Of a stretch of 64,000 nucleotides of DNA, positions 1 to 64,000 are shown piece by piece (positions within the stretch are counted from its first letter, which is position 1; every line of letters starts with the position of its first letter). The stretch lies in assembly GCF_000020325.1 (NCBI RefSeq), contig NC_010730.1, positions 1,199,501-1,263,500 on the forward strand, written 5' to 3'. The notes below the pieces were generated by a model that saw only the letters and a program-made list of their open reading frames with translations, did no database searches and was not told the DNA's origin. Both the position numbers and the translations under genes were made by a program. This DNA is from Sulfurihydrogenibium sp. YO3AOP1. GTDB taxonomy: Bacteria > Aquificota > Aquificia > Aquificales > Hydrogenothermaceae.

Positions 1-1
1 G

Positions 2-337
2 ATTTTTTCTCTTATTATCGCTCCAATAGCTACAGAATTACCTGAAAAAATTAACAGCGTAAAATGGATTTTAGAAAAGAAAGATACGTTAGCAGTTGGA
101 AACGTTGCCGGCGCAATGGTGTTTCAAAGCACAATTCCTGTTAGCATTGGTGTCTTATTTACAGAATGGAACATCACAGGACTTGCATTAGTGTCCGGAA
201 TATTTGCAATAATTTCAGCTTTTATAGCTTTAACATTCTCTTACATCAATAGAAAATATTTTGCTTATGGATTTACATCCGGTATATTATTTTTCATAGC
301 CTATATATACTTAGTTTTAACAAATGGAGCAGGATAA
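2..337 (+). CDS. Na+/Ca2+ exchanger family (CaCA) membrane protein, C-terminal part
   Basis: The reading frame is open from base 2 and continues from outside the window; only the last 111 residues are visible. They contain PIATELPEK, then a GNVAGAMVFQS segment, which matches the second alpha-repeat of the CaCA antiporter superfamily (YrbG-like) that forms the cation site, followed by three hydrophobic segments ending near the stop. The family exchanges Ca2+ or another cation for Na+ or H+ across the inner membrane. The gene ends 1 base before the preferred accA start, so the two are probably co-transcribed. The ATG at 116 is internal to the frame, not the start. The cation specificity cannot be read from this fragment. 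Confidence 0.8.
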   Translation: MFSLIIAPIATELPEKINSVKWILEKKDTLAVGNVAGAMVFQSTIPVSIGVLFTEWNITGLALVSGIFAIISAFIALTFSYINRKYFAYGFTSGILFFIAYIYLVLTNGAG

Positions 338-338
338 G

Positions 339-1283
339 ATGGATATAAATCAAGAATTGCAATCTTTACAAGACCAGATTGAGATATTAAGAGAAAGAGT
401 AAAAAAAGGTGAGCATCATTTAATTAATGAGCTTGCAAAATTAAGAAGAAAATTTAAAAAACTATCTAAGGAAAAGATGGCAAGCTTGACAGCATGGGAC
501 AGGGTTCAGCTTGCCAGACACCCAAAAAGACCACACACAATAGACTATATAAATAATTTATTCACTGATTTCATAGAACTTCACGGAGATAGAAGGTTTG
601 CAGATGATAAAGCAATAATAGCAGGATTTGCAAACTTTGAAGGAAAGCCTGTTTGCGTAATCGGTCATGAAAAAGGAAGGGATACAAAAGAAAAGATAGA
701 AAGAAACTTTGGAATGCCGCACCCGGAGGGATACAGAAAAGCCATCAGAGTAATGAAATTAGCAGAAAAATTTAAAAGACCAATTTTTACATTTATAGAT
801 ACTCCGGGAGCTTATCCGGGCATCGGTGCAGAAGAAAGAGGTCAATCTCAAGCTATAGCAGAAAGTCTAATGGTAATGGGTAGCTTAAAAACTCCTATTA
901 TTGCGACAGTTATAGGTGAAGGTGGTAGTGGTGGAGCATTAGCTCTTGGCGTTGCAGACAAAATACTTATGCTTGAAAATGCTATATATTCTGTCATATC
1001 ACCTGAAGGTTGTGCTGCCATACTTTTTAAATCAGCAGAATCAGCCCCTATCGCAGCAGAAAGTTTAAAAATTACAGCACAAGATTTAAAAGAACTTGGT
1101 ATCATTGACTGTATAGTAAGAGAACCACTCGGCGGAGCTCATTTACAGCCAAAGAAAATGTATAGATTATTAAGAAGAGCTTTGAGAAACTCTTTAAAAG
1201 AAATAATAAATATTGACTTAGATGAACTGGTTGAGTTAAGGCATAGAAAATTTTATTCAATGGGAAGGTTTACTGAGAAGTAG
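339..1283 (+). CDS. accA: Acetyl-CoA carboxylase carboxyltransferase subunit alpha
   Basis: AccA, with AccD, transfers the carboxyl group from carboxybiotin to acetyl-CoA to make malonyl-CoA, the first committed step of fatty-acid synthesis. The 314 residues match the normal family length: an N-terminal helical segment rich in charged residues, then the crotonase-like carboxyltransferase core with TPGAYPG and the glycine-rich GEGGSGGALALG segment near residues 190-205. The ATG at 339 is preferred over the in-frame ATG at 324 because a GGAG at 326-329 stands at good spacing before 339 while nothing resembling a ribosome site precedes 324. fabD, which uses the malonyl-CoA, lies 5 kb away on the other strand. 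Confidence 0.95.
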   Translation: MDINQELQSLQDQIEILRERVKKGEHHLINELAKLRRKFKKLSKEKMASLTAWDRVQLARHPKRPHTIDYINNLFTDFIELHGDRRFADDKAIIAGFANFEGKPVCVIGHEKGRDTKEKIERNFGMPHPEGYRKAIRVMKLAEKFKRPIFTFIDTPGAYPGIGAEERGQSQAIAESLMVMGSLKTPIIATVIGEGGSGGALALGVADKILMLENAIYSVISPEGCAAILFKSAESAPIAAESLKITAQDLKELGIIDCIVREPLGGAHLQPKKMYRLLRRALRNSLKEIINIDLDELVELRHRKFYSMGRFTEK

Positions 1284-1460
1284 TGAGGTAAGAAATTTAA
1301 AAGAATATGAAAATTTCTGTCGGCTTCAGCATGATGTTTTTTCTTTGTCTGAAGAAGCAAATTGAAGAATTTTATAATTATTAAATCTTTAAATTTTCAT
1401 AAACTAATATTAAGAGGAGTGCTTTAAAATTTTAACTAAGTCTAAAAATTAATTTGATTT

Positions 1461-1594
1461 TCATTCTGCAGCCGACGAAGAATCTCCTTTTGTTTCTCTT
1501 CATTTTAAAAGATATTAAAAGAGGAGATCCTTCACTTCGCTGCTGGATGACAAAAACCGCCAATGGTGTCATTCTGAGCGAAGCGAAGAATCTC
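1461..1594. repeat. Interspersed palindromic repeat, three modules
   Basis: The 427-base gap between accA and gpmA holds no credible gene. It contains repeat modules found in most long gaps of this window: TCATTCTGCAGCCGACGAAG at 1461, an inverted module with GAGATCCTTCACTTCGC at 1524-1551, and GTCATTCTGAGCGAAGCG at 1568-1594. Each module is a short imperfect hairpin ending in GAATCTC or its complement. A decayed copy is visible near 1319-1340. A TATAAT at 1691-1696 may serve the downstream gene, but no good -35 box is seen. Confidence 0.75.
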
Positions 1595-1722
1595 ATATTT
1601 TTATTGGATTTCCCACCCAAATGTATCTCATAATTATTAAATCTTTAAACTTTCACAAACTAATACCAATCACCATTACTTACTTAATGATATAATAATT
1701 TTTAAAAACTTTGGAGGTTTCT

Positions 1723-2328
1723 ATGCCTAAATTAGTCTTAGTAAGACATGGACAATCTTTTTGGAACTTACAAAATAGATTTACCGGATGGGTAGATGTT
1801 CCACTCACAGAAAAAGGAAAAGAGGAAGCATTTAAAGCAGGGGAGCTTTTGAAAGATATTAGGTTCAAAGTTGCATACACATCTGCATTAACAAGAGCTC
1901 AAGAAACATTAAAAATCATTCTTGAAGTTATTGGTCTACAAATCCCAATTATAAAAGACCAAGCATTAAACGAAAGACACTATGGAGGATTGCAAGGTTT
2001 AAACAAAGACAGGGCAAGACAAAAATATGGAGCTGAAATAGTTCATCTTTGGAGAAGAAGCTATGATATTGCACCACCGGAAGGAGAATCTTTAAAGGAC
2101 ACTGCTGCAAGAACAATTCCATTCTTAGAAAGAGCAATTCTTGGCGATATCTATGAAGGAAATGATGTGTTAGTTGTTGCCCATGGAAACTCTTTAAGGT
2201 CTATCATCATGTATCTTGAAAAACTAACACCGGAAGAGATTATAAAAGTTGAGCTTGATACAGGTGCTGCAGTTGTCTACGAGTTAGACCAAGAAGGAAA
2301 TATCATAAGCAAAGAGGTTAGAAAATGA
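1723..2328 (+). CDS. gpmA: 2,3-bisphosphoglycerate-dependent phosphoglycerate mutase
   Basis: Interconverts 3- and 2-phosphoglycerate in glycolysis and gluconeogenesis through a phosphohistidine. The 201-residue protein begins MPKLVLVRHGQSFWN, carrying the catalytic RHG motif, followed by NRFTGWVDVPLT, the second-part NERHYGGLQGLNK and a C-terminal AHGNSLR with the second active-site His. It is somewhat shorter than the roughly 230-250-residue enterobacterial enzyme. The ATG at 1723 is chosen over an in-frame TTG at 1711 because GGAGG lies at 1713-1717. It overlaps tpiA by 4 bases (ATGA), so translation of the two glycolytic enzymes is coupled. Confidence 0.93.
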   Translation: MPKLVLVRHGQSFWNLQNRFTGWVDVPLTEKGKEEAFKAGELLKDIRFKVAYTSALTRAQETLKIILEVIGLQIPIIKDQALNERHYGGLQGLNKDRARQKYGAEIVHLWRRSYDIAPPEGESLKDTAARTIPFLERAILGDIYEGNDVLVVAHGNSLRSIIMYLEKLTPEEIIKVELDTGAAVVYELDQEGNIISKEVRK

Positions 2329-3077
2329 GATATCTTATAGCTGCAAACTGGAAGATGAACAAAACAGTTGCAGAATCCGTAGAGTACATAGAAAAATTCA
2401 AACCTATGGTTGAAGATATCCATCAAGTTGATATTATGATAGCCCCATCTTTTACAGCTTTATCTTCAGCTTCTTTAGAGCTTAGCAAGACAAATATAAA
2501 ACTTGGTGCTCAAAATATGTATCATGTAGATAGAGGGGCTTTTACTGGTGAGATATCGCCAATAATGTTGAAAGAGTTAAACGTTGAGTATGTAATCCTT
2601 GGACATTCTGAAAGAAGATATATTTTTGGAGAAAAGGACGAGCTTATAAATAAAAAAGTTATATCTGCATTAGAATATGGAATAAGACCGATAGTTTGCG
2701 TTGGAGAGACATTGGAAGAAAGAGAGCTTGGAATAACATTAAACGTTGTAGAAAGACAGATAAAAATGGCTTTTGCTGGTGTTTATCCTGAGATTGGTCT
2801 TTGTGATATAGCTTATGAACCCGTCTGGGCTATTGGAACAGGGAAGAATGCAACAAAAGAGCAAGCCCAAGAAGTTCATCATTTTATTAGAACTCTTATA
2901 AATGAACTGTCTAAAGGAAATGATGAGACTACAAGGATTTTATACGGTGGTAGTGTTAACGAAAATAACGCAAAAGATTTGATAAGTCAAAAAAATGTTG
3001 ATGGATTTTTGGTTGGTACAGCAAGCTTAGACCCTGTAAAATTTTATAAAATCATTACCCATTCTTTGGAGGTGTAG
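2325..3077 (+). CDS. tpiA: Triosephosphate isomerase
   Basis: Interconverts dihydroxyacetone phosphate and glyceraldehyde 3-phosphate in the cytoplasm. The 250 residues show all the catalytic signatures: AANWKMNKT with the active-site Lys, LGHSERR with the electrophilic His, and AYEPVWAIGTG with the catalytic Glu and flexible loop, then the phosphate-binding YGGSVN segment. The start overlaps the gpmA stop (ATGA). secG follows 3 bases after the stop, so gpmA-tpiA-secG and the downstream membrane gene form one tight transcription unit. The pairing of tpiA with secG is a common bacterial gene order. Confidence 0.97.
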   Translation: MRYLIAANWKMNKTVAESVEYIEKFKPMVEDIHQVDIMIAPSFTALSSASLELSKTNIKLGAQNMYHVDRGAFTGEISPIMLKELNVEYVILGHSERRYIFGEKDELINKKVISALEYGIRPIVCVGETLEERELGITLNVVERQIKMAFAGVYPEIGLCDIAYEPVWAIGTGKNATKEQAQEVHHFIRTLINELSKGNDETTRILYGGSVNENNAKDLISQKNVDGFLVGTASLDPVKFYKIITHSLEV

Positions 3078-3080
3078 AAA

Positions 3081-3374
3081 GTGGAATTTTTGTTTGGAGT
3101 TTTATCTGTAGTTTTAATAATTGTTTCTGTTCTTTTAATAATTCTTGTTTTAATGCAAAAAACAAAAGGTGCAGAGATTGGAGCTGTTTTTGGGTCTGGT
3201 GCGGCAAAGGCTGTCCTTGGAGCTTCTGCAGCAACGATTTTAACAAAAATAACCTACTGGCTTGGAGCAATATTCTTAACATTAGTTCTAATACTATCAT
3301 ATTTAAGCATCCATATTGCAAAATCAAAATCTGTTATTGAAAGCATACCGGCAGAGCAAACACAAAAGAAATAA
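3081..3374 (+). CDS. secG: Preprotein translocase subunit SecG
   Basis: SecG is the small auxiliary subunit of the SecYEG inner-membrane export channel. The 97-residue product has two hydrophobic segments separated by a short polar loop containing GAEIGAVFGSG, the hallmark of the family, and a charged C-terminus. The start is GTG at 3081, with GGAGG at 3068-3072 inside the end of tpiA. The last base is shared with the start of the next gene. Length and topology fit the family well. Confidence 0.9.
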   Translation: MEFLFGVLSVVLIIVSVLLIILVLMQKTKGAEIGAVFGSGAAKAVLGASAATILTKITYWLGAIFLTLVLILSYLSIHIAKSKSVIESIPAEQTQKK

Positions 3375-4618
3375 TGGAAAATTATGATATTCTCTATAAA
3401 ATCCTATTTTCTCTTGTTCTTGGATTTTTAATTGGTCTTGAAAGAGAATACAAGGTTAAAGAAGAAGTATTTGCAGGTGTCAGAACATTTCCCCTTATAT
3501 CTCTTCTTGGTTTATTATCTGCATTTATAAGTGATAAATTTTGGAATGAAGCACTTTTAATCTCATTTCTTGCAATCATAGGATTTAGCTTAGTCAATTT
3601 TTTCTTAGAATACACTAAGGATAAAGGCGTTACGACAGAGATTTCTGTATTGATTACTTTCTTAATTGGAGTATTAACATACCATAATCAATATTACACA
3701 GCTTTATTTATTGCCTTATTAACTACATTAATCCTTGCATTGAAAAAGCCTTTAGAAAATTTCGCTAAAAGTCTTTACTTTCAAGATGTAATGACAATTT
3801 TAAAATTTGCTTTTTTAACAGCTGTCATTTATCCAATTTTACCGGATAAAAGTTATGGCCCTTTTGATGCTTTTAACCCAAAAGAAATATGGAAAGTTGT
3901 AATTATTATTTCTGTAATAGATTTTATTGGATATTTTCTACTAAGATGGAAAGGTACTAAATCCTTGGTTTTAGTTGGATTTTTTGGTGGTTTGGTTTCA
4001 AGTACCGCAGTTACTTACAATTTCTCAATTCTTTCTAAAAAATTAGAAAAAAAGGAAATACTAGTTCTTGGCACCATAATTGCTTGGATAATTATGAATT
4101 TAAGAATAATGATTTTGGTTGGAATTTTTAATATAGATCTTCTGACTCTAATTTTGCCCGGTTTTCTAATAATTATAGCGGTTCAGTTAGCTTTTGCTAA
4201 AAAGTACTACAAATATTTAAATTCCCAAATTGAAGAAGAAAATGCTAATCAGTTTCAAGAGGCTTTTAGCATCCTTAATATACTTCAATTTGCTTTTATT
4301 TATGCTGCTGTTGTATTTCTTATAAAAGCATTGAAATATTATTATGGCTTAATTGGTATGTACTTTATAAGTTTTATCTCGGGTGTGATTGACGTTGATG
4401 CTATAACAATTTCTGCATCAAACCTAACAAAATCGGGAAGTGTTGAACTAATTTTTGGAGCAGTAATGATTCTTTTAGCTGTACTTTCTAACACTATATT
4501 CAAATATATTTATGTTTTTATCTTTGCAGATAATTACTTAAAAAGAGAGATGTTTAAAATGACTTTATTCACTGTTGTTCCAATCATATTTTTTATCCTA
4601 TTTAGTTTTATTCAATAA
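3374..4618 (+). CDS. MgtC/SapB plus DUF4010 membrane protein
   Basis: A 414-residue polytopic inner-membrane protein. The N-terminal third matches the MgtC/SapB fold: LVLGFLIGLEREYK, then GVRTFPLISLLG. The rest, with about eight further hydrophobic segments, resembles DUF4010, which is commonly fused to this domain. The biochemical function of the fused family is not established; MgtC itself is linked to Mg2+ homeostasis and ATP synthase control, but that should not be transferred here. The start ATG shares its first base with the end of secG. The 3' end overlaps the end of the convergent DUF72 gene by 21 bases, so no terminator separates them. Confidence 0.8.
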   Translation: MENYDILYKILFSLVLGFLIGLEREYKVKEEVFAGVRTFPLISLLGLLSAFISDKFWNEALLISFLAIIGFSLVNFFLEYTKDKGVTTEISVLITFLIGVLTYHNQYYTALFIALLTTLILALKKPLENFAKSLYFQDVMTILKFAFLTAVIYPILPDKSYGPFDAFNPKEIWKVVIIISVIDFIGYFLLRWKGTKSLVLVGFFGGLVSSTAVTYNFSILSKKLEKKEILVLGTIIAWIIMNLRIMILVGIFNIDLLTLILPGFLIIIAVQLAFAKKYYKYLNSQIEEENANQFQEAFSILNILQFAFIYAAVVFLIKALKYYYGLIGMYFISFISGVIDVDAITISASNLTKSGSVELIFGAVMILLAVLSNTIFKYIYVFIFADNYLKREMFKMTLFTVVPIIFFILFSFIQ

Positions 4619-5320
4619 CTCAATCAATTCTAAAGCATTTTTTGGAGCATAAGCATTATAATCATTATTAAAGTAAATAAAAGAATTTTCGTATTCTAAA
4701 TTTTTAATTTTTTCTGCCCAACTAATCAGTTCATCCTTAGAATATTGATAGTTGTACCATACTTTTCCATGAAATCTTATGTATAAATCTGTTGAAGTCT
4801 GGATTAACTCTTCAGGAAGGTTTGGACCAGAAATACTACAAAAGATTAAATTTTCCTTTCTAAAAGCATCATAAACTTCTTGATTCCACCAACTTTTATG
4901 TCTAAATTCAATAGCATTTTTATATCTTTTATCAATTTGACCTAAAATTCTTTCTAAATTATCCTCTGAATACTTAAATGATGGTGGCAGTTGAAATAGA
5001 AATACTCCTAATTTTTCTTCAAGATTTTGAGAAACTATTTCATAAAATTCGTTCAAGTCTTTTTGTACGTCTTTAAACCTTTTTATATGTGTGATTGCTT
5101 TATTGACTTTAACAGAAAATTTAAAATCTTCTGGAGATATTTTATAAAATCTTTTTATGGAGCTCTTTTTTGGAAAGTTATAAAAAGTAGAATTTATTTC
5201 CACAGTTTTAAATTTTGTAGCATAGTAAGTAAACCATTGATTTGGCTTTAAATCAGGGGGATAAAATCTTCCTTTCCATCCATAATAGAAAAATCCGGAG
5301 CATCCTATGTAATCTTTCAA
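4598..5320 (-). CDS. DUF72 family protein (YecE-like)
   Basis: The 240 residues match the DUF72 family, a predicted TIM-barrel of unknown biochemical role: IGCSGFFYYGWKGRFYP at the N-terminus, VEINSTFYNFP, a central FQLPPSFKY, AIEFRHKSWW, and the C-terminal YFNNDYNAYAPKNA segment. Length is normal for the family. It is the last gene of a minus-strand set with fabD and bioD, overlapping bioD by 4 bases. Its 3' end runs 21 bases into the convergent MgtC/DUF4010 gene. No catalytic role can be assigned. Confidence 0.85.
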   Translation of the reverse strand: MKDYIGCSGFFYYGWKGRFYPPDLKPNQWFTYYATKFKTVEINSTFYNFPKKSSIKRFYKISPEDFKFSVKVNKAITHIKRFKDVQKDLNEFYEIVSQNLEEKLGVFLFQLPPSFKYSEDNLERILGQIDKRYKNAIEFRHKSWWNQEVYDAFRKENLIFCSISGPNLPEELIQTSTDLYIRFHGKVWYNYQYSKDELISWAEKIKNLEYENSFIYFNNDYNAYAPKNALELIELLNKTK

Positions 5321-5970
5321 AAGATTAATCCTGCCGCATTTTTCAATTTTTCACAACATTCGCTGATTGGATTTTCAGATTTATTACATTTTGCTATTAC
5401 TTTTACTTTAGAAAACTTTTCTATTACTTCAGGATTTTTTTCTTCTGATATATCATTGCCAGTAAAACCATTCATGATAATACCTAAGATATTAGCATCT
5501 TTCAAAGCTTCCAAAGTAAGCAGTGTGTGATTTATCGTTCCAAGACTTGCTCTTGATACTAAAAGAATGGGTATATTTAAGTCTCTAATTAGTTCTCTGT
5601 ATGTGTAATTTTCTTTAATCGGAACCAAAACACCGCCGGCTCCTTCCACTATTACAAAATCATATTTTTGAACAAGATATTCATAATGTTTTATTATTTT
5701 ATCCAAATCTATATCTCCACCTTCCATTAAAGTTGCTACGTATGGAGCTACAGGATTTTTGAAAGTATATAAAACTACTTCGTCAATCGGCTGACATGTC
5801 AGTTTTGATAATAAAGTAGCATCTTCCGGAATTGGGTTTGCACCGGTTTCAATAGGCTTAAAGTATGCTACTTTTAATCCTTTTTCTATCAGTGTTTTAG
5901 CTAAGGCATAGGAAATGGTTGTTTTTCCTACACCTGTATCTGTTGCTGTGATAAATAAAGATTTAAGCAT
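5317..5970 (-). CDS. bioD: Dethiobiotin synthetase
   Basis: BioD closes the ureido ring of dethiobiotin from 7,8-diaminopelargonate, CO2 and ATP, the penultimate step of biotin synthesis. The 217-residue protein begins with FITATDTGVGKTTISYALA, a P-loop of the dethiobiotin synthetase type, then AYFKPIETG, the VEGAGGVLVP loop and an NGFTG segment. Length is normal. It overlaps fabD by 8 bases upstream and the DUF72 gene by 4 bases downstream. Linking biotin and malonyl-ACP supply in one operon is sensible because biotin is the acetyl-CoA carboxylase cofactor and biotin's own pimelate moiety derives from fatty-acid synthesis. Confidence 0.93.
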   Translation of the reverse strand: MLKSLFITATDTGVGKTTISYALAKTLIEKGLKVAYFKPIETGANPIPEDATLLSKLTCQPIDEVVLYTFKNPVAPYVATLMEGGDIDLDKIIKHYEYLVQKYDFVIVEGAGGVLVPIKENYTYRELIRDLNIPILLVSRASLGTINHTLLTLEALKDANILGIIMNGFTGNDISEEKNPEVIEKFSKVKVIAKCNKSENPISECCEKLKNAAGLIF

Positions 5971-6868
5971 TCTCTATGTCTTGTAAAGTTTCTATATTTT
6001 TAAGCTCTAAATTGCCGTTGATTCTTTTCATGAGACCAGTTAAAACTTTCTTTGGACCAATCTCATAAACTGTTTTAACGCCGTTATTTGCTAAAAACTC
6101 TACAGTTTGAACCCATCTAACCGGTGAATAAAAATGAGCTTTTAACTCTTCTTTTATCTCTTGAACCTTTGTTATTGGGGTTGCAGTGATGTTTGATATA
6201 ACAGGAATTTTTGCATCGTTAAAAGGTGTATCTTCAATATACTTGGCAAATTCCTTTGCTTTTTCTTTTAAAAGTGATGAATGAGCAGGAACTGATACAG
6301 CTAATGGTACAACCTTTTTAGCACCTTGCGATTTTAAAACTTCCATCGCTTTTTTTACCGCTTCTGTTTCACCGGAAATAACGGTTTGTTCATAAGAATT
6401 GTAGTTTGCAATCTCAACAACACCATCGATCGTTTTTAAGACCTCTTCTATTTTATTTGCATCTAAGCCAATTATTGCAGCCATTAAGCCTTTTCCTTCC
6501 GGAACTGCGCTTTGCATCAAGCTTCCCCTTATATAAGTGAGATAAACAGCATCTTCTATGGATAAACTTCCTGCAACGGTTAAAGCTGTAAACTCTCCTA
6601 AGGAATGCCCAGCCAAAAACGAGGGAGTTATATTCTTTTTATCGTTAAAAATTTTGTAAATCAAATAAGAAGTAAGTAAAATAGCCGGTTGTGTGTACTG
6701 TGTAAGATTAAGTTTTTCTTCATCGTTGAATATAATTTCTGTCAAATTAAATCCAAGTTTTTCATTAACTTTATTGTGAATCTCTCTAACTTCTTCAAAG
6801 CTATCATAAATATCTTTTCCCATACCAACATACTGAGAACCTTGTCCTGGAAAAACAAAAGCTATCAT
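5963..6868 (-). CDS. fabD: Malonyl-CoA:ACP transacylase
   Basis: Moves malonyl from CoA to acyl carrier protein for chain elongation in type II fatty-acid synthesis. The 301 residues begin with VFPGQGSQYVGMG, carry the nucleophile motif GHSLGEFTAL near residue 90, the LMQSAVPEG substrate arginine region (here with the family's QxxxPxG spacing) and PAHSSLL with the catalytic His near residue 200. It is the first gene of the fabD-bioD-DUF72 operon. AAAGGAGG lies about 11 bases upstream of the ATG, slightly far but usable. The 186-base gap to the divergent Hsp20 gene must hold its promoter. Confidence 0.95.
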   Translation of the reverse strand: MIAFVFPGQGSQYVGMGKDIYDSFEEVREIHNKVNEKLGFNLTEIIFNDEEKLNLTQYTQPAILLTSYLIYKIFNDKKNITPSFLAGHSLGEFTALTVAGSLSIEDAVYLTYIRGSLMQSAVPEGKGLMAAIIGLDANKIEEVLKTIDGVVEIANYNSYEQTVISGETEAVKKAMEVLKSQGAKKVVPLAVSVPAHSSLLKEKAKEFAKYIEDTPFNDAKIPVISNITATPITKVQEIKEELKAHFYSPVRWVQTVEFLANNGVKTVYEIGPKKVLTGLMKRINGNLELKNIETLQDIENA

Positions 6869-6999
6869 TACTCTATTAACCTCCTTTTTCTGTTTGTAAT
6901 TATTATAACTTATTAATTTTTTGCATTATTAAATTTTAAAGTTTAAATTTATAATATAAAAAGCATTTTATCAAATTTAGTTAACAATTATAAAATCTA

Positions 7000-7028
7000 T
7001 TGACAAAATTAATATTAGGTTATATATT
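7000..7028 (+). promoter_or_regulatory. Near-consensus vegetative promoter of hsp20
   Basis: TTGACA at 7000-7005 and TATATT at 7023-7028 are separated by exactly 17 bases and stand about 30 bases before the Hsp20 start. This is a nearly perfect sigma-70-type promoter. No CIRCE-type inverted repeat or heat-shock sigma motif is evident beside it. Confidence 0.8.
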
Positions 7029-7060
7029 AATAGTAATAATAAAGCAAGGAGGTAATGAAA

Positions 7061-7507
7061 ATGGACAGAAGATTAATTCCAGCATTTGCAATTTCACCTT
7101 TAAGAGAGTTGGCAAGATTAGAAAATGAGATTAACAGAATTTTTAAAGAATTGGTTCCGGCTGAACAAACAGCAGAAGTGGTAGTTTGGTCCCCAAGAGT
7201 TGATGTGTATGAAAAGGACAACAACGTTGTAATTGAAGCAGAAATACCTGGTGCTAAAAAAGAAGATATTGAAGTAAAAGTAAAAGACAATGCAGTTGTT
7301 GTTAGAGGAGAAGTTAAAAAAGAAGAAGAGAAAAAAGAAGAAAATTATTACAGAAGAGAAAGATTCTATGGAAAGTTTGAAAGAGTAATCCCATTACCAG
7401 CAGACGTAAAAATTGAAGAAGCGAAAGCAGAGTATCAAGATGGTATTTTAAAATTAATAATACCAAAATCTGTTCAAGAAAAAGAAGTCAAGATAGAAAT
7501 TAAGTAA
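7061..7507 (+). CDS. Small heat shock protein, Hsp20/alpha-crystallin family
   Basis: A 148-residue holdase chaperone that binds unfolding proteins. The N-terminal 40 residues are a hydrophobic arm, followed by an alpha-crystallin domain from about residue 45 (SPRVDVYEKDNNVVIEAEIPG) with KEDIEVKV, ending in the YQDGILKLIIPK beta strand pair that closes the domain. A highly charged Glu/Lys loop, KKEEEKKEENYY, precedes the YGKFERVIPLP strand. ATG 7061 is preferred to ATG 7055 because AAGGAGG at 7046-7052 would be only two bases from the latter. It is monocistronic, between its own promoter and a strong terminator. Confidence 0.95.
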   Translation: MDRRLIPAFAISPLRELARLENEINRIFKELVPAEQTAEVVVWSPRVDVYEKDNNVVIEAEIPGAKKEDIEVKVKDNAVVVRGEVKKEEEKKEENYYRRERFYGKFERVIPLPADVKIEEAKAEYQDGILKLIIPKSVQEKEVKIEIK

Positions 7508-7542
7508 AAAAATTAAAATTAAGAATATATAAATAACATTGA

Positions 7543-7567
7543 AGTCCCCTTAACGGGGACTTTTTTT
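7543..7567 (+). terminator. Rho-independent terminator after hsp20
   Basis: AGTCCCC at 7543-7549 pairs with GGGGACT at 7555-7561 across a five-base loop, followed by a run of seven T. It ends the hsp20 transcript. Confidence 0.93.
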
Positions 7568-7784
7568 GTTTTTCTATAATAGTTGGGGGATTTTAAGTCT
7601 CAGTCTTGTATCAATGTCTAATTTTTCCACCGACAGAATCATAATGTAAAATCTACTTTCAAAATCAAATATAAAACTTTCATGAACTAAATTCAAAAAT
7701 AGTTTACAAAACATTTAAATATTGTTAACATTGATTAGAGGTTTTAGATTTATAATAATTAATAACGATGATTGAGAGGATCTC

Positions 7785-9281
7785 ATGAATATAAAAGCGG
7801 AGGTTATAAAAATTATGAAAAAGGTAGTTTTACCAATTGCTTTAATTTTAGCAGTTGCATATGTTGTTTTTGCTCAGCTTGGAAAACAGCAAGAAAGTTA
7901 TAATCAAAGTATAAAAGGTCAAACTTTATCACTTCCAAATCTCGAAGCTATAGAAAATGAAAGGATAAAGCTTATTGAAATGGTTTCTCCAGGTGTTGCA
8001 ACCGTATTTACCACTCAAGAAGTTAAAATTCCTAATCCTTTTAGTGATATTCCTTTTGGTGATTTTTTTGGCATTCCAAACACACCAGAATTTAAACAAA
8101 AAAGACAAGGTCTTGGTTCTGCTTTTATTGTAGATGTAGATTATAATAAAAAAGTTGTGTTTCTTCTAACAAACAATCACGTAATAGAAAATGCAAAAGA
8201 TATTCAAGTTGCTTTTAAAAACAAAGTTGTACTAAAAGGAAGAGTTGTTGGTGGCGATAAATTAAGCGATGTTGCATTAATAGAAGTTCCATTTAAAAAA
8301 GGAATAGAAGATTTTGCATCTAAGCATGTTTTAAAACTTGGAGATTCTGACCAGCTAAAAGTAGGTGCAACAGTTATTGCAATCGGAAGCCCCCTTGGAC
8401 TTTCAGATACAGTTACAATAGGAATTGTATCAGCCAAAAACAGACAGATAGAAGATAGACCGGGAGAAGGATTTATTCAAACAGACGCAGCAATTAATCC
8501 AGGAAACTCCGGCGGCCCACTGATCAACATCAAAGGTGAAGTTGTAGGAATCAATACTGCTATAATTGCCGGAGCACAAGGTCTTGGTTTTGCAATTCCA
8601 ATAAATCAAGCAAAATGGGTTATGGATCAAATATTAAAATATGGAAAAGTAAAAAGAAGTAAAATTGGTGTAATCGTTCAACCTTTAACTCCGGAGCTTG
8701 CAGAACACTTTGGAGTAAACGAAGGAGTACTTGTTTCTAATGTGCAACCAGGAGGACCGGCAGACAAAGCTGGTATTAGAGCAGGAGATATTATAGTAGA
8801 AGTAAATGGCAAAAAAATTTCTGAAGTTCAAGATTTACAAAATCAGATAATGAAAAACCCGCCGGGAACAAAAATTAATCTAAAAGTTATAAGAAATGGT
8901 AAAGAGCTGACATTTACAGTAATTACCGTTCCATTAGAAGGTAGTGATACACAAGAGCAAACTACTGATGAAAGTTTGTCTTCAATAGAAAACAGCATAG
9001 GATTAATAGTAAAAGATTTAACACCAGGATTGATACAAAAATATGGATTGCCTAAGGTGTCTAATGGAGTTTTGGTATATGGCGTTAAAGAAGGCAGTGC
9101 TGCAGAAGATGCAGGTTTACAAGCTGGAGATATTATCCTTTCTGTGAATAATATTCCTGTAAAATCTGCTTCCGAATTTTGGTCTATAATATCAAAAGCT
9201 AAAAAAGAAGGAAAAGATAATGTTCTTCTTTATTTACAAAAAGGAGATAATAGAATATATCTAACATTACCTTTAAGATGA
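7785..9281 (+). CDS. Periplasmic serine protease/chaperone, DegP/HtrA type
   Basis: A 498-residue envelope quality-control protease. A signal segment (IALILAVAYVVFA) is followed by a trypsin-like domain with the triad His132 (TNNHVIENA), Asp162 (LSDVALIEV) and Ser242 (NPGNSGGPL), then two PDZ domains at about residues 285-385 and 400-495, each with the carboxylate-binding GLQAGD or GIRAGD type turn. This is the DegP/DegQ architecture. AGAGGA precedes the ATG at 7785. An in-frame ATG at 7815 would give a cleaner signal peptide and has GGAGG 11 bases upstream, so the start is uncertain by ten codons. nadD overlaps its stop by 4 bases. Confidence 0.93.
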   Translation: MNIKAEVIKIMKKVVLPIALILAVAYVVFAQLGKQQESYNQSIKGQTLSLPNLEAIENERIKLIEMVSPGVATVFTTQEVKIPNPFSDIPFGDFFGIPNTPEFKQKRQGLGSAFIVDVDYNKKVVFLLTNNHVIENAKDIQVAFKNKVVLKGRVVGGDKLSDVALIEVPFKKGIEDFASKHVLKLGDSDQLKVGATVIAIGSPLGLSDTVTIGIVSAKNRQIEDRPGEGFIQTDAAINPGNSGGPLINIKGEVVGINTAIIAGAQGLGFAIPINQAKWVMDQILKYGKVKRSKIGVIVQPLTPELAEHFGVNEGVLVSNVQPGGPADKAGIRAGDIIVEVNGKKISEVQDLQNQIMKNPPGTKINLKVIRNGKELTFTVITVPLEGSDTQEQTTDESLSSIENSIGLIVKDLTPGLIQKYGLPKVSNGVLVYGVKEGSAAEDAGLQAGDIILSVNNIPVKSASEFWSIISKAKKEGKDNVLLYLQKGDNRIYLTLPLR

Positions 9282-9901
9282 TCGCACTATTTGGAGGAAG
9301 TTTTGACCCAGTTCACCTGGGTCATCTTCGTATTGCTGAAGATATAAGGGAATATTACAATTTTTCTAAAATTATTTTCATCCCAGCCTATCATTCTCCA
9401 TTAAAAGAATCTCATTTTTCAAACCCAGAAGATAGGCTTAGGATGTTAGATTTATCCATAAAAAATAATCCTTTTTTTGAAATCTCGGATTTTGAAATAA
9501 ACAAAAAAGAAAAATCTTATACTATTGATACTATTAAATTCTTTAAAGAAAAGCTTGGATATAATCCATTTTTTATAGTAGGTTCTGATGCTTTTTTGAC
9601 TTTAGATAAATGGAAAGAACCTGTTAACTTATTAGAAAACACAAACTTTATTGTTGTAAGCAGAGATAATACAGATTTTGAAAAAATAAAAGAATTTTTA
9701 CTTGTAAAATTTTCGTATAACAGATTGTGTGTAGATAATAACTTAAATTCAAGTGAAACAAAAATTTATTTTTTTAAATCAAGACAATTAGAAATTTCAT
9801 CAACAGAAATCAGAAATAGAGTAAAAACTGGTCAATCTATTAAATACTTAGTATTGCCAGAAGTTGAAGAGTATATTTATGCAAAAGGATTGTATAGATA
9901 G
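9278..9901 (+). CDS. nadD: Nicotinate-nucleotide adenylyltransferase
   Basis: NadD adenylates nicotinate mononucleotide in NAD synthesis. The 207 residues start IALFGGSFDPVHLGHLRIAED, the nucleotidyltransferase signature GSFDPxHxGH, contain the VGSDAFLTLDKWK segment that reads the substrate, and end with the ISSTEIRNRV motif, the family's second ATP-binding signature. Length is normal. The ATGA overlap with the protease gene implies coupled translation. Confidence 0.95.
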   Translation: MIALFGGSFDPVHLGHLRIAEDIREYYNFSKIIFIPAYHSPLKESHFSNPEDRLRMLDLSIKNNPFFEISDFEINKKEKSYTIDTIKFFKEKLGYNPFFIVGSDAFLTLDKWKEPVNLLENTNFIVVSRDNTDFEKIKEFLLVKFSYNRLCVDNNLNSSETKIYFFKSRQLEISSTEIRNRVKTGQSIKYLVLPEVEEYIYAKGLYR

Positions 9902-9920
9902 AAGTTATTTAGAAAGTAGG

Positions 9921-9991
9921 CTGTTCTAAAATTTTTGCAAGTTGCAGAATGTATATGTATACACAACTTTGTTAAAATTTGGAACACTCTC
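9921..9991. repeat. Short palindromic element with MITE-like ends
   Basis: CTGTTCTAAAATTTTTGCAAG at its left and TTTGGAACACTCTC at its right form imperfect terminal inverted repeats like those that bound the longer repeats of this window, but the inner GAATCTC modules are missing. It looks like an internally deleted copy. The rest of the 342-base gap to the small minus-strand gene shows only a weak palindrome, AATTCAAGAATT near 10120, and a terminator. Confidence 0.55.
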
Positions 9992-10210
9992 AGAAAGAAA
10001 GTGAATATGTGAGAAAGTTAGTGAATAACATTATGAAGTTATGTAATAAGAAAAAAGTATGTAAGGTAAATAAAAGCGTTGAGTATTGTAGCGGTTTATA
10101 GACCGACCATACATATACAATTCAAGAATTGACTATACACAATTTGCAAAAGATTTTAAGATGGACTTTTACATTATGTAAGTCTTATAAGTGATTAGAT
10201 GTAAGTATAT

Positions 10211-10235
10211 AAAAGCCCCCATTTGAAATGGGGGC
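10211..10235 (-). terminator. Rho-independent terminator of the sqr transcript
   Basis: GCCCCCATTT at 10215-10224 pairs with AAATGGGGGC at 10226-10235; on the minus strand the hairpin is followed by four U and then an AU-rich run. It stands nine bases after the stop of the 47-residue gene, closing the sqr unit. Confidence 0.8.
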
Positions 10236-10243
10236 AAAATTTA

Positions 10244-10387
10244 TTAGTGAGTTTTATATCCTTTCTCTGCTTCTTTAACTAACTTTAAAAAATGAAATGC
10301 TAAGCTTATAGCTCTAAAAAACTGAGATATTAAAGAGTGCATTTTTCTTCTATCTGAATCTGAAAATCTAAATTTTGCTTGAGCCAT
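10244..10387 (-). CDS. 47-residue hypothetical protein downstream of sqr
   Basis: The frame encodes 47 residues, beginning MAQAKFRFSDSDRRKMHS and ending EKGYKTH, with an amphipathic middle (LISQFFRAISLAFHFLKLV). AAAGGAGG stands seven bases before the ATG, among the best ribosome sites in the window. The gene lies 26 bases after the sqr stop on the same strand, and a terminator follows its own stop directly, so it is almost certainly transcribed with sqr. I do not recognise the family. The basic, amphipathic character would suit a peripheral membrane peptide, but that is inference. Confidence 0.65.
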   Translation of the reverse strand: MAQAKFRFSDSDRRKMHSLISQFFRAISLAFHFLKLVKEAEKGYKTH

Positions 10388-10413
10388 TTTTTAATTCCTC
10401 CTTTTAAGATTTT

Positions 10414-11835
10414 TTAAGGTATTAATTTCCAGAAAGCCTTACCTTGCAATTTCCATAAAAATGCATAATGTAAGCCAAGTTTAAACCATGCTCCAGCTTT
10501 TCCTGGTTCTGCAACACATAAATCTAAATCTCTACCGTATTCGCCGTATTTAGCTCTATTTCTTGCAACTGGAAAGATTGCAATCGTTCCTGCCATGCCA
10601 TCAAAGATTCCATTTTTCATAGAGGCAACGCATAATCCCGGTGTTTCTGCCATTGAAGCTGTATTTTGAGGTTCTCTTCCTTCAATCATATCAACAATGT
10701 TTAACGCTGCTGCTTTTCCGGATAACTCCGCAGTATAACCTGTTCTTGGTGGAGCCGGTGCTATTATTGTTCCATTTGGGGATTTACCTGGTTTTGATAA
10801 AGGTCCAGGTGGTGCGAAAGCAATACCGGCTGCAAAAATGTTTTTATAGATAGGATTTTGATATGTTTTAGGCCAATCCGGACCATCTAATTCTTCGTAA
10901 GGTTTTCCGTACACAGCATCAACTTTTACAAATCCTGCCGGGTTACACATCTTATCTTTTATATCATTACCATCTTTATCTATCCATTTAATTGGCTGTC
11001 CTGCAAATGGTGGAAGGAGCATTGCAAAGTCATATTCTAATTCTTTAAACTCTCCGTCTAAGTTTTCAATGTATATTTTCTTTTCATCAACTTTATGAAC
11101 GTGACTTCTGATTTCGTATTTGATTCCATAATCGTAGAATATACCTTCTGCCATCATTTCTGAAGTAAAGATCAATGAACCCTTTTTAGCTTCAAGTCCG
11201 TCAATTCCAAAGTCTCCAAGCTTTGGTTCATTAGAAAGCCATGTTAGTTCAACTTTATCTCTTAATCCTCTATCAACAAGGTCATTATGAACGTTAGTGA
11301 TAAACTCAAATCCTGCACCCTGACAAGTACAACCGCCATGCCCTGTTCCGATAACGATTTTAGCTTTATCACCTTTTTCTAATCTTTTTACAAGTTCTAA
11401 ATAAGCTTTAGCAGTTTCTACAGCGTGAGGAGGTGTACAAACAGAATATGTATAGCCTTTTTCTGGACCAAGTCCTGGAGTAGCATCAAAGTTTAGCTTA
11501 GGACCTGTTGCAACAAGAAGATAATCGTAATTTAATTTTTTTTCTTGCTCAGAGCCAACTGGCTTTATCATAACATAGTTATCATCTGGATGAACTTCTG
11601 TTAGAAATGCTCTTTCATACTTAATTCCAAATTTGTCGTAAACTGGCTTTAATGGAAATTGTGTTTTCTCAACTGGCATTTGGCCAACACCAACCCAAAT
11701 TAGAGATGGAATGTAATTGAATGTTTCGTTAGGTGTAACCACTGTTATTTCGTGATTACCCTTTAGTCTGTCTGCTAAAATCAGTGCTGCATAGTGTCCT
11801 GCAAATCCACTTCCTGCAATTACAATTTTTGCCAT
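10414..11835 (-). CDS. sqr: Sulfide:quinone oxidoreductase family flavoprotein
   Basis: Oxidises sulfide to zero-valent sulfur and passes electrons to quinone at the membrane. The 473 residues begin with the FAD dinucleotide fold KIVIAGSGFAGHYAALIL, carry YDYLLVATGPKLNF, a cysteine-rich GHGGCTCQGAGFEF segment near residue 180, a second conserved KMCNPAG, and NIFAAGIAF, the second FAD contact. The C-terminal 40 residues contain amphipathic helices (LHYAFLWKLQGKAFWK) suited to membrane binding. The ATG at 11835 with GGAGG upstream is chosen; the longer in-frame start at 11904 lies within the promoter. The subtype among the six SQR classes is not assigned, and a related flavocytochrome c-type activity cannot be excluded. 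Confidence 0.85.
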   Translation of the reverse strand: MAKIVIAGSGFAGHYAALILADRLKGNHEITVVTPNETFNYIPSLIWVGVGQMPVEKTQFPLKPVYDKFGIKYERAFLTEVHPDDNYVMIKPVGSEQEKKLNYDYLLVATGPKLNFDATPGLGPEKGYTYSVCTPPHAVETAKAYLELVKRLEKGDKAKIVIGTGHGGCTCQGAGFEFITNVHNDLVDRGLRDKVELTWLSNEPKLGDFGIDGLEAKKGSLIFTSEMMAEGIFYDYGIKYEIRSHVHKVDEKKIYIENLDGEFKELEYDFAMLLPPFAGQPIKWIDKDGNDIKDKMCNPAGFVKVDAVYGKPYEELDGPDWPKTYQNPIYKNIFAAGIAFAPPGPLSKPGKSPNGTIIAPAPPRTGYTAELSGKAAALNIVDMIEGREPQNTASMAETPGLCVASMKNGIFDGMAGTIAIFPVARNRAKYGEYGRDLDLCVAEPGKAGAWFKLGLHYAFLWKLQGKAFWKLIP

Positions 11836-11872
11836 GACAACCTCCAAATTTTTTAAAAAATTTAATAATTTT

Positions 11873-11910
11873 ATCATACACCTATAAACATTGGTTAGCA
11901 ACAACTAACC
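11873..11910 (-). promoter_or_regulatory. Promoter of sqr with overlapping palindromic operator
   Basis: On the minus strand TTGCTA (11901-11896) and TATGAT (11878-11873) are 17 bases apart. The -35 box lies inside a perfect palindrome: GGTTAG at 11893-11898 and CTAACC at 11905-11910 with a six-base spacer. An operator overlapping -35 would suit repression, for example by a sulfide- or redox-sensing regulator; that role is inferred. Confidence 0.55.
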
Positions 11911-12005
11911 GAGATAAATCATAAGTAAGTTTAAAAACAAATAATAAGAAAAATCATTGATTATCATCAATATTAAATGAATAATATCAAAAAAGGAGAA
12001 AAAAT

Positions 12006-12914
12006 ATGAATTGGATAAAGCTAAAAAGAAACAAAATTTTGGTTAAAGGTAAACAGTCAAAACTAAATCTTAAAGGTATTAAAGAAGAGCATACAGCTTT
12101 TTTACAGGGTATTTTAACAAACAATGTAGCCCAGCTTAATGACAAAGAATTCAATTACAACCTCATGTTAGACCATAAAGGTTCTCCTATTTGGGATTTT
12201 TATGTTTTTAAAGATAACGAAAACTACATTCTTGACTTTGAGTTTGATAGAGATGAAGTATTAAACAAGTTAAAACAGCTAAAACTTTCTTATCAAGTCT
12301 TTTTTGAAGTTTTAGAGTTTGAACATATCTACATATTTGGAGAAGATAGTGAAAAGTTTATACAACAAACATTTAAAGAAGCACCAGAGAAATTTAAATA
12401 TCTAAAATCAGGAGATATCTACATAGCAAATAATCCTTTAAGATTAGGACAAAAAGGCTTTGATATATTCGGAAATCTTGAATCTATTAAATCAAATCTA
12501 CCAACAGATTTAAAAATAGATGAAGAAGAGTTTGAAAATTTGAGAATAAACAACTGTATTCCAAAAATTGGAAAAGAGTTAATAGAAAAAGTTCTTACCC
12601 TTGAAACTAACATTTGGAAATATGCCATAAGCTTAAACAAAGGATGTTATGTAGGACAGGAAGCTATAGCGAGAGTATATTTTAGAGGTAAGCCACCAAG
12701 AGTTATGGTAAAATTTAGCTTTGATAATATATTAAATGAAAATGAAAAAGTACTTCTAAACGACAAACCGGTTGGATTTATAACTTCTGTTAATATTAAA
12801 GATAAAACAGCAATCGGTTTTATATTAAGAAATATAGCAGAATCTGGCAAAGAGTTAAAAAGCAGTCAGTCAGTGCTTAAAATTTTAAATATATGCCAGG
12901 AGCTAAATGTTTGA
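12006..12914 (+). CDS. ygfZ: YgfZ/GcvT-domain folate-binding protein
   Basis: A 302-residue member of the YgfZ family, which uses a folate and supports maintenance of certain Fe-S enzymes. The diagnostic motif KGCYVGQEAIAR is present near residue 213, with its invariant Cys, preceded by ETNIWKYAISLNKG. Many Fe-S proteins are encoded in this window, so the role is plausible locally. AAAGGAGA precedes the ATG. It overlaps the kinase gene by 8 bases, an unusual pairing. The upstream 170 bases are shared with the divergent sqr promoter. Confidence 0.85.
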   Translation: MNWIKLKRNKILVKGKQSKLNLKGIKEEHTAFLQGILTNNVAQLNDKEFNYNLMLDHKGSPIWDFYVFKDNENYILDFEFDRDEVLNKLKQLKLSYQVFFEVLEFEHIYIFGEDSEKFIQQTFKEAPEKFKYLKSGDIYIANNPLRLGQKGFDIFGNLESIKSNLPTDLKIDEEEFENLRINNCIPKIGKELIEKVLTLETNIWKYAISLNKGCYVGQEAIARVYFRGKPPRVMVKFSFDNILNENEKVLLNDKPVGFITSVNIKDKTAIGFILRNIAESGKELKSSQSVLKILNICQELNV

Positions 12915-13869
12915 AAAGGAAATTTTAGAAAGCATCTTAGAGCCAATAACAGTTTTGGATTTTAGCGGAAAGATTTTATACTCAAATCAAGAGTTTGAAA
13001 ACTATCGGTCTATTCTTGGCAGAAGGCTAAATAAGCTTTTATCAGATATTATCAACTTAAAATATGTAAAAGAAGGCATTCCGGTTAAAAATCTATATAA
13101 AGAGATAGATGAGTACAAATTTTTGATTGACATCTTTCCATATGAAAATGATAAAGTCATACTATTATTAAGAGATATTACAAGATTTTACAAGCTTGAA
13201 GAAGAATCAAAAAGAGAAGGAACTTTATACGCTTTTTCTAAAATGCTTTCAGAACTTTTTCATGATATGAAAGGACCTGTCACCGGAATAAAAGCAGCAA
13301 CCCAATACCTAAAAGACAATCCGGGAGAAACGGAGTTATTAGATGATATATTGTATGAAATAAAAAGAATTGAAGAGTTTATAAATCAAATAGCATACTT
13401 AAACAAACCAGAAAAGCTAAACCTCTCAAAAGAAAACATACATAAGCTGATAGATAATGTAATAGCAAAATTTAGCAAAATTTATCCACGAGTTGAGTTT
13501 GTGAGAACATACGACCCAAGTTTGCCAGATATAAAAATAGATAAAAATCAAATGTTAAATGTTATAGAAAATCTTATAAAAAATGCTATTGAAGCTATCA
13601 ATTTTGAAGGAAAGGTAGAAGTAGAGACTGGAATTTCTTTTGATGAGATTTACTCACCAAAAAGGAATAAAATATTTATAAAGATAAAAGACTCAGGTCA
13701 AGGAATTCCTGAAGATATGTTAGATAAACTTTTTATTCCATTTTATACAACCAAAGAGTTTGGAACAGGTGTTGGACTTGCAAGGTCATACAAAATTGTA
13801 AAACAGCATAAAGGTATATTAAGATATATAGGCAATTCAACCTTTGAAATAATCTTACCCATTGAGTGA
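12907..13869 (+). CDS. Sensor histidine kinase, NtrB type
   Basis: A 320-residue soluble kinase with no transmembrane segment. Residues 1-95 resemble a PAS sensor (ILEPITVLDFSGKILYSNQEF), then a HisKA dimerisation helix with phospho-acceptor His119 in ELFHDMKGPVTGIK, then an HATPase domain with N box NVIENLIKNAIEAI, G1 KDSGQGIPE and G2 GTGVGLARS. This is the NtrB-like layout for cytoplasmic signal sensing. It overlaps ygfZ and sits 6 bases before the NtrC-type regulator, its evident partner. The signal is unknown; proximity to sqr and to a sigma-54-type promoter at 19.5 kb suggests sulfur or redox control. Confidence 0.9.
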   Translation: MFEKEILESILEPITVLDFSGKILYSNQEFENYRSILGRRLNKLLSDIINLKYVKEGIPVKNLYKEIDEYKFLIDIFPYENDKVILLLRDITRFYKLEEESKREGTLYAFSKMLSELFHDMKGPVTGIKAATQYLKDNPGETELLDDILYEIKRIEEFINQIAYLNKPEKLNLSKENIHKLIDNVIAKFSKIYPRVEFVRTYDPSLPDIKIDKNQMLNVIENLIKNAIEAINFEGKVEVETGISFDEIYSPKRNKIFIKIKDSGQGIPEDMLDKLFIPFYTTKEFGTGVGLARSYKIVKQHKGILRYIGNSTFEIILPIE

Positions 13870-13875
13870 GGAAAA

Positions 13876-15255
13876 ATGCTAAAAGCTTTAATCTTTGAAG
13901 ATGAAAAAACCACAAGAAATGTACTAAAAAGAATCTTACATAAAGAAAACGTCGAAGCATACGAATTTGAAGAAGCACCAAAAGATTTAAACGTAATATC
14001 ACAGTATAAACCAGATTTTATATTTTTAGATATTGGTTTAAAAGGTTCTAATGGACTTGAGCTGCTGAAAAAAATAAGCACGTTAGAAGACCATCCGTAC
14101 GTTGTAATCATCTCCGGTCATTCCGAGTATAAATATTTAATTGAAGCAATGAAGCATGGAGCCTATGACTACATCACAAAACCGTTTGATATAGAAAGGA
14201 TAAAGCAGGTAATAAATGAGATAAAAGAGTGTTTAAAAGCAAAAGTAGTTTCAGAAGTTCCATCACAAGAGATTGTCGGAAAAAGTCCTGCAATGAGAGA
14301 AATTTTTAAGCTTGTTGGTAGAGCTGCTGTTTCTAACGACCCGGTAATAATAAGCGGAGAAAGTGGAACAGGTAAAGAAGTAATAGCAAATCTTATTCAT
14401 AAACATTCAAACAGAGCTGACAAATCTTTTATAGCTTTAAACATGGCATCTATTCCAATAGGACTTATAGAAAGTGAACTGTTTGGCTACGAAAAAGGAG
14501 CTTTCACAGGAGCTGATAAAAGCAAAGAAGGAAAATTCCTGCAGGCAAACGGCGGAACAATCTTTTTAGATGAAATCGGAGAGATGCCATTAGAAGCACA
14601 AGCTAAGCTTTTAAGAGTATTACAAGAGATGGAAATTACGCCAATAGGAAGTAAAAAATCTTATAAAATTGATGTCAGAGTAATTGCGGCAACCAACAAA
14701 GATTTAATTAAACTTGTAGCAGAAGGAAAATTTAGAGAAGACTTATTTTATAGACTTTCTGTAATTGAGATTAAACTTCCACCACTTAGAGAAAGGAAGG
14801 AAGATATACCAGAACTCGTTGAGCTTTTTACCAAACAAGCATTAGAAAGATATAACCTAAAATCTGGTGGATTTACGCAAGAATCAATCAAATTTTTAGT
14901 AAACTACTCTTGGCCTGGTAATGTTAGGGAATTAAAAAATCTTGTATTTAAGCTTATTGCAATGTACAGAGAAAGACCAATCACACCAGACCTACTGCCG
15001 GCAAACATAAAAGGAGAAGAAGAGCAAACAGGAGATTGGAGAAGCGGATTTTTAACTGAAGTAAGAAAACTACTCACAAGAAAAAGAAAAAACATTTATA
15101 TAAAACTAATAGAAGAAGCAGAGTATATATTGATAAAAGAAACATTAAAGTTTACAGAGGGGAATATATCTTTAGCATCTAAATATTTGGGGCTTCACAG
15201 AAACACAATCTCCAAGAAGATTAAAGATTTAGAAATAGATATTTACGAAGAGTAA
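13876..15255 (+). CDS. NtrC-family sigma-54-dependent response regulator
   Basis: A 459-residue enhancer-binding activator. A receiver domain (residues 1-120) carries the phospho-acceptor Asp52 in FIFLDIGL and the KPF motif; the AAA+ domain (about 135-370) has Walker A GESGTGKEV, the sigma-54 contact loop GAFTGA, Walker B FLDEIGE and the WPGNVREL sensor segment; a Fis-type helix-turn-helix ends the protein (NISLASKYLGLHRNTISKKI). All residues needed to open sigma-54 promoters are present. With the upstream kinase it forms a complete two-component system. The best local target is the sulfur operon promoter at 19502, but this is not proven. Confidence 0.95.
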   Translation: MLKALIFEDEKTTRNVLKRILHKENVEAYEFEEAPKDLNVISQYKPDFIFLDIGLKGSNGLELLKKISTLEDHPYVVIISGHSEYKYLIEAMKHGAYDYITKPFDIERIKQVINEIKECLKAKVVSEVPSQEIVGKSPAMREIFKLVGRAAVSNDPVIISGESGTGKEVIANLIHKHSNRADKSFIALNMASIPIGLIESELFGYEKGAFTGADKSKEGKFLQANGGTIFLDEIGEMPLEAQAKLLRVLQEMEITPIGSKKSYKIDVRVIAATNKDLIKLVAEGKFREDLFYRLSVIEIKLPPLRERKEDIPELVELFTKQALERYNLKSGGFTQESIKFLVNYSWPGNVRELKNLVFKLIAMYRERPITPDLLPANIKGEEEQTGDWRSGFLTEVRKLLTRKRKNIYIKLIEEAEYILIKETLKFTEGNISLASKYLGLHRNTISKKIKDLEIDIYEE

Positions 15256-15269
15256 TAAGATTATATGGG

Positions 15270-15441
15270 AATGCTTGCAAAAATTAAAATCGTCATTCTG
15301 AGCGAAGAATCTCTTCTTTTTTCTCTCACTTATTCACTTACTCACTTTTTCACCTTTTCATAAGAGGAGATCCTTCGGCTTTACAGCCTCAGGATGGACA
15401 AGAAAAGGTAAACTTGCAAAAATTTTCGCAGCACTCTCAGA
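15270..15441. repeat. MITE-like palindromic repeat, near-complete copy
   Basis: Begins AATGCTTGCAAAAATT, contains GTCATTCTGAGCGAAG from 15292 and, in inverted form, GAGATCCTTCGGCTTTACAG from 15367, and ends ACTTGCAAAAATTTTCGCA near 15430. Terminal inverted repeats plus two facing hairpin modules are the complete architecture of this family. It fills most of the 373-base gap between the response regulator and rpsP. Confidence 0.75.
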
Positions 15442-15546
15442 TTATATGTCGACTGAAAAGTTCCGAAAATACTGAGATTCTTTACTTTAGCTGCAAAATG
15501 TTCATGTTAAATGTCAAATAGTAGTTTATTTTTACAGCCCTTGTTT

Positions 15547-15592
15547 ACTTTAAAATGAAATTTTCATTTAAAGTAGAAATATATGATATAAT
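15547..15592 (+). promoter_or_regulatory. Putative rpsP promoter with upstream palindrome
   Basis: TATAAT at 15587-15592 stands 28 bases before the AAAAGGAGG of rpsP. Immediately upstream is a near-perfect inverted repeat, AATGAAA-T-TTTCATT with flanking ACTTTA/TAAAGT, at 15547-15574, which occupies the -35 position; no canonical -35 hexamer is seen. Confidence 0.5.
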
Positions 15593-15628
15593 TTTTAACT
15601 AAAATTCTTATAAAAGGAGGTTTATTTT

Positions 15629-15871
15629 TTGGTTAGAATAAGATTATCAAGAGCAGGTAGAAAAAAGCATCCAGTTTACAGAATGATTGTGGTAGATAGT
15701 AAAAAACCAAGAGAAACTAAAGCAATCGAGTATATTGGGACCTATGATCCAATATTAAAAACTGGAAATATTAATGTAAAAAAGGCTATGGAATGGATAA
15801 ATAAAGGTGCACAGCCTTCTGAAAGAGCGCTAAAAATTCTCAAAGCTTTTGGATTAAATACTAATGCATAA
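15629..15871 (+). CDS. rpsP: 30S ribosomal protein S16
   Basis: An 80-residue primary rRNA-binding protein of the small subunit. The N-terminus VRIRLSRAGRKKHPVYRMIV is diagnostic of S16. It starts with TTG at 15629, eight bases after AAAAGGAGG; no ATG is available before the conserved N-terminus. The KH-domain gene follows 11 bases later, the classic rpsP-khpA order of many bacteria (where rimM and trmD often come next, but do not here). Confidence 0.97.
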   Translation: MVRIRLSRAGRKKHPVYRMIVVDSKKPRETKAIEYIGTYDPILKTGNINVKKAMEWINKGAQPSERALKILKAFGLNTNA

Positions 15872-15882
15872 GGAGGATGTAG

Positions 15883-16122
15883 ATGAGCAAACTTACGGAA
15901 ATCGTTGAGCAGATGGCAAAAGCTATCGTTGACCATCCAGAAAAAGTTGAAGTAAAAGAAATTGAAGGGGAAAAAGTAACAGTTATTGAATTAAAAGTTG
16001 CTCCGGAAGACCTTGGAAAAGTTATCGGAAAACAAGGTAGAACAGCAAGAGCGATGAGAGTAATCTTAGCCTCAGTTGCAAGAAAAGAAAATAAAAAAGC
16101 TGTCCTTGAAATTTTAGAATAA
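15883..16122 (+). CDS. khpA: KH-domain RNA-binding protein
   Basis: A 79-residue single KH-domain protein of the KhpA/YlqC family, with the signature loop [16 protein letters not shown]. Family members bind RNA with KhpB and affect cell division in Firmicutes; the role in this lineage is unknown. AAGGAGG precedes the ATG. It is co-transcribed with rpsP and followed by a hairpin. Confidence 0.92.
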
Positions 16123-16131
16123 AAAAAGTTT

Positions 16132-16151
16132 GAGGGTCTAAAAGGACCCTC
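16132..16151 (+). terminator. Hairpin after the rpsP-khpA unit
   Basis: GAGGGTC at 16132-16138 pairs with GACCCTC at 16145-16151. Only a weak T-rich stretch (TATAGTTTTAG) follows, so termination may be partial. Confidence 0.65.
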
Positions 16152-16326
16152 TATAGTTTTAGATATCTTTGTAATATTCCTAATATCCTTAAATAATGCA
16201 AGATTCAAATTATGCCATTCCAAAAGGACCGAGAAGTATTATTATCTATTAGTTTCCTATAAAATATACCTTGTTCGCGATGACGAGAAAAGTGATTAGT
16301 GACCGATGAGAAATTTTATCAACTTC

Positions 16327-16554
16327 TTACTTCACATCCTTTTCACTTTCATCTTTCTTATTAAAACTCAAATACAGATTATATCCGGAAACGTAAACAA
16401 TAACACCGCCAGCTATTACAGGAAATAGAGAAACTAAAATTTTTGCAATAGCCAGTCCCGGATCCGAAAAATTAACGTTAAAAATGTATGGCAAATTGTT
16501 AAAAATTGCATAAAGTCCTATTATTATGCCAAGTATATATAAAACTCTTATCAT
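16327..16554 (-). CDS. Small two-helix membrane protein, unknown
   Basis: A 75-residue protein with two hydrophobic helices ([15 protein letters not shown] and [20 protein letters not shown]) and a charged cytoplasmic-type tail [10 protein letters not shown]. It overlaps the end of gyrA by 4 bases (ATGA), which supports translation. No family recognised and no functional link to the topoisomerase can be inferred from sequence. Confidence 0.7.
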
Positions 16555-18932
16555 TCTTTGCTTTCTTCAAAAAGTGGAAGTTTTAACACATTCACAATTC
16601 TATCGGCTTCAAATTTAAATAAATTTTTACCCAAGGATGTTCTCTTTTCAACAGGTATTGTTTCTTTATCAATTTTTAACTTTAAGAGTTTGCCATGTTT
16701 TGTATTAATCAACACTTCATCAGATTTATTAACAGGTAATATTGAGACTACATAATCGTCTTTGTTTAATTTTACTGCCAAAAGACCTTTTTGTGCTCTT
16801 TTCTTGATTGGAAACTCTGTTTTTTCTACAAGCTTCATATAACCAAAAGAAGTAGATATGAGTAGATATTCATGACCATTTAAGAAAAATGCTCCGGCTA
16901 CTTCATCATTTTCATCTAAATCAATAGCTTCTACGCCTTTTGCCTTATCTCCTGTAATTCTTACTTCATTTCTTTCAAATAAGAGTAAATCTGCATTTTT
17001 TGTGTAAATTCCAATGTAGGAAGGATGTCTATCTGCAACTGCCACTACAAGCTCATCACCTTCGTTTAACGGCATTACCGTGTGTCCTTGTGACTTATAG
17101 AATATATCTTCATCAGACATTCTTTTGATAATACCTTTCTTTGTTATTAAAAATACTCTGTTTTCTTCACCCTCTCCTTGATAAGCTGTTCCAACGATTT
17201 CACCTTCAATATTTAGCTTATCTTCGCCCTTTGGAAGGTCTATAACTAAGCTCCAATAAGCTTTTCCATCTTTTGTAAAGAAAGCAATCGGTTTAGACCC
17301 TTCTACTTCTTGAATAGAGACTATCTTTTCTCCTTCCGTTAAAGATATTGACAGGCTATTGATAATTCTTTGTAAAATGTCAGCTTTTGAAGTTTCATCT
17401 TCTACTTTATAATTAACAATTCTTCCTGTATTTAAAATGGCAAACATGAAATGTTCTTTAAATGTAAGCTCTTTTTCTGTTGCGATGGTTGTTTTTCTTT
17501 GGTCTCCATATTTTCTAACTAACTCATCAGTCTCTTCGATGAATACTTTGATTTTCTCATTATCGCTTGAAAGAATTTGTTTATATCTTTCTATTTTTTG
17601 TTTTAACTCTATGCTTTCATCTTTTAATTTTTGAGTTTCTAAGGATGTAAATCTTGATAATCTCATGTCAAGAATAGCGTTTGCCTGTGTTTCAGATAGG
17701 TTAAATTGTGATGTAAGCAGCTGTCTTGCTTGTGCTGTATCCTTGGATGAACGAACTATTTCAATAACTTTATCTGCATTTTCTAAGGCTGTAATCAGCC
17801 CTTCTACAATATGTAGTCTGTTTTCTGCTTTTTCTAATTCAAATAACGTCCTTCTTGTTATAATTTCTATTCTGTGTTTTATAAATTCTTGAAGCAATTC
17901 TTTTAAATTCAATACTCTTGGCTGTTTATCTACTAACACTGTTAAATTTACAGGAAAGTTCTTTTCAAGAGGCGTGCTTTTGTATAGTTTCTTCAAGACT
18001 TTTTCAGCGTCTGCATCTCTTTTTAACTCTATTACAATTCTAATTCCTGTTCTGTCTGATTCATCTCTTAGGTCTGATATTCCTTTTTCTTTTCCTGTTC
18101 TAACAAGCTCCGCTATTTTTTTGATAAGTTCAACTTTGTTAACTTGGTATGGAATTTCATAGATAACTATCCTTTGTCTGTTCCCCGGCAGCTTTTCTAT
18201 TCTTGCTTTACCTTTTATTGTTATTGAACCTCTTGATGATTTGTATATATCAATTAGCTCTTCTTTGGTGTTTGTGATTACTCCACCTGTTGGAAAATCC
18301 GGTCCTTTTATAAAGTTAAACAGCTCTTCTATGGTAGCATCCGGAAATTCTGCCAAGTATTTTAAAGCTTCTGCCACTTCTGTAAAGTTATGGGGTGGAA
18401 TGCTTGTAGCAAGCCCTACTGCAATACCTGTTGTTCCATTACATATTAAATTTGGAAATTTTGAAGGTAATACCGTAGGCTCTTCTAATGAAGCATCAAA
18501 GTTAGGCATCATATCAACGGTGTTTTTATCTATATCTTCAAGCATTTCAACAGCCAATTTTGTTAACCTTGCTTCTGTATAACGCATTGCAGCAGGCGGG
18601 TCGCCGTCTATTGAACCAAAGTTCCCTTGACCTTCTATTAACGGATATCTCATTGTAAAATCTTGTGCCATTCTTACAAGTGCATCATAAACAGACGCAT
18701 CACCATGTGGATGGAATTTACCAAGTGTTTCCCCTACAACTCTTGCAGACTTTTTATATGGTTTGTTTGGAAGTAAACCCAGCTCATACATAGAGTATAA
18801 AATTCTTCTTTGAACTGGTTTTAAGCCATCTCTAACATCCGGAATGGCCCTACCAGCAATAACCGACATTGCATAATCTATATAAGCACTTTTAACTTCC
18901 TCTTCTATCGGAACTTTTTTAATATCTTCCAT
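16551..18932 (-). CDS. gyrA: Type IIA topoisomerase subunit A (GyrA-type, GyrA box not recognisable)
   Basis: The 793-residue breakage-reunion subunit. The N-terminal half carries [31 protein letters not shown] and the catalytic Tyr in [14 protein letters not shown] near residue 120. The C-terminal half is a six-bladed DNA-wrapping pinwheel type domain. At the position of the GyrA box (consensus QRRGGKG) the protein has KKRAQKG at about residues 710-716, so the box is degenerate. The Aquifex aeolicus homologue also lacks this box and behaves as a topoisomerase IV in published work, so the name gyrase is by phylogeny rather than shown activity. The small membrane gene follows with a 4-base overlap. 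Confidence 0.9.
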
Positions 18933-19013
18933 TCCTGTAAAAACTCCTTTGTTTTAAATCTCTAATAATTTATTTATTATAACATTTTCACAATACCTTG
19001 GGTGAGAAATTTA

Positions 19014-19204
19014 AGACTTATGTCCTCAGGATAACAGCGAAAGGTTGAATGATAAGTATCAGAGAAAAGATAGCCTTATTTGTCATTCTGAGCGATAGCG
19101 AAGAATCTCATTTCCTCACTTTTTTAAAACATGAGATCCTTCACTTCGCTGTTGGATGACAGAGAAAAAATTAACGTCAATCTGAAGCTATGCGAAGAAT
19201 CTCC
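19014..19204. repeat. Interspersed palindromic repeat cluster
   Basis: The 698-base gap between divergent gyrA and the sulfur operon contains a partial module (ACTTATGTCCTCAGGATAAC, 19016-19035), GTCATTCTGAGCGATAGCG from 19082, an inverted GAGATCCTTCACTTCGCTG from 19133, and a decayed GTCAATCTGAAGCTATGCG from 19176. The rest of the gap carries the regulatory sites listed separately. Confidence 0.75.
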
Positions 19205-19380
19205 TTTTTATTGAATTTCTCACTCCGACCTATTAGATATCTTAACGAAGAATATTAATTAATTTGTCAAAATCTCAACTCTCACTTTTTCACTTTCTCA
19301 CTTACTCACCGAACTTACATAACTTATAGCTAAATTTTTCAAACAATGTTTTATTTTGTATTAATAAAAGAAAAGAGTGT

Positions 19381-19395
19381 ATTTCATTTTGAAAT
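19381..19395. promoter_or_regulatory. Candidate enhancer palindrome upstream of the sigma-54-type promoter
   Basis: ATTTCA-TTT-TGAAAT is a perfect palindrome about 110 bases upstream of the -24 element at 19503, within the distance usual for NtrC-type activator sites. A partial copy (TTTTTCATTTTTAAAT) follows at 19399. The assignment as activator site is inference from position and symmetry. Confidence 0.35.
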
Positions 19396-19501
19396 GTTAT
19401 TTTTCATTTTTAAATATGCTTATATTCAAATAATTGAATAAGTTAATACTTACTAATTAAACGAAAGATTATGCATTTAAATATTAAAATTTCTTAACAA
19501 T

Positions 19502-19517
19502 TGGCACGATTTTTGAT
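19502..19517 (+). promoter_or_regulatory. Sigma-54-type promoter of the sulfur operon
   Basis: TGGCACGATTTTTGAT matches the sigma-54 consensus TGGCACG-N4-TTGCW at all but one fixed base (GA in place of GC at -12), with the GG at 19503-19504 and correct spacing. It is 114 bases before the rhodanese start, so a leader of about 100 bases is predicted. A TTGGTT/AACCAA inverted repeat lies in that leader at 19551-19572. The NtrC-type activator gene is 4 kb upstream. Confidence 0.7.
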
Positions 19518-19630
19518 TATATAATAAACAAGACTTCAAAAGAATAGGTTTTGGTTAGTATTTGACAACCAAGCACTAATAATGAGATATTAATATTTGA
19601 ATACTATTAATTTTTATAGGAGGTTTTCAG

Positions 19631-20548
19631 ATGAAAAAAGTTTTAACACTCGCAGCAGCAGGTTTACTTGCAGTGTCAGCATCATCAAAAGCGGCTGACT
19701 TACTTATCTCTGTAGACCAAGCAAAAGACTTGGTTGGAAAGGCAGTATTTGTAAACGGAGATGACCCAAAAGTATTCGCACAGGGTCATATTCCTGGGTC
19801 TGTTAACGCATTTGCTCACGACCTTCACTACTTGGATGATATTAAAAAGTGTGGTGGTCTTCCAATGTGCGAGAAAAATGCACAAAAGGTTATCAGCGAA
19901 CTTGGTATCAGCAATAGCTCTCACGTTATAGCTTATGACGATGGTAAAGGTCCAAACGCTTCTGGTGTATGGTTTTTCTTATACTTATACGGCGTAGACA
20001 ACGTTCAAATGTTAGATGGTGGATTTGCTACTTGGAAAGCAAAAGGCTTACCAGTAGAAACAGGGCCAGCTAAAAAACCAGCTCCTGGAAAGTTTACTGT
20101 TAAAGTAAGAAAAGAAATTCTTGCTACAAAAGATGAAGTTTTAAAAGCTTCAAAAGACCCAAATTACGTTATTTTAGATGCAAGAAGATTTGAAGAATAC
20201 ACTGGAAAAACATTGTTAGAGGCATTAGAAGCCCCTGGAAAACATAAACAAGTTGAAAGAGGTGGTCATATACCTGGAGCTAAGTTCTTCGAATGGAAAA
20301 AAGTTGCAGGAAACCCTAACGGTGAACCTGACAAACCATTATTCAAGCCAGTTGACCAAATTAAAAAACAACTTGAAAGAGCTGGAATTACTCCAGATAA
20401 AACTGTTATTTCTTACTGTCACGTAGGTTTAGGTAGAGGTTCGTTCGTGTATGCCGCTTTAAAATTAGCTGGATATCCAAAAGCTAAGGTTTACGTTGGT
20501 TCTTGGGACGAATGGGGTAACGATAAATTTTTACCAATCGAACAATAA
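19631..20548 (+). CDS. Periplasmic thiosulfate sulfurtransferase (two-domain rhodanese)
   Basis: A 305-residue secreted rhodanese. A signal peptide (KKVLTLAAAGLLAVSASSKA) precedes two rhodanese domains: an inactive N-terminal one (about 28-145) with GHIPGSVNA, and a C-terminal one (about 160-300) with RGGHIPGAKFF and the active-site loop CHVGLGR carrying Cys263. It would take sulfane sulfur from thiosulfate or a persulfide and pass it on in the periplasm. AGGAGG precedes the ATG. It is the first gene after the sigma-54-type promoter; a GC-rich hairpin separates it from the transporter gene, which may favour rhodanese mRNA. Codon bias resembles a highly expressed gene (many GGT, AAC). Confidence 0.9.
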   Translation: MKKVLTLAAAGLLAVSASSKAADLLISVDQAKDLVGKAVFVNGDDPKVFAQGHIPGSVNAFAHDLHYLDDIKKCGGLPMCEKNAQKVISELGISNSSHVIAYDDGKGPNASGVWFFLYLYGVDNVQMLDGGFATWKAKGLPVETGPAKKPAPGKFTVKVRKEILATKDEVLKASKDPNYVILDARRFEEYTGKTLLEALEAPGKHKQVERGGHIPGAKFFEWKKVAGNPNGEPDKPLFKPVDQIKKQLERAGITPDKTVISYCHVGLGRGSFVYAALKLAGYPKAKVYVGSWDEWGNDKFLPIEQ

Positions 20549-20558
20549 TTAGTCAATC

Positions 20559-20579
20559 AAGCCGGCTTTACGCCGGCTT
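20559..20579 (+). terminator. Intercistronic hairpin after rhodanese
   Basis: AAGCCGGC at 20559-20566 pairs with GCCGGCTT at 20572-20579. No T-run follows directly, so it is more likely an attenuator or mRNA-stabilising hairpin than a full terminator; the next gene is on the same strand 28 bases on. Confidence 0.6.
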
Positions 20580-20606
20580 CACATATTTTTCAAGGAGGTT
20601 AGTATC

Positions 20607-21728
20607 ATGGAACATTCAAATCATTTAATCATGGGAATAATAACAGGAATGCTTTTTGGTATCGTTTTATTCAAAGTAGGAGCGGTTAGATATTCAAGAG
20701 TTGAAGGTATGCTTTTACTTAGAGATTTAAAAATAATGAAGTTTGCCTTTACAGGGATAGCGACCGCTTCTATCATTTACGGATTAGCTGATATTCTTGG
20801 ATTTGCAGAAAGTACAAATTTAATTCCAAGAATAATGCCATATATGGGTGTTGCTCATATTATCGGTGGTATTATGTTTGGAATAGCTATGGCTTCTGCT
20901 GGTTTTTGTCCTGGAACTTGTGTTGCGAGGGTAGGAGCTGGTAAGTTTATATCTGCGGCGGGTGTCATCGGGTTGATTATCGGCGTTTTAATCTACAACG
21001 CAATACAACCATCATTGGTTGAAGCTGGTATTCTCGGAAACAAACAAGACCTTACATTATATGGTGTTTCAGGTGTATCTTATGGACCTTTAGCTGTTGT
21101 ATGGGGTGTGTTATTCTTAATTTTTGCATTAATAGCTGATTATGTAGACCCGGCTAAAAAGTTTTATCAAGAAAAATTTAGTCTAAATCTTATAAAAGAT
21201 GAGTGGCATTGGGCATTAGGTGGAGTTGCGGCTGGTTCTATAATTGCATGGGCTACAGCTCAGGGCGAATATCTTGGATTTTCTGGTGCTTTACTTGCTT
21301 TAGTTGGATGGGTTGCAGATTCCCTTGGACATCCATTATCAAACGTTGTTCCTAAGGTAACAGAAGGTATTATTTGGCACGCAGGTTTAATCATTGGTGT
21401 ATTACCAGGAGCATTTTTAGCTGCAATCATCTCCGGTAAATTTAAGTTTGACCCGGTTCCACCAGCTTTTGCTCAAGTTGCCCCTATGCCATGGGTAAGA
21501 ATGATCCTTGTTTTCTTTGCTGGAATGTTCTTGGCGATTGGTGCGTTAATCGGCGGTGGATGTACAACGGGAGCATTCTTAGCAGCATATCCTACATTAT
21601 CTATCGGTAGTATGGTTATGTCTGGAACCTACTTTATAGTTGGAGTCTTAACAGCAAACCTTATTTACATGGGAAGATGGTCAAGATTTATTGAAGCTAA
21701 AAAAGCATCAGAAGAAGTATACGACTAA
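20607..21728 (+). CDS. YeeE/YedE-family sulfur-compound transporter
   Basis: A 373-residue polytopic inner-membrane protein of the YeeE/YedE family, some members of which (TsuA) take up thiosulfate through membrane-embedded cysteines. It has about nine to ten hydrophobic segments and the conserved cysteines: GFCPGTCVARVG with Cys101 and Cys105, and GGGCTTGAF with Cys319. AAGGAGG precedes the ATG at good distance. Between a secreted rhodanese and a rhodanese-like anchor, it probably moves thiosulfate or another sulfane sulfur species across the inner membrane. The direction of transport and exact substrate cannot be seen. Confidence 0.85.
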   Translation: MEHSNHLIMGIITGMLFGIVLFKVGAVRYSRVEGMLLLRDLKIMKFAFTGIATASIIYGLADILGFAESTNLIPRIMPYMGVAHIIGGIMFGIAMASAGFCPGTCVARVGAGKFISAAGVIGLIIGVLIYNAIQPSLVEAGILGNKQDLTLYGVSGVSYGPLAVVWGVLFLIFALIADYVDPAKKFYQEKFSLNLIKDEWHWALGGVAAGSIIAWATAQGEYLGFSGALLALVGWVADSLGHPLSNVVPKVTEGIIWHAGLIIGVLPGAFLAAIISGKFKFDPVPPAFAQVAPMPWVRMILVFFAGMFLAIGALIGGGCTTGAFLAAYPTLSIGSMVMSGTYFIVGVLTANLIYMGRWSRFIEAKKASEEVYD

Positions 21729-21740
21729 GAGGTGAGAAAG

Positions 21741-21890
21741 ATGAGTATGACAGAAAGACTTTTATTTTGGATTGCAATTATAGTTTTAATAGTTGCAACC
21801 TTTGGAGTTAAAGGAAAAGTTGATAACTTAGAAAAACAGCTTTCTCAAGTAAGTCAGCAACAACCTGCTAACGGAGGCAACCAGCAATGA
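21741..21890 (+). CDS. 49-residue membrane-anchored coiled-coil peptide
   Basis: Starts at ATG 21741, six bases after GAGGTGAG, and ends with TGA overlapping the next ATG by 4 bases, so it sits tightly inside the operon. The product has an N-terminal membrane helix (LLFWIAIIVLIVATFGV), a short heptad-like segment (VDNLEKQLSQVSQQ) and a polar Gln/Asn-rich end. The next protein begins with a very similar anchor, followed by KKEVELKKQ. No family recognised; an assembly or anchoring subunit is possible. Confidence 0.65.
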   Translation: MSMTERLLFWIAIIVLIVATFGVKGKVDNLEKQLSQVSQQQPANGGNQQ

Positions 21891-22378
21891 ACCCTAAAAT
21901 TGAAAGAAGCGTATATATAGTAGTCATCTTAGTTTTAGCATTCGTTCTTTTTACACTTGGTAAGAAAGAAGTTGAACTTAAAAAGCAAATACCTATAACC
22001 GCAGAAGAGCTTTATAAAAAACTTTCAAATCCAAAAATTAAGGTACAAATTATAGACGTGAGAGAGTTAACTTCAAGCGATGAAGTTGGTGGCTATGAAG
22101 ACTCAAGAATACCAGGTGCATTACCATTTCCAAACTGTGATGAATCTAAAATGACAACTGAAAACCTAAAAGAAGCATTAAAAAGAATTAATCCGTATGT
22201 TTACACTGTGATCGTTTCTACAGATGGAAATCAGGAGATATTTAAAAAATGTGCATCTAAATTTACAAACGTTCAAAATCTTGCCGGCGGTATGAAGGCA
22301 TGGCAGGATGCTGGATTACCGGATGAATCTGGCGAATACACTCCACCAAAAGCAGGTGGCGGTGGCGGTTGTTTATAA
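21887..22378 (+). CDS. Membrane-anchored rhodanese-like protein with C-terminal Gly-Cys tail
   Basis: A 163-residue protein with an N-terminal anchor (YIVVILVLAFVLFTLG) and one rhodanese domain at about residues 36-145 (VQIIDVRELTSSDEVGGYEDSRIPGA, NLAGGMKAWQDAGLP). The usual catalytic loop CxxxxR is replaced by VSTDGNQE, so the domain itself cannot form the standard persulfide. Instead the chain ends in a flexible proline and glycine stretch, PPKAGGGGGCL, with a penultimate Cys. This recalls the swinging arm of SoxY (GGCGG) in style, though the proteins are not homologous. Another protein of the operon also ends GCL. A periplasmic sulfur-carrier role is inferred. Confidence 0.8.
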   Translation: MNPKIERSVYIVVILVLAFVLFTLGKKEVELKKQIPITAEELYKKLSNPKIKVQIIDVRELTSSDEVGGYEDSRIPGALPFPNCDESKMTTENLKEALKRINPYVYTVIVSTDGNQEIFKKCASKFTNVQNLAGGMKAWQDAGLPDESGEYTPPKAGGGGGCL

Positions 22379-22400
22379 AAATACCATAGGAGGTTTTTAG

Positions 22401-25289
22401 ATGGCGATCTCAAGAAGGGACTTTTTAAAAGTAATGTCAGCAACAGGTGGAGCTTTAGGTCTTGGGTCAAGCGAGGCTTTTGCTAAAGCTAAAGCTGTTG
22501 TAGTAGATGACCCAAGAGCATCTTATCCAAACGGCTCTTTTGTTGAAAATATGTACAGAAGAGAGTTTGCATATACTTATGGAAAGAAAGAAGAGCATGG
22601 TACTGCTTATCACTGCGTAAACTGTCAAGGAAACTGTGCTTGGGATGTATGGGTTCAAAACGGTATAGTTACAAGAGAAAACCAAGCTGCTAACTATCCA
22701 CAAATCAACCCAAAAATTCCTGATGCTAACCCAAGGGGATGTAACAAAGGCGTTCAACACTCTCAAGTAATGTATGAAAAAGACAGAATTCTCTATCCAA
22801 TGAAAAGAGTCGGAGCGAGAGGAGAAGGTAAGTGGAAAAGAATATCTTGGGATGAAGCAATAACAGAAGTTGCAACAAGAATTTATGAAACTATGCTTAC
22901 AAAAGGACCAGCTGGAAACTACATCCACGTTGGTGCTGGTATGCTTACAGAGGCAAGAGCAGCTTCTGGTAAAAGACTTGGAACACTTCTTGGTGCTGTT
23001 AGACCTTACATAGCTTCTTACGTTGGTGATATGTTCCCTGGCGTTTCCTTAGTATACGGCGAAGGAAACATTGGATTTTCTTACGATTTTGTATACACTG
23101 CAAACGTTCAAATCTGGTGGGGTATGGACCCTAACAAAACAAGAATTCCGGATGCTCACTGGGTATGGGAAGGAAAATACAACGGTGGAAAAGTAATCGT
23201 TATCACTCCAGACTTTAACGCTACTGCAAAAGGAGCTGATTTATGGGTGCCGGTTAGAGCCGGATACGATGGTTTCTTAGCAATGTCTATCATCAACGAA
23301 ATTATTCAACAAAAGCTTTACAAACCAAACTTTATAAAAGTGTTCACAGATCTACCATTCTTAGTAAGATTAGATAACAAAAAACTATTAAGACTTTCTG
23401 ATATTGACACAAACGACCCAATGTTTGATAAAGAAGTCTTCCATGTTATGGAAGAAAAAGCACATGGAAAAGAATTTGAAGCAGATGCTGTTTTCTTAGC
23501 TTATAACCTTAAAAACGGTAAATTTACAATCATGCCGGGTTCTGAAGGAAACCCAGTTAAAACATTGAGACTAAAAGATTTAGGTTGGGATATTGACCCA
23601 GCGTTAGAAGGTGTATATGAAGTTAAGTTAAAAGACGGTTCAAAGGTAAAAGTTACACCTGTATTTGAATTGGTTAAAGCAGAAGCAGCTAAATTCCCGG
23701 CTGAGAAAACATTTAAATTAACAAACGTTCATCCAAAAATCGTTCAACAGCTTGCAAGAGATATAGCTCTTCCAAAAGTAGCGTTTATATCTATGGGATT
23801 TACAATCGGTAAATACTTTAATGGTATGTTAACCCAAAGGGCTATTGCTTCTATTACTCCTTTATGTGGAAGGCTTGGACCTTATGGTGGATTTAACTCG
23901 GAAAATGAGTGGTCTATATCTGGTTTAGCTAAGATCTCTGGTTTTGCAGGAAAGTATAAAGAAAGATTCGCATCCGGTTTTGTAAGCGAATTTGTTCTTG
24001 GAAATATGATGCAGGACTTTGATAAGCTCTATGAAGAGGATACATTCAAAGAATCTATGGGAATGTCTAAGGAAGAGTATAAAAAGCAAGTGAATGAAAT
24101 GCTTTCTAAGTCTGAAGGCGACAAAGGAATCGGACATGGTAAATCTTACTGGAATGATGTAGAAACGTTCTTACTTTTTGCAGATGCCAGATTTAGAAGA
24201 AATAAAGGTTCTTCTTATAAAAAGGCATTCTTTGAAAAGGCTAAATTTATTGCTTATGTAGATTTTAGAATGTCTGATTTTGCAAACTATGCAGACATTT
24301 TACTTCCTGCAAAGTCTCACTATGAAGTTTGGGACCTAAGAACAAACCCAGGTTATCATAGATTTGCAAACCTTGCCCATCCTCCAGCAAACTTAAAACC
24401 AGTTGGCGAAGCTAAGTCTGAATGGGAAATTTGTACTATGATTGTTGAGAAAATTCAAGAAATAGCGACTAAAAAATACAAAGAAACAGGCGACCAAAAA
24501 TATATTAAAATTCCAGACCCACAACTTTCTAAAACAGGATACAGAGACCTTGACACATTAGTTGAAGAATACACAATCGGTGGTCAGTTAAGAAACGACA
24601 GAGATGCTGTAGAGTTAGCATTAGAAAATACTGACCAGTTTAAGCCTAATACTATTGAATCTATGTTCAAAAGAGGCGGTTATTTAGTATTAAATGAAAA
24701 AGCTGGAAAATCTTCACCACTCTATCCAGATAAGCCATACAACGTATTTGAAAACAACCTTTTCTTATATGAAAGATTTGAAACATTGTCCGGAAGAATT
24801 ACATACTACGTAGATGATGATTTATGGATACAGCAAGGAGCAAACGTTCCAACCGCTAAAGAACCTATCAGACCAAGAAGATTCCCATTTGTTCTCATGA
24901 CACCACACGCAAGATGGTCAATCCACTCAACTTATAAGACATCTACTTTACTGCTTAGATTACAAAGAGGAAAGCCTTATGTAATGATAAATCCTGAGAT
25001 TGCTAAGAAGAAAGGCATCAAAGATGGTGATGAAGTTAGAGTGTTTAACTCCCTTGGTGAGTTTTATGCTATGGCAAAAGTATATCCATCATGTCCAAAA
25101 GATGCAATTATATTGGAGCATGGTTGGGAACCATTCTTCTACAAAGGAAGAAAAGGGCACAACGAAACAGTAGCATCTCCGCTTAACTTACTTGAACTTT
25201 CTGATGGTTGGGGACACTTGAAGTTTGGTGGAAACTGGGATGGAAACCAACATGCGTATGAGACTTCAGTAGATGTTGAAAAAGCTTAA
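22401..25289 (+). CDS. Type II DMSO-reductase-family molybdoenzyme, catalytic subunit
   Basis: A 962-residue molybdopterin oxidoreductase exported by TAT: the N-terminus SRRDFLKVMSATGGALGLGS is a twin-arginine signal. The Fe-S site follows the type II pattern His71-x3-Cys75-x3-Cys79 and Cys114 in RGCNKG, with an extra Cys72. The Mo ligand is predicted to be Asp210 in YVGDMFPGVS, typical of nitrate, selenate, chlorate reductases and ethylbenzene or dimethylsulfide dehydrogenases. The C-terminal molybdopterin-dinucleotide domain begins near residue 820 (FPFVLMTPHARWSIHSTY). The operon context (rhodanese, YeeE, GCL proteins, cytochrome c) points to an inorganic sulfur compound rather than those substrates. 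AGGAGG precedes the ATG. Confidence 0.9.
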   Translation: MAISRRDFLKVMSATGGALGLGSSEAFAKAKAVVVDDPRASYPNGSFVENMYRREFAYTYGKKEEHGTAYHCVNCQGNCAWDVWVQNGIVTRENQAANYPQINPKIPDANPRGCNKGVQHSQVMYEKDRILYPMKRVGARGEGKWKRISWDEAITEVATRIYETMLTKGPAGNYIHVGAGMLTEARAASGKRLGTLLGAVRPYIASYVGDMFPGVSLVYGEGNIGFSYDFVYTANVQIWWGMDPNKTRIPDAHWVWEGKYNGGKVIVITPDFNATAKGADLWVPVRAGYDGFLAMSIINEIIQQKLYKPNFIKVFTDLPFLVRLDNKKLLRLSDIDTNDPMFDKEVFHVMEEKAHGKEFEADAVFLAYNLKNGKFTIMPGSEGNPVKTLRLKDLGWDIDPALEGVYEVKLKDGSKVKVTPVFELVKAEAAKFPAEKTFKLTNVHPKIVQQLARDIALPKVAFISMGFTIGKYFNGMLTQRAIASITPLCGRLGPYGGFNSENEWSISGLAKISGFAGKYKERFASGFVSEFVLGNMMQDFDKLYEEDTFKESMGMSKEEYKKQVNEMLSKSEGDKGIGHGKSYWNDVETFLLFADARFRRNKGSSYKKAFFEKAKFIAYVDFRMSDFANYADILLPAKSHYEVWDLRTNPGYHRFANLAHPPANLKPVGEAKSEWEICTMIVEKIQEIATKKYKETGDQKYIKIPDPQLSKTGYRDLDTLVEEYTIGGQLRNDRDAVELALENTDQFKPNTIESMFKRGGYLVLNEKAGKSSPLYPDKPYNVFENNLFLYERFETLSGRITYYVDDDLWIQQGANVPTAKEPIRPRRFPFVLMTPHARWSIHSTYKTSTLLLRLQRGKPYVMINPEIAKKKGIKDGDEVRVFNSLGEFYAMAKVYPSCPKDAIILEHGWEPFFYKGRKGHNETVASPLNLLELSDGWGHLKFGGNWDGNQHAYETSVDVEKA

Positions 25290-25302
25290 GGAGGTAAAAT
25301 AG

Positions 25303-26451
25303 ATGTCAAAAAGACAACTTGCAATGGTAATGGATTTAAATAAATGTATTGGTTGCCAAACTTGTACAGTAGCATGTAAGACACAGTGGACAAACAGAAA
25401 TGGAAGAGAATACATGTACTGGAACAACGTTGAAACACACCCTGGTACAGGCTACCCAAGAAACTGGATGGAAGCTGGCGGTGGTTTTGACGAGGAAGGA
25501 AATTTAAGAGATGGAATTATCCCGGATATGGTATTAGATTATGGCGTACCATGGGATTACAACCACGACGAACTTTTCAATGGTGATTTACTAAAACCTA
25601 ACACAGCTCCAGAATGGGGACCAAACTGGGATGAAGACGTTGGCGGTGGAGAGTATCCCAACTCTTACTTCTTCTACATTCCAAGAATTTGTAACCACTG
25701 CTCTAATCCAGGCTGTTTAGCTGCATGTCCAAGAGAGGCAATTTTTAAAAGAGAGCAAGACGGTATTGTTTTAGTAGACTTAGAAAGATGTCAAGGATAC
25801 AGATACTGTATTGCAGGCTGTCCTTATAAAAAGATTTATTTTAACCCTAAGATATCTAAATCTGAAAAATGTATATTCTGCTTCCCGAGGGTTGAAAAAG
25901 GCTTACCTCCAGCATGTGCACATCAATGCGTAGGTAGAATAAGATTTGTAGGCTTTTTGGATGACGAAGAAGGACAAGTTTATAAACTTGTTCATAAGTA
26001 TAAAGTTGCTTTACCTCTTAGACCAGACTTTGGAACACAGCCAAACGTTTACTACGTTCCGCCATTGTTTGACCCTCCAAAACTTGATGACAACATGGCT
26101 CCAATAGATAATTCAAGAAGAGTACCAATTGAATACTTAGAATTACTATTTGGAAAAGAAGTTCATCAAGCTCTTGAAACACTAAGAAAAGAAATGGAAA
26201 AGAGAGCAAGAGGAGAAGAGTCAGAGCTTATGGATATTCTTATCGCATACTCACATAGAGATATGTTCAGACTTGATAATAATTACTATCAACAAACAGC
26301 TGACAAAAAGTTAAAAGCTACAGAGTTCTTTAAAGTCATTGACCAAAGATACTTACAAGGTGCTAATACTAAGAAAGTTGAGATAAAAGATTACACTTTC
26401 CATGAAAAAGTATTGCCTTTACCTCCAAGAGAAGGTGGTCATGGACATTAA
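25303..26451 (+). CDS. Four-cluster Fe-S beta subunit of the type II molybdoenzyme
   Basis: A 382-residue electron-transfer subunit of the NarH/DdhB/SerB/EbdB kind. It starts with LNKCIGCQTCTVACKTQW, and carries CNHCSNPGCLAACPREAIF, CQGYRYCIAGCPYKK and the final CIFCFPRVEKGLPPACAHQCVGRIRF block, together binding three [4Fe-4S] and one [3Fe-4S] or [4Fe-4S] cluster. It lacks a signal peptide and would be exported bound to the catalytic subunit. AAGGAGG lies 8 bases upstream of the ATG, 14 bases after the alpha stop. The C-terminal HREGGHGH-like His/Gly end is distinctive. Confidence 0.92.
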   Translation: MSKRQLAMVMDLNKCIGCQTCTVACKTQWTNRNGREYMYWNNVETHPGTGYPRNWMEAGGGFDEEGNLRDGIIPDMVLDYGVPWDYNHDELFNGDLLKPNTAPEWGPNWDEDVGGGEYPNSYFFYIPRICNHCSNPGCLAACPREAIFKREQDGIVLVDLERCQGYRYCIAGCPYKKIYFNPKISKSEKCIFCFPRVEKGLPPACAHQCVGRIRFVGFLDDEEGQVYKLVHKYKVALPLRPDFGTQPNVYYVPPLFDPPKLDDNMAPIDNSRRVPIEYLELLFGKEVHQALETLRKEMEKRARGEESELMDILIAYSHRDMFRLDNNYYQQTADKKLKATEFFKVIDQRYLQGANTKKVEIKDYTFHEKVLPLPPREGGHGH

Positions 26452-26478
26452 CGCTTAAAATAAAGAAGGAGGAAACTG

Positions 26479-27612
26479 ATGAAAAAGAAGCTAACATTGT
26501 TTGCTATATCAGCACTTGTTCTATCTTCAAACGCTGGGACGGACAACTTTAATGATGATGTTTTAGAGGCTAAGCAGCTATCAAAATTAGACGTTCAGAC
26601 TTTATCTTCTGCTCCAGCAAAGAGAGTTATTTTATATCCACAGTACTCAGTTCGCTTAAATGATAAAAATGCTAATGGAATAGTTGAAAAAGAGCAACCT
26701 GTAGAAGCGGAAGTTGCAGTAGGTTATAATCAAAACGAAATAGGAATATTAATTAGATGGAAGGATGAGACTAAATCTGTTCAACCTGCTTTAGCTACTA
26801 ACAAATACGGCGACGGTGTGGCTGTTGAATTTCCAACCGTTTATGGTAAAGGTAAAACTTTGGCTTATGTAGGTATGGGAGATGCTAACCACCCTGTAAT
26901 GGTTTATTTAAAGAAAGCTGTTGAAGGAAAGGAATATAAAAAGTCCTTCATCTCAGAAGGTTTTGGAACAATGACGGAAATCGAAGAAAAAGGCTACAAC
27001 TTTACAATGCAGTATGATGATTCTAAAAAAGAATGGACTGCTGTAATCGTAAAACCATTAAAAACTCCAGATTTAAACCTTGCATCCGGCATGGTTCCTG
27101 CTGCTTTTGCAGTTTATGATGGAAACAGTTTAAACAGGGATGGAAATAAGAAAATTTCTTCTTGGAAGTTTATAAAGATTGATAAGTTTAAAGCTGACCC
27201 AAGTTATGTAAAATACATTTCATGGGGATATGGAGAAATTGGAGACCCAGCAAGAGGAAAAGAGTTGATGGCTCAAAATGGCTGTAATGGTTGTCATAGA
27301 TATGCAGACCAAAAAACAGCACCGGAAGGCTTAGCACCAAACTTATCTAAGATTGGCGGATATTCAAACCCTGCATACTTGAAAGAATCAATAATAAACC
27401 CTAATGATGTTGTGATTAAAAATCTAAACATAAACAGACATTACAACAAATCAGCTGAAAGAGATAAAAATGGAGCATATCCTAACAACGACATGTACAC
27501 ATGGTATATCAAGGGCGATAAAGGAAAATTACAGTCTAAAATGCCTCCATTTGCACATCTGTCTGAGAAAGATGTTGCCGACATCGTTGCTTATTTAAAG
27601 ACTTTAAAGTGA
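26479..27612 (+). CDS. Gamma subunit fused to cytochrome c
   Basis: A 377-residue secreted protein with two parts. After a signal peptide (KKKLTLFAISALVLSSNAG), residues about 30-245 resemble the haem b-binding gamma subunit of type II enzymes (ethylbenzene dehydrogenase-related domain: ILIRWKDETKSVQPA, DGVAVEFPTVYGKG, and WKFIKIDKF near its end). Residues about 255-377 are a class I cytochrome c with CNGCH and the distal Met in SKMPPFAHLSEKDVADIVAYLK. Fusion would pass electrons from the enzyme straight to a c-type haem. It follows beta by 27 bases with AAGGAGG, so the complex is alpha-beta-gamma/c. Confidence 0.83.
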   Translation: MKKKLTLFAISALVLSSNAGTDNFNDDVLEAKQLSKLDVQTLSSAPAKRVILYPQYSVRLNDKNANGIVEKEQPVEAEVAVGYNQNEIGILIRWKDETKSVQPALATNKYGDGVAVEFPTVYGKGKTLAYVGMGDANHPVMVYLKKAVEGKEYKKSFISEGFGTMTEIEEKGYNFTMQYDDSKKEWTAVIVKPLKTPDLNLASGMVPAAFAVYDGNSLNRDGNKKISSWKFIKIDKFKADPSYVKYISWGYGEIGDPARGKELMAQNGCNGCHRYADQKTAPEGLAPNLSKIGGYSNPAYLKESIINPNDVVIKNLNINRHYNKSAERDKNGAYPNNDMYTWYIKGDKGKLQSKMPPFAHLSEKDVADIVAYLKTLK

Positions 27613-27628
27613 TTTAGGAGGTTGTATT

Positions 27629-28030
27629 ATGAAAAAGATGATTTTATCAATATTATCAGCTGGCATATTGTCTTTTGGAATTGTTAATGCGGAAGAAGTA
27701 GGCGAAGATGTAGACCTTTCAAGTGCTGTTATTACTGCAAAATCTTGTGCAGAAAAAGCAAAACAAACAGGCAGCTTTGAGCTTTTATCAAGCTGTCCAC
27801 CAGCAGAGGCTGCTCAATCTGGATATGTTATTTATGACGTAACAGAAAACACGTTTTATGCAATTGCTCCAAAGAACGTTTACTACTTTGAATTGGACGA
27901 AGGTTTTGGTGGAAACATTGACGCAAAGGGAAAAATTGTTTCTAAAGAAGGTGATTTGCCAGTCTTAGAAGTTCAAGAGTATAAAATCTCTCCTAAACCA
28001 AAACCTGGATTCTTTAAAGGTTGTTTATAA
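27629..28030 (+). CDS. Small secreted protein with C-terminal Gly-Cys-Leu, unknown family
   Basis: A 133-residue protein with a signal peptide (ILSILSAGILSFGIVNA) and mature region of about 112 residues with three cysteines: Cys40 and Cys56 in TAKSCAEKAKQ and LLSSCPPAEA, probably a disulfide, and Cys132 in the tail. The tail, ISPKPKPGFFKGCL, is proline-rich and ends exactly as the rhodanese-like protein of the same operon (GCL). No family recognised. It is the last gene, 16 bases after the cytochrome fusion with AGGAGG, and a strong terminator follows. A role as sulfur-substrate carrier for the molybdoenzyme is inferred from the tail and context. Confidence 0.75.
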   Translation: MKKMILSILSAGILSFGIVNAEEVGEDVDLSSAVITAKSCAEKAKQTGSFELLSSCPPAEAAQSGYVIYDVTENTFYAIAPKNVYYFELDEGFGGNIDAKGKIVSKEGDLPVLEVQEYKISPKPKPGFFKGCL

Positions 28031-28040
28031 AGTTTTCAAT

Positions 28041-28064
28041 CCCGGGATACTCCCGGGGTTTTTT
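28041..28064 (+). terminator. Rho-independent terminator of the sulfur operon
   Basis: CCCGGGA at 28041-28047 and TCCCGGG at 28051-28057 form a strong stem with a three-base loop, followed by GTTTTTT. It closes the operon that begins at 19.5 kb. Confidence 0.92.
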
Positions 28065-28171
28065 AAAGTGAATAAGTGAGAGGATGGATAATTAAGGGAA
28101 TAAATTTGCAGATATAAGAGAATTTAATACTTTTGGTGAGAAACTAGCGGTTTTTATAGAATTTAAAAAGG

Positions 28172-28386
28172 AGATCCTTCGGACTAAAGTCCTCAGGATG
28201 ACAGCGAAAGGGTGATTGATAAACGTTAAAGGAAAGATAACCTAAGATGTCATTCTGAGCGTAAGCGAAGAATCTCCTGTTTTTTCTTTTAAAAAAACAT
28301 TTAAGGAGGAGATCCTTCAGCCTTCGGCTTCAGGATGACAAGTAAACATCCGGCAGTGTCATTCTGAGTAATAGCGAAGAATCTCC
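28172..28386. repeat. Interspersed palindromic repeats, two facing pairs
   Basis: GAGATCCTTCGGACTAAAG from 28172 faces GTCATTCTGAGCGTAAGCG from 28249; GAGATCCTTCAGCCTTCGG from 28309 faces GTCATTCTGAGTAATAGCG from 28358. These fill the 474-base gap between the two Mo operons. A TATAAT at 28413-28418 may belong to the promoter of the second operon, but no good -35 box is seen. Confidence 0.75.
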
Positions 28387-28504
28387 TGCTTTTATTAAAT
28401 TTCTCACCAGACTTATAATATTAGAATATTCAAATTTTAATATGTATTTGCAAAATAATAAGTAAGGGTAATAAAATAAAAGCAAATCAAAATGGAGGTC
28501 TGTT

Positions 28505-29140
28505 ATGAGACTTGGATTTTTAGTTGATTTAAGCAGATGTATGGGATGCATGGCGTGTGCGGTCTCTTGTAAAGCTGAAAATGATGTTCCACTTCACAGC
28601 TGGAGACTAAGAGTTAAATACATTGACCAAGGCGAATTTCCTTATGTAAAAAGACATTTCGTACCTCTAAGATGTAATCACTGCGAAAACGCTCCATGTG
28701 AAAGAATCTGCCCTGTTAGTGCTTTACACTATTTACCAAACGGTATAGTTAACGTAGACCATAACAGATGTATCGGTTGTGCTTCTTGTATGATGGCATG
28801 TCCTTACAACGCTATATATATAGATCCAATAACAAACTCAGCTGATAAATGTACATACTGCGCCCATAGAATAGAAGTTGGCATGATGCCTGCTTGCGTA
28901 GTTGCATGTCCAACTCATGCAAATATCTTTGGAGACCTTGACGACCCAGAAAGTGAAATCTCTAAGTACCTAAAAGAACACAGAGATGTAATGGTAAGAA
29001 AGCCGGAGTTAAACACAAAACCAAAACATTTCTACGTTAGAGGTTCAACTGTTGCACTTGACCCATTAGCTTCTGAAAGACCTGAAGGGTACACTTTATT
29101 TACAGAAGTTAAATTCTTAGACCATATAGGAGGGCATTAA
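28505..29140 (+). CDS. Four-cluster Fe-S subunit of second Mo complex (PsrB/TtrB-like)
   Basis: A 211-residue electron-transfer subunit with four ferredoxin-type cysteine blocks: CMGCMACAVSCKAEN, CNHCENAPCERICPVSA, CIGCASCMMACPYNA and CTYCAHRIEVGMMPACVVACP. This compact form is typical of polysulfide, tetrathionate and arsenate reductase-type complexes with an NrfD-like anchor. No signal peptide; it would be exported with the TAT catalytic subunit. ATGGAGG precedes the ATG. It is the first gene of the second operon, an order (B-C-A) different from the first. Confidence 0.9.
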   Translation: MRLGFLVDLSRCMGCMACAVSCKAENDVPLHSWRLRVKYIDQGEFPYVKRHFVPLRCNHCENAPCERICPVSALHYLPNGIVNVDHNRCIGCASCMMACPYNAIYIDPITNSADKCTYCAHRIEVGMMPACVVACPTHANIFGDLDDPESEISKYLKEHRDVMVRKPELNTKPKHFYVRGSTVALDPLASERPEGYTLFTEVKFLDHIGGH

Positions 29141-29142
29141 TC

Positions 29143-30024
29143 ATGTTGGGAGCAGAAGTAACTTTTGATGTTGCATTACCAAAGGTTGTTTGGGGATGGC
29201 TTGTTTCAACCAATATGTGGGCTAAAAGTATAGCAACAGGCTCTTTTTTAGTAGGATTATACTTCATTAGAAAATATCCAGAAAAAGATGCATTTTTTAG
29301 AAAATGGCTACCAATTCTTGGATTAATATTCATAGCGATAACACTTTTAGTAACGGTTTTAGACTTACACCACATGTTTAGATTCTGGAAAATCTTTGTA
29401 TTTGCCCATTTTACATCAGCAGTTACACTTGGTGCTTGGGTGGTTTCTGCGTTTGTTATAGTTTTACTTTTATCTTTCTGGTCATGGATTACAGGAAACA
29501 GAAAATTGTTTGATAAAATCGCAATACCGGGATTTATCCTTGCCTTTTTCTCAACTATTTACACAGCCGGAATTATGGGAGAAGCAACAGCAAGAGAGCT
29601 TTGGGTATTTCCTGTAGAGTTGTTCCAAATGCTATTATCTGCTGTTTTAGCCGGCTCTGCAGCTTATCTACTCCTTATGCAAATATTCAACGTCCAAATG
29701 GAAGATATTAAGAGAGAATTAAGCTTTATTTTTATAGGCTCAGCGTTTTTATCTTCGGCAGGATATATTGGAGAGCTTTTATTTGCAAGAATGCACTCAG
29801 AATTTTCTCATAGAGCGGTTGAGATTTTAGCTTTTGGTGAACTTGCTCCTATGTTCTGGCTTGGAATGTTCCTTACGTTTATCATTCCAATAATATTAGT
29901 AGGAGTAGCTACAGAAAAGAGAAAGTATGAGTACCTAACCTTAGGCTCAATTTTAGCTTTGATAGGACTTTGGCTTATAAAGCATAGCTGGCTTTTAGCT
30001 CCTCAAATGCTTCCTTTAAGCTAA
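29143..30024 (+). CDS. NrfD/PsrC-type quinone-reactive membrane anchor
   Basis: A 293-residue inner-membrane protein with eight hydrophobic segments, of the NrfD/PsrC family that carries quinol or quinone electrons to or from a periplasmic Fe-S subunit without haem. Typical segments include TVLDLHHMFRFWKIFVFAHFTSAVTLG near residue 70 and YTAGIMGEATARELW near residue 145. AGGAGG precedes the ATG, 2 bases after the FeS gene, so the two are coupled. Confidence 0.9.
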   Translation: MLGAEVTFDVALPKVVWGWLVSTNMWAKSIATGSFLVGLYFIRKYPEKDAFFRKWLPILGLIFIAITLLVTVLDLHHMFRFWKIFVFAHFTSAVTLGAWVVSAFVIVLLLSFWSWITGNRKLFDKIAIPGFILAFFSTIYTAGIMGEATARELWVFPVELFQMLLSAVLAGSAAYLLLMQIFNVQMEDIKRELSFIFIGSAFLSSAGYIGELLFARMHSEFSHRAVEILAFGELAPMFWLGMFLTFIIPIILVGVATEKRKYEYLTLGSILALIGLWLIKHSWLLAPQMLPLS

Positions 30025-30046
30025 TAAATTACGGAGGGATTAAGAA

Positions 30047-33000
30047 ATGATGAAATTATCAAGAAGAAATTTTATAAAAGGAACAGCGGCAGCAGTTGGT
30101 GGAGTAGCTTTAACAAAAGGTATCTTTCAAAAAGTAGATGCAGATAATAAAGTTGCAAACAATGAAGCACTAACATTTGAGCCTATGCATTTAGATTACT
30201 ACCCACCGTTTGAAAAATGGAACAGCTGGAAAGAGCCAGCAGGTGATTACTGGAAAAAAGAAGGCGGTGCGTTAAGAGATGGTGTTAAGCTTATTGATTA
30301 TATGATAGTTCCTACTGTTTGTAATAACTGTGAAGCTGCTTGTGGTTTAACAGCCTGGATAGATAAAGAATCCATGGTAGTAAGAAAATTTATGGGTAAT
30401 CCATTCCATTCAGGTTCAAGAGGTAGAAACTGTGCAAAAGGTTATGCTGCATTAGCTCAGATGTACGACCCAGACAGAATACCATTCCCGTTAAAAAGAG
30501 CTCCTGGTAGTAAAAGAGGAGAAAACAAATGGGTAAGAACAACTTGGGAAGAAGCTCTTGAAACAATCGGCAAAAAGATGAGAGAAGTCTTACTAAAAGG
30601 TGATGAGATTTCTAAAAAGCAGATCAACTATCAGGTTGGAAGACCTAACGAAGTGAGTTTTAACGTCAAAAGGGTTGTTTGGTCTTGGGGTGTTGATGGC
30701 AGAAATTCCCACACAAATGTATGCTCTGCTAACGGAAGATTTGGTGGTATTATTTGCGTAGGTGATGACAGAACATCGCCAGATTTTGCTAATTCTAAAT
30801 TAGTTCTATTAAACTCATCTCACGCAGCAGATGCGGGACACTATTACCAACAGCATGCCGGATACATAGCAGATGCAAGAGCTAAAGGAGCTAAGTTGGT
30901 AGTTGTTGACCCAAGGCTTTCTAACTCTGCCGGAATGGCTGACCTTTGGATTCCTGCATGGCCTGGTACAGAAGCAGCATTATACTTAGCAATTTTAAAC
31001 AGACTAATCCAGGAAGATAAATTCGATAGAAAATTTGTAGAAAGATGGACAAACTGGAAACAGTTAATGAAAGATAAAGAGTATCTAAATTATCTTAAAG
31101 AAAATGGATACATTTCCGAACTTCCAAAAGGCGAAACCTTCGATGATTTTATAGAGCTTTTAAAAGATATGTATAAAGATTACACGTTTGAATGGGCTTC
31201 ACAAGAATGTAGAATACCTGTTGAAATGATTGATAAACTCTATGAAATGGTAGTTTACGCTGGAAATGCTATTACAAATTACCAATGGAGAGGTCCTGCG
31301 GCTGGAAACAGAGGTGGTTGGGTTGTAGGTAGAGCTATGAATATGCTTTTAACGTTTACCGGTTCTATTGGGTCTGTTGGTGGTACAGGATGGCACCACT
31401 GGCATCTTATAGATGTCGGTGATAAAGGCGGTGATGCATGCATGGCAGACAAACCAGACCCAGTTAAAGCTTGGAATGAATTACACTGGCCGCCAGAATG
31501 GCCGTTGTCTGCTTATGAGCTTAGCTTTATATATCCACATCTTTTGATGGATGATGAGTGGAGAAAGAAATGGCAAGAAAAAGGATTAAAGATACCAGAT
31601 AAGGTAGAAGTATGGTTTGGAAGAATCTATAACGCTGTATGGATTAACCCAGATGGGTTTAGATGGGTAGAAGCATTAAAAGATGAAAATAAATTTGGTT
31701 TAACAGTTTATATGTCTCCAACCTGGGCTGAAACAGCATTCTACTGTGATTATATACTTCCAATGGGATTAGCCGGAGAAAGACATGACCAGCATTCCTC
31801 AGAAACAAAACCTGAAAGATGGACAGGATTTAGACAGCCGGTTTTAAGAGTTGCGCTAATGAAAATGGGATGGAAGCCAAACGACCCGGCGAAAGCTACA
31901 TTAGAAGCACACAAAAAAGTAGGACTTGGTGAAATTTGGGAAGAAAATGAATTTTTCATCAATCTTGCCTTTGCAATAGACCCAGACGGAAGCCTTGGAA
32001 TAAGAAAATACTGGGAATCAAAACAAAATCCAGGAAAGCCGGTTACAATTGAAGAGTATTACAATGCAGCGTTCTCAAAACTTCCTAAGCTTTCTGAAGT
32101 TTGCAAACAGCTTGGCATAACTCCATATGAATATATGAGAGATAGAGGAGCTTGGACGGAAGAGACAAACATCTACTATGTGATGGAAAGACCGTTGCCT
32201 TATGACCAAGAAAAAGGTGTTTACAAATATGCAGGGAAAGAAATTCCAAAATCTGCTATTAAGATAGATGAAGAGCTTGGTATTGTTTATGCAGAGGAAG
32301 AAGGTAAGAAGCATACAATCGGCGTATACAAGGATGGAAAAATTCTCCAAGGATTCCATACTCCTTCCGGACACATAGAATTTTACTCACCAACGCTAAA
32401 AGATTGGAAATGGCCAGAGTATGCAGTTTTATACTATCCAAAAAATAAAGAACAAAGACAAAAGATGATTCATATCGTTACCCACGTGCACCATGACTAC
32501 ATTACAGAAGAGAATGCATTTGTATTAAACCCAATTTACAGACTTCCATACTTAATCCACACAAGAAGTATTAACGCAAAGTGGTTGATGGAAATAGGAC
32601 AAAACCATAACCCATTATGGATTTATGAAAAAGATGCTAAAAGACTTGGAATCAACAGAGGAGATGCTGTAAAAGTTTGGGTTGTGGATACATTAACAGG
32701 CATTAAAACAGGATACTTTGTAGCAATGGCAACACTAACTCAAGCAACAAGACCTGGTGTTGTTGCATGTTCTCACCACAACGGAAGATGGAGACTCGTA
32801 AACGAAGTAAAAATAGATGGATTTAAACATCCGCTCGGTGTAATGAGATTAGGTTCTGTGCTTGTTGATATTAAAAATGAAGGCTCTAAATATTTTGTAA
32901 GAACAAAAGAGGGTGTAAAACCATTTGAATCATGGCAGTTTCCAGAATTTAACAAAGATACAGAATTAATCTGGTGGAAAGGAACAACGGGAGTATTCCA

Positions 33001-33268
33001 AAACGCTGTATTCCCTGCGAATCCAGACCCAATAAGCGGTATGCACTGCTGGCACAAAAAGGTATTAATAGAAAAAGCAGGTCCAGAGGATAGAATAGGT
33101 GATGTATTTGTGGATATTCAAAAAACATTTGAAGTTTACAAAGCTTGGAGAGATCAATTAACAAGACCAGCACCAGGACCGGGCGGACTTAGAAGACCAA
33201 AATGGATGCCAAGACCATGGTTCCCAATAGCAGATGAAGCTTGGAAAATGCCAGGGTCTGAATCTTAA
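30047..33268 (+). CDS. TAT-exported molybdopterin oxidoreductase, PsrA/TtrA-like clade
   Basis: A 1073-residue catalytic subunit with a twin-arginine signal (LSRRNFIKGTAAAVGGVAL). The N-terminal [4Fe-4S] site is C-x2-C-x3-C (PTVCNNCEAACG) with the last ligand in RGRNCAKGY. The predicted Mo ligand is Cys226 in SHTNVCSANGRFGG, placing it in the Cys-ligated polysulfide, tetrathionate and arsenate reductase group rather than type II. Length is near tetrathionate reductase TtrA. The C-terminal dinucleotide domain starts near residue 800 (IHIVTHVHHDYI). With the FeS and NrfD subunits it forms a quinone-linked periplasmic enzyme. SoeA sulfite dehydrogenases are related but lack a TAT signal. The substrate is not resolved. 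Confidence 0.88.
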   Translation: MMKLSRRNFIKGTAAAVGGVALTKGIFQKVDADNKVANNEALTFEPMHLDYYPPFEKWNSWKEPAGDYWKKEGGALRDGVKLIDYMIVPTVCNNCEAACGLTAWIDKESMVVRKFMGNPFHSGSRGRNCAKGYAALAQMYDPDRIPFPLKRAPGSKRGENKWVRTTWEEALETIGKKMREVLLKGDEISKKQINYQVGRPNEVSFNVKRVVWSWGVDGRNSHTNVCSANGRFGGIICVGDDRTSPDFANSKLVLLNSSHAADAGHYYQQHAGYIADARAKGAKLVVVDPRLSNSAGMADLWIPAWPGTEAALYLAILNRLIQEDKFDRKFVERWTNWKQLMKDKEYLNYLKENGYISELPKGETFDDFIELLKDMYKDYTFEWASQECRIPVEMIDKLYEMVVYAGNAITNYQWRGPAAGNRGGWVVGRAMNMLLTFTGSIGSVGGTGWHHWHLIDVGDKGGDACMADKPDPVKAWNELHWPPEWPLSAYELSFIYPHLLMDDEWRKKWQEKGLKIPDKVEVWFGRIYNAVWINPDGFRWVEALKDENKFGLTVYMSPTWAETAFYCDYILPMGLAGERHDQHSSETKPERWTGFRQPVLRVALMKMGWKPNDPAKATLEAHKKVGLGEIWEENEFFINLAFAIDPDGSLGIRKYWESKQNPGKPVTIEEYYNAAFSKLPKLSEVCKQLGITPYEYMRDRGAWTEETNIYYVMERPLPYDQEKGVYKYAGKEIPKSAIKIDEELGIVYAEEEGKKHTIGVYKDGKILQGFHTPSGHIEFYSPTLKDWKWPEYAVLYYPKNKEQRQKMIHIVTHVHHDYITEENAFVLNPIYRLPYLIHTRSINAKWLMEIGQNHNPLWIYEKDAKRLGINRGDAVKVWVVDTLTGIKTGYFVAMATLTQATRPGVVACSHHNGRWRLVNEVKIDGFKHPLGVMRLGSVLVDIKNEGSKYFVRTKEGVKPFESWQFPEFNKDTELIWWKGTTGVFQNAVFPANPDPISGMHCWHKKVLIEKAGPEDRIGDVFVDIQKTFEVYKAWRDQLTRPAPGPGGLRRPKWMPRPWFPIADEAWKMPGSES

Positions 33269-33286
33269 TATACTAACCATACACAG

Positions 33287-33309
33287 GGACAGTCTTAAAG
33301 AGGCTGTCC
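33287..33309 (+). terminator. Weak hairpin after second Mo operon
   Basis: GGACAG at 33287-33292 pairs with CTGTCC at 33304-33309, followed by TTATCTTGTT. It may terminate part of the transcript; the torD-like gene 250 bases on could still be reached by read-through. Confidence 0.4.
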
Positions 33310-33339
33310 TTATCTTGTTATAATTTAATAGGATACTCC

Positions 33340-33517
33340 AAAATTTTTGTAAGTTTACCTTTTTGTCATCCTGAGGACGTTAGTCCGAAGGATCTCTTTT
33401 TTAAAAGTAGAAAGTGAGTAAATGAATAAGTGAGAGGCAAGAAAGAGAGGAGATTCTTCGCCGGCTGCAGAATGACGATCAAAAGGTTAATTGATTTTTG
33501 AAACACTCTCTATAATT
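33340..33517. repeat. MITE-like palindromic repeat, complete copy
   Basis: One of the clearest copies. It begins CTCCAAAATTTTTGTAAG, has GTCATCCTGAGGACGTTAG from 33365, GAGATTCTTCGCCGGCTG from 33450, and ends TTTTTGAAACACTCTC. Outer ends are inverted repeats and the two inner modules face each other. It contains an intact GTCATCCTGAGGA site of the kind occupied by IS110 elsewhere in the window. Confidence 0.8.
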
Positions 33518-33558
33518 TAATACTATAATTTAATATCAAAAAATCCTGTGAGGTAAGT

Positions 33559-34203
33559 ATGGACGATAAAATTCAAGAAAATCAAGGCAGAATAAATATG
33601 TACGCTTTTATATCAAGACTTTTAATAGAAGAAGTTGACGAAAACCTTCTTGAAAAAATAAAAAACAATCCTGATTTGTTAGAACTTTTTCCAAACACAA
33701 AAGAATGGGAAGGTTTTAAAACAAAATCTACAAAAGAATTAATAGATGAAGATTTAAGCGTTGATTATACGACGGTTTTCATACTAAATGCCTATCCTTA
33801 TGAATCTGTATTCATGAATGACGAAGGACATATCAACCCAACGCCAACAAATCCAACATTACAATTTTACCTTGAACATGGGTATGAGATAGATTTAAAC
33901 AAAACCAGAGTACTATCTCCAGACCATATAGCAGTTGAGCTTGAATTTATGATAACTTTAATCCAAGAGCAACTAAAAGCATATTCAATGAACGACCAAG
34001 AAGGAGAAAAAAAGGCGCTTAATCTTCAAAAAGAGTTTATGGAAAATCATATACTTCAATGGGCACCAATATATCTTATGGCTGCAAGAGATATGAGCGA
34101 AACTCCTTTTTATTATGATGTTTGTCAAATGGCTTTAGATTTTATCATGACAGACTATGAATACATCTTAGAACAATTAGAGGCTGAAAATGTCGGCAAG
34201 TAG
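33559..34203 (+). CDS. TorD/DmsD-family molybdoenzyme chaperone
   Basis: A 214-residue all-helical cytoplasmic protein of the TorD family, which binds TAT signals or the apo catalytic subunit until the molybdenum cofactor is inserted. Characteristic parts are YAFISRLLIEEVDENLLEKI at the N-terminus, VDYTTVFILNAYPYESVFM, and the DHIAVELEFMITLIQEQ helix. It sits between the second Mo operon and the poly-ferredoxin gene, overlapping the latter by 14 bases. Either Mo enzyme in the window could be its client; position favours the second. Confidence 0.87.
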   Translation: MDDKIQENQGRINMYAFISRLLIEEVDENLLEKIKNNPDLLELFPNTKEWEGFKTKSTKELIDEDLSVDYTTVFILNAYPYESVFMNDEGHINPTPTNPTLQFYLEHGYEIDLNKTRVLSPDHIAVELEFMITLIQEQLKAYSMNDQEGEKKALNLQKEFMENHILQWAPIYLMAARDMSETPFYYDVCQMALDFIMTDYEYILEQLEAENVGK

Positions 34204-35281
34204 ATTAAACTTTGATATATATTCCTGCGTTAGAGTTTATTACAGATACGCAGACTGTAATAAATGTGTCAATGTATGTCCAACTCAGGCTGTAAATATT
34301 GAAAATGACAAAGTTAAAGTAAATTTTGAAAACTGTGTTGAATGTGGAGCCTGCGTTGGAAACTGTCCAACCGAAAGTTATAAACTAAATGGCTTTGACT
34401 TAGTAGATTTTTATGTTAAGTTTACAGATTCAGATAAAAAATTCATATCATGTAAAGTAGATTTACCATGCTTGTCAGCACTTGACGAAAACTATCTATT
34501 CTCTATTTGTATAGATAAAAATTCAGATTTAATTCTTGATATCGGACATTGCGGTCAATGTCAGATAGGAAAACAGTTAGATATAATTAAACACAATACA
34601 GAAAAAGCAAACTATATATTAGAGCAAGCAGGTTTAGATTATAGAGTAAAATTAGAAGATATAAAATTTGAGAAAGAAGAAAAGCAAGAAAATAAAAGAA
34701 GGTCTTTTTTAAAGATGTTTGCAAAACAGACGGCAGCCTTAGCTTTCTGGGCTGTTGAAGATAAATTAGAGCAGATAGTTGAAAATACAGAAGAAGAGGA
34801 AGAAAAACCTTACAAAAACATTGTAAGCGAGAAAGTCATCCCAGAAAAAAGAAAGATTTTATACACAACTCTATCAAAGATAGGCCCAACAGACAAATGC
34901 TTTGAAGTAGAAAAAATTGAATTTTCATCAGATAAATGGATTGATAACTCTAAATGTACAAACTGTTCAATTTGTTATAACGTTTGTCCAACAGGAGCTT
35001 TAACACCTGATGATAGCAAATTAAAAGTTTTGTTTAGTCCTACTTTATGTATTAAATGCAGAATTTGTCACGATGTATGCCCGGAAAAATGTATCCATTT
35101 AGAAGAAAAACTATACTTAGAAGACTTTATTTCAGGAAAATATAAAGTGTTAGCAGAGCATGTGATGATTCCGTGCAGTGAATGTTTAGTCCCTTTCTCA
35201 TATAAAGGTGATACAACAGTCTGTCCAAGATGCAGACAGCTTGAAGATGAACTTAGAGATTTACTAAAAATTGGAGATTAG
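34190..35281 (+). CDS. Poly-ferredoxin with internal RRSFLK motif and C-terminal zinc-ribbon-like end
   Basis: A 363-residue cytoplasmic Fe-S protein. Residues about 20-68 carry two [4Fe-4S] motifs (CNKCVNVCP, CVECGACVGNCP); a middle part has scattered cysteines (CKVDLPC, CGQC). Near residue 170 there is KRRSFLKMFAKQTAALAFW, which looks like a twin-arginine segment but is internal. Residues about 250-310 carry a second pair (CTNCSICYNVCP, CIKCRICHDVCPEKC), and the end has CSEC and CPRC, a zinc-ribbon-like pair. The start overlaps the chaperone gene. A role in Mo-enzyme maturation or electron supply is likely from context only. Confidence 0.75.
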   Translation: MSASRLNFDIYSCVRVYYRYADCNKCVNVCPTQAVNIENDKVKVNFENCVECGACVGNCPTESYKLNGFDLVDFYVKFTDSDKKFISCKVDLPCLSALDENYLFSICIDKNSDLILDIGHCGQCQIGKQLDIIKHNTEKANYILEQAGLDYRVKLEDIKFEKEEKQENKRRSFLKMFAKQTAALAFWAVEDKLEQIVENTEEEEEKPYKNIVSEKVIPEKRKILYTTLSKIGPTDKCFEVEKIEFSSDKWIDNSKCTNCSICYNVCPTGALTPDDSKLKVLFSPTLCIKCRICHDVCPEKCIHLEEKLYLEDFISGKYKVLAEHVMIPCSECLVPFSYKGDTTVCPRCRQLEDELRDLLKIGD

Positions 35282-35296
35282 GTAAAGTGATAAAGT

Positions 35297-35366
35297 GAGA
35301 GTGTTCTGAAATTTTTGTGAATTATAGAATGTATATGTAAATATAACTTTACTTTTTCTCGTCATC
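35297..35366. repeat. Left part of a MITE-like repeat cut by an IS110 end
   Basis: GAGAGTGTTCTGAAATTTTTG at its left matches the terminal repeat of the family; it runs to GTCATC at 35361-35366 and then stops where IS110 sequence begins. The expected continuation CTGAGGA is missing here. Confidence 0.65.
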
Positions 35367-35618
35367 GTATATTAAATATACCAAAAATTTTTTTTAACTA
35401 TAAGAGAATAAGATTTTATAATAACTACAGGCATGGGAGAAAAAAAGGAAGGACAGATCAAGTTATTGTCATTGGTCTTTTAAGACCGCTGTAGGATGTT
35501 TTAACTGCCCTTCCTCTACTTCCTACAACCTAAATAAGAACATTAGGCTTTTAAAGCTTGTATTAAAACACGATGATAAGTTACAGGAAGTTTTCTCTCA
35601 TGTCAAATATTTTATAGA
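35367..35618 (+). ncRNA. Orphan IS110 left end with bridge-RNA-like region
   Basis: This 250-base stretch is closely similar to 55655-55897, the region before the intact IS110 recombinase, but no recombinase follows; homology stops near 35618 in a decayed transposase. It keeps the -10-like TATAAT, the stem GGTCTTTTAAGACC (35474-35487) and the guide-like segments TTGTCAT (35466), GTAGGATG (35491), AGAACAT (35537) and CACGATG (35569). Differences from the intact copy fall mostly in and around these segments. Whether it is still transcribed is unknown. Confidence 0.65.
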
Positions 35619-35619
35619 G

Positions 35620-36010
35620 ACTGTTCCAAAAATCAAAAAAACTTCTTCTCAAAATTAAGAATTCTGATAAAATAAACAAAAATACATAAGTTAAAATCGT
35701 GTAGAAATTCCAAAGAATAGTCCAAGCAATAGCTAACTTCTTAGCCATATCCTTTGATAACTGTCTCAATGAATGCTTTATTTTCATTCTAAATGTTTCC
35801 TTTATCTTTATAGCAGGAATAAGTCCAATGTCTAAGATTTTTTGTATTATGCTTATTAAAGTCTAAACCCTTATCAGCTATAAAAGATAATCCTTTGATA
35901 AAATCTACTTTGTTTAATATCTGATTTAACATCTTTATTTCACTTGCATAGGCTTTACCTGTTTCACACCCTAAAGTTAACGCTTTACCTTATTATCTAC
36001 TGCTATAATA
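35620..36010 (-). pseudogene. Decayed DDE transposase fragment
   Basis: On the minus strand three frames in turn give pieces of one transposase: LGCETGKAYASEIKML, then FIADKGLDFNKHNTKNL, then, after a frameshift, IGLIPAIKIKETFRMK and LSKDMAKKLAIAWTILWNFY. The order ADKG...IPxIxxK...FR...LS.D..KK..AWT matches the C-terminal half of an IS4/IS5-like DDE transposase. At least two frameshifts and loss of both ends make it a relic. The 68-residue frame at 35581-35787 is part of it and is not a gene. Confidence 0.65.
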
Positions 36011-36434
36011 ACCTTATGAAAATCGGGGGATAAAGATGAAAAAGAGAATAGGAACATCTACCTACATTCAGAGAATTAATACACTTGAAAGAAAGCTTTT
36101 AAAACAAGTAAAAGAATTAGATGATGTTATGGAAAAACATCCAGAAATAATCTTTAGATTGCAAGTAGTAGAATTTGCTTTAAAACATTCAGTGAAGGTT
36201 GCAGTTGAAGCTTTTGGTGTATCAAAATCTACCATATACAGATGGATTAAAGAGTATGAAAGCAGTAATAACAATCCTGTATCTCTTAAAAATCGTTATA
36301 TATCAAAAAAAGGAATGAAATTAGAAAAATTACAAAAAATAACAGAAAAACATAAACAATTAGTTTTAGAAATAAGAAAGAAACATCCTAAGCTTGGGAA
36401 AGAAAAAATAAAGGTTTTACTTGATAAACTCTGT

Positions 36435-37731
36435 GAGACTTGTCAATAATTTTGTGTCTGGATTGAAAACTTTTTATTAAACAATTGTAAAATTTCATAA
36501 GAGACTCCTTTAAAAGCAGGTATAGGCTTTTTCCATTTTCCATTCTTTAAATTGTCTCTTTGTATAAGCAGATTTATCTCAAGAATGTCCACAGATTGAA
36601 AATATCCACCTAAATTTATTCTTACCTTTTCTATCATGCTATTAACACTTTCAACTGGATTTGTTGTGTATATGTGCTTTCTTAGATTTTCTGGATATTT
36701 TAAAAAACATAAGTATCTCTCTTTGTTAGATTGAATATGTTTTATAAAGCTTGGATATTTAGACTTAAATCTACCGCATAAATCATCTAATTTTTCTAAT
36801 CCATCTTCATAATCTAAGCTGTTTTCTTTTATGTTTTTCAGTTCTTTGTTAAATACTTGTGAATCTTCTTTATCCATCTGATTTCTAACGTTTCTTTGTA
36901 AATGGACTAAACATAGCTGATGGTCTGTAAAAGGAAACAGTGTTTCTATGGCTTTTGTTATCCCAGGAAAATCATCACTTACTATAAGCATTACCCTTTT
37001 TAGTCCTCTATCTATTAAATCATTGAATACTTTTATCCAGTCTGCTTTGTTTTCACTACTGAAAAATGTGTAAAATCCAAATATATCTTTATTTCCTTGT
37101 AAATCTATTCCAAGAACTACATAGACAGAAGCCTTTCTGATTTTGTTTTTCTCTTTTATATCACAGTGATATGCGTCTATATACAGTACAAATGCATCCG
37201 ATGGAAGCTCTCTTGTTTTAAAATCATTAAGTCTTTCTATAAGCTCTTTTTTGATTTTATCCATATGTTGTTTTGAGTAGTTTAAGCCCAAGCTTTTTAA
37301 TGTAGAATCTATCTTGCTTTCTGAGTATCCATTGGATACTAAACTCATAAGAAGGTTTATGTAATCTTCATTAACTCTTTTGTAAGGGTCAGGTAATATT
37401 TGTGGTCTAAATCTACCCTTTCTATCTCTTGGGACATTTATGTTAAGCTTGAAAGAACCAGTATTTAGGCTTCTTTCATAATATCCGTTTGCTTTGTTGT
37501 CTTCATCATTTTCAAGGAAGAAATTTCTTTCCTGATTCATAATTAGTTCCACAACAGATTCTAAAAGCTTTCTTATACCTATCTTTTCTTCTTGAGTTGT
37601 TATACCGTTTGGAAAAAGTTCTTTTACTAATTCTTCGGTAGATCTGTCTAATATTTTTTCAAAGTATTCTTTCTTATCCATTACTACTCCTCCTTATAAT
37701 TTTATTTAGACACAACATTATTTTAACTCCC
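36435..37731 (-). mobile_element. IS256-family insertion sequence, intact
   Basis: Bounded by an 8-base direct repeat AACTCTGT at 36427-36434 and 37732-37739, the size normal for IS256 elements. Left end GAGACTTGTCAATAATTTTG and the complement of the right end, GGGAGTTAAAATAATGTTG, are imperfect inverted repeats that both continue TGTGTCT. The length of 1297 bases and one transposase gene are normal for the family. Confidence 0.9.
36443..37681 (-). CDS. IS256-family (mutator-type) transposase
   Basis: A 412-residue DDE transposase of the MULE-type group. Residues about 60-390 form the conserved domain with Asp in VLYIDAYHCD, the second Asp in LIVSDDFPGI with the following CLVHLQRNV (C/H signature), and Glu in NPVESVNSMIEKVR. 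AAGGAGGAG precedes the ATG at 37681. The gene appears intact and the element recent. Confidence 0.95.
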   Translation of the reverse strand: MDKKEYFEKILDRSTEELVKELFPNGITTQEEKIGIRKLLESVVELIMNQERNFFLENDEDNKANGYYERSLNTGSFKLNINVPRDRKGRFRPQILPDPYKRVNEDYINLLMSLVSNGYSESKIDSTLKSLGLNYSKQHMDKIKKELIERLNDFKTRELPSDAFVLYIDAYHCDIKEKNKIRKASVYVVLGIDLQGNKDIFGFYTFFSSENKADWIKVFNDLIDRGLKRVMLIVSDDFPGITKAIETLFPFTDHQLCLVHLQRNVRNQMDKEDSQVFNKELKNIKENSLDYEDGLEKLDDLCGRFKSKYPSFIKHIQSNKERYLCFLKYPENLRKHIYTTNPVESVNSMIEKVRINLGGYFQSVDILEINLLIQRDNLKNGKWKKPIPAFKGVSYEILQLFNKKFSIQTQNY

Positions 37732-38461
37732 AACTCTGTAAGCAGCACAATATTCCTACGATATCTGCAAGTTCAATTGGAAATATAATAAAAATGCTTA
37801 AAGAGGAAAGGAAGTTAAATCATGAGTACGCCAGGCAAAGAATCTCAATCAACGGAAGAACTGGAAAGCTAATAGTGAAAGAAGATAAAAAGAAAACAAA
37901 GAAAGATAGATATAAAGACAAAAAACCAACAAAACCAGGAGAATTGGTACAAATAGATACAAAGCATGAATATATAAATGGTAGAAAAGTTTATATATTT
38001 GTAGCCAAGGATGTAAAAACAAGAATCTCTTTTACTTTTGCATATGACAGGCTAAACAGTAAAAACGCAAAGGACTTTTTAGAGAAATTAATAAAAGCAA
38101 TACCATTTGAGATAAAAGGTATACAAACAGATAATGGCAGTGAATTCTTAGGCGAGTTTACAAAAGCATTAAAGAAAAAAGATATAAAACATTATTTTAA
38201 CTATCCAAGATATCCAAAAGGACAAGCATATGTAGAGAGAATGAATAGGACATTACAGGATGAATTTATCATGTACTACGAAGATTATGAATTAAAAGAT
38301 GTTTATGAGTTTAATAAAAAAATGATGGAGTATATGCTATGGTATAACATAGAAAGACCTCATCATAGTTTAAACAAAAAATCACCTATTGCATACTTTT
38401 GTGATATTATAAATTCAAGAAAATCGGAATTTTCCCAAACTGGTATGACCTATACAAGCAG

Positions 38462-38490
38462 TTGACAAGAATAAAAAAATTATATATAAT
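38462..38490 (+). promoter_or_regulatory. Perfect consensus promoter for tRNA-Val/tRNA-Asp
   Basis: TTGACA at 38462-38467, a 17-base spacer and TATAAT at 38485-38490 are fully consensus, 15 bases before tRNA-Val. The -35 box overlaps the TGA stop of the IS481 transposase (38463-38465), so it lies in or at the end of that element. Confidence 0.88.
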
Positions 38491-38504
38491 ATTATCTCAA
38501 TGTT

Positions 38505-38578
38505 GGGCGGTTAGCTCAGATGGCCAGAGCACCTCCCTTACAAGGAGGGGGTCAGAGGTTCGACTCCTCTACCGCCCA
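38505..38578 (+). tRNA. tRNA-Val (anticodon TAC)
   Basis: Complete cloverleaf: acceptor GGGCGGT pairs with ACCGCCC before discriminator A; D arm GCTCAGATGGCCAGAGC; anticodon stem CCTCC/GGAGG with loop CTTACAA giving anticodon TAC; T arm AGAGG TTCGACT CCTCT. It shares a promoter with tRNA-Asp. Confidence 0.96.
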
Positions 38579-38591
38579 TTAAAAAGTGAAC

Positions 38592-38667
38592 GGAGCCGTA
38601 GTTCAGCCTGGCCTAGAACGCCTGCCTGTCACGCAGGAGGTCGTGGGTTCGAATCCCATCGGCTCCG
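38592..38667 (+). tRNA. tRNA-Asp (anticodon GTC)
   Basis: Acceptor GGAGCCG pairs with CGGCTCC before discriminator G; anticodon stem CCTGC/GCAGG with loop CTGTCAC giving GTC; T arm GTGGG TTCGAAT CCCAT. The gene lies 13 bases after tRNA-Val and 24 before the IclR gene. Confidence 0.96.
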
Positions 38668-38691
38668 CTTTAATACAAAAGAAGGTATAAA

Positions 38692-39486
38692 ATGCATCGC
38701 AAGAGGGAAAAATCAGACTATATAGTTCAAAACGTAGATTTAGCCTTTGATATTTTATTTTACATAGCCAGAAGGCAATATACAAAACTTAAAGATTTAG
38801 AGGAAAAATTTCAAACAAATTACACAAATCTTGAAAAAATCTTAGAAGTCCTTATAATCCGTGGTTATTTAGATTACAATAAAAGAAAGAAAATATATTC
38901 TTTAGGAATAAAAAACTTTGAACTCGGTCATTCATATATTTCTCACACTGAAATTAGAAAACAAGCAAGACCTTTTTTACAAAAATTGTCTGAAGAGTTT
39001 CAAGAAAACGTATATCTTGCAACACGTAGCGGATATGAAATTGTATATATAGATTCTTACGAAATTCCAAGAAGTGTAGTAGTTAAATCAAGGGTTGGAA
39101 GATTGCTCCCAATGTACGCATCAGCTTCTGGAAAAGTACATCTTGCATTTATGGATAAAGAAGATATAGAAGAATTTTTTAGAGAAGTAAAATTAGAGAA
39201 ATTTACTGAAAATACAATAACAGATAAAAACCTTCTATTAAAAGAATTAGAAGAAGTTAGAAGAAATGGGTATGCCATAGATAATGAAGAGTGGGAAAAA
39301 GAAGTTAGATGCATCTCTGTTCCAGTCAGGGATTATACTGGTGATGTTGTGGCAGCAATAACGTTATCTGCTCCTGCGTTTAGAATGCCTTTTAATTTAG
39401 TTCATGGAAAAATGAAGGATAGTTTTAAACAGGCTTCTCAAGAGCTATCGGAAAAGCTTGGATATTCAAAAGAAATTCAACTTTAG
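38692..39486 (+). CDS. IclR-family transcriptional regulator
   Basis: A 264-residue regulator with an N-terminal winged helix (VDLAFDILFYIARRQYTKLKDL, then TNLEKILEVLIIRGYL) and a C-terminal effector domain of the IclR type (ARPFLQKLSEEFQENVYLATRSG, LPMYASASGKVHLAF, ISVPVRDYTGDVVAAITLSAP). Family members respond to small metabolites; no target gene is adjacent, as tRNAs precede it and repeats follow. A weak GAAGG precedes the ATG. Confidence 0.9.
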   Translation: MHRKREKSDYIVQNVDLAFDILFYIARRQYTKLKDLEEKFQTNYTNLEKILEVLIIRGYLDYNKRKKIYSLGIKNFELGHSYISHTEIRKQARPFLQKLSEEFQENVYLATRSGYEIVYIDSYEIPRSVVVKSRVGRLLPMYASASGKVHLAFMDKEDIEEFFREVKLEKFTENTITDKNLLLKELEEVRRNGYAIDNEEWEKEVRCISVPVRDYTGDVVAAITLSAPAFRMPFNLVHGKMKDSFKQASQELSEKLGYSKEIQL

Positions 39487-39529
39487 AAACTTTATCTAAT
39501 TGCTCGAAATGATGTTCTTTTTTATTGTT

Positions 39530-39760
39530 AGCCCCAGGACTTTAATCTGAAGGATTTCTGTCAACCTTATTCAAGGATGTTTCAATATTTTTGTAAGTTC
39601 GCCTTTCCTCGTCATCCTGAGGATGTAAGTCCGAAGGATCTCTTTTTTGATTTTTTGACTTGAAAAGAAAAAGAGGTGATTCTTCACCGGCTGCAGAACG
39701 ACAGTGTGGATTTTTAGAATAGCCTAACCTTATTCTGTCATCCTGTATCTAAGATAAGGA
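39530..39760. repeat. MITE-like palindromic repeats
   Basis: The 374-base gap after the IclR gene holds a complete copy starting GGATGTTTCAATATTTTTG near 39574, with GTCATCCTGAGGATGTAAG from 39611 and GGTGATTCTTCACCGGCTG from 39674, and partial modules on both sides (CCCAGGACTTTAATCTGAAG, TGTCATCCTGTATC). An unoccupied GTCATCCTGAGGA site is present at 39611. Confidence 0.75.
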
Positions 39761-39816
39761 TCTAATAATTTATAATTTTTAAACTTCCCCGAATTAATGT
39801 AACCTATACAACCCTC

Positions 39817-39845
39817 TTGCAAAAAATTTAAAATTGATATATAAT
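39817..39845 (+). promoter_or_regulatory. Promoter of tRNA-Phe
   Basis: TTGCAA at 39817-39822 and TATAAT at 39840-39845 are 17 bases apart, 15 bases before the tRNA, the same layout as the tRNA-Val promoter. Confidence 0.8.
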
Positions 39846-39860
39846 TTTTATCTCTGAGTT

Positions 39861-39933
39861 GGCCAGGTAGCTCAGTCGGTAGAGCATGCGGCTGAAAACC
39901 GCAGTGTCGGCGGTTCGATTCCGCCCTTGGCCA
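39861..39933 (+). tRNA. tRNA-Phe (anticodon GAA)
   Basis: Acceptor GGCCAGG pairs with CTTGGCC (one G-T pair) before discriminator A; D arm GCTCAGTCGGTAGAGC; anticodon stem GCGGC.../...GCCGC type with loop CTGAAAA giving GAA; T arm GGCGG TTCGATT CCGCC. Its 3' end is 5 bases from the convergent folK stop. Confidence 0.95.
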
Positions 39934-39938
39934 CTTCT

Positions 39939-40412
39939 TTATAAAACTCCAATTACAGAATTTTCCATAAACTCTTTTAAATCAGAAACTCTCTTATTTA
40001 AAACAGGATGAAAAAGTTTTGGATTTAATTCTATCAATGGTAATAAAACAAAATCTCTTTCATGAAGTCTTGGATGGGGTATGTTTAACTTATCACTTTT
40101 AAAGACTAAATCGTTATAAAAAAGTATATCTATATCAATTTCTCTTGGACCCCAATGGAATCTGTATACTCTTCCTGCGTTTTTCTCAACATCTTTTATA
40201 AAATTAAATAATTCTTCCGGGCTTAAATCGGTTTTTCCATATAAAACCATATTATAAAAATCAGGTTGGTCAGTATAACCTACAGCTTTTGATATGTAAA
40301 TTTTAGATTTTTTTAAGATTTGAATTTTTTCAGATAATAATTCTATAGCTTTGTTTAGATTTAAGAGTCTATCTCCTACATTACTTCCAAGTCCTAAATA
40401 AACTTCATTCAT
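39939..40412 (-). CDS. folK: Hydroxymethyldihydropterin pyrophosphokinase
   Basis: FolK pyrophosphorylates 6-hydroxymethyl-7,8-dihydropterin in folate synthesis. The 157-residue form starts EVYLGLGSNVGDRLLNL and contains RFHWGPREIDIDILFYND and IPHPRLHERDFVLLPL, the two family signatures. ATG 40412 is chosen since the conserved strand starts there; a longer in-frame start at 40469 would add 19 residues inside the upstream gene. It overlaps that gene by 8 bases. Confidence 0.93.
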   Translation of the reverse strand: MNEVYLGLGSNVGDRLLNLNKAIELLSEKIQILKKSKIYISKAVGYTDQPDFYNMVLYGKTDLSPEELFNFIKDVEKNAGRVYRFHWGPREIDIDILFYNDLVFKSDKLNIPHPRLHERDFVLLPLIELNPKLFHPVLNKRVSDLKEFMENSVIGVL

Positions 40413-40644
40413 TATTCTCTTTAAAGCCTTCTTTTTCTCTTTGAACTTGTTCTTGATTTTTCTTAACAAACCATAGAGCTCCAGCAGTCATAAGAATAAC
40501 ACCTACAATAACTATTAATCCTTCAACGATTGAGTTGGTATTACAAAATACACCAAAAGATGAGTACGGGTCGCACTGTTTTAAATCTGAGATATCTAAC
40601 GGATTTTTTTCTTCAGCTAAAAATTTTAAAAAGAATTTTTCCAT
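40405..40644 (-). CDS. 79-residue single-pass membrane protein, unknown
   Basis: A short protein with an N-terminal basic/aromatic stretch, two cysteines in KQCDPYSSFGVFCNTN, one membrane helix (GLIVIVGVILMTAGALWFV) and a charged tail. It lies between the recombinase gene (10 bases upstream) and folK (overlap of 8), so it is part of the ubiX-xer-folK transcript. No family recognised. Confidence 0.6.
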   Translation of the reverse strand: MEKFFLKFLAEEKNPLDISDLKQCDPYSSFGVFCNTNSIVEGLIVIVGVILMTAGALWFVKKNQEQVQREKEGFKENNE

Positions 40645-40654
40645 TTTATAGACC

Positions 40655-41548
40655 TCACAAATCTATATTTTCTGATAAGGCTTTAGTTGCTTTTAAAAGC
40701 TGCTTTTGACCAACTTTTGCGTATCTTGCAGTTGTTACAGGTGAAGCATGACCTAAAAGTTCTTGTATAACTCTAAGTTCTGCTCCGGAAGATAATGCCA
40801 TTGTTGCAGCTGTATGCCTTAGCTTGTGTGGATGTAATGTAATAGCCAATTTTTTACCTATATTTTTAATCTTTCTCCAAAGAAGATGGTAAGAAATCGG
40901 GAAAATATATTCATTATCATCTAAAAACTCATTGATACTTTTTAAATATTGGACTAAAATTTCTAAAGGTTTGCCGGTTATAGGAACTTCCCTTTCCTTA
41001 TCTCCTTTACCGACCACTCTTATGTATGCAATATCTCCCTCTTTGACTTCACCTTCTATTAGTCTGTCAATAGAAAATGTTTGACCGTTTCTTTCAACGA
41101 TAATATTAGATTTTTTAATGCTTAAAAGTTCAGAAGACCTTAAACCTGTGGTCAAAAATAAAACTACGATAGCCTTATCTTGGATACTGTCTAAAGCATC
41201 TATTAATTTTTTTACTTCTTCGTTTGACAAAGCAGACGGAATTTTTTGAGAAACTTTTGGTCTGTGGGATTTGGTTATAGGCGAAGAGCTAACCAATTCT
41301 AGATCCATTAAATATTGAAATAATGAATTAATAGAAGCAAGTTTTCTTGCTATGGTTGAAGATTTTCTATTTTGCATCTGTAAAGTCATTCTAAATTTAG
41401 CAATATCTGCTTTTGTGATTTCATTTATATTTTTATCTCCAACTATTTTAATAAATTGATTAAAATCAACTCTGTAATTTTTTACAGTATTTGGCGATTT
41501 GTCTGCCATGTAAGATAAAAATAAATTACAACATTCAGAGACTTTCAT
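40655..41548 (-). CDS. Tyrosine recombinase, XerC/XerD type
   Basis: A 297-residue site-specific recombinase. The N-terminal SAM-like core-binding domain (SPNTVKNYRVDFNQFIK) is followed by the catalytic domain with Arg in TTGLRSSELLSI, His-x2-Arg in HPHKLRHTAATM, His in LLGHASPVTT and the Tyr nucleophile in ARYAKV. This is the form that resolves chromosome dimers; no dif-like site was identified in the window. It overlaps ubiX by 4 bases, an operon link suggesting a housekeeping gene rather than a mobile element integrase. Confidence 0.9.
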   Translation of the reverse strand: MKVSECCNLFLSYMADKSPNTVKNYRVDFNQFIKIVGDKNINEITKADIAKFRMTLQMQNRKSSTIARKLASINSLFQYLMDLELVSSSPITKSHRPKVSQKIPSALSNEEVKKLIDALDSIQDKAIVVLFLTTGLRSSELLSIKKSNIIVERNGQTFSIDRLIEGEVKEGDIAYIRVVGKGDKEREVPITGKPLEILVQYLKSINEFLDDNEYIFPISYHLLWRKIKNIGKKLAITLHPHKLRHTAATMALSSGAELRVIQELLGHASPVTTARYAKVGQKQLLKATKALSENIDL

Positions 41549-42114
41549 TCAGTCCACCTTTTAAAAAGATTATGCCTTATATCAAAACTATCTAATATTT
41601 TACCAACCACAAAGTTAATCATGTCATCCAAGGTTTTTGGCTTATGATAAAATCCCGGAGACGCTGAAGCAACAATCCCGCCGGCTAACATTACTTTTTT
41701 CATATTTTCAACATGAATTAAAGAAAATGGCATTTCTCTTACAAGTAAATAAAGCCTTTTTCTTTCTTTTAGAGCAACATCACAGACCCTTTGAATAAGA
41801 TTTGTACTAATGCCATTTGCAACTGCTGCCAACGTATCCATAGAACATGGAGCTATTATAACACCTTCTGTTTTTACAAGTTGAGAGCCGCTTGATATTG
41901 GTGCTGCAATATTTTTATTATCAAAAATTTCAACATTTTTTGGAAGCTTCTCTACAAACTCTGATTTAGTTATTCCTTCTTCCTTTTCCATGACTATAAA
42001 AGCAGATTCAGAAACTATCAAGTAAACATAATTTTCTTTAGCCAGTTCTTCCACTAATCTTTTCCCGTATATAAAGCCACTTGCTCCAGTTATTCCAACT
42101 ATGAATTTTTTCAT
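41545..42114 (-). CDS. ubiX: Flavin prenyltransferase
   Basis: UbiX prenylates FMN to the cofactor of UbiD-type decarboxylases, used in quinone synthesis. The 189 residues begin FIVGITGASGFIYGKRLVEEL, have the ISSGSQLVKTEGVIIAPCSMDTLAAVANG core and LVREMPFSLIHVENM, all diagnostic. First gene of a minus-strand operon with the Xer recombinase, the 79-residue protein and folK. Confidence 0.93.
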   Translation of the reverse strand: MKKFIVGITGASGFIYGKRLVEELAKENYVYLIVSESAFIVMEKEEGITKSEFVEKLPKNVEIFDNKNIAAPISSGSQLVKTEGVIIAPCSMDTLAAVANGISTNLIQRVCDVALKERKRLYLLVREMPFSLIHVENMKKVMLAGGIVASASPGFYHKPKTLDDMINFVVGKILDSFDIRHNLFKRWTE

Positions 42115-42261
42115 AATCTGATTTTATCATAACTGATGTAAAATATGTATAGGTCAAAAAGTATTGAAAAATAGATGATAGATTTAGAAATATAAATTAA
42201 GATTCTTTGCTCAGCTAAAATGTTAGAAATAATAGTTGACGAGAAGATAATGGATTCTTGA

Positions 42262-42277
42262 GCAATTCATGAATTGC
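42262..42277. repeat. Palindrome GCAATTCATGAATTGC
   Basis: A perfect 16-base palindrome in the 281-base gap between divergent ubiX and the HIT gene. Related palindromes lie at 44604-44623 (GGGCGATTCATGAATCGCCC) and near 56975. A TATAAT at 42364-42369 is the probable -10 of the HIT gene; nothing else is seen in the gap. Confidence 0.6.
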
Positions 42278-42395
42278 ACGGACATAATAAGTGAAGAGTA
42301 ACTAGAAGCGATTAGTGAATCACCGTTATATATCACACATTACCTAAACTAACATGACTTATATATAATATTTTAAGGTACAAAGGAGGATTAAA

Positions 42396-42884
42396 ATGGA
42401 AAGGTTATACTCACCTTGGAGGTCTCAATATATAGAGGGTCTTGAAAAGTCAGAAGGTTGTTTTTTGTGTAAAGCCTATCAAGAAAATAATGACGAGAAA
42501 AATCTTTTACTGTATAGAGGTGAAAGGGCTTTTGTTATATTAAATCTATTTCCATACAATGCAGGTCATTTAATGGTATGTCCTAATGAACATATTGGAG
42601 ATTTTACTGTTTTAGATGATAAAACTCTGTATGAAATTTCTTTATTAACAAAGGATATGGTTAAACTTTTGAAAAAAGTTTTAAAACCAGATGGATTTAA
42701 TATTGGCTACAATCTTGGAAGGGCAGCAGGAGCAGGTCTTGAAACTCATATTCATAATCATATAGTTCCAAGATGGGTTGGAGACACAAATTTTATGCCT
42801 GTTTTGGGAGAGGTAAGAGTTATCTCTCAAGATTTAAAAGAAAAATATTATAAATTAAAAGAAGGATTAAAAGATGTTAAGTAA
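42396..42884 (+). CDS. HIT-family nucleotide hydrolase or phosphorylase
   Basis: A 162-residue protein of the histidine-triad superfamily: W-S-P-W-R-S/Q-Y-I at the start, FVILNLFPYNAGHLMV in the middle and the catalytic ETHIHNHIVPRW triad near residue 115. The start and length resemble diadenosine tetraphosphate phosphorylase-type HIT proteins (APA group) of thermophiles. A CxxC Zn pair is not evident beyond GCFLCKA. AAAGGAGG precedes the ATG; overlaps the LapA-type gene by 11 bases. Confidence 0.87.
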   Translation: MERLYSPWRSQYIEGLEKSEGCFLCKAYQENNDEKNLLLYRGERAFVILNLFPYNAGHLMVCPNEHIGDFTVLDDKTLYEISLLTKDMVKLLKKVLKPDGFNIGYNLGRAAGAGLETHIHNHIVPRWVGDTNFMPVLGEVRVISQDLKEKYYKLKEGLKDVK

Positions 42885-43173
42885 AATTAGACTCATTTTA
42901 TGGTTATTTATTCTGTTATTAACAGGATACTTTGTAGCAATGAATAATATCTCTGTTACTGTTAATTTACTTCCAGGTTATCAAACAGTACCACTTCCTT
43001 TGTCTATAATTATTCTTATGAGTATTATTGTTGGAGCTATACTTGCTATTTTAATAGCATTTGGAGATTGGATTAGATTTAAGATTGAAATTTCAAGATT
43101 AAAAAAACAGCTTGAAATTTGTGAAAAAGAAAAAGAAAGCTTAAAAATGAATTCTTCAAAAGAGTCTGAGTAA
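42874..43173 (+). CDS. LapA-domain (DUF1049) inner-membrane protein
   Basis: A 99-residue protein with two membrane helices (LILWLFILLLTGYFVAMN and LSIIILMSIIVGAILAILIAFG) and a cytoplasmic coiled-coil tail (EISRLKKQLEICEKEKESLK). This is the LapA/YciS layout; that protein helps lipopolysaccharide assembly control in enterobacteria. The overlap with the HIT gene suggests co-transcription. Confidence 0.8.
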   Translation: MLSKIRLILWLFILLLTGYFVAMNNISVTVNLLPGYQTVPLPLSIIILMSIIVGAILAILIAFGDWIRFKIEISRLKKQLEICEKEKESLKMNSSKESE

Positions 43174-43277
43174 TTGTATAAGTCAAAAGAAGTACAGGGA
43201 AGTGTATAAGCTGTGGGTAAGGAATTTAAGAAAAAAAGAGATTCTTCGTCGGCTTCAGAAGGTGAGAAAGTGATAAG

Positions 43278-43925
43278 TTATAACCTCTCAGCAGATATAA
43301 CAACAAAACTTCCTTCGCCATATCCTTCTTTTGGCATTTCTACTTCTTTAAATTCTTCTTTTGGCTTAAAAATCGTTTGATAAAATTTAAAATTTCCAAA
43401 ACCATATTTTTCTAACATTTTGACAATTTCATCAACAGAATAAAAATTAGCGTATTTATAAAATAAATGTCCTTGCTTTTTCTTTTCAAGATAAAACTGA
43501 CCTAAACGGCTATTTTTATCTATGATTCCAATAATTAGTTTTCCGCCAATTTTTAATACTCTTTTAGCTTCTTTTATAACTTTTTCAGGATTTCTTACAA
43601 AGCAAATTGTTATGATAATGGCTACAAAATCAAATTCCTCATCATTAAACGGTAATTTTTCACCATAACCTAAAAATGTTTTAATTCCTCTTTTTTGAGC
43701 AATTTTTAACATTTCTTCCGATGGGTCTATTCCATACTCAATGCCTAAAACCGCAGCAAATCTGCCCGATCCTACTCCTATTTCAAGTCCTTTCTTACCT
43801 TGAGGAATAGCTTTCTTAAGAGCTTCTATTTCAGAAAGATAGACATATTTGTTTTTTTCATACCATTTATCATAATTTTTAATATGCTTATTAAAAACTT
43901 CTTGTATTTGTGAATAATTTTCCAT
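43278..43925 (-). CDS. Class I SAM-dependent methyltransferase
   Basis: A 215-residue methyltransferase with motif I GLEIGVGSGRFAAVLG, a following acidic GIDPSEEMLKIA, and motif II EKLPFNDEEFDFVAIIITICF in the order of the UbiE/methyltransferase-11 group. The substrate cannot be inferred. It begins 6 bases after the 186-residue unknown gene on the same strand, so the two are co-transcribed. A partial repeat module (GAGATTCTTCGTCGGCTTC) lies just beyond its stop at 43238-43256. Confidence 0.85.
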   Translation of the reverse strand: MENYSQIQEVFNKHIKNYDKWYEKNKYVYLSEIEALKKAIPQGKKGLEIGVGSGRFAAVLGIEYGIDPSEEMLKIAQKRGIKTFLGYGEKLPFNDEEFDFVAIIITICFVRNPEKVIKEAKRVLKIGGKLIIGIIDKNSRLGQFYLEKKKQGHLFYKYANFYSVDEIVKMLEKYGFGNFKFYQTIFKPKEEFKEVEMPKEGYGEGSFVVISAERL

Positions 43926-43930
43926 ATTTA

Positions 43931-44491
43931 TTAAAAAGAAATATCTTCATCATCAATATCATCAAGAGACTCAAAATCTATATCGTCGTTGTCTACAAAA
44001 TTAAAAGCATCAGATAAAACTATTCCGGTGCTTTGATTGATTATATGGTACATCTTCTTACTTAATCTATCTATGGCGTTCCTTAACACATTAACTTCCT
44101 CTTTCTCTGCTTCACAGTCTTGAACTTTTACTTTTATGTAGCTATCTCTGTAAAAACTATCTCCAAAAGATTGGATTTCATAAGAATATATTTCTAACTT
44201 AATAAAAAATTCATTTAAACAGTAAGATTCGTTCATTAATGCTGTTAAATGTTCAAGTTCCTTCTTCATCTTATTTTTCACTTCATTTGCAATTAAATCT
44301 ATTAGTAAATATTCTTTTGGAGTTTTTACTTCAGCGATTTCTATATCCAAATTATAATCATCGTTTATAAATACTTTATATTCTATATCTACTTGGTCAA
44401 AATAAATAGAGTCTTTTGTTTTTAATTGATTAATAATGTCTTCTACAACTGATCTTTTTAGCATATCTTCTAAAATTTGATATTTACTCAT
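43931..44491 (-). CDS. 186-residue hypothetical protein with acidic tail
   Basis: No recognised family. The sequence is soluble and helical/beta mixed, with an N-terminal helix (YQILEDMLKRSVVEDIINQL), a central charged helix (LIANEVKNKMKKELEHLTALM) and a strongly acidic C-terminus (DNDDIDFESLDDIDDEDISF). It precedes the methyltransferase gene by 5 bases with AAGGAG at the start, so it is a real gene. The acidic tail suggests binding to a basic partner, which is speculative. Confidence 0.7.
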   Translation of the reverse strand: MSKYQILEDMLKRSVVEDIINQLKTKDSIYFDQVDIEYKVFINDDYNLDIEIAEVKTPKEYLLIDLIANEVKNKMKKELEHLTALMNESYCLNEFFIKLEIYSYEIQSFGDSFYRDSYIKVKVQDCEAEKEEVNVLRNAIDRLSKKMYHIINQSTGIVLSDAFNFVDNDDIDFESLDDIDDEDISF

Positions 44492-44561
44492 GCAATACTC
44501 CTTAAAAAACTTGTAAACTATTTTAATACAAACACGTCGGTGAGAAATTCAATAAAAGTAG

Positions 44562-44684
44562 GAGATTCTTCGCTTCGCTCAGAATGACAACTTTACTTTC
44601 GTAAGGGCGATTCATGAATCGCCCCTACTCTTCCACTTTTCCACTTTATTTTTCATCCTGAGGACGTAAGTCCGAAGGATCTCC
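44562..44684. repeat. Interspersed palindromic repeats
   Basis: GAGATTCTTCGCTTCGCTC from 44563, the palindrome GGGCGATTCATGAATCGCCC at 44604-44623, and TCATCCTGAGGACGTAAG from 44653 fill the 283-base gap before serS. A TATAAT near 44733 is the likely -10 of serS. Confidence 0.75.
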
Positions 44685-44735
44685 TCTTTAAATTCTATGA
44701 AATTCCCAATTTCTCACCGAGATTTAGAGTTATAA

Positions 44736-46028
<1,293 letters not shown>

Positions 46029-46091
46029 ACTATGTGTCAGGTGTTAAATTTTACACTTTGTTCTCATGATGATAAAAAATTTATAAGTGGT

Positions 46092-46210
46092 TTCATTCTG
46101 CAGCCGGCGAAGAATCTCTTTTTTCACTTTTTAAAACAGGAAATCCTTCGGTTTTACAGCTTCAGGACGACAGATAAGGTAATAATTCACTACTCTAAGC
46201 AAAGAATCTC
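46092..46210. repeat. Interspersed palindromic repeat
   Basis: TCATTCTGCAGCCGGCGAAG from 46093, an inverted AAATCCTTCGGTTTTACAGC from 46141, and a decayed AAGCAAAGAATCTC at the end. It occupies most of the 242-base gap; a 77-codon frame at 46032-46265 is only an open stretch through it. Confidence 0.7.
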
Positions 46211-46270
46211 TTACTTTCTTGAATTTTTTGAAGGTCTTATTACAATTGATTTAGTATCGGAGTAATTTTT

Positions 46271-46945
46271 ATGAAAATCTTTATGTATCACAACATAGAC
46301 ATACCACCAAAAGAGGCTAAATTAAAATCATTATATGTTAAACCAAACAAATTTGAAACACAGTTAAAAGTCTTAAAAAAATTTGGATACAACTTTGTGA
46401 AAACAGAAGACCTTGAAAACTATCCAAAAAAATCTATTTTACTAACATTTGATGATGGTTTTAAGGATTTTTACGATAATGCTTTTCCAATAATTAAAAA
46501 ATACAACGCTAATGCTATTGTTTTTGTCCCTGCTGGATTGGTAGACACTTTTAACCAATGGGATTACGAAAAGTTAAACGTAAGAAAAAAATTAATGAAC
46601 TGGGAAGAGATAAAAATAATTCATAAAGAAGGCATTGAAATAGGCTCTCACACATTGACGCATCCATTTTTGACAAAAATACCAAAAGAAATGGCAAAAA
46701 TAGAGATTCAAGACTCAAAGAAAATGTTAGAAGATATGCTATCAACAGAGATAACATGTTTTTGCTATCCATACGGAGACTATAACGAGACTATTAGAGA
46801 TTTAGTTATAGAAGCAGGTTATAAATATGCTTTTACAACAAAAGAAGGAAGTTTAGAACAAAGCGATAATTTTTATGAGATAAAACGAATAATGATTTCA
46901 GGATTTTACTCATTGCCAAAGGTTCTATGGAAAACAATAATATAA
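46271..46945 (+). CDS. Polysaccharide deacetylase (NodB-type, CE4)
   Basis: A 224-residue carbohydrate de-N-acetylase. Signatures: ILLTFDDGFKDFY (metal Asp pair), SHTLTHPFL (metal His pair), and CFCYPYGDYN. No clear signal peptide, so it probably acts on lipid-linked glycan at the cytoplasmic side. First gene of a surface-glycan set; overlaps the glycosyltransferase by 19 bases. Confidence 0.88.
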   Translation: MKIFMYHNIDIPPKEAKLKSLYVKPNKFETQLKVLKKFGYNFVKTEDLENYPKKSILLTFDDGFKDFYDNAFPIIKKYNANAIVFVPAGLVDTFNQWDYEKLNVRKKLMNWEEIKIIHKEGIEIGSHTLTHPFLTKIPKEMAKIEIQDSKKMLEDMLSTEITCFCYPYGDYNETIRDLVIEAGYKYAFTTKEGSLEQSDNFYEIKRIMISGFYSLPKVLWKTII

Positions 46946-48030
46946 AAATTCTATGGATTAATGCAAATCCAAATCCAAATCCCGGTGGAACAGAGCAGCA
47001 TTCTATTGACTTTATTAATGCATTAGAAAAGATAGACAATCTTACAATCTATAAAGCGGTTGCAAAAGGAAGCTTTGTAGACAAAAATACATCAGATAAA
47101 AATAAATTCTACATAACTTTAAAGTCTGAATTTTCACCAATAAACACGATAAAACTAATAAGATTAGCAAAAAAATTAAAGCCTGACTTTGTGATTGGAA
47201 ACAACGGCAATGAATATATAAACACTTTTTTAGCCGGAAAACTCTCCGGAAGTAAAATTATCCTTTTTAGACATATGCTAAACTATCAGCCGTTTTTCAT
47301 AAAAAAGTTTATACTTCCAAAGGTAGATAAGATTTTTGCAGTCAGTCATGCAAGTAAATTAAGACTTATGAAAGATGGAATAGCAGAAAATAAAATCACG
47401 GTTTTATACAACTTTATTGACGAAGAAAAGTTTTACTACTCGGAATTTGAAAAACAGCAAGTTAGACAGCAGCTAATGATAAGTCCAAATGAAAAAGTTA
47501 TAACATTTATTGGAAAGGTCGCTGAGGGTAAAGGTATTTTTGACTTTATAGAAGTGTCTAAGCTTCTTGCCAAAAAGTATGATAATTTAAAATTTTTGAT
47601 AATTGGAGATGGAAAAGAGCTTCCAATAGCAAAAGAGATGATAAAAGAGTATGGACTGTCCGATAAATACATAATAACAGGATATACAAACAAACCTGAG
47701 TATTTTTTAAAAGCTTCTGATTTTGTACTTGTATTATCAAAAGGAGAAGAAAGCTTTGGAAGGACTGTTGTAGAAGGCTTTGCAGTCAAGAGCTTGGTCG
47801 TCGTTTATGATGTAGAAAATTTAAAATATTTAGTGGAAGATTTTAAAACTGGTTTGGTAGCAGAAATAGGAAATTATAAACAAGTATTTGATAAATTAGA
47901 CAAAGTTTTATCAGATGAGAATTTGTATAAAACAATTGTTGAAAATGGTTATAACGAGTTTAAAAACAAATACACAAAAAAGATAATTTTAGAAAAATTT
48001 TTAAAGGAGTTACAAAATTTTAGCAGTTAA
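46927..48030 (+). CDS. Glycosyltransferase family 4 (GT-B fold)
   Basis: A 367-residue retaining glycosyltransferase. It begins IKILWINANPNPNPGGTEQHSID, a GT-B N-terminal loop; the C-terminal donor-binding half has ITFIGKVAEGKGIFDFIE and GEESFGRTVVEGFAVKSLVV, the EX7E-type motif. The donor and acceptor cannot be identified. It overlaps the deacetylase upstream and the ABC transporter downstream by 14 bases. Confidence 0.87.
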   Translation: MENNNIKILWINANPNPNPGGTEQHSIDFINALEKIDNLTIYKAVAKGSFVDKNTSDKNKFYITLKSEFSPINTIKLIRLAKKLKPDFVIGNNGNEYINTFLAGKLSGSKIILFRHMLNYQPFFIKKFILPKVDKIFAVSHASKLRLMKDGIAENKITVLYNFIDEEKFYYSEFEKQQVRQQLMISPNEKVITFIGKVAEGKGIFDFIEVSKLLAKKYDNLKFLIIGDGKELPIAKEMIKEYGLSDKYIITGYTNKPEYFLKASDFVLVLSKGEESFGRTVVEGFAVKSLVVVYDVENLKYLVEDFKTGLVAEIGNYKQVFDKLDKVLSDENLYKTIVENGYNEFKNKYTKKIILEKFLKELQNFSS

Positions 48031-49687
48031 GTTTATATATGAAAACTTTAAAAAGTATAAGCTACTTCTTTTTTTAGCACTCATCGGAAGTATTGTAGAA
48101 GCTGGAGCTTTAGCGGGCTTAACCTTCATAGTCAAAGATGTTATAGATAAAGTCTTTATAGAAAAAGATTTAAACAAACTTAAACTAATCATTCTTGTAC
48201 TTTTACTGCTAGTAATCATCAAACAGATTGGATTTATCTTTAAAGAGTACATGTATCCACTGGCACTTTATAAAGTGATGAAAAATCTTCGGGAAAATAT
48301 CTTTAAAAAAATCTTAAATGCAGATATGTCTTTTTTCTTTGGAAAGCAGTATGGAGAAATACTAAGTAGGACCACAAATGATATAGAAGCTTTTAAATCT
48401 GCAATGATTTTAATCGGCGTAGATTTTTTCACTCAACTATTTACAGTGATTGCAATGGTTGGAGTTTTGATTTATAGAGATTGGAAGCTATTTTTAATCT
48501 TTTTATTTGCAACACCACTTTTTGCAATTTCATTTAACTACTTTGGAGAAAAAAGAAAAAAATACTCTCAAAGAGTTCAAGAATCAGCAGGAGAGTACAC
48601 ACAGTTTATAAATCAGCTTTTGTATGGTCTTGAGACAATAAAACTTTTTAGCAAAGAGAAAATATTATCAGTTTTTGAATCTATAAATGAAAGATTTTTT
48701 AAAAATCAAAGAAAAAACGCACTCTATGATGTATTTTTCTTATCATCTATAGAGATAGCTTCATACTTAGCAGCTGGCGGGATTATATTCTACGGTGGAG
48801 TAAGAATAATAAACGGAGAGCTAACAACAGGAGGCCTTTTCTCATTTTTATCTGCTTTGCTGATTTTGGTAAACTCTTCTCAAATTCTACAAAGAGGATT
48901 GATACAGATAAAAGCGGTGAATCCTGTTATAGAAAGAATAAAATTTTTACTTGATATGCCACAGGAAAAAGAAGATGGTATAGAATTTAAAGGTTTAAAA
49001 GAAAAGATAGAGTATAAAAATGTTAGCTTAAAAATAAACGAAAATAAAATACTTGAAGATGTAAATGTATTGATAAGGAAAGGTCAAAAAGTTGGGATTA
49101 TTGGTCAAACAGGTTCTGGAAAAAGTAGTTTTGTAAAGCTTTTATACGGAGTTTTTAGAAATTACGAAGGAAAGATACTTTTAGATGATACAGATTTGAA
49201 AGAGTATAACATTAAAACAGTAAGAGATAAAATTGCGGTCATTACCCAAGATGTGTTTATTTTTAATGACACGATAGAGAACAATTTAAAAATTACAAAA
49301 CCTGATGCAACAGAAGAAGAAATAATAAACGCTCTGAAGAAAGCTAAAGCAGATTTTGTTTTTAGATTAAAAGATACAGTAAAGACGGTAATAGGCGAAA
49401 GAGGAAGCAGTCTATCAGGGGGAGAAAGACAAAGGCTTGCAATAGCAAGAATCTTTCTAAAAAATCCTGATATTATTATCATAGACGAAGGCACTTCCGC
49501 ATTAGATGAGGAGACAGAGAAGTATGTAATGGAAGAGATTTACTCTCATTTTCATGATAAAACAATCTTGATAATAGCACATAGATTAAAGACTTTAGAA
49601 AAATGTGATGTGTTTATAGTGTTTGAAAATGGAAAAGTGAAGGAGATAAGGGATAGTTTAAATGCTAAGGATAGCACATGTAGTTAA
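48017..49687 (+). CDS. ABC transporter, MsbA-type half-transporter with ATT start
   Basis: A 556-residue fused membrane-ATPase protein. The membrane part has six helices; helices 1 and 2 lie before the first ATG (48251), so the start must be upstream. The frame is open to a stop at 48002, and the only plausible start is ATT 48017, six bases after AAAGGAG at 48004-48010. The ATPase domain has Walker A IGQTGSGKSSFVKLL, signature LSGGERQRLAIARIF, Walker B IIIIDEGTSALDEE and the H-loop IIAHRLKT. In a glycosyltransferase cluster it probably flips a glycolipid such as lipid A-core or a lipid-linked oligosaccharide. Confidence 0.85.
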   Translation: MLAVKFIYENFKKYKLLLFLALIGSIVEAGALAGLTFIVKDVIDKVFIEKDLNKLKLIILVLLLLVIIKQIGFIFKEYMYPLALYKVMKNLRENIFKKILNADMSFFFGKQYGEILSRTTNDIEAFKSAMILIGVDFFTQLFTVIAMVGVLIYRDWKLFLIFLFATPLFAISFNYFGEKRKKYSQRVQESAGEYTQFINQLLYGLETIKLFSKEKILSVFESINERFFKNQRKNALYDVFFLSSIEIASYLAAGGIIFYGGVRIINGELTTGGLFSFLSALLILVNSSQILQRGLIQIKAVNPVIERIKFLLDMPQEKEDGIEFKGLKEKIEYKNVSLKINENKILEDVNVLIRKGQKVGIIGQTGSGKSSFVKLLYGVFRNYEGKILLDDTDLKEYNIKTVRDKIAVITQDVFIFNDTIENNLKITKPDATEEEIINALKKAKADFVFRLKDTVKTVIGERGSSLSGGERQRLAIARIFLKNPDIIIIDEGTSALDEETEKYVMEEIYSHFHDKTILIIAHRLKTLEKCDVFIVFENGKVKEIRDSLNAKDSTCS

Positions 49688-50732
49688 CACTTTATCCGGC
49701 GGGGGAGCAGAAAGGGTAGCAGTTAGCGTTTATAACTGTCTAAAAGAGAAATATAAAAATGAATTTATCATAGCTAAAAACATAGTTAAATTAAACGTAA
49801 ATTTTAAACCAACGATAATTTTCAACAAAAAGCCACTACTTCCATCATTTCTATATGAAAAGCTATTGTTATACAAGCTAAAAGAAGTCTTAAAAGATTT
49901 TGATGTGGTAATTTCACATCTAAGAGATATGAACACAAGATTGTCTTATCTAAAATCAAAAAATTTATTAAAACCTAAATTGATAATTGTTGAGCATGTT
50001 CCTGCGGAATTATATTCAGAAAAAGAGAAAAGGATTATAAAAAAGTATTATAAATACGCTGATTTAATAGTAGCAGTTTCAGATAAGGTTAGAGATGATT
50101 TGATAGAATACTTTAATTTAGAGCCAAACAAAATCCAAGTGATTTATAACGGCGTTGATATAGAATCAGTTGTCAAATTATCTAATGCATTTCAAACTAC
50201 ATTAGACAAGCCTTGTATAGTATCAGCTGGAAGGTTAAGCATAGATAAAGATTTTGAAACTTTAATAAAAGGTGTATGTCATTTAAATACAAAACCTTTT
50301 TTATATATACTTGGAGAAGGAAGTAAAAGAAAGGATTTAGAAAATCTAATCAAAAGCTTAAAATTAAAAGATAAAGTTTTTTTAGTTGGCTTTATAGAAA
50401 ATCCATTTCCTTATATTAAAAATTGCGATATATATATCACATCATCTATAAGAGAATCATTTTCTATGTCAACTTTAGAAGCAATGGCTTTAGGAAAGCC
50501 TGTTATTAGTACAAATGTTGTTCCATTTGTAAAGGATAATTTTAATAGCCTTGTTTTTAAGCCAAAGGATTATACTACACTTGCAAATCATATAGATACA
50601 CTTTTATCTAATGAAAAGCTAAGAGAGTTTTTATCTAAAAATGCCCATGAGACAGCAAAAGAGCTTTCTATTGATAGCATGTGTAGAGAATACAAAAATT
50701 TAATAGAGAGGTTTAAAGTGGAGAATGTATGA
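49662..50732 (+). CDS. Glycosyltransferase family 4
   Basis: A 356-residue GT-B enzyme: LRIAHVVNTLSGGGAERVAV at the start, CIVSAGRLSIDKDFETLIKG, IYILGEGSKRKDLENLI-like donor fold and SIRESFSMSTLEAMALGKPVIS, a clear EX7E-type C-terminal motif. It overlaps the transporter gene by 26 bases and the next gene by 8. Specificity unknown. Confidence 0.87.
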   Translation: MLRIAHVVNTLSGGGAERVAVSVYNCLKEKYKNEFIIAKNIVKLNVNFKPTIIFNKKPLLPSFLYEKLLLYKLKEVLKDFDVVISHLRDMNTRLSYLKSKNLLKPKLIIVEHVPAELYSEKEKRIIKKYYKYADLIVAVSDKVRDDLIEYFNLEPNKIQVIYNGVDIESVVKLSNAFQTTLDKPCIVSAGRLSIDKDFETLIKGVCHLNTKPFLYILGEGSKRKDLENLIKSLKLKDKVFLVGFIENPFPYIKNCDIYITSSIRESFSMSTLEAMALGKPVISTNVVPFVKDNFNSLVFKPKDYTTLANHIDTLLSNEKLREFLSKNAHETAKELSIDSMCREYKNLIERFKVENV

Positions 50733-51684
50733 AAAAGAATTGGTAAGCATTGTAGTGCCATCTTTCAATCATGGAAAGTATATAGATAAAACTATCAAAA
50801 GCGTAATGAATCAGACATATGAAAATATTGAGCTTATAGTTATAGATGATAAATCTTCTGATAATTCCATTGATATTATTAAATCCTTGGAATCTGACAT
50901 AAAAAACAGGTTTGACAACTATCAATTTATTTTTAAGGATACTAATTTAGGACTAACAGACTCTTTAAACAAAGGTTTATACTTGGCAAAAGGAAAGTAT
51001 TTTACTTATATTCAATCTGACGATGTTATGCATAAAGATAAAATTTATTTAAGCGTAGAAACGTTTAAAAAGCTCAGTGATGATTACTCTTTTATATTTT
51101 CCGATGTGTTTTTTATAGACGAGGAAGATAGTCTAACTTATTATATATCAGAAGGAAAAAAGTTTGATACTTGGATGAAATTGATGAGATACCACTATCC
51201 TTGGTTAAACAGTAAAGATATTTGCCGCTATAGGTTTTTAATACGGGGAAATTTTATTCCTGCAATGGGAAATTTTTTTAGAAAAAGATGGCTTGAAAAA
51301 GTAAACGGGTGGAGTGAATTTCTTTACTACAAAGATAAAAAATTAAAGTTCATTAACGAAGACTATCCTATGTGGCTAAAATTATCAAAGGTATCAAAAT
51401 TTTATTTTTTAGATAATCAGTTAGCTTATTTCAGAATTCATAAGAAAAATACAAGTACAACAAGAGCAAAAGATTCAAATATTGAAGTTTTATATCTAAT
51501 ACTAAATGAGTATGAATACTGTAAAGAAAATGGTTATATAAAAGACTTAGAAATTAATCTTTTTAAATACTTGAAAAGAGCAAAAATAAGTCTTAAAGAA
51601 AAAGTAAAAATTCTAACAGAATACAATTTATCGAAAGATTTTATAAAATGGCGTTTAAGAAAGAGTGTTCCAAAATTCTCGTAA
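50725..51684 (+). CDS. Glycosyltransferase family 2 (GT-A fold)
   Basis: A 319-residue inverting glycosyltransferase: VSIVVPSFNHGKYIDKTIKSV with IDDKSSDNS, then the DxD-type YIQSDDVMHKDK and a C-terminal EDYPMWLKLSK catalytic base region. GTGGAGA precedes the ATG. The last residues, KSVPKFS and the stop, are encoded by the outer end of a repeat that begins at 51663, so the natural C-terminus was probably altered by the repeat insertion. Confidence 0.87.
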   Translation: MYEKELVSIVVPSFNHGKYIDKTIKSVMNQTYENIELIVIDDKSSDNSIDIIKSLESDIKNRFDNYQFIFKDTNLGLTDSLNKGLYLAKGKYFTYIQSDDVMHKDKIYLSVETFKKLSDDYSFIFSDVFFIDEEDSLTYYISEGKKFDTWMKLMRYHYPWLNSKDICRYRFLIRGNFIPAMGNFFRKRWLEKVNGWSEFLYYKDKKLKFINEDYPMWLKLSKVSKFYFLDNQLAYFRIHKKNTSTTRAKDSNIEVLYLILNEYEYCKENGYIKDLEINLFKYLKRAKISLKEKVKILTEYNLSKDFIKWRLRKSVPKFS

Positions 51685-51812
51685 GCTTACCTTCCTGTGT
51701 CATCCTGAGGACTTTAGTCCGAAGGATCTCATCTTTTGATTTTTTTAATTTGAAAAGAAAAATGAGATTCTTCACCGGCTGCAGAATGGCGATGTGGATT
51801 TTTGCAAGCAGT
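51663..51812. repeat. MITE-like palindromic repeat, complete copy
   Basis: GAGTGTTCCAAAATTCTCG at the left, GTCATCCTGAGGACTTTAG from 51699, GAGATTCTTCACCGGCTG from 51763, and a trailing GATTTTTGCAAGCAG. It overlaps the end of the glycosyltransferase gene. The left 30 bases are almost identical to the sequence before the IS110 at 55.6 kb. It holds an unoccupied GTCATCCTGAGGA site. Confidence 0.8.
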
Positions 51813-51854
51813 ATCACTTAACAAAAGATTTTACAAGTTATAAGATGGCGTAGA

Positions 51855-52919
51855 TTATCCCATATTTAAACTATACAAATAATCTAAATCCTTTTCTAAC
51901 TGATTAAAGTCTGGTGGATTGACTAATCTGCAAATGGTCCAAGGGTTATGATGATAGTGTGGAGTATTTTCAAAGTTAAACAAAGCTAAGTTTGGTTTTT
52001 TTAAAGCTACCGCTATATGATATGGTCCGCTATCGCTTGATATAACAATCCTTCCTGCATTTATTGCCCCGACAGACTCTGTTATCGTTGTCTCTCCTGC
52101 TATATCAAAAATAGTAATTTCTTTATGTTTTAAACTAAATTTTTTTATAAAATCTTGATTTATGTCTTTCTCAAATTTTGCACCGATTAAAACAGGGATT
52201 AAACCGTACTTTTCATAAGCTTTTAATATTAAAAATTCATAAATGCTAAAATCCGGTCTTTTTGGGATAGCATCTTCAGTACCGCAACCTATATTTACAA
52301 TCAAAATTTCTTGATTTTCAGACAATCCTAAGCTTTTTCTCAAATTTTCTCTAAATTTTATAGCTTCTTCTGTCTCTTTAATTTCTATTTGAATATCCCC
52401 TCTTTCTATACCAAGTCTATCCAAAACAACAAAATCTCTATTAGTATAATTTAAAACACTCATGTTATGCTTTTTCATAAATTTCTTTACAGAGTCTGCA
52501 TGATAGGTGTATAAAAGACCTCTTGGAAAAACTTCATTTATTCCTAAGGTAGGAATTTTGTATTTTAACCTTCCAATCAATGAAACTATCGTTGTCTCTA
52601 AACCATAAGGTTCAAAGTCTATGATAAAGTCAGGTTTAACATCGCTTATAATTTCATCTGCTAATTTTATCGCCTTTTTAAAATATTTAACACTATTAAA
52701 GTACTCTTTGTTTATAGTGTGAAAGCTTGATAATAAATGATGTTTTTTTATAAGCTCTTCTGAAGGATAGCCTGGGTGGTTTGTGATAAATAATAAATGA
52801 AGGTTTGCATCAGGACTTTTATTTTTTATAGCTTTCCAAGCTGCTGAACTTCTTAAAATATCTCCTATTCCGGCGCTATGGGACTTTAAAAGTAGAATGT
52901 TTTTAAACTTTTCTATCAT
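51855..52919 (-). CDS. Glycosyltransferase family 9 (heptosyltransferase-like)
   Basis: A 354-residue GT-B protein of the heptosyltransferase family: ILLLKSHSAGIGDILRSSAAWKAI at the start, the middle domain with ILIVNIGCGTEDAIPKRPDF and the donor-binding ISSDSGPYHIAVALKKPNLALF. The family adds heptose or related sugars to lipopolysaccharide core, which suits the neighbouring glycan genes. It overlaps the citrate synthase gene by 17 bases. Confidence 0.87.
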   Translation of the reverse strand: MIEKFKNILLLKSHSAGIGDILRSSAAWKAIKNKSPDANLHLLFITNHPGYPSEELIKKHHLLSSFHTINKEYFNSVKYFKKAIKLADEIISDVKPDFIIDFEPYGLETTIVSLIGRLKYKIPTLGINEVFPRGLLYTYHADSVKKFMKKHNMSVLNYTNRDFVVLDRLGIERGDIQIEIKETEEAIKFRENLRKSLGLSENQEILIVNIGCGTEDAIPKRPDFSIYEFLILKAYEKYGLIPVLIGAKFEKDINQDFIKKFSLKHKEITIFDIAGETTITESVGAINAGRIVISSDSGPYHIAVALKKPNLALFNFENTPHYHHNPWTICRLVNPPDFNQLEKDLDYLYSLNMG

Positions 52920-54030
52920 TGTATTTTTTATCTATTTCTCCGATGTATATCTCTGTCGGTCTTATAAGTTTGTTGTCTGTTATATATTCCTTCCAATGGG
53001 CAAGCCATCCGCTTACTCTTGCTAATGCAAACAATGAAGTGTACATATCTTCGCCAAATCCAAGATATTTATATACTAAGCCTGAATAAAAATCTACGTT
53101 TGGATACACACCTTTATGTGATAGTTTTTCTAAAACATACTTTTCAACTTCTTGGGCGATGGAGTATAGATTTCTTAGCTCTTCATCTTTGATTTCTAAA
53201 TTTTCTAATATTTTTTTAAGAAGTTTTGCTCTTGGGTCGTAGGTTTTATAAATTCTGTGCCCAAAGCCGGGAATTTTTTTCTTGCTTTCAAGTTTTTCAT
53301 CTATATATTTTTTGACGTTTTGTAAGCTTTCTATTTCTTTAAACATTTTTATAACGTCTTCATTTGCTCCACCGTGTAATGGTCCTGACAAAGCACCGAT
53401 AGCAGAAGATATAACAGTAAATGGGTCAGCCAAGGTAGAGCCAACAACAATGGCTGCAAAAGTGGATGCGTTCATGCTATGCTCTGCATGAAGAATTAAG
53501 CATTTTTCAAGAATTTCAACCTTTTCCTTAGTTGGTTTTTGTCCAAAATACATGTATAGAAAATTTTCTACATAATCAAAATCCGGATTTGGTTCTAATG
53601 GATTATCGCCGTTTCTAATTCTATTCCAATTTGCTATTATCAAAGGGATTTTTGCTAAAAGCTTTACGATGGATAGATATTGATAATCTTCATTTAAGAC
53701 ATTTTCTTTTTTATAAAACATTCCAAGACAAGATACGACAGATTGCAAGACTTCTATCGGATGTGCCTTTTCTGGAAAGTTTTTCATCACATCAATAATC
53801 CGAAATTTTAATCTGCTGTGAAGTTTAATATCTTTTTTAAAATTTTCATACTCGGCTTTAGATGGTAAATCTCCAAAAATTAAAAGATAGACAGTTTCTA
53901 AATATTTTGATTTTTCGAATAATTCTTCTACATCATATCCTCTGTATATAAGCTTTCCATTTTTTCCATCAAGCAAGCAAATTTTTGTATAAGCTACAGG
54001 TACATCTGCCAATCCGGGTATTATATCCAT
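52903..54030 (-). CDS. gltA: Citrate synthase
   Basis: Condenses oxaloacetate and acetyl-CoA to citrate. The 375-residue type I-like bacterial or archaeal form has the three catalytic positions: His in LHAEHSMNASTF, His in GPLHGGANEDV with GFGHRIYKTYDPRA, and Asp in PNVDFYSG. In Aquificota that fix carbon by the reductive TCA cycle the citrate-cleaving step uses ATP citrate lyase or citryl-CoA enzymes, one of which (citryl-CoA lyase) is homologous to citrate synthase; this protein keeps the synthase residues, but the direction of use is not shown. Followed by GT9, preceded by the sigma-factor gene 9 bases away. Confidence 0.88.
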   Translation of the reverse strand: MDIIPGLADVPVAYTKICLLDGKNGKLIYRGYDVEELFEKSKYLETVYLLIFGDLPSKAEYENFKKDIKLHSRLKFRIIDVMKNFPEKAHPIEVLQSVVSCLGMFYKKENVLNEDYQYLSIVKLLAKIPLIIANWNRIRNGDNPLEPNPDFDYVENFLYMYFGQKPTKEKVEILEKCLILHAEHSMNASTFAAIVVGSTLADPFTVISSAIGALSGPLHGGANEDVIKMFKEIESLQNVKKYIDEKLESKKKIPGFGHRIYKTYDPRAKLLKKILENLEIKDEELRNLYSIAQEVEKYVLEKLSHKGVYPNVDFYSGLVYKYLGFGEDMYTSLFALARVSGWLAHWKEYITDNKLIRPTEIYIGEIDKKYNDRKV

Positions 54031-54039
54031 AACTAAGCC

Positions 54040-54885
54040 TTATGATAAGAAATCTTTTAAATGCTTTTTTAAAGCGACAGCTTTCAACTTTTTTAATGCT
54101 CTTTGTTCTAACTGTCTGACTCTTTCTCTTGATATTCCGAGCTTTTCTCCTACTTCTTCCAAAGTCTTTGGCTCTTCCCCATCTAATCCGTATCTCATTT
54201 TTATAATTTCTTTTTCCCTTTCATCTAAAACATCTAACATACTTTCCAATTCTTTATGAATTGTCTCTTCTATCAACTCTTTCTCGATATCTTCTGTTCC
54301 TTTTTTAGACAAAACATCTAATAAAGTAAAATCTTCTTCACCACCTTCACCAAGTGGCATATCAAGCGAAATTGGTAATCTAACTATTGATAGTGCATTT
54401 TTTACTTTTTTAACAGACGTATTTAATCTTTTTGCGATTTCTTCTTCCGTAGGTTCTCTTCCAAGCTCTTCTTTTAATTTTTCATAAGTTTCTTTAACTT
54501 TTGCTATAAATAATGACTCTTTAACCGGTATTCTAACTGCTCCTGTTTGTTGGAATATTGTTTGCATTATTGCTTGCCTGATCCACCAAACAGCGTAAGA
54601 TATAAATTTAACATTTTTATCCGGGTCAAATCTTTTTGCAGCTTCAATCAATCCTAAGTTGCCTGCAGCTATTAAGTCAGTTAAAGGTACACCCCAACCC
54701 ATAAAGTTTTTAGCTATGCTCACAACAAATCTTAAATTTCCTTCAACAAGTTTCTTTAAAGCTTCTTTATCCCCTTGTTTAGCTCTTATGGCAAGCTCTT
54801 TTTCTTCTTCAGGAGAAAGCATAGGATGCTTTCCCATCTGTTGCATATATAATTGTAATGTTGTCAATTCATCTTGTTCAGCCAT
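54040..54885 (-). CDS. RpoD-family sigma factor, short (group 2-like)
   Basis: A 281-residue sigma-70-family factor: region 1.2 (LTTLQLYMQQMGKHPMLSPEEE), region 2 with LRFVVSIAKNFMGWGVPLTDLIAAGNLGL and FISYAVWWIRQAI, region 3 (VRIPVKESLFIAKVKETYEKL) and region 4 with ERVRQLEQRALKKLK. Region 1.1 is absent, so it resembles a group 2 or RpoS-like factor rather than the long primary sigma. Its -10-reading helix is of the standard type and would read the TTGACA/TATAAT promoters seen in this window. It could also be the sole vegetative factor of the lineage, which the window cannot tell. Confidence 0.9.
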   Translation of the reverse strand: MAEQDELTTLQLYMQQMGKHPMLSPEEEKELAIRAKQGDKEALKKLVEGNLRFVVSIAKNFMGWGVPLTDLIAAGNLGLIEAAKRFDPDKNVKFISYAVWWIRQAIMQTIFQQTGAVRIPVKESLFIAKVKETYEKLKEELGREPTEEEIAKRLNTSVKKVKNALSIVRLPISLDMPLGEGGEEDFTLLDVLSKKGTEDIEKELIEETIHKELESMLDVLDEREKEIIKMRYGLDGEEPKTLEEVGEKLGISRERVRQLEQRALKKLKAVALKKHLKDFLS

Positions 54886-54961
54886 AGGTATTTACCTCTA
54901 AGTTTACAGTTTGCCTAATTATTCACCTTAAAATAAAATTTATCAATGATTTTTCTCAAAT

Positions 54962-55540
54962 TCAGTTTAAAAATTCTATACTACCATCAGAAAATTCAAC
55001 TTTATTAAACTTAAGCTCTACTTTAATTTCGTTTAAGCTTGCATCTTTAACATATCTTAAATTTGGCTTATCATCTTCATAGATAATTTCTAATGTCTTT
55101 CTAAAGGTTTCTCCCGGTCTAATTTTGTTGGTTTTTAGTATATCTAATGGTTTATAAACTTTTATAGGTTGAACTAACAGCTCGTTTCCATTTTTATCAT
55201 AAACAATAAGGTTTCCATAAATCACATCTACATCTTTTTTAAAATTGCTTGTAATGTTAAAAACAAACAGTATCTTATCGTCTCTATCATAAAGTTTATT
55301 CTCGCCTTTATGGAATTTTTTTTCTAATAAAACATATTCAACTGCCGGCTTATTTTCATTTAGAAGTATAGATTCTTTTTGTTTATTTTGAATGATAGGT
55401 CTGCCTTCCAACTGGTTAAGTCTGTCTTCGAGCTGTTTAACTTTTTGTTCAAGTTGATTTACCCTATCTTCTAAGCTGTTAGCTGTTGAAAAATATGCTA
55501 CTGTTAAGACGCTTAAAAAGATGGCAGTTGCTTTTTTCAT
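54962..55540 (-). CDS. Secreted coiled-coil protein of unknown function
   Basis: A 192-residue exported protein: signal peptide (KKATAIFLSVLTVAYFSTANS), then a coiled coil of regular heptads (LEDRVNQLEQKVKQLEDRLNQL) and a beta-rich domain of about 120 residues (KILFVFNITSNFKKDVDVIYGNLIVYD). ATG 55540 follows GGAGAAAG; a longer in-frame start at 55585 would put charged residues before the signal. The ending resembles extracellular domains seen in DUF-type outer envelope proteins, but no family is recognised. Confidence 0.65.
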   Translation of the reverse strand: MKKATAIFLSVLTVAYFSTANSLEDRVNQLEQKVKQLEDRLNQLEGRPIIQNKQKESILLNENKPAVEYVLLEKKFHKGENKLYDRDDKILFVFNITSNFKKDVDVIYGNLIVYDKNGNELLVQPIKVYKPLDILKTNKIRPGETFRKTLEIIYEDDKPNLRYVKDASLNEIKVELKFNKVEFSDGSIEFLN

Positions 55541-55611
55541 TGTCTTTCTCCGTTTTGAAATAGGTTTTAAAGATAAGTATATCATATTTTAGTATCTTAT
55601 CTCATATGTTA

Positions 55612-55654
55612 AAGAGTGTTCCAAAATTCTCGTAAGCTTACATTTTTTGTCATC
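55612..55654. repeat. Left part of a MITE-like repeat, interrupted by IS110
   Basis: AGAGTGTTCCAAAATTCTCG to GTCATC at 55649-55654; its continuation CTGAGGACGCAAGTCCG resumes at 56921 after the IS110. The two halves together match the complete copy at 51663. Confidence 0.85.
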
Positions 55655-55714
55655 GTATATTAAATATACTAAAAATTTTTTAAACTATAAGAGAATAAGT
55701 TTTATAATAATTAT

Positions 55715-55890
55715 AGACATGGGAGAAAAAAAGAAGGACAGATCAAGTTTCTGTCATTGGTCTTTTAAGACCGATCAGGATGTTTTAGACTGTCCTTCCT
55801 CTACTTCCTAAAACCTGAATCAGAACATTAGGCTTTTAAGCCTGTATTTAACTACGATGATAGGTTATCAGGAAGTTTCTTTCATGTCAA
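55715..55890 (+). ncRNA. Predicted IS110 bridge RNA
   Basis: A -10-like TATAAT at 55703-55708 predicts a start near 55715. Two stem-loops have identical geometry, GGTCTTTTAAGACC (55759-55772) and AGGCTTTTAAGCCT (55830-55843), each flanked on both sides by guide-like segments. First loop: TGTCAT (55752-55757) equals the left target, and TCAGGATG (55775-55782) is complementary to CATCCTGA of the right target. Second loop: AGAACAT (55822-55828) equals the right end of the element, and TACGATG (55853-55859) is complementary to CATCGTA at its left end. This is the target-loop and donor-loop layout known for the IS110-family bridge RNA of IS621. Limits are approximate. Confidence 0.8.
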
Positions 55891-55915
55891 GTATTTTATG
55901 AAAGGAGGTACTATT

Positions 55916-56902
55916 ATGAACAGCTACAAAATTGTTATAGGAGTTGATGTATCTAAAAACTCATTCACTGCTACAGTTTTGTATGATAACAAGAAAGAAA
56001 CTTTTGAAGTTAAATCTGACCCAGTTGAGTTTGAAATGAAAGTAAAGCCTTACCTTAAGAAGTTTAAAAAGTCAGATATGCTTATCATAATGGAGCATAC
56101 GGGAGTTTACCATTTAAAGCTTGCTAATTATCTGTATGAAAATGACTATAAAGTAGCAGTAGTAAATCCATTTTCAATAAAGAAATTTATGGAAGCTAAA
56201 ATGACAAGAGTTAAAACAGATAAAGCTGATTCATTCTTTATAGCAGAGTATGGAAGAACGTTTTTCGATGGAGAGCTTTATAAACCAAAATCAGATGTAG
56301 AAAAAGAAATAGAAGTAAAACTAAAGATATTGGAAGACTTACAACAGCAGCTTACAATGCTAAGAAACAAAAGAGAATCATTAAGTCATGTACCAATGAA
56401 AAAATTGAAAGAGAATTTAGAATATTACGATGAGCTAATTAGAAAAATAGAAAAAAACATAAAAGAACTTGAGAAAGAGATAAAAGAATTGTCTAAGAAG
56501 AATTATCAAGAGGAATACAAACTTTTAAAAAGTATACCTGGTATAAGTGATAGGACTATAGGAATGATAATATCAGTATATGGAAATTTTGAAAGATTTA
56601 AGAGTGTAAAAGATATATCGAGTTTTATAGGAATTAATCCAAGCCCATATGAAAGTGCAGCATGTGTAAAGAAAAGTGGCTGGATAAAAAAGATGGGAAA
56701 TCCATATGCAAGAAAGATATTATACATGGCAGCATTATCAGCAATAAGGTTTAACAAATACTGCAGAGAATTATACGAAAGATTAGTAAGTAAAGGTAAG
56801 GCTAAAAAGTTAGCATTAGTAGCTGTAGCACATAAGTTATTAAGGCAGGCATATGGTGTATTAAAGAATAAAAGACCATTTGATGAAAATTTTTGTACTT
56901 GA
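55916..56902 (+). CDS. IS110-family DEDD recombinase
   Basis: A 328-residue RNA-guided recombinase. The N-terminal RuvC-like DEDD domain has Asp in VIGVDVSKNSF, Glu in LIIMEHTGVYH and the Asp pair in RVKTDKADSFFIAEY; a coiled coil follows at about 125-195; the C-terminal Transposase_20 domain has LKSIPGISDRTIGMI, FIGINPSPYESA and a GNPYARKILYMAAL segment with the predicted serine region. Start ATG 55916 follows AAAGGAGG at 55901-55908; an upstream ATG at 55898 is too early. The gene ends 14 bases before the element's right end. Confidence 0.95.
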   Translation: MNSYKIVIGVDVSKNSFTATVLYDNKKETFEVKSDPVEFEMKVKPYLKKFKKSDMLIIMEHTGVYHLKLANYLYENDYKVAVVNPFSIKKFMEAKMTRVKTDKADSFFIAEYGRTFFDGELYKPKSDVEKEIEVKLKILEDLQQQLTMLRNKRESLSHVPMKKLKENLEYYDELIRKIEKNIKELEKEIKELSKKNYQEEYKLLKSIPGISDRTIGMIISVYGNFERFKSVKDISSFIGINPSPYESAACVKKSGWIKKMGNPYARKILYMAALSAIRFNKYCRELYERLVSKGKAKKLALVAVAHKLLRQAYGVLKNKRPFDENFCT

Positions 56903-56916
56903 CATTTAACATAGAA

Positions 56917-57080
56917 CATCCTGAGGACGCAAGTCCGAAGGATCTCCTCTTTCAAAAAGTGAGAAAGTGAATAGAGGCAATTCATGAATTGCCTATACAG
57001 TGAATAAATTAGAGGGTAAGAAGACGGAGATTCTTTGCCTGCTGCAGAATGACGATGTTGATTTTTGCAAGCATTCTCAT
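56917..57080. repeat. Right part of the IS110-interrupted repeat
   Basis: CATCCTGAGGACGCAAGTCC from 56917, a palindrome GGCAATTCATGAATTGCC near 56975, GAGATTCTTTGCCTGCTG from 57029 and a closing TTTTTGCAAGCATTCTC. Joined to 55612-55654 it gives a complete copy of the family. Confidence 0.8.
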
Positions 57081-57203
57081 GATTTACACTTTAAAAACAG
57101 TTCAATTTATTTTACATCTCGCATTAACCATTTCGCATAGGTTCTATAAGACTATTAAAAGATGTCATGTTAAAACTGCTGATAAATCTGTTTTTCTTTT
57201 CTC

Positions 57204-57231
57204 TTGATTTTCGGTTTTTTTTCGGTATAAT
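57204..57231 (+). promoter_or_regulatory. Putative promoter, possibly the ancestral lexA promoter
   Basis: TTGATT at 57204-57209 and TATAAT at 57226-57231, spacer 16. Two direct TTTTCGGT repeats lie in the spacer (from 57208 and from 57218), a possible operator. It serves the tnpB gene now; before insertion of that element it may have served lexA. The rest of the 258-base gap before tnpB shows no gene. Confidence 0.4.
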
Positions 57232-57338
57232 TATATACTAAAGGAGTTTAATAACAGTTGCCATTTTCTGTAAAAAAGTGTGCATGATGATACGGAAACA
57301 AGAAAATGTAGAATTGTAAGTAGAAAAGAGGCAAAAAT

Positions 57339-59012
57339 ATGATAACCTTGCAATGCCAACTTGAGTTTGAAAATAGGCAAGATAAAGAGATTATATTAGA
57401 TTTAATGCGTAGATTCTCATCAGCAAGTAGATACGCATATCAAAGATTATTAGAAGGCAAAAAAAGAAAAGATTTAAAAAAGCAGTTATCAAGATTGTTT
57501 AATATAAATACAAGATATTCAGATGATGCTATATTCTTAGCACAGTCAATAATTTTGTTATACAAAGAAAGACAGCAAAATCCAAAAAAAGTTATCTTTG
57601 GTTCAAGGAAATTATTTGAGCAACTAAAGAAAAATCATTTAACAGGAAAAAGAAGAAAAGAGTTAAAAGCAAAATGGAAAGAAAGCAGACAAGGGAATTT
57701 GTATTCAAGAGGAGATAAATCTAAGCAAGGAAATCTAAATTTAAGATTTCATCGGATTAATAATGAGCTTTACTTGAGAATAAACACAGGAGATAGACAA
57801 TATATCTACGCAAGAGTAATTAGAAGCGTTAAAAGGGAAAAAAATAAATGGATAGATTTTGTGTTTATGTTAGAAAATGCATATCAGACAGATGAATGGT
57901 TTGCGTATAGTGTTAGATTAAAAACAAAAAACAGCAAAATATACGCTTTTATATCCATAGAAGAAAAACTACCACCTATTACAATCAAAAGAGACAATGG
58001 TATTATAGGCATAGATGTAAACGCATATCCATTTCATCTTGCACTATCTTTTACAAGTAAAGATGGAAATTTAGAGAAATATCAAAGCATTAATTTAAAT
58101 GAATTATTAGAAGCAAACTCAGAAAAAAGACAGTACTTAGAATGGCTAATAGCACATAAGATAATAAAGATAGCAAAAAAAGAGAATAAAGCTATCGCTA
58201 TCGAAAATTTAAATAAACTACCAAAAGGTAAAAGAGGAGATGGATTTGCAAAGCTAAGAAGTAAATTACAGAAATGGAGCTATAAAAGATTATTAGACAA
58301 AATAGAAATATTAGCAAAAAGAAACGGGATAGAAATAAGAAAAGTCAATCCTGCATATACATCAGTAATTGGAAAGCTAAAATACTCGCCACAATACAAC
58401 ATAGACAAAGACATAGCAGGAGCTTACGTAATAGCAAGAAGAGGATTAGGATATAAAGAAAAATTACCAAAAAATTATAAAGAACTGTTAAATGATATTG
58501 ATTTTCTGTCATACACCATCGCAAGAATTGAAGATAGTATTACAAAATTAAAACAAAAGATAAAAGAAGAGAAAAATGAATATAAGAGAAGCAAAATTAA
58601 AAGCAAATTAGCAAAACTAAGAAAAAACCTAAAAACACTACAAAACCACGTCTCACGTTTCACGTCTCCCGTTTCACGTTCAGAAAGTGGAAAGAGCAAG
58701 ACAGCTACCCAACATCCTGTCAACCAACGGAAGGAACAGGTGAGGGGTCTGCCTACAGGTAGACATAAAAGCTGGCAAGTTCTTTCCATAGCCTTAGCCT
58801 TCTGCTGTTTTGAAAGATCGTATAGAGATCTTTCTCCTTTGAATCGTGTAATCGTTTCAAAGGATTGGACAGTAGTGGCTAATAGGTTAGCTCCTGTACT
58901 TGGTGCAGGGACTATGACACTTCCCAAATACCGCCTGTTGGGGTCGGAAGTGTCTGAAATGGCGGAATACAAATACCCCAACCCAAGCTGTAGTTTTATA
59001 CAGTTTGGTTGA
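57339..59012 (+). CDS. tnpB: TnpB RNA-guided nuclease (IS605-type OrfB), variant without zinc finger
   Basis: A 557-residue TnpB-family protein. A wedge/REC-like N-terminal half is followed by a split RuvC domain with the three catalytic acids: Asp226 in IIGIDVNAYPFH, Glu289 in AIAIENLNKLPKG and Asp358 in NIDKDIAGAYVIARRG. The usual four-Cys zinc finger between the second and third motifs is absent. Past residue about 365 the frame continues through a Lys-rich coiled coil and then, after about residue 435, a stretch that looks like structured RNA rather than protein, so the tail may not be functional. No tnpA is adjacent, so the element is non-autonomous or domesticated. RNA-guided DNA cleavage is known for the family. 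Confidence 0.83.
   Translation: MITLQCQLEFENRQDKEIILDLMRRFSSASRYAYQRLLEGKKRKDLKKQLSRLFNINTRYSDDAIFLAQSIILLYKERQQNPKKVIFGSRKLFEQLKKNHLTGKRRKELKAKWKESRQGNLYSRGDKSKQGNLNLRFHRINNELYLRINTGDRQYIYARVIRSVKREKNKWIDFVFMLENAYQTDEWFAYSVRLKTKNSKIYAFISIEEKLPPITIKRDNGIIGIDVNAYPFHLALSFTSKDGNLEKYQSINLNELLEANSEKRQYLEWLIAHKIIKIAKKENKAIAIENLNKLPKGKRGDGFAKLRSKLQKWSYKRLLDKIEILAKRNGIEIRKVNPAYTSVIGKLKYSPQYNIDKDIAGAYVIARRGLGYKEKLPKNYKELLNDIDFLSYTIARIEDSITKLKQKIKEEKNEYKRSKIKSKLAKLRKNLKTLQNHVSRFTSPVSRSESGKSKTATQHPVNQRKEQVRGLPTGRHKSWQVLSIALAFCCFERSYRDLSPLNRVIVSKDWTVVANRLAPVLGAGTMTLPKYRLLGSEVSEMAEYKYPNPSCSFIQFG
58640..59004 (+). ncRNA. Candidate TnpB guide RNA (reRNA/omega RNA)
   Basis: This stretch within the 3' part of tnpB is visibly richer in G and C than its surroundings and holds several hairpins: TCTGCC/GGTAGA near 58749, AAAGATC/GATCTTT near 58814-58834, CTTTGAA/TTTCAAAG near 58837-58862, ACACTTCC/GGAAGTGT near 58917-58953, and GGGGT/ACCCC near 58939-58980. 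TnpB guide RNAs overlap the 3' end of tnpB in this way, and their guide is the flank past the element's right end, here lexA leader sequence. The exact right end is not located. Confidence 0.6.
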
Positions 59013-59025
59013 CCAGGTGATAAAG

Positions 59026-59658
59026 ATGACAAAGAGACAGAAAGAAATCTTAGACTTTATCATTGAGTATTATCAGAAAAATGGATATTATCCTACTTTG
59101 ATGGAAATTGCAAAACATTTTAATCTTTCTGCTGTATCCACAATTCATGAACATCTCCAAAAGTTAGAGCAAGAGGGATATATAAAAAGATCCGGTAAGG
59201 GAAAAATTGAGATAGTTGAGAAGTCTCCAAAAAATGAAAATTCGTTTATTTTTCCATACTATGGAACAATCTCAGCAGGTAAGCCTATAGCTATAGAAAA
59301 CCAAACTTTTGAGTATATAGATTTGTCTGACATTTTAAGATGTGAAAACTGCTACGCTTTAAGAGTAAAAGGTAATTCCATGATAGGTGAGTTTATTTTA
59401 AATGATGATATCATCATCGTTGAAAACAGAAAAGAAGCACTAAACGGTGAAATAGTTGTGGCGGTTATTGATGGAGAGGAGACGACCTTGAAAAAATTTT
59501 ATAACTTAGGAAATGGCTATATTAAGCTTGTTCCTGCAAATCCAGACTATGAGCCTATGATTTATGAAGCTGATAGAGTAGAAATACAAGGTGTTTTGAA
59601 GGGCATTGTAAGAAGCTTTAAAGGTTTAAAAAAGGGGGCGTTGTATGATGAAGAGTAA
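59026..59658 (+). CDS. lexA: LexA repressor
   Basis: SOS repressor of 210 residues. The winged-helix domain (TKRQKEILDFIIEYYQKNGYYPTLMEIAKHF, STIHEHLQKLEQEGYI) is followed by the self-cleaving peptidase S24 domain with the Ala-Gly cleavage site in TISAGKPIAI, Ser118 in KGNSMIGEF and the Lys in TTLKKFY. ATG 59026 with AGGTGA upstream is chosen over TTG 59005. The TnpB element ends directly before it, so its promoter may have been displaced. It overlaps the next gene by 14 bases and heads a four-gene operon with a DNA polymerase. Confidence 0.93.
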   Translation: MTKRQKEILDFIIEYYQKNGYYPTLMEIAKHFNLSAVSTIHEHLQKLEQEGYIKRSGKGKIEIVEKSPKNENSFIFPYYGTISAGKPIAIENQTFEYIDLSDILRCENCYALRVKGNSMIGEFILNDDIIIVENRKEALNGEIVVAVIDGEETTLKKFYNLGNGYIKLVPANPDYEPMIYEADRVEIQGVLKGIVRSFKGLKKGALYDEE

Positions 59659-60175
59659 TTTAAAGAAAAGCAATTTAGACAAAATTCATATTTTGGACTT
59701 AGCTTTGACTTTAGAAAAAGAATGGAAAAAGCTTTCGATATCTGATACTGTACTTTTTTATCATAAGTTATGCTATACCTTTGCAAAAAAGTTTGATGAA
59801 GTTTATGTAATAGACTGTGGAAATTCTTTAAATCCGTATGGAATATCTTTATTAGCAAAATTTGATAGCAGAGATCCTTTCACGATTTTAAACAAAATAA
59901 AGATATCAAGAGTGTTTACTGTTTTTCAGCTTGATAGTGCAGTTTCTAAAGTTATAAGTAAAAATCCTAAAATTTTCCTCATCACAGAGCTTGATAAAAT
60001 TTTGTCTGACGAAAGCATCTCAAACCAGGAGAAAGTAGCTACAATAAAATCAGCCTTTAAAAAAATTAAAAAAACTAAAGCATCTGTGTTTATCACTTTT
60101 AATAAAAAAGTATACTATAAGCTTAGCAAGGAGATGGAGCTATGGGAAAAACAATCCCTTCCGCAACTGGGATAG
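59645..60175 (+). CDS. Degenerate RecA-superfamily protein in lexA operon
   Basis: A 176-residue protein with the RecA/RadB-like core order: a helix pair (VLFYHKLCYTFAKKF), a strand with VYVIDCGNSLNPYG (the position of IDTExxF in RadA), a SRVFTVFQLDSAV segment, and a Walker B-like strand KIFLITELDKIL followed by ASVFITFNKK. There is no GxxxxGKT P-loop; the expected place reads LSISDTVLFYHK. This recalls ImuA, the RecA-like partner of lexA-linked mutagenesis genes, but homology is inferred from fold pattern only. It overlaps lexA and the 88-residue gene by 14 and 34 bases. Confidence 0.65.
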   Translation: MMKSNLKKSNLDKIHILDLALTLEKEWKKLSISDTVLFYHKLCYTFAKKFDEVYVIDCGNSLNPYGISLLAKFDSRDPFTILNKIKISRVFTVFQLDSAVSKVISKNPKIFLITELDKILSDESISNQEKVATIKSAFKKIKKTKASVFITFNKKVYYKLSKEMELWEKQSLPQLG

Positions 60176-60408
60176 TGAGCTTAAAGCAAAAAGAGTATTC
60201 AGAGTTTAGAAAAGCATTGAGAAAAGAAGATAAAGAAGTCTTGGATAAACTTTTTGCTTATGCTAAATTTCATTCTCCAGCGATTGGCTGTTCTAATCAG
60301 TTTTTCCCAATGGAAAGCATAATCTTAAGCATGTTGATAGAGATGCAAAAAGAGATTGATAGATTGAAAGCACAGATAGAAAAAAATGAAAATATATCAA
60401 ATCCTTGA
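60142..60408 (+). CDS. 88-residue unknown protein between RecA-like and PolB genes
   Basis: A small soluble protein; the N-terminus GKTIPSATGIVSLKQKEYSE is followed by a helical region and a C-terminal coiled coil (LIEMQKEIDRLKAQIEKNE). One Cys and no known motif. GGAG precedes the ATG. It overlaps its neighbours on both sides (34 and 23 bases), so all four genes of the unit are translationally coupled. Possibly an adaptor, for instance to the sliding clamp, but no clear clamp-binding motif is seen. Confidence 0.6.
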   Translation: MGKTIPSATGIVSLKQKEYSEFRKALRKEDKEVLDKLFAYAKFHSPAIGCSNQFFPMESIILSMLIEMQKEIDRLKAQIEKNENISNP

Positions 60409-62557
60409 TGTATACTCTGACCAAAATGGAATTAACATATGGCTTTACAATGAAAAAGAAAGAATTCATATAAAAAAGCCATACCAACCTTTTTTCTATT
60501 TTAGAAAGAATGAGTCAGTTAAACGTTTACTGCAGAAAAAATTTAAAAATATCAAGATTGTAAAAGATATAAAAATAGACCTGATAGATGGAGAAATAGA
60601 AGTTTATAAAGTCATCACACAAAATCCACTTACTTATAATAAAATAATCAGTTTTATAAAATACTCAGACATTTTCACAGAGACAGATTTTTACAACATA
60701 CAACTAAGCCCAGAAACGCTTTTTATGTTTGAGAAAAAAATATATCCATTTTGTAAATTAGAAAAAACAGAAAAAAATGGTCGCTGTTCTTTTAAAAAAA
60801 TAGATGATTTAGATTTACTTGATTATGAAATCCTTCCACTGCGGATAATGTATATTGATTTTGAGCTCGGGATAGGAAAAGAAAACTTAAGATTTTTAAG
60901 ACACATCCCTACATTAACTATCAGATTTAACGAAGATGAAAAATCAATTGTGATAGATAATGATCTTGAATATCTACAAGAACTTTTAATAAAAAAAGAC
61001 CCGGATATAATCATAGCAAATTATGGAGATGATATATTAATACCAAATCTTTTTGAAAAAGGACTAAAATTTTTAAACAGAAATAATTTACCGGTAATAA
61101 AAAAAGAAGGTAAAAGTTTTGTATCTTATGGTCAAACTGTTTACACTGCTGACATGAGCTTACTTCTTGGAAGAATACATATAGACTCAAGAAACTCATT
61201 CTTTTATAAAGAAGTAGGCTTAGATGGAATAATTGAATTATCAAGAATATCTTCCTTAGGAATGCAAGCGGTAGCAAGAACAACCATCGGAACGCCAATT
61301 ACTTATATGGAAATGAAAAATGCTTATGAAAATAACTTTCTCATACCGTACAAAAAAAACCAGCCGGAAGATTTTAAAACTCTTGAGCAGCTAATAAAGA
61401 TAGACAAAGGTGGTTTGACATTAAAACCTTTAGTAGGACTATTTGAAAATGTGGCAGAATACGATTTTTTCTCTATGTATCCATCAATCATAACAAATTA
61501 TAATCTTTCTTATGAAACTATTAACTGTAAGCATCCAGAATGTAAAAAAACCTTACCTTATACAAATTATAGAATCTGTACAAAAAAGATAGGCATTGTT
61601 CCACAAACATTAAAATGGCTTCTTGAAAGAAGGCTTAAATATAAGCAATTACTTAAAAAAGAAAAAAATCAGATTTATGATAATAGACAAAAAGCTTTAA
61701 AATGGCTTTTAGTAGTTAGCTTTGGTTATCTTGGATATAAAAACGCAGTTTTTGGAAGAATAGAATCACACGAAGCAACAACATCAATCGGAAGACAGCT
61801 TATTACTTTTGTAAAAGAGATTTTAGAAGCAAAAGGCTTTAGAGTAATTCATATTCTTACCGATTCTATCTGGGTTTACAAACATGATTATACGATAGAT
61901 GATTATAAAAAGATGGAAGAATATTTGAATAAAAGAATCAACGAAAAATTTATTCCGGTGAATCCTGACGGAATACCATTTAAGATTTTACTGGAAGGTG
62001 TTTATGATTGGATAGTTTTTTTACCTTCAAAATCTAATTCCGTTGGTGTTTCTAACCGTTATTTTGGAAAGTTTAGCAATGGTGAGTTTAAATTTAGAGG
62101 AATAGATTTAAGAAGAAGAGATGTTCCAGAATTTATTAAAAATTTTCAATTAGAAGTTTTTGAGCATTTAGGCAAAGCAAAAAACAAAACAGAATTCTTA
62201 AAGTTAATAAAAGATATAGATGAGATATTCGACAAACACAAACAAAAATTAATGGAAGGAGATTTTTCATTAAAGGACTTAATAATAAAAAAGAAAGTTT
62301 CCAAGGATTCAAGTTCATATCAGAAAAGGACAGATTTATCAGAAGTAGCCGGAACTTTGCTAAAAGAAGGCTTTAATCTAAATCCGGGTGAAAGTGTTAA
62401 TATCATTTATATTCTTGATAAATATATAAAAGCTATGCCGCTTGAAATCTATCTGACAAATCCAAAGCCAATAAACATAGAAAAATACTTAAAAATGCTT
62501 GAAGAATCTAAAATTGGATTATTACCAAAAAAGCTTTTTGGTAATGTATTAAGGTAA
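60386..62557 (+). CDS. Family B DNA polymerase, divergent
   Basis: A 723-residue PolB-type enzyme. The exonuclease region has ILPLRIMYIDFELG (Exo I, D-x-E) and IIIANYGDDILIP (Exo II). Motif A is intact, YDFFSMYPSII with Asp360. Motif B reads KWLLVVSFGYLGY, in which the usual Asn before SxYG is Val. Motif C reads HILTDSIWV with Asp493; the usual first Asp of DTDS is Leu491. It is thus a divergent polymerase with one motif C acid missing. Family B polymerases are SOS-induced in other bacteria (Pol II). The position last in a lexA operon fits damage tolerance. It overlaps the 88-residue gene by 23 bases. Confidence 0.87.
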   Translation: MKIYQILDVYSDQNGINIWLYNEKERIHIKKPYQPFFYFRKNESVKRLLQKKFKNIKIVKDIKIDLIDGEIEVYKVITQNPLTYNKIISFIKYSDIFTETDFYNIQLSPETLFMFEKKIYPFCKLEKTEKNGRCSFKKIDDLDLLDYEILPLRIMYIDFELGIGKENLRFLRHIPTLTIRFNEDEKSIVIDNDLEYLQELLIKKDPDIIIANYGDDILIPNLFEKGLKFLNRNNLPVIKKEGKSFVSYGQTVYTADMSLLLGRIHIDSRNSFFYKEVGLDGIIELSRISSLGMQAVARTTIGTPITYMEMKNAYENNFLIPYKKNQPEDFKTLEQLIKIDKGGLTLKPLVGLFENVAEYDFFSMYPSIITNYNLSYETINCKHPECKKTLPYTNYRICTKKIGIVPQTLKWLLERRLKYKQLLKKEKNQIYDNRQKALKWLLVVSFGYLGYKNAVFGRIESHEATTSIGRQLITFVKEILEAKGFRVIHILTDSIWVYKHDYTIDDYKKMEEYLNKRINEKFIPVNPDGIPFKILLEGVYDWIVFLPSKSNSVGVSNRYFGKFSNGEFKFRGIDLRRRDVPEFIKNFQLEVFEHLGKAKNKTEFLKLIKDIDEIFDKHKQKLMEGDFSLKDLIIKKKVSKDSSSYQKRTDLSEVAGTLLKEGFNLNPGESVNIIYILDKYIKAMPLEIYLTNPKPINIEKYLKMLEESKIGLLPKKLFGNVLR

Positions 62558-62644
62558 AAAATGGGAACAAGCATAATAGATTTCAAATAGAATTATTGAG
62601 ATTTTTCGTATGGTTTTGGAACGATGTATTAATACTATTAACCT

Positions 62645-62765
62645 TCATTCTAAGACTTCAAAGCCGAGGGAACTTCTTTTTCAAAGATGGTGAGAAAATG
62701 AATAAGTGAGAGACAAAAGGTGGAAATTCCTCGCTGTAATTGCAGAATGGCATAGTTGAATAACT
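62645..62765. repeat. Decayed copy of the palindromic repeat
   Basis: TTCATTCTAAGACTTCAAAG and AAATTCCTCGCTGTAATTGCAG are mutated versions of the two modules. The rest of the 401-base gap between polB and upp shows nothing recognisable. Confidence 0.5.
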
Positions 62766-62958
62766 TTTATCATCAACTATAAAAATAGTATCATTATAAA
62801 TTTACATCTTTTCATTACTCATACAGCTTAGCTCGATTTAGGCTGAATAGACCTTCCTGTAGTAAATCACGAACTATCTTTCAATATGTAATTAGATGCG
62901 GTACATTAATATCTTATCAACACTTCATTTTGCAATTTTATGTTTAACATCTTGCATT

Positions 62959-63579
62959 TTATGTATTAAAAGCCCTATCTCCAGCATCGCCAATACCTGG
63001 GATTATATAACCTTTGTCGTTTAATTCTTTATCAATCTGACCTATGTAAAATAAAACATCTTTAAATTTACTTATATTTCTGATTCCTTCCGGAGATGCA
63101 ACTATATTTAATGAAATAATTTTCTCCGGATTATGTTTTTTAATCACACTTATTGCATACTCTAAAGAACCACCTGTTGCAACCATTGGGTCGACTATTA
63201 TCACAGTTTTACCGTTTAAATCAGGAAGTCTTTCATAAAATAATGTACTTTTTAATGTTTCTTCATCTCTTTTTATTGCTAAAAATCCGGCTTTTGCCTC
63301 AGGTAAAACTTCTAAGCATCCATTCAACATCGGCAAACCGGCTCTTAAGATCGGTACAATAACGTATTTATCTTCTTCCAATGCTTCAAATGAACCTTTA
63401 GCAAGGGGTGTTTCTACTTCCGCGTATATCGGATTTTCATTCTTTAAAGCTTCTATTAATAAAATCTTTGCTATTATCTCTATCTGTTTTCTAACTTGAG
63501 AAGACTTTAAATTTTTATCTCTTAATTTTGTTAAAGCATTTTTTAACACCATATTATCAACTATTTTTATATTTTCCAT
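62959..63579 (-). CDS. upp: Uracil phosphoribosyltransferase
   Basis: Salvages uracil to UMP using PRPP. The 206 residues have VPILRAGLPMLNG, the PRPP loop VIIVDPMVATGGSLEYAI and the C-terminal uracil-binding YIIPGIGDAGDRAF. ATG 63579 follows AAGGAG; a longer in-frame start at 63642 would lie in the promoter. Divergent from the next gene with about 80 bases between. Confidence 0.96.
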   Translation of the reverse strand: MENIKIVDNMVLKNALTKLRDKNLKSSQVRKQIEIIAKILLIEALKNENPIYAEVETPLAKGSFEALEEDKYVIVPILRAGLPMLNGCLEVLPEAKAGFLAIKRDEETLKSTLFYERLPDLNGKTVIIVDPMVATGGSLEYAISVIKKHNPEKIISLNIVASPEGIRNISKFKDVLFYIGQIDKELNDKGYIIPGIGDAGDRAFNT

Positions 63580-63658
63580 TTTTTCTCCTTTAAGAGTTAA
63601 TAAAATATGCCTAAAGTATTGTATAATTTTATCATTATTCAATTTGTGAGGTAATATC

Positions 63659-64000
63659 GTGAAGAAAGTTGGTTATTTTTATGATGATATATATTTAGAA
63701 CATGATACAGGAATAGGTCATCCAGAATCTCCGGAAAGACTTATTTACATAAATAAATATTTAGAACCTATAAAGGATAAATTAATCCATCTAAAGCCAA
63801 GAAGAGCATCTGCTAAGGAAATAACGTTGATACATGATATTTACTATCCACAAGAAATAATGGATTTTTGTGCTGCCGGTGGTGGATATTTAGACCCGGA
63901 TACACACGTTGGAGAGTATTCGTATGAAGCTGCTGTGATGGCAGTAGGTGCGGGTCTTGAAGCAATCGATAATATCGTTAATGGAAAGATAGAAAGGGCA
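63659..64000 (+). CDS. Histone deacetylase/AcuC/acetylpolyamine amidohydrolase family, N-terminal part
   Basis: The first 114 residues of a gene that runs off the window. GTG 63659 follows GAGGT. It begins KKVGYFYDDIYLEHDTGIGHPESPERL, the arginase-fold deacetylase start, with HPESPERL diagnostic, and continues FCAAGGGYLDPDTHVGEYSYEAAVMAVGAG, also typical. Family members remove acetyl groups from lysine, polyamines or acetoin-linked proteins. The active-site metal ligands are beyond the window, so activity cannot be judged. A TATAAT at 63622-63627 is its likely -10. Confidence 0.88.
   Translation, partial: MKKVGYFYDDIYLEHDTGIGHPESPERLIYINKYLEPIKDKLIHLKPRRASAKEITLIHDIYYPQEIMDFCAAGGGYLDPDTHVGEYSYEAAVMAVGAGLEAIDNIVNGKIERA

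What the first reader, a model, noticed from the sequence alone, without database searches (positions are those of the whole stretch)
57339..59025. TnpB with overlapping guide RNA abutting lexA
A zinc-finger-less TnpB with all three RuvC acids is followed, inside its own frame, by a GC-rich structured region ending at the lexA leader. If the guide is the flank past the right end, the RNA would carry lexA leader sequence. A TnpB guide aimed at or derived from lexA, or domestication as an SOS regulator, is worth testing; TnpB domestication next to regulators is known in other bacteria.
Basis: partly seen in the sequence, partly recalled or inferred. Interest (0 to 1): 0.65.

Follow-up and report, generated by a model that had tools for sequence, protein, structure and literature searches.

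The report
Jumping gene that invades ribosome-binding sites
The TnpB gene next to lexA belongs to a mobile-element family that inserts between a gene's ribosome-binding site (AGGAGG) and its start codon, often in housekeeping genes, and hides its guide RNA inside a reading frame that runs to the element's end; it is not a dedicated lexA regulator.

Summary
A zinc-finger-less TnpB with an intact RuvC triad carries a strongly covarying structured RNA inside its own frame; the element ends 8 nt before the lexA ATG. Domestication for SOS control is not supported: the genome has four copies, at lexA, hslU, ftsH and trpS, all with empty orthologous sites. Empty sites at 16 positions plus about 100 related copies (Aquificota, Deinococcota, Bacillota, Caldisericota) show one rule: the element sits right after GGAGG, the Shine-Dalgarno (SD), just before a start codon, in the gene's direction. 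Relatives carry an IS607 serine recombinase, so this is a tnpA-less IS607-type element. AGGAG is the measured TAM of other IS607 TnpBs (PMC11061315); I found no text equating it with the SD. Insertion weakens predicted SD pairing from about -11 to -3.5 kcal/mol. In Aquificota and Thermus the TnpB frame stays open through the RNA scaffold and usually stops near the right end (often exactly 5 nt from it), with compensating indels that keep openness rather than peptide. I infer a ribosome relay to the host start codon; this is untested and not universal, since most Bacillota copies stop earlier. The lexA-derived guide is the element's ordinary homing guide.

The parts
57204..57231 (+). promoter-like site TTGATT-16-TATAAT just upstream of the insertion, probably the native lexA promoter
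   Evidence: consensus match only; the same sequence precedes the empty lexA site in L151
57240..57246 (+). AAAGGAG: the Shine-Dalgarno of lexA, cut off from lexA by the insertion; insertion target and predicted TAM
   Evidence: empty site L151 reads AAAGGAGG directly before the lexA start region; 16S rRNA tail complement AAAGGAGGTGATCC
57247..57338 (+). left end (TTTAATAACAGTTGCCATTTTCTGTAAAAAAGTGT...); no tnpA
   Evidence: alignment of four copies; relatives share ..AACAGTTG.. after GGAGG
57339..59012 (+). tnpB, 557 aa; RuvC D226 (codon 58014), E289 (58203), D358 (58410); no zinc finger; stop TGA 59010-59012 lies 5 nt before the right end
58647..58680 (+). in-frame CACGTYTCACG-type short repeat between the protein core and the RNA region; variable between copies
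   Evidence: absent from copy c103
58730..59017 (+). guide-RNA (omega/reRNA) scaffold inside the tnpB frame; 5' boundary approximate. Helices include 58916-58924 with 58946-58954, pseudoknot CCGCC/GGCGG (58929-58937 with 58959-58967) and TGTTGGGGT/ACCCCAACC (58936-58944 with 58975-58983), terminal hairpin 58984-59008
   Evidence: covariation; drop of dS; coordinates
59001..59017 (+). right end CAGTTTGGTTGACCAGG; ACCAG stands where the empty site has AGGAG
59018..59037 (+). flank past the right end = predicted guide (lexA leader and first codons); length of 20 nt assumed from other TnpBs
   Evidence: position only; not measured
59026..59658 (+). lexA (Peptidase_S24 and LexA_DNA_bind), ATG 8 nt after the right end

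Best explanation
This is a non-autonomous (tnpA-less) copy of an IS607-type insertion sequence with TnpB whose target, and predicted TnpB TAM, is the Shine-Dalgarno core AGGAG(G). Shown by comparison: the element enters exactly after GGAGG, with a GG core and no target duplication, so it separates the SD from the start codon of the gene downstream, in that gene's orientation. Shown: a conserved structured RNA lies inside the tnpB frame and ends at the element's right end, so whatever follows (here the lexA leader) is in the guide position. Inferred: TnpB with that guide cuts the empty allele (AGGAG + lexA start) and repair copies the element back (retention/homing); the occupied allele is spared because its right end reads ACCAG. 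Inferred and less sure: the host gene, having lost its SD, is translated by ribosomes that finish the tnpB frame, whose stop codon lies at the very end of the element, about 8-17 nt before the host start codon; this would explain why the frame is kept open through the RNA.
For: Four copies with common ends. Downstream flanks of 16 insertions all have empty orthologues with a GGAGG-type SD at the junction. 35 of 42 Aquificota right ends are followed within 12 nt by a start codon of a frame of at least 50 codons, against 5-7% of random positions; 46 of 60 in named loci across four phyla. Serine recombinase plus MerR HTH upstream of tnpB in relatives with the same ends. AGGAG measured as TAM of other IS607 TnpBs (PMC11061315). 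RNA covariation, dS 0.516 to 0.170 with unchanged dN. Frame open to the right end with compensating indels. SD pairing falls from -11.0 to -3.5 kcal/mol on average over 16 sites, and no terminator-like site lies between promoter and lexA.
Against: TAM, guide and nuclease activity are not measured for this group. GGAGG is itself a SD in 56% of its occurrences in the window, so the SD rule may be a by-product of a purine-rich target plus purging of insertions inside genes. Most Bacillota copies stop 70-180 nt before the right end, and three Aquificota copies (L020, L080, L087) have internal stops, so the relay is not universal. The window copy has no tnpA and may no longer move.
Confidence: 0.8

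Rival explanations
1. The TnpB has been domesticated as an RNA-guided regulator of lexA/SOS (TldR-like).
For: The predicted guide matches the lexA start region (sequence), and TldR-type domestication of TnpB is known (PMC13418256).
Against: RuvC triad intact; three sister copies at hslU, ftsH and trpS; insertion absent from lexA in G002 and G006; no second site in the genome with AGGAG and this guide within 2 mismatches.
Confidence: 0.03
2. SD targeting is only a by-product: the recombinase recognises a G-rich AGGAGG motif, and insertions inside genes are lost by selection; nothing in the biology has to do with translation.
For: GGAGG is a SD in 22 of 39 occurrences in the window; IS607 is known to use a GG core with (G)GG preference (PMC6188088); most Bacillota copies lack the open frame to the right end.
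Against: Excess at SDs over motif occurrences (35/42 against 22/39, Fisher p=0.014), although purging could produce it. Open frame, end-placed stop codon and compensating indels in Aquificota and Thermus call for another reason.
Confidence: 0.35
3. The C-terminal extension encoded over the RNA is a functional protein domain, which is why the frame is open.
For: Parts of the peptide (KLWQVVKVALTIPVLGKS, RDLSPLK) align across relatives.
Against: Peptide stretches are read in another frame between copies while openness is kept; dN/dS rises to 0.4-0.8; region predicted disordered, pLDDT about 24-46; the sequence conservation is explained by the RNA beneath.
Confidence: 0.15

Closest known systems
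IS607-family TnpBs guided by RAGATH-18-derived reRNAs (ISFba1 and others; PMC11061315)
   Same: IS607-type element; TnpB nuclease with D-E-D RuvC; pseudoknotted reRNA next to the right end; TAM 5'-AGGAG, equal to the insertion motif found here
   Different: ISFba1 TnpB is 387 aa and its reRNA starts 13 nt after the gene; here the RNA lies inside the tnpB frame, matches no Rfam family, and the TnpB has no zinc finger and a coiled-coil after RuvC-III
IS607 of Helicobacter pylori and ISC1904 (PMC6188088, PMC4058570)
   Same: Serine recombinase TnpA with N-terminal MerR HTH (in relatives), GG core, no target duplication
   Different: Those show (G)GG preference with no further pattern; here the target is AGGAGG in front of start codons; the window copy lacks tnpA
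ISDra2 TnpB (IS200/IS605; PMC8612924)
   Same: reRNA derived from the 3' end of the element, with the guide from the flank
   Different: Y1 transposase and a T-rich TAM; different insertion mechanism
Cas12f
   Same: Closest fold and sequence among solved structures
   Different: CRISPR effector; similarity limited to the RuvC half
IStrons (PMC4227781)
   Same: Some are IS607-type elements that soften their effect on the host gene
   Different: They splice out of the mRNA; this family stays in the 5' UTR between SD and start codon, and no intron family matched

Membership tests
IS607 family | serine recombinase TnpA with N-terminal MerR-type HTH | tested here: inconclusive
   Met in relatives sharing the ends (L070, L073: PF00239 with PF00376/PF13411); absent from the window copy, which goes straight from left end to tnpB
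IS607 family | GG core at both ends and target, no target duplication | tested here: met
   Empty sites GGAGG|start; occupied GGAGG|element...CCAGG|start. The window copy lacks one G at its left end; L053 empty orthologues are 3 nt shorter
TnpB (OMEGA) RNA-guided nuclease | RuvC D-E-D triad | tested here: met
   D226, E289, D358 invariant in alignment A1; catalysis not measured
TnpB (OMEGA) RNA-guided nuclease | zinc ribbon between RuvC-II and RuvC-III | tested here: not met
   No Cys pairs; a family-wide deviation, not damage to this copy
TnpB (OMEGA) RNA-guided nuclease | structured RNA ending at the right end, flank as guide | tested here: inconclusive
   Structure shown by covariation; transcription, processing and guide use not testable here
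TnpB (OMEGA) RNA-guided nuclease | TAM next to the left end | not testable with these tools
   AGGAG(G) inferred from left flanks and empty sites
RAGATH-18 reRNA group | RAGATH-18 RNA motif | tested here: not met
   No Rfam 15 match at E<=1 around the window element, none at gathering threshold in five relatives; I did not check that RAGATH-18 is among the Rfam models
TldR / domesticated TnpB | RuvC inactivated, immobile, conserved place in the genome | tested here: not met
   Triad intact; four polymorphic locations with empty sites in near relatives

The most novel reading that the evidence does not exclude
A transposon family has made the ribosome-binding site its landing pad: insertion target and TAM are the Shine-Dalgarno itself, and the element keeps one reading frame open through its own guide-RNA scaffold so that ribosomes ending TnpB re-initiate on the host gene whose SD it took. 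RNA guide, TAM and host translation would then form one strategy for occupying essential genes harmlessly.
Probability: 0.4. Interest if true: 0.85.

Novelty: new variant of a known kind. Interest (0 to 1): 0.72.

Why it matters
It gives a biological meaning to the AGGAG TAM reported for IS607 TnpBs: it is the Shine-Dalgarno, a short motif that stands, always in the same orientation, in front of genes. It explains how such elements come to sit in front of lexA, trpS, ftsH, rplU, infC and other housekeeping genes, and it predicts guides drawn from start-codon regions. The family is also a clean case of a structured guide RNA inside a protein-coding frame, with a testable idea (ribosome relay) for why the frame is kept open.

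Tried and rejected
(1) SOS domestication: rejected, see rivals. (2) A captured-SD relay at the left end: a TTG 10-11 nt after GGAGG is common, and in L064, L065 and L072 its ORF ends as ATGA over the tnpB start, but in most copies it does not; not claimed. (3) tnpA in trans: the genome's own serine recombinase (C1:1778453) and Y1 transposase (C1:1433445) sit beside other, different TnpBs; what mobilises the window copy is unknown. (4) Known RNA family: no Rfam match. (5) TnpBs at about 43% identity in other Aquificales (L088-L105) served as a contrast: their ends are GAGGCTGTTCTAAAAAT.../...TTTAGAACAGCCTC and they do not follow the SD rule. (7) Whether RAGATH-18 IS607 insertions also lie at SDs was not tested.

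Full report
CHECK OF THE OBSERVATION. The ORF 57339-59012 encodes a 557-aa TnpB. Its RuvC residues D226, E289 and D358 are invariant among 12 diverse relatives, and no cysteine pair lies near RuvC-III. AlphaFold2 on the family alignment gives a mostly confident body for residues 1-441 and a disordered tail 442-557. The best solved-structure matches are Cas12f, at low TM-score; the sequence profile also finds Cas12f.

ENDS OF THE ELEMENT. The genome (1,838,442 bp; one of its relatives, G005, is Sulfurihydrogenibium yellowstonense SS-5 by contig match) holds three more full copies, 85-93% identical. The four-way alignment fixes the ends (coordinates): left AAAGGAG|TTTAATAACAGTTGC (57247), right GTTTGGTTGACCAGG|TGATAAAGATG (59017). 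The window copy lacks one G at the left end compared with the others. The downstream genes of the four copies are lexA, hslU, ftsH and trpS. lexA is confirmed by Pfam; the other three were named by reading their proteins.

EMPTY SITES. Downstream flanks of 16 insertions (four here, eleven in G002, one in G005) were searched in seven genomes of the genus and the DNA upstream of each hit was read. Each has an empty orthologue in which an SD of the GGAGG type stands directly before the same start region, for example lexA in G002: CAAAGGAGG|TGATGAAGATGACAAAG. Where the copy is complete, the left flank matches the same empty site. There are two exceptions. At L053 the empty orthologues are 3 nt shorter. 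At L052 the left flank belongs to the L058 site, which means recombination between copies or an assembly join. Only the GG core is shared, as expected of an IS607 recombinase. One site (atpC) is occupied in both G002 and G005.

ALL COPIES SIT BETWEEN SHINE-DALGARNO AND START CODON. The 16S rRNA of this genome ends GGATCACCTCCTTT (read from its complement), so the AAAGGAGGTGAT of the empty lexA site pairs with it over 12 nt. Of 42 right ends in Aquificota, 35 are followed within 12 nt by a start codon opening a frame of at least 50 codons (random positions 5-7%; p=2e-34). Two of the seven exceptions are infC with an apparent ATT start and a gene cut by the end of the stretch. In 80 named loci from genome contigs, including Thermus, Meiothermus, Caldanaerobacter, Caldicoprobacter, Ammonifex and Caldisericum, it is 46 of 60 right ends; at least two of the misses (L236, L239) are right ends that my pattern misplaced (compare). 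Copies are not all independent. Host genes include, by reading protein starts, rplU, infC, atpC, adk, guaB, metE, argG, pstB and pdxA. The left-flank motif is GGAGG preceded by A, with little information further out. GGAGG is itself an SD in 56% of its occurrences in the window; the excess in insertions (35/42 against 22/39, Fisher p=0.014) may come from purging of insertions inside genes, so I do not claim that anything beyond the motif is recognised.

WHAT KIND OF ELEMENT. Relatives of 50-55% identity carry upstream of tnpB a serine recombinase with a MerR-type HTH (PF00239, PF00376) and share both ends: IS607 organisation. The window copy has no tnpA. For classical IS607 the preferred target is (G)GG with no further pattern (PMC6188088; PMC4058570). 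For another group of IS607 TnpBs, the RAGATH-18 group, the TAM was measured as 5'-AGGAG in 18 of 22 strains, and any single change abolished cleavage by ISFba1 TnpB (PMC11061315). That paper's main text holds no 'Shine', 'RBS' or 'start codon', and my full-text searches found no paper making the link. Most subscription papers are not in that library.

THE RNA INSIDE THE FRAME. Twenty aligned 3' regions give a consensus fold in which 30 of 70 pairs show compensatory changes. With two pseudoknot helices that I added by eye, 97.1% of cells pair and 35 of 68 pairs have changes on both sides, far above shuffled and slid controls. One of the two pseudoknot helices (CCGCC/GGCGG) never varies and so is not tested; the other covaries at 6 of 8 pairs. 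In the same stretch the synonymous rate falls about 3-5-fold while the non-synonymous rate hardly changes (group A: dS 0.516 to 0.170, dN 0.063 to 0.070): the mark of an RNA under a reading frame.

THE FRAME IS KEPT OPEN TO THE END. In 28 Aquificota copies the tnpB frame has no stop or one in the 300 nt examined, while the other two forward frames carry 2-12 each. The stop lies exactly 5 nt before the end (TGACCAGG or TAACCAGG) in many copies, including Thermus at 41% identity. Individual indels are not all multiples of three but compensate (L070 vs L074: +1, -1; L070 vs L078: +1, +1, -1, -1). Part of the peptide is therefore read in another frame in some copies while openness is preserved, which points to selection for an open frame rather than for a peptide. 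Insertion weakens predicted SD pairing of the host gene from -11.0 to -3.5 kcal/mol on average over 16 sites. No terminator-like site lies between the lexA promoter and lexA. I therefore propose that ribosomes terminating on tnpB re-initiate at the host start codon a few nucleotides on. Against generality, most Bacillota copies stop 70-180 nt before the right end, and three Aquificota copies have internal stops. This step is inference only.

LEXA AND THE GUIDE. The flank past the right end, and so the predicted guide, is lexA leader and first codons. In the own genome the only site within two mismatches of AGGAG plus this flank is the occupied site itself, which reads ACCAG at the TAM; the next best have three mismatches. 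This fits ordinary TnpB logic, in which the guide matches the empty allele and the occupied one is spared. Nothing points to SOS regulation.

VERDICT. Observation confirmed; regulator reading not supported. Better reading: an IS607-type TnpB element family whose landing site and presumed TAM is the Shine-Dalgarno. Insertion rule, RNA structure and frame conservation are shown by comparison; nuclease action, TAM, RNA processing and translational relay are inferred.

Noticed in passing
window 55898-56902: An IS110-family transposase gene (NF033542) lies directly upstream of the element, followed by an unannotated stretch (about 56903-57200) that could hold its end and bridge/seek RNA.
   Followed up: no
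own genome C1:893172-893588 (L013): A decayed TnpB fragment (39% identity, 6 stops) of a related element.
   Followed up: no
window 58647-58680; also C1:28105, 448950, 1779757 and the TnpB in L108: A CACGTYTCACG-type short repeat occurs within TnpB frames and elsewhere in the genome, apparently inserted in frame.
   Followed up: no
L012 3864 region (copy at trpS) and G002 copies L053, L054, L056, L062: The right-end hairpin loop carries an extra piece that in L012 looks like an inverted copy of left-end sequence (CTGTAAAAAAGTGTAAAAATCAG); these copies end tnpB 43-49 nt before the right end.
   Followed up: partly
L088-L105 (G043, G047, G049, G051, G053, G057): A second multi-copy group of related TnpBs (about 43% identity) with terminal inverted repeats GAGGCTGTTCTAAAAAT/..TTTAGAACAGCCTC and no SD rule; how it moves is unclear.
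   Followed up: partly
L065 (G057) upstream of tnpB: A remnant of TnpA reduced to the HTH plus the C-terminal end, whose frame closes as ATGA over the tnpB start codon.
   Followed up: partly
L061 (G002:C30): infC appears to start with ATT here, as in E. coli, and has an element inserted in front of it.
   Followed up: no
L052 (G002:C10): Left flank matches the upstream flank of another insertion site (L058/L145): recombination between copies or a wrong assembly join.
   Followed up: no
L060 (G002:C9) and L170 (G005:C61): The insertion in front of atpC is shared by two species, so some insertions are old enough to be inherited.
   Followed up: no
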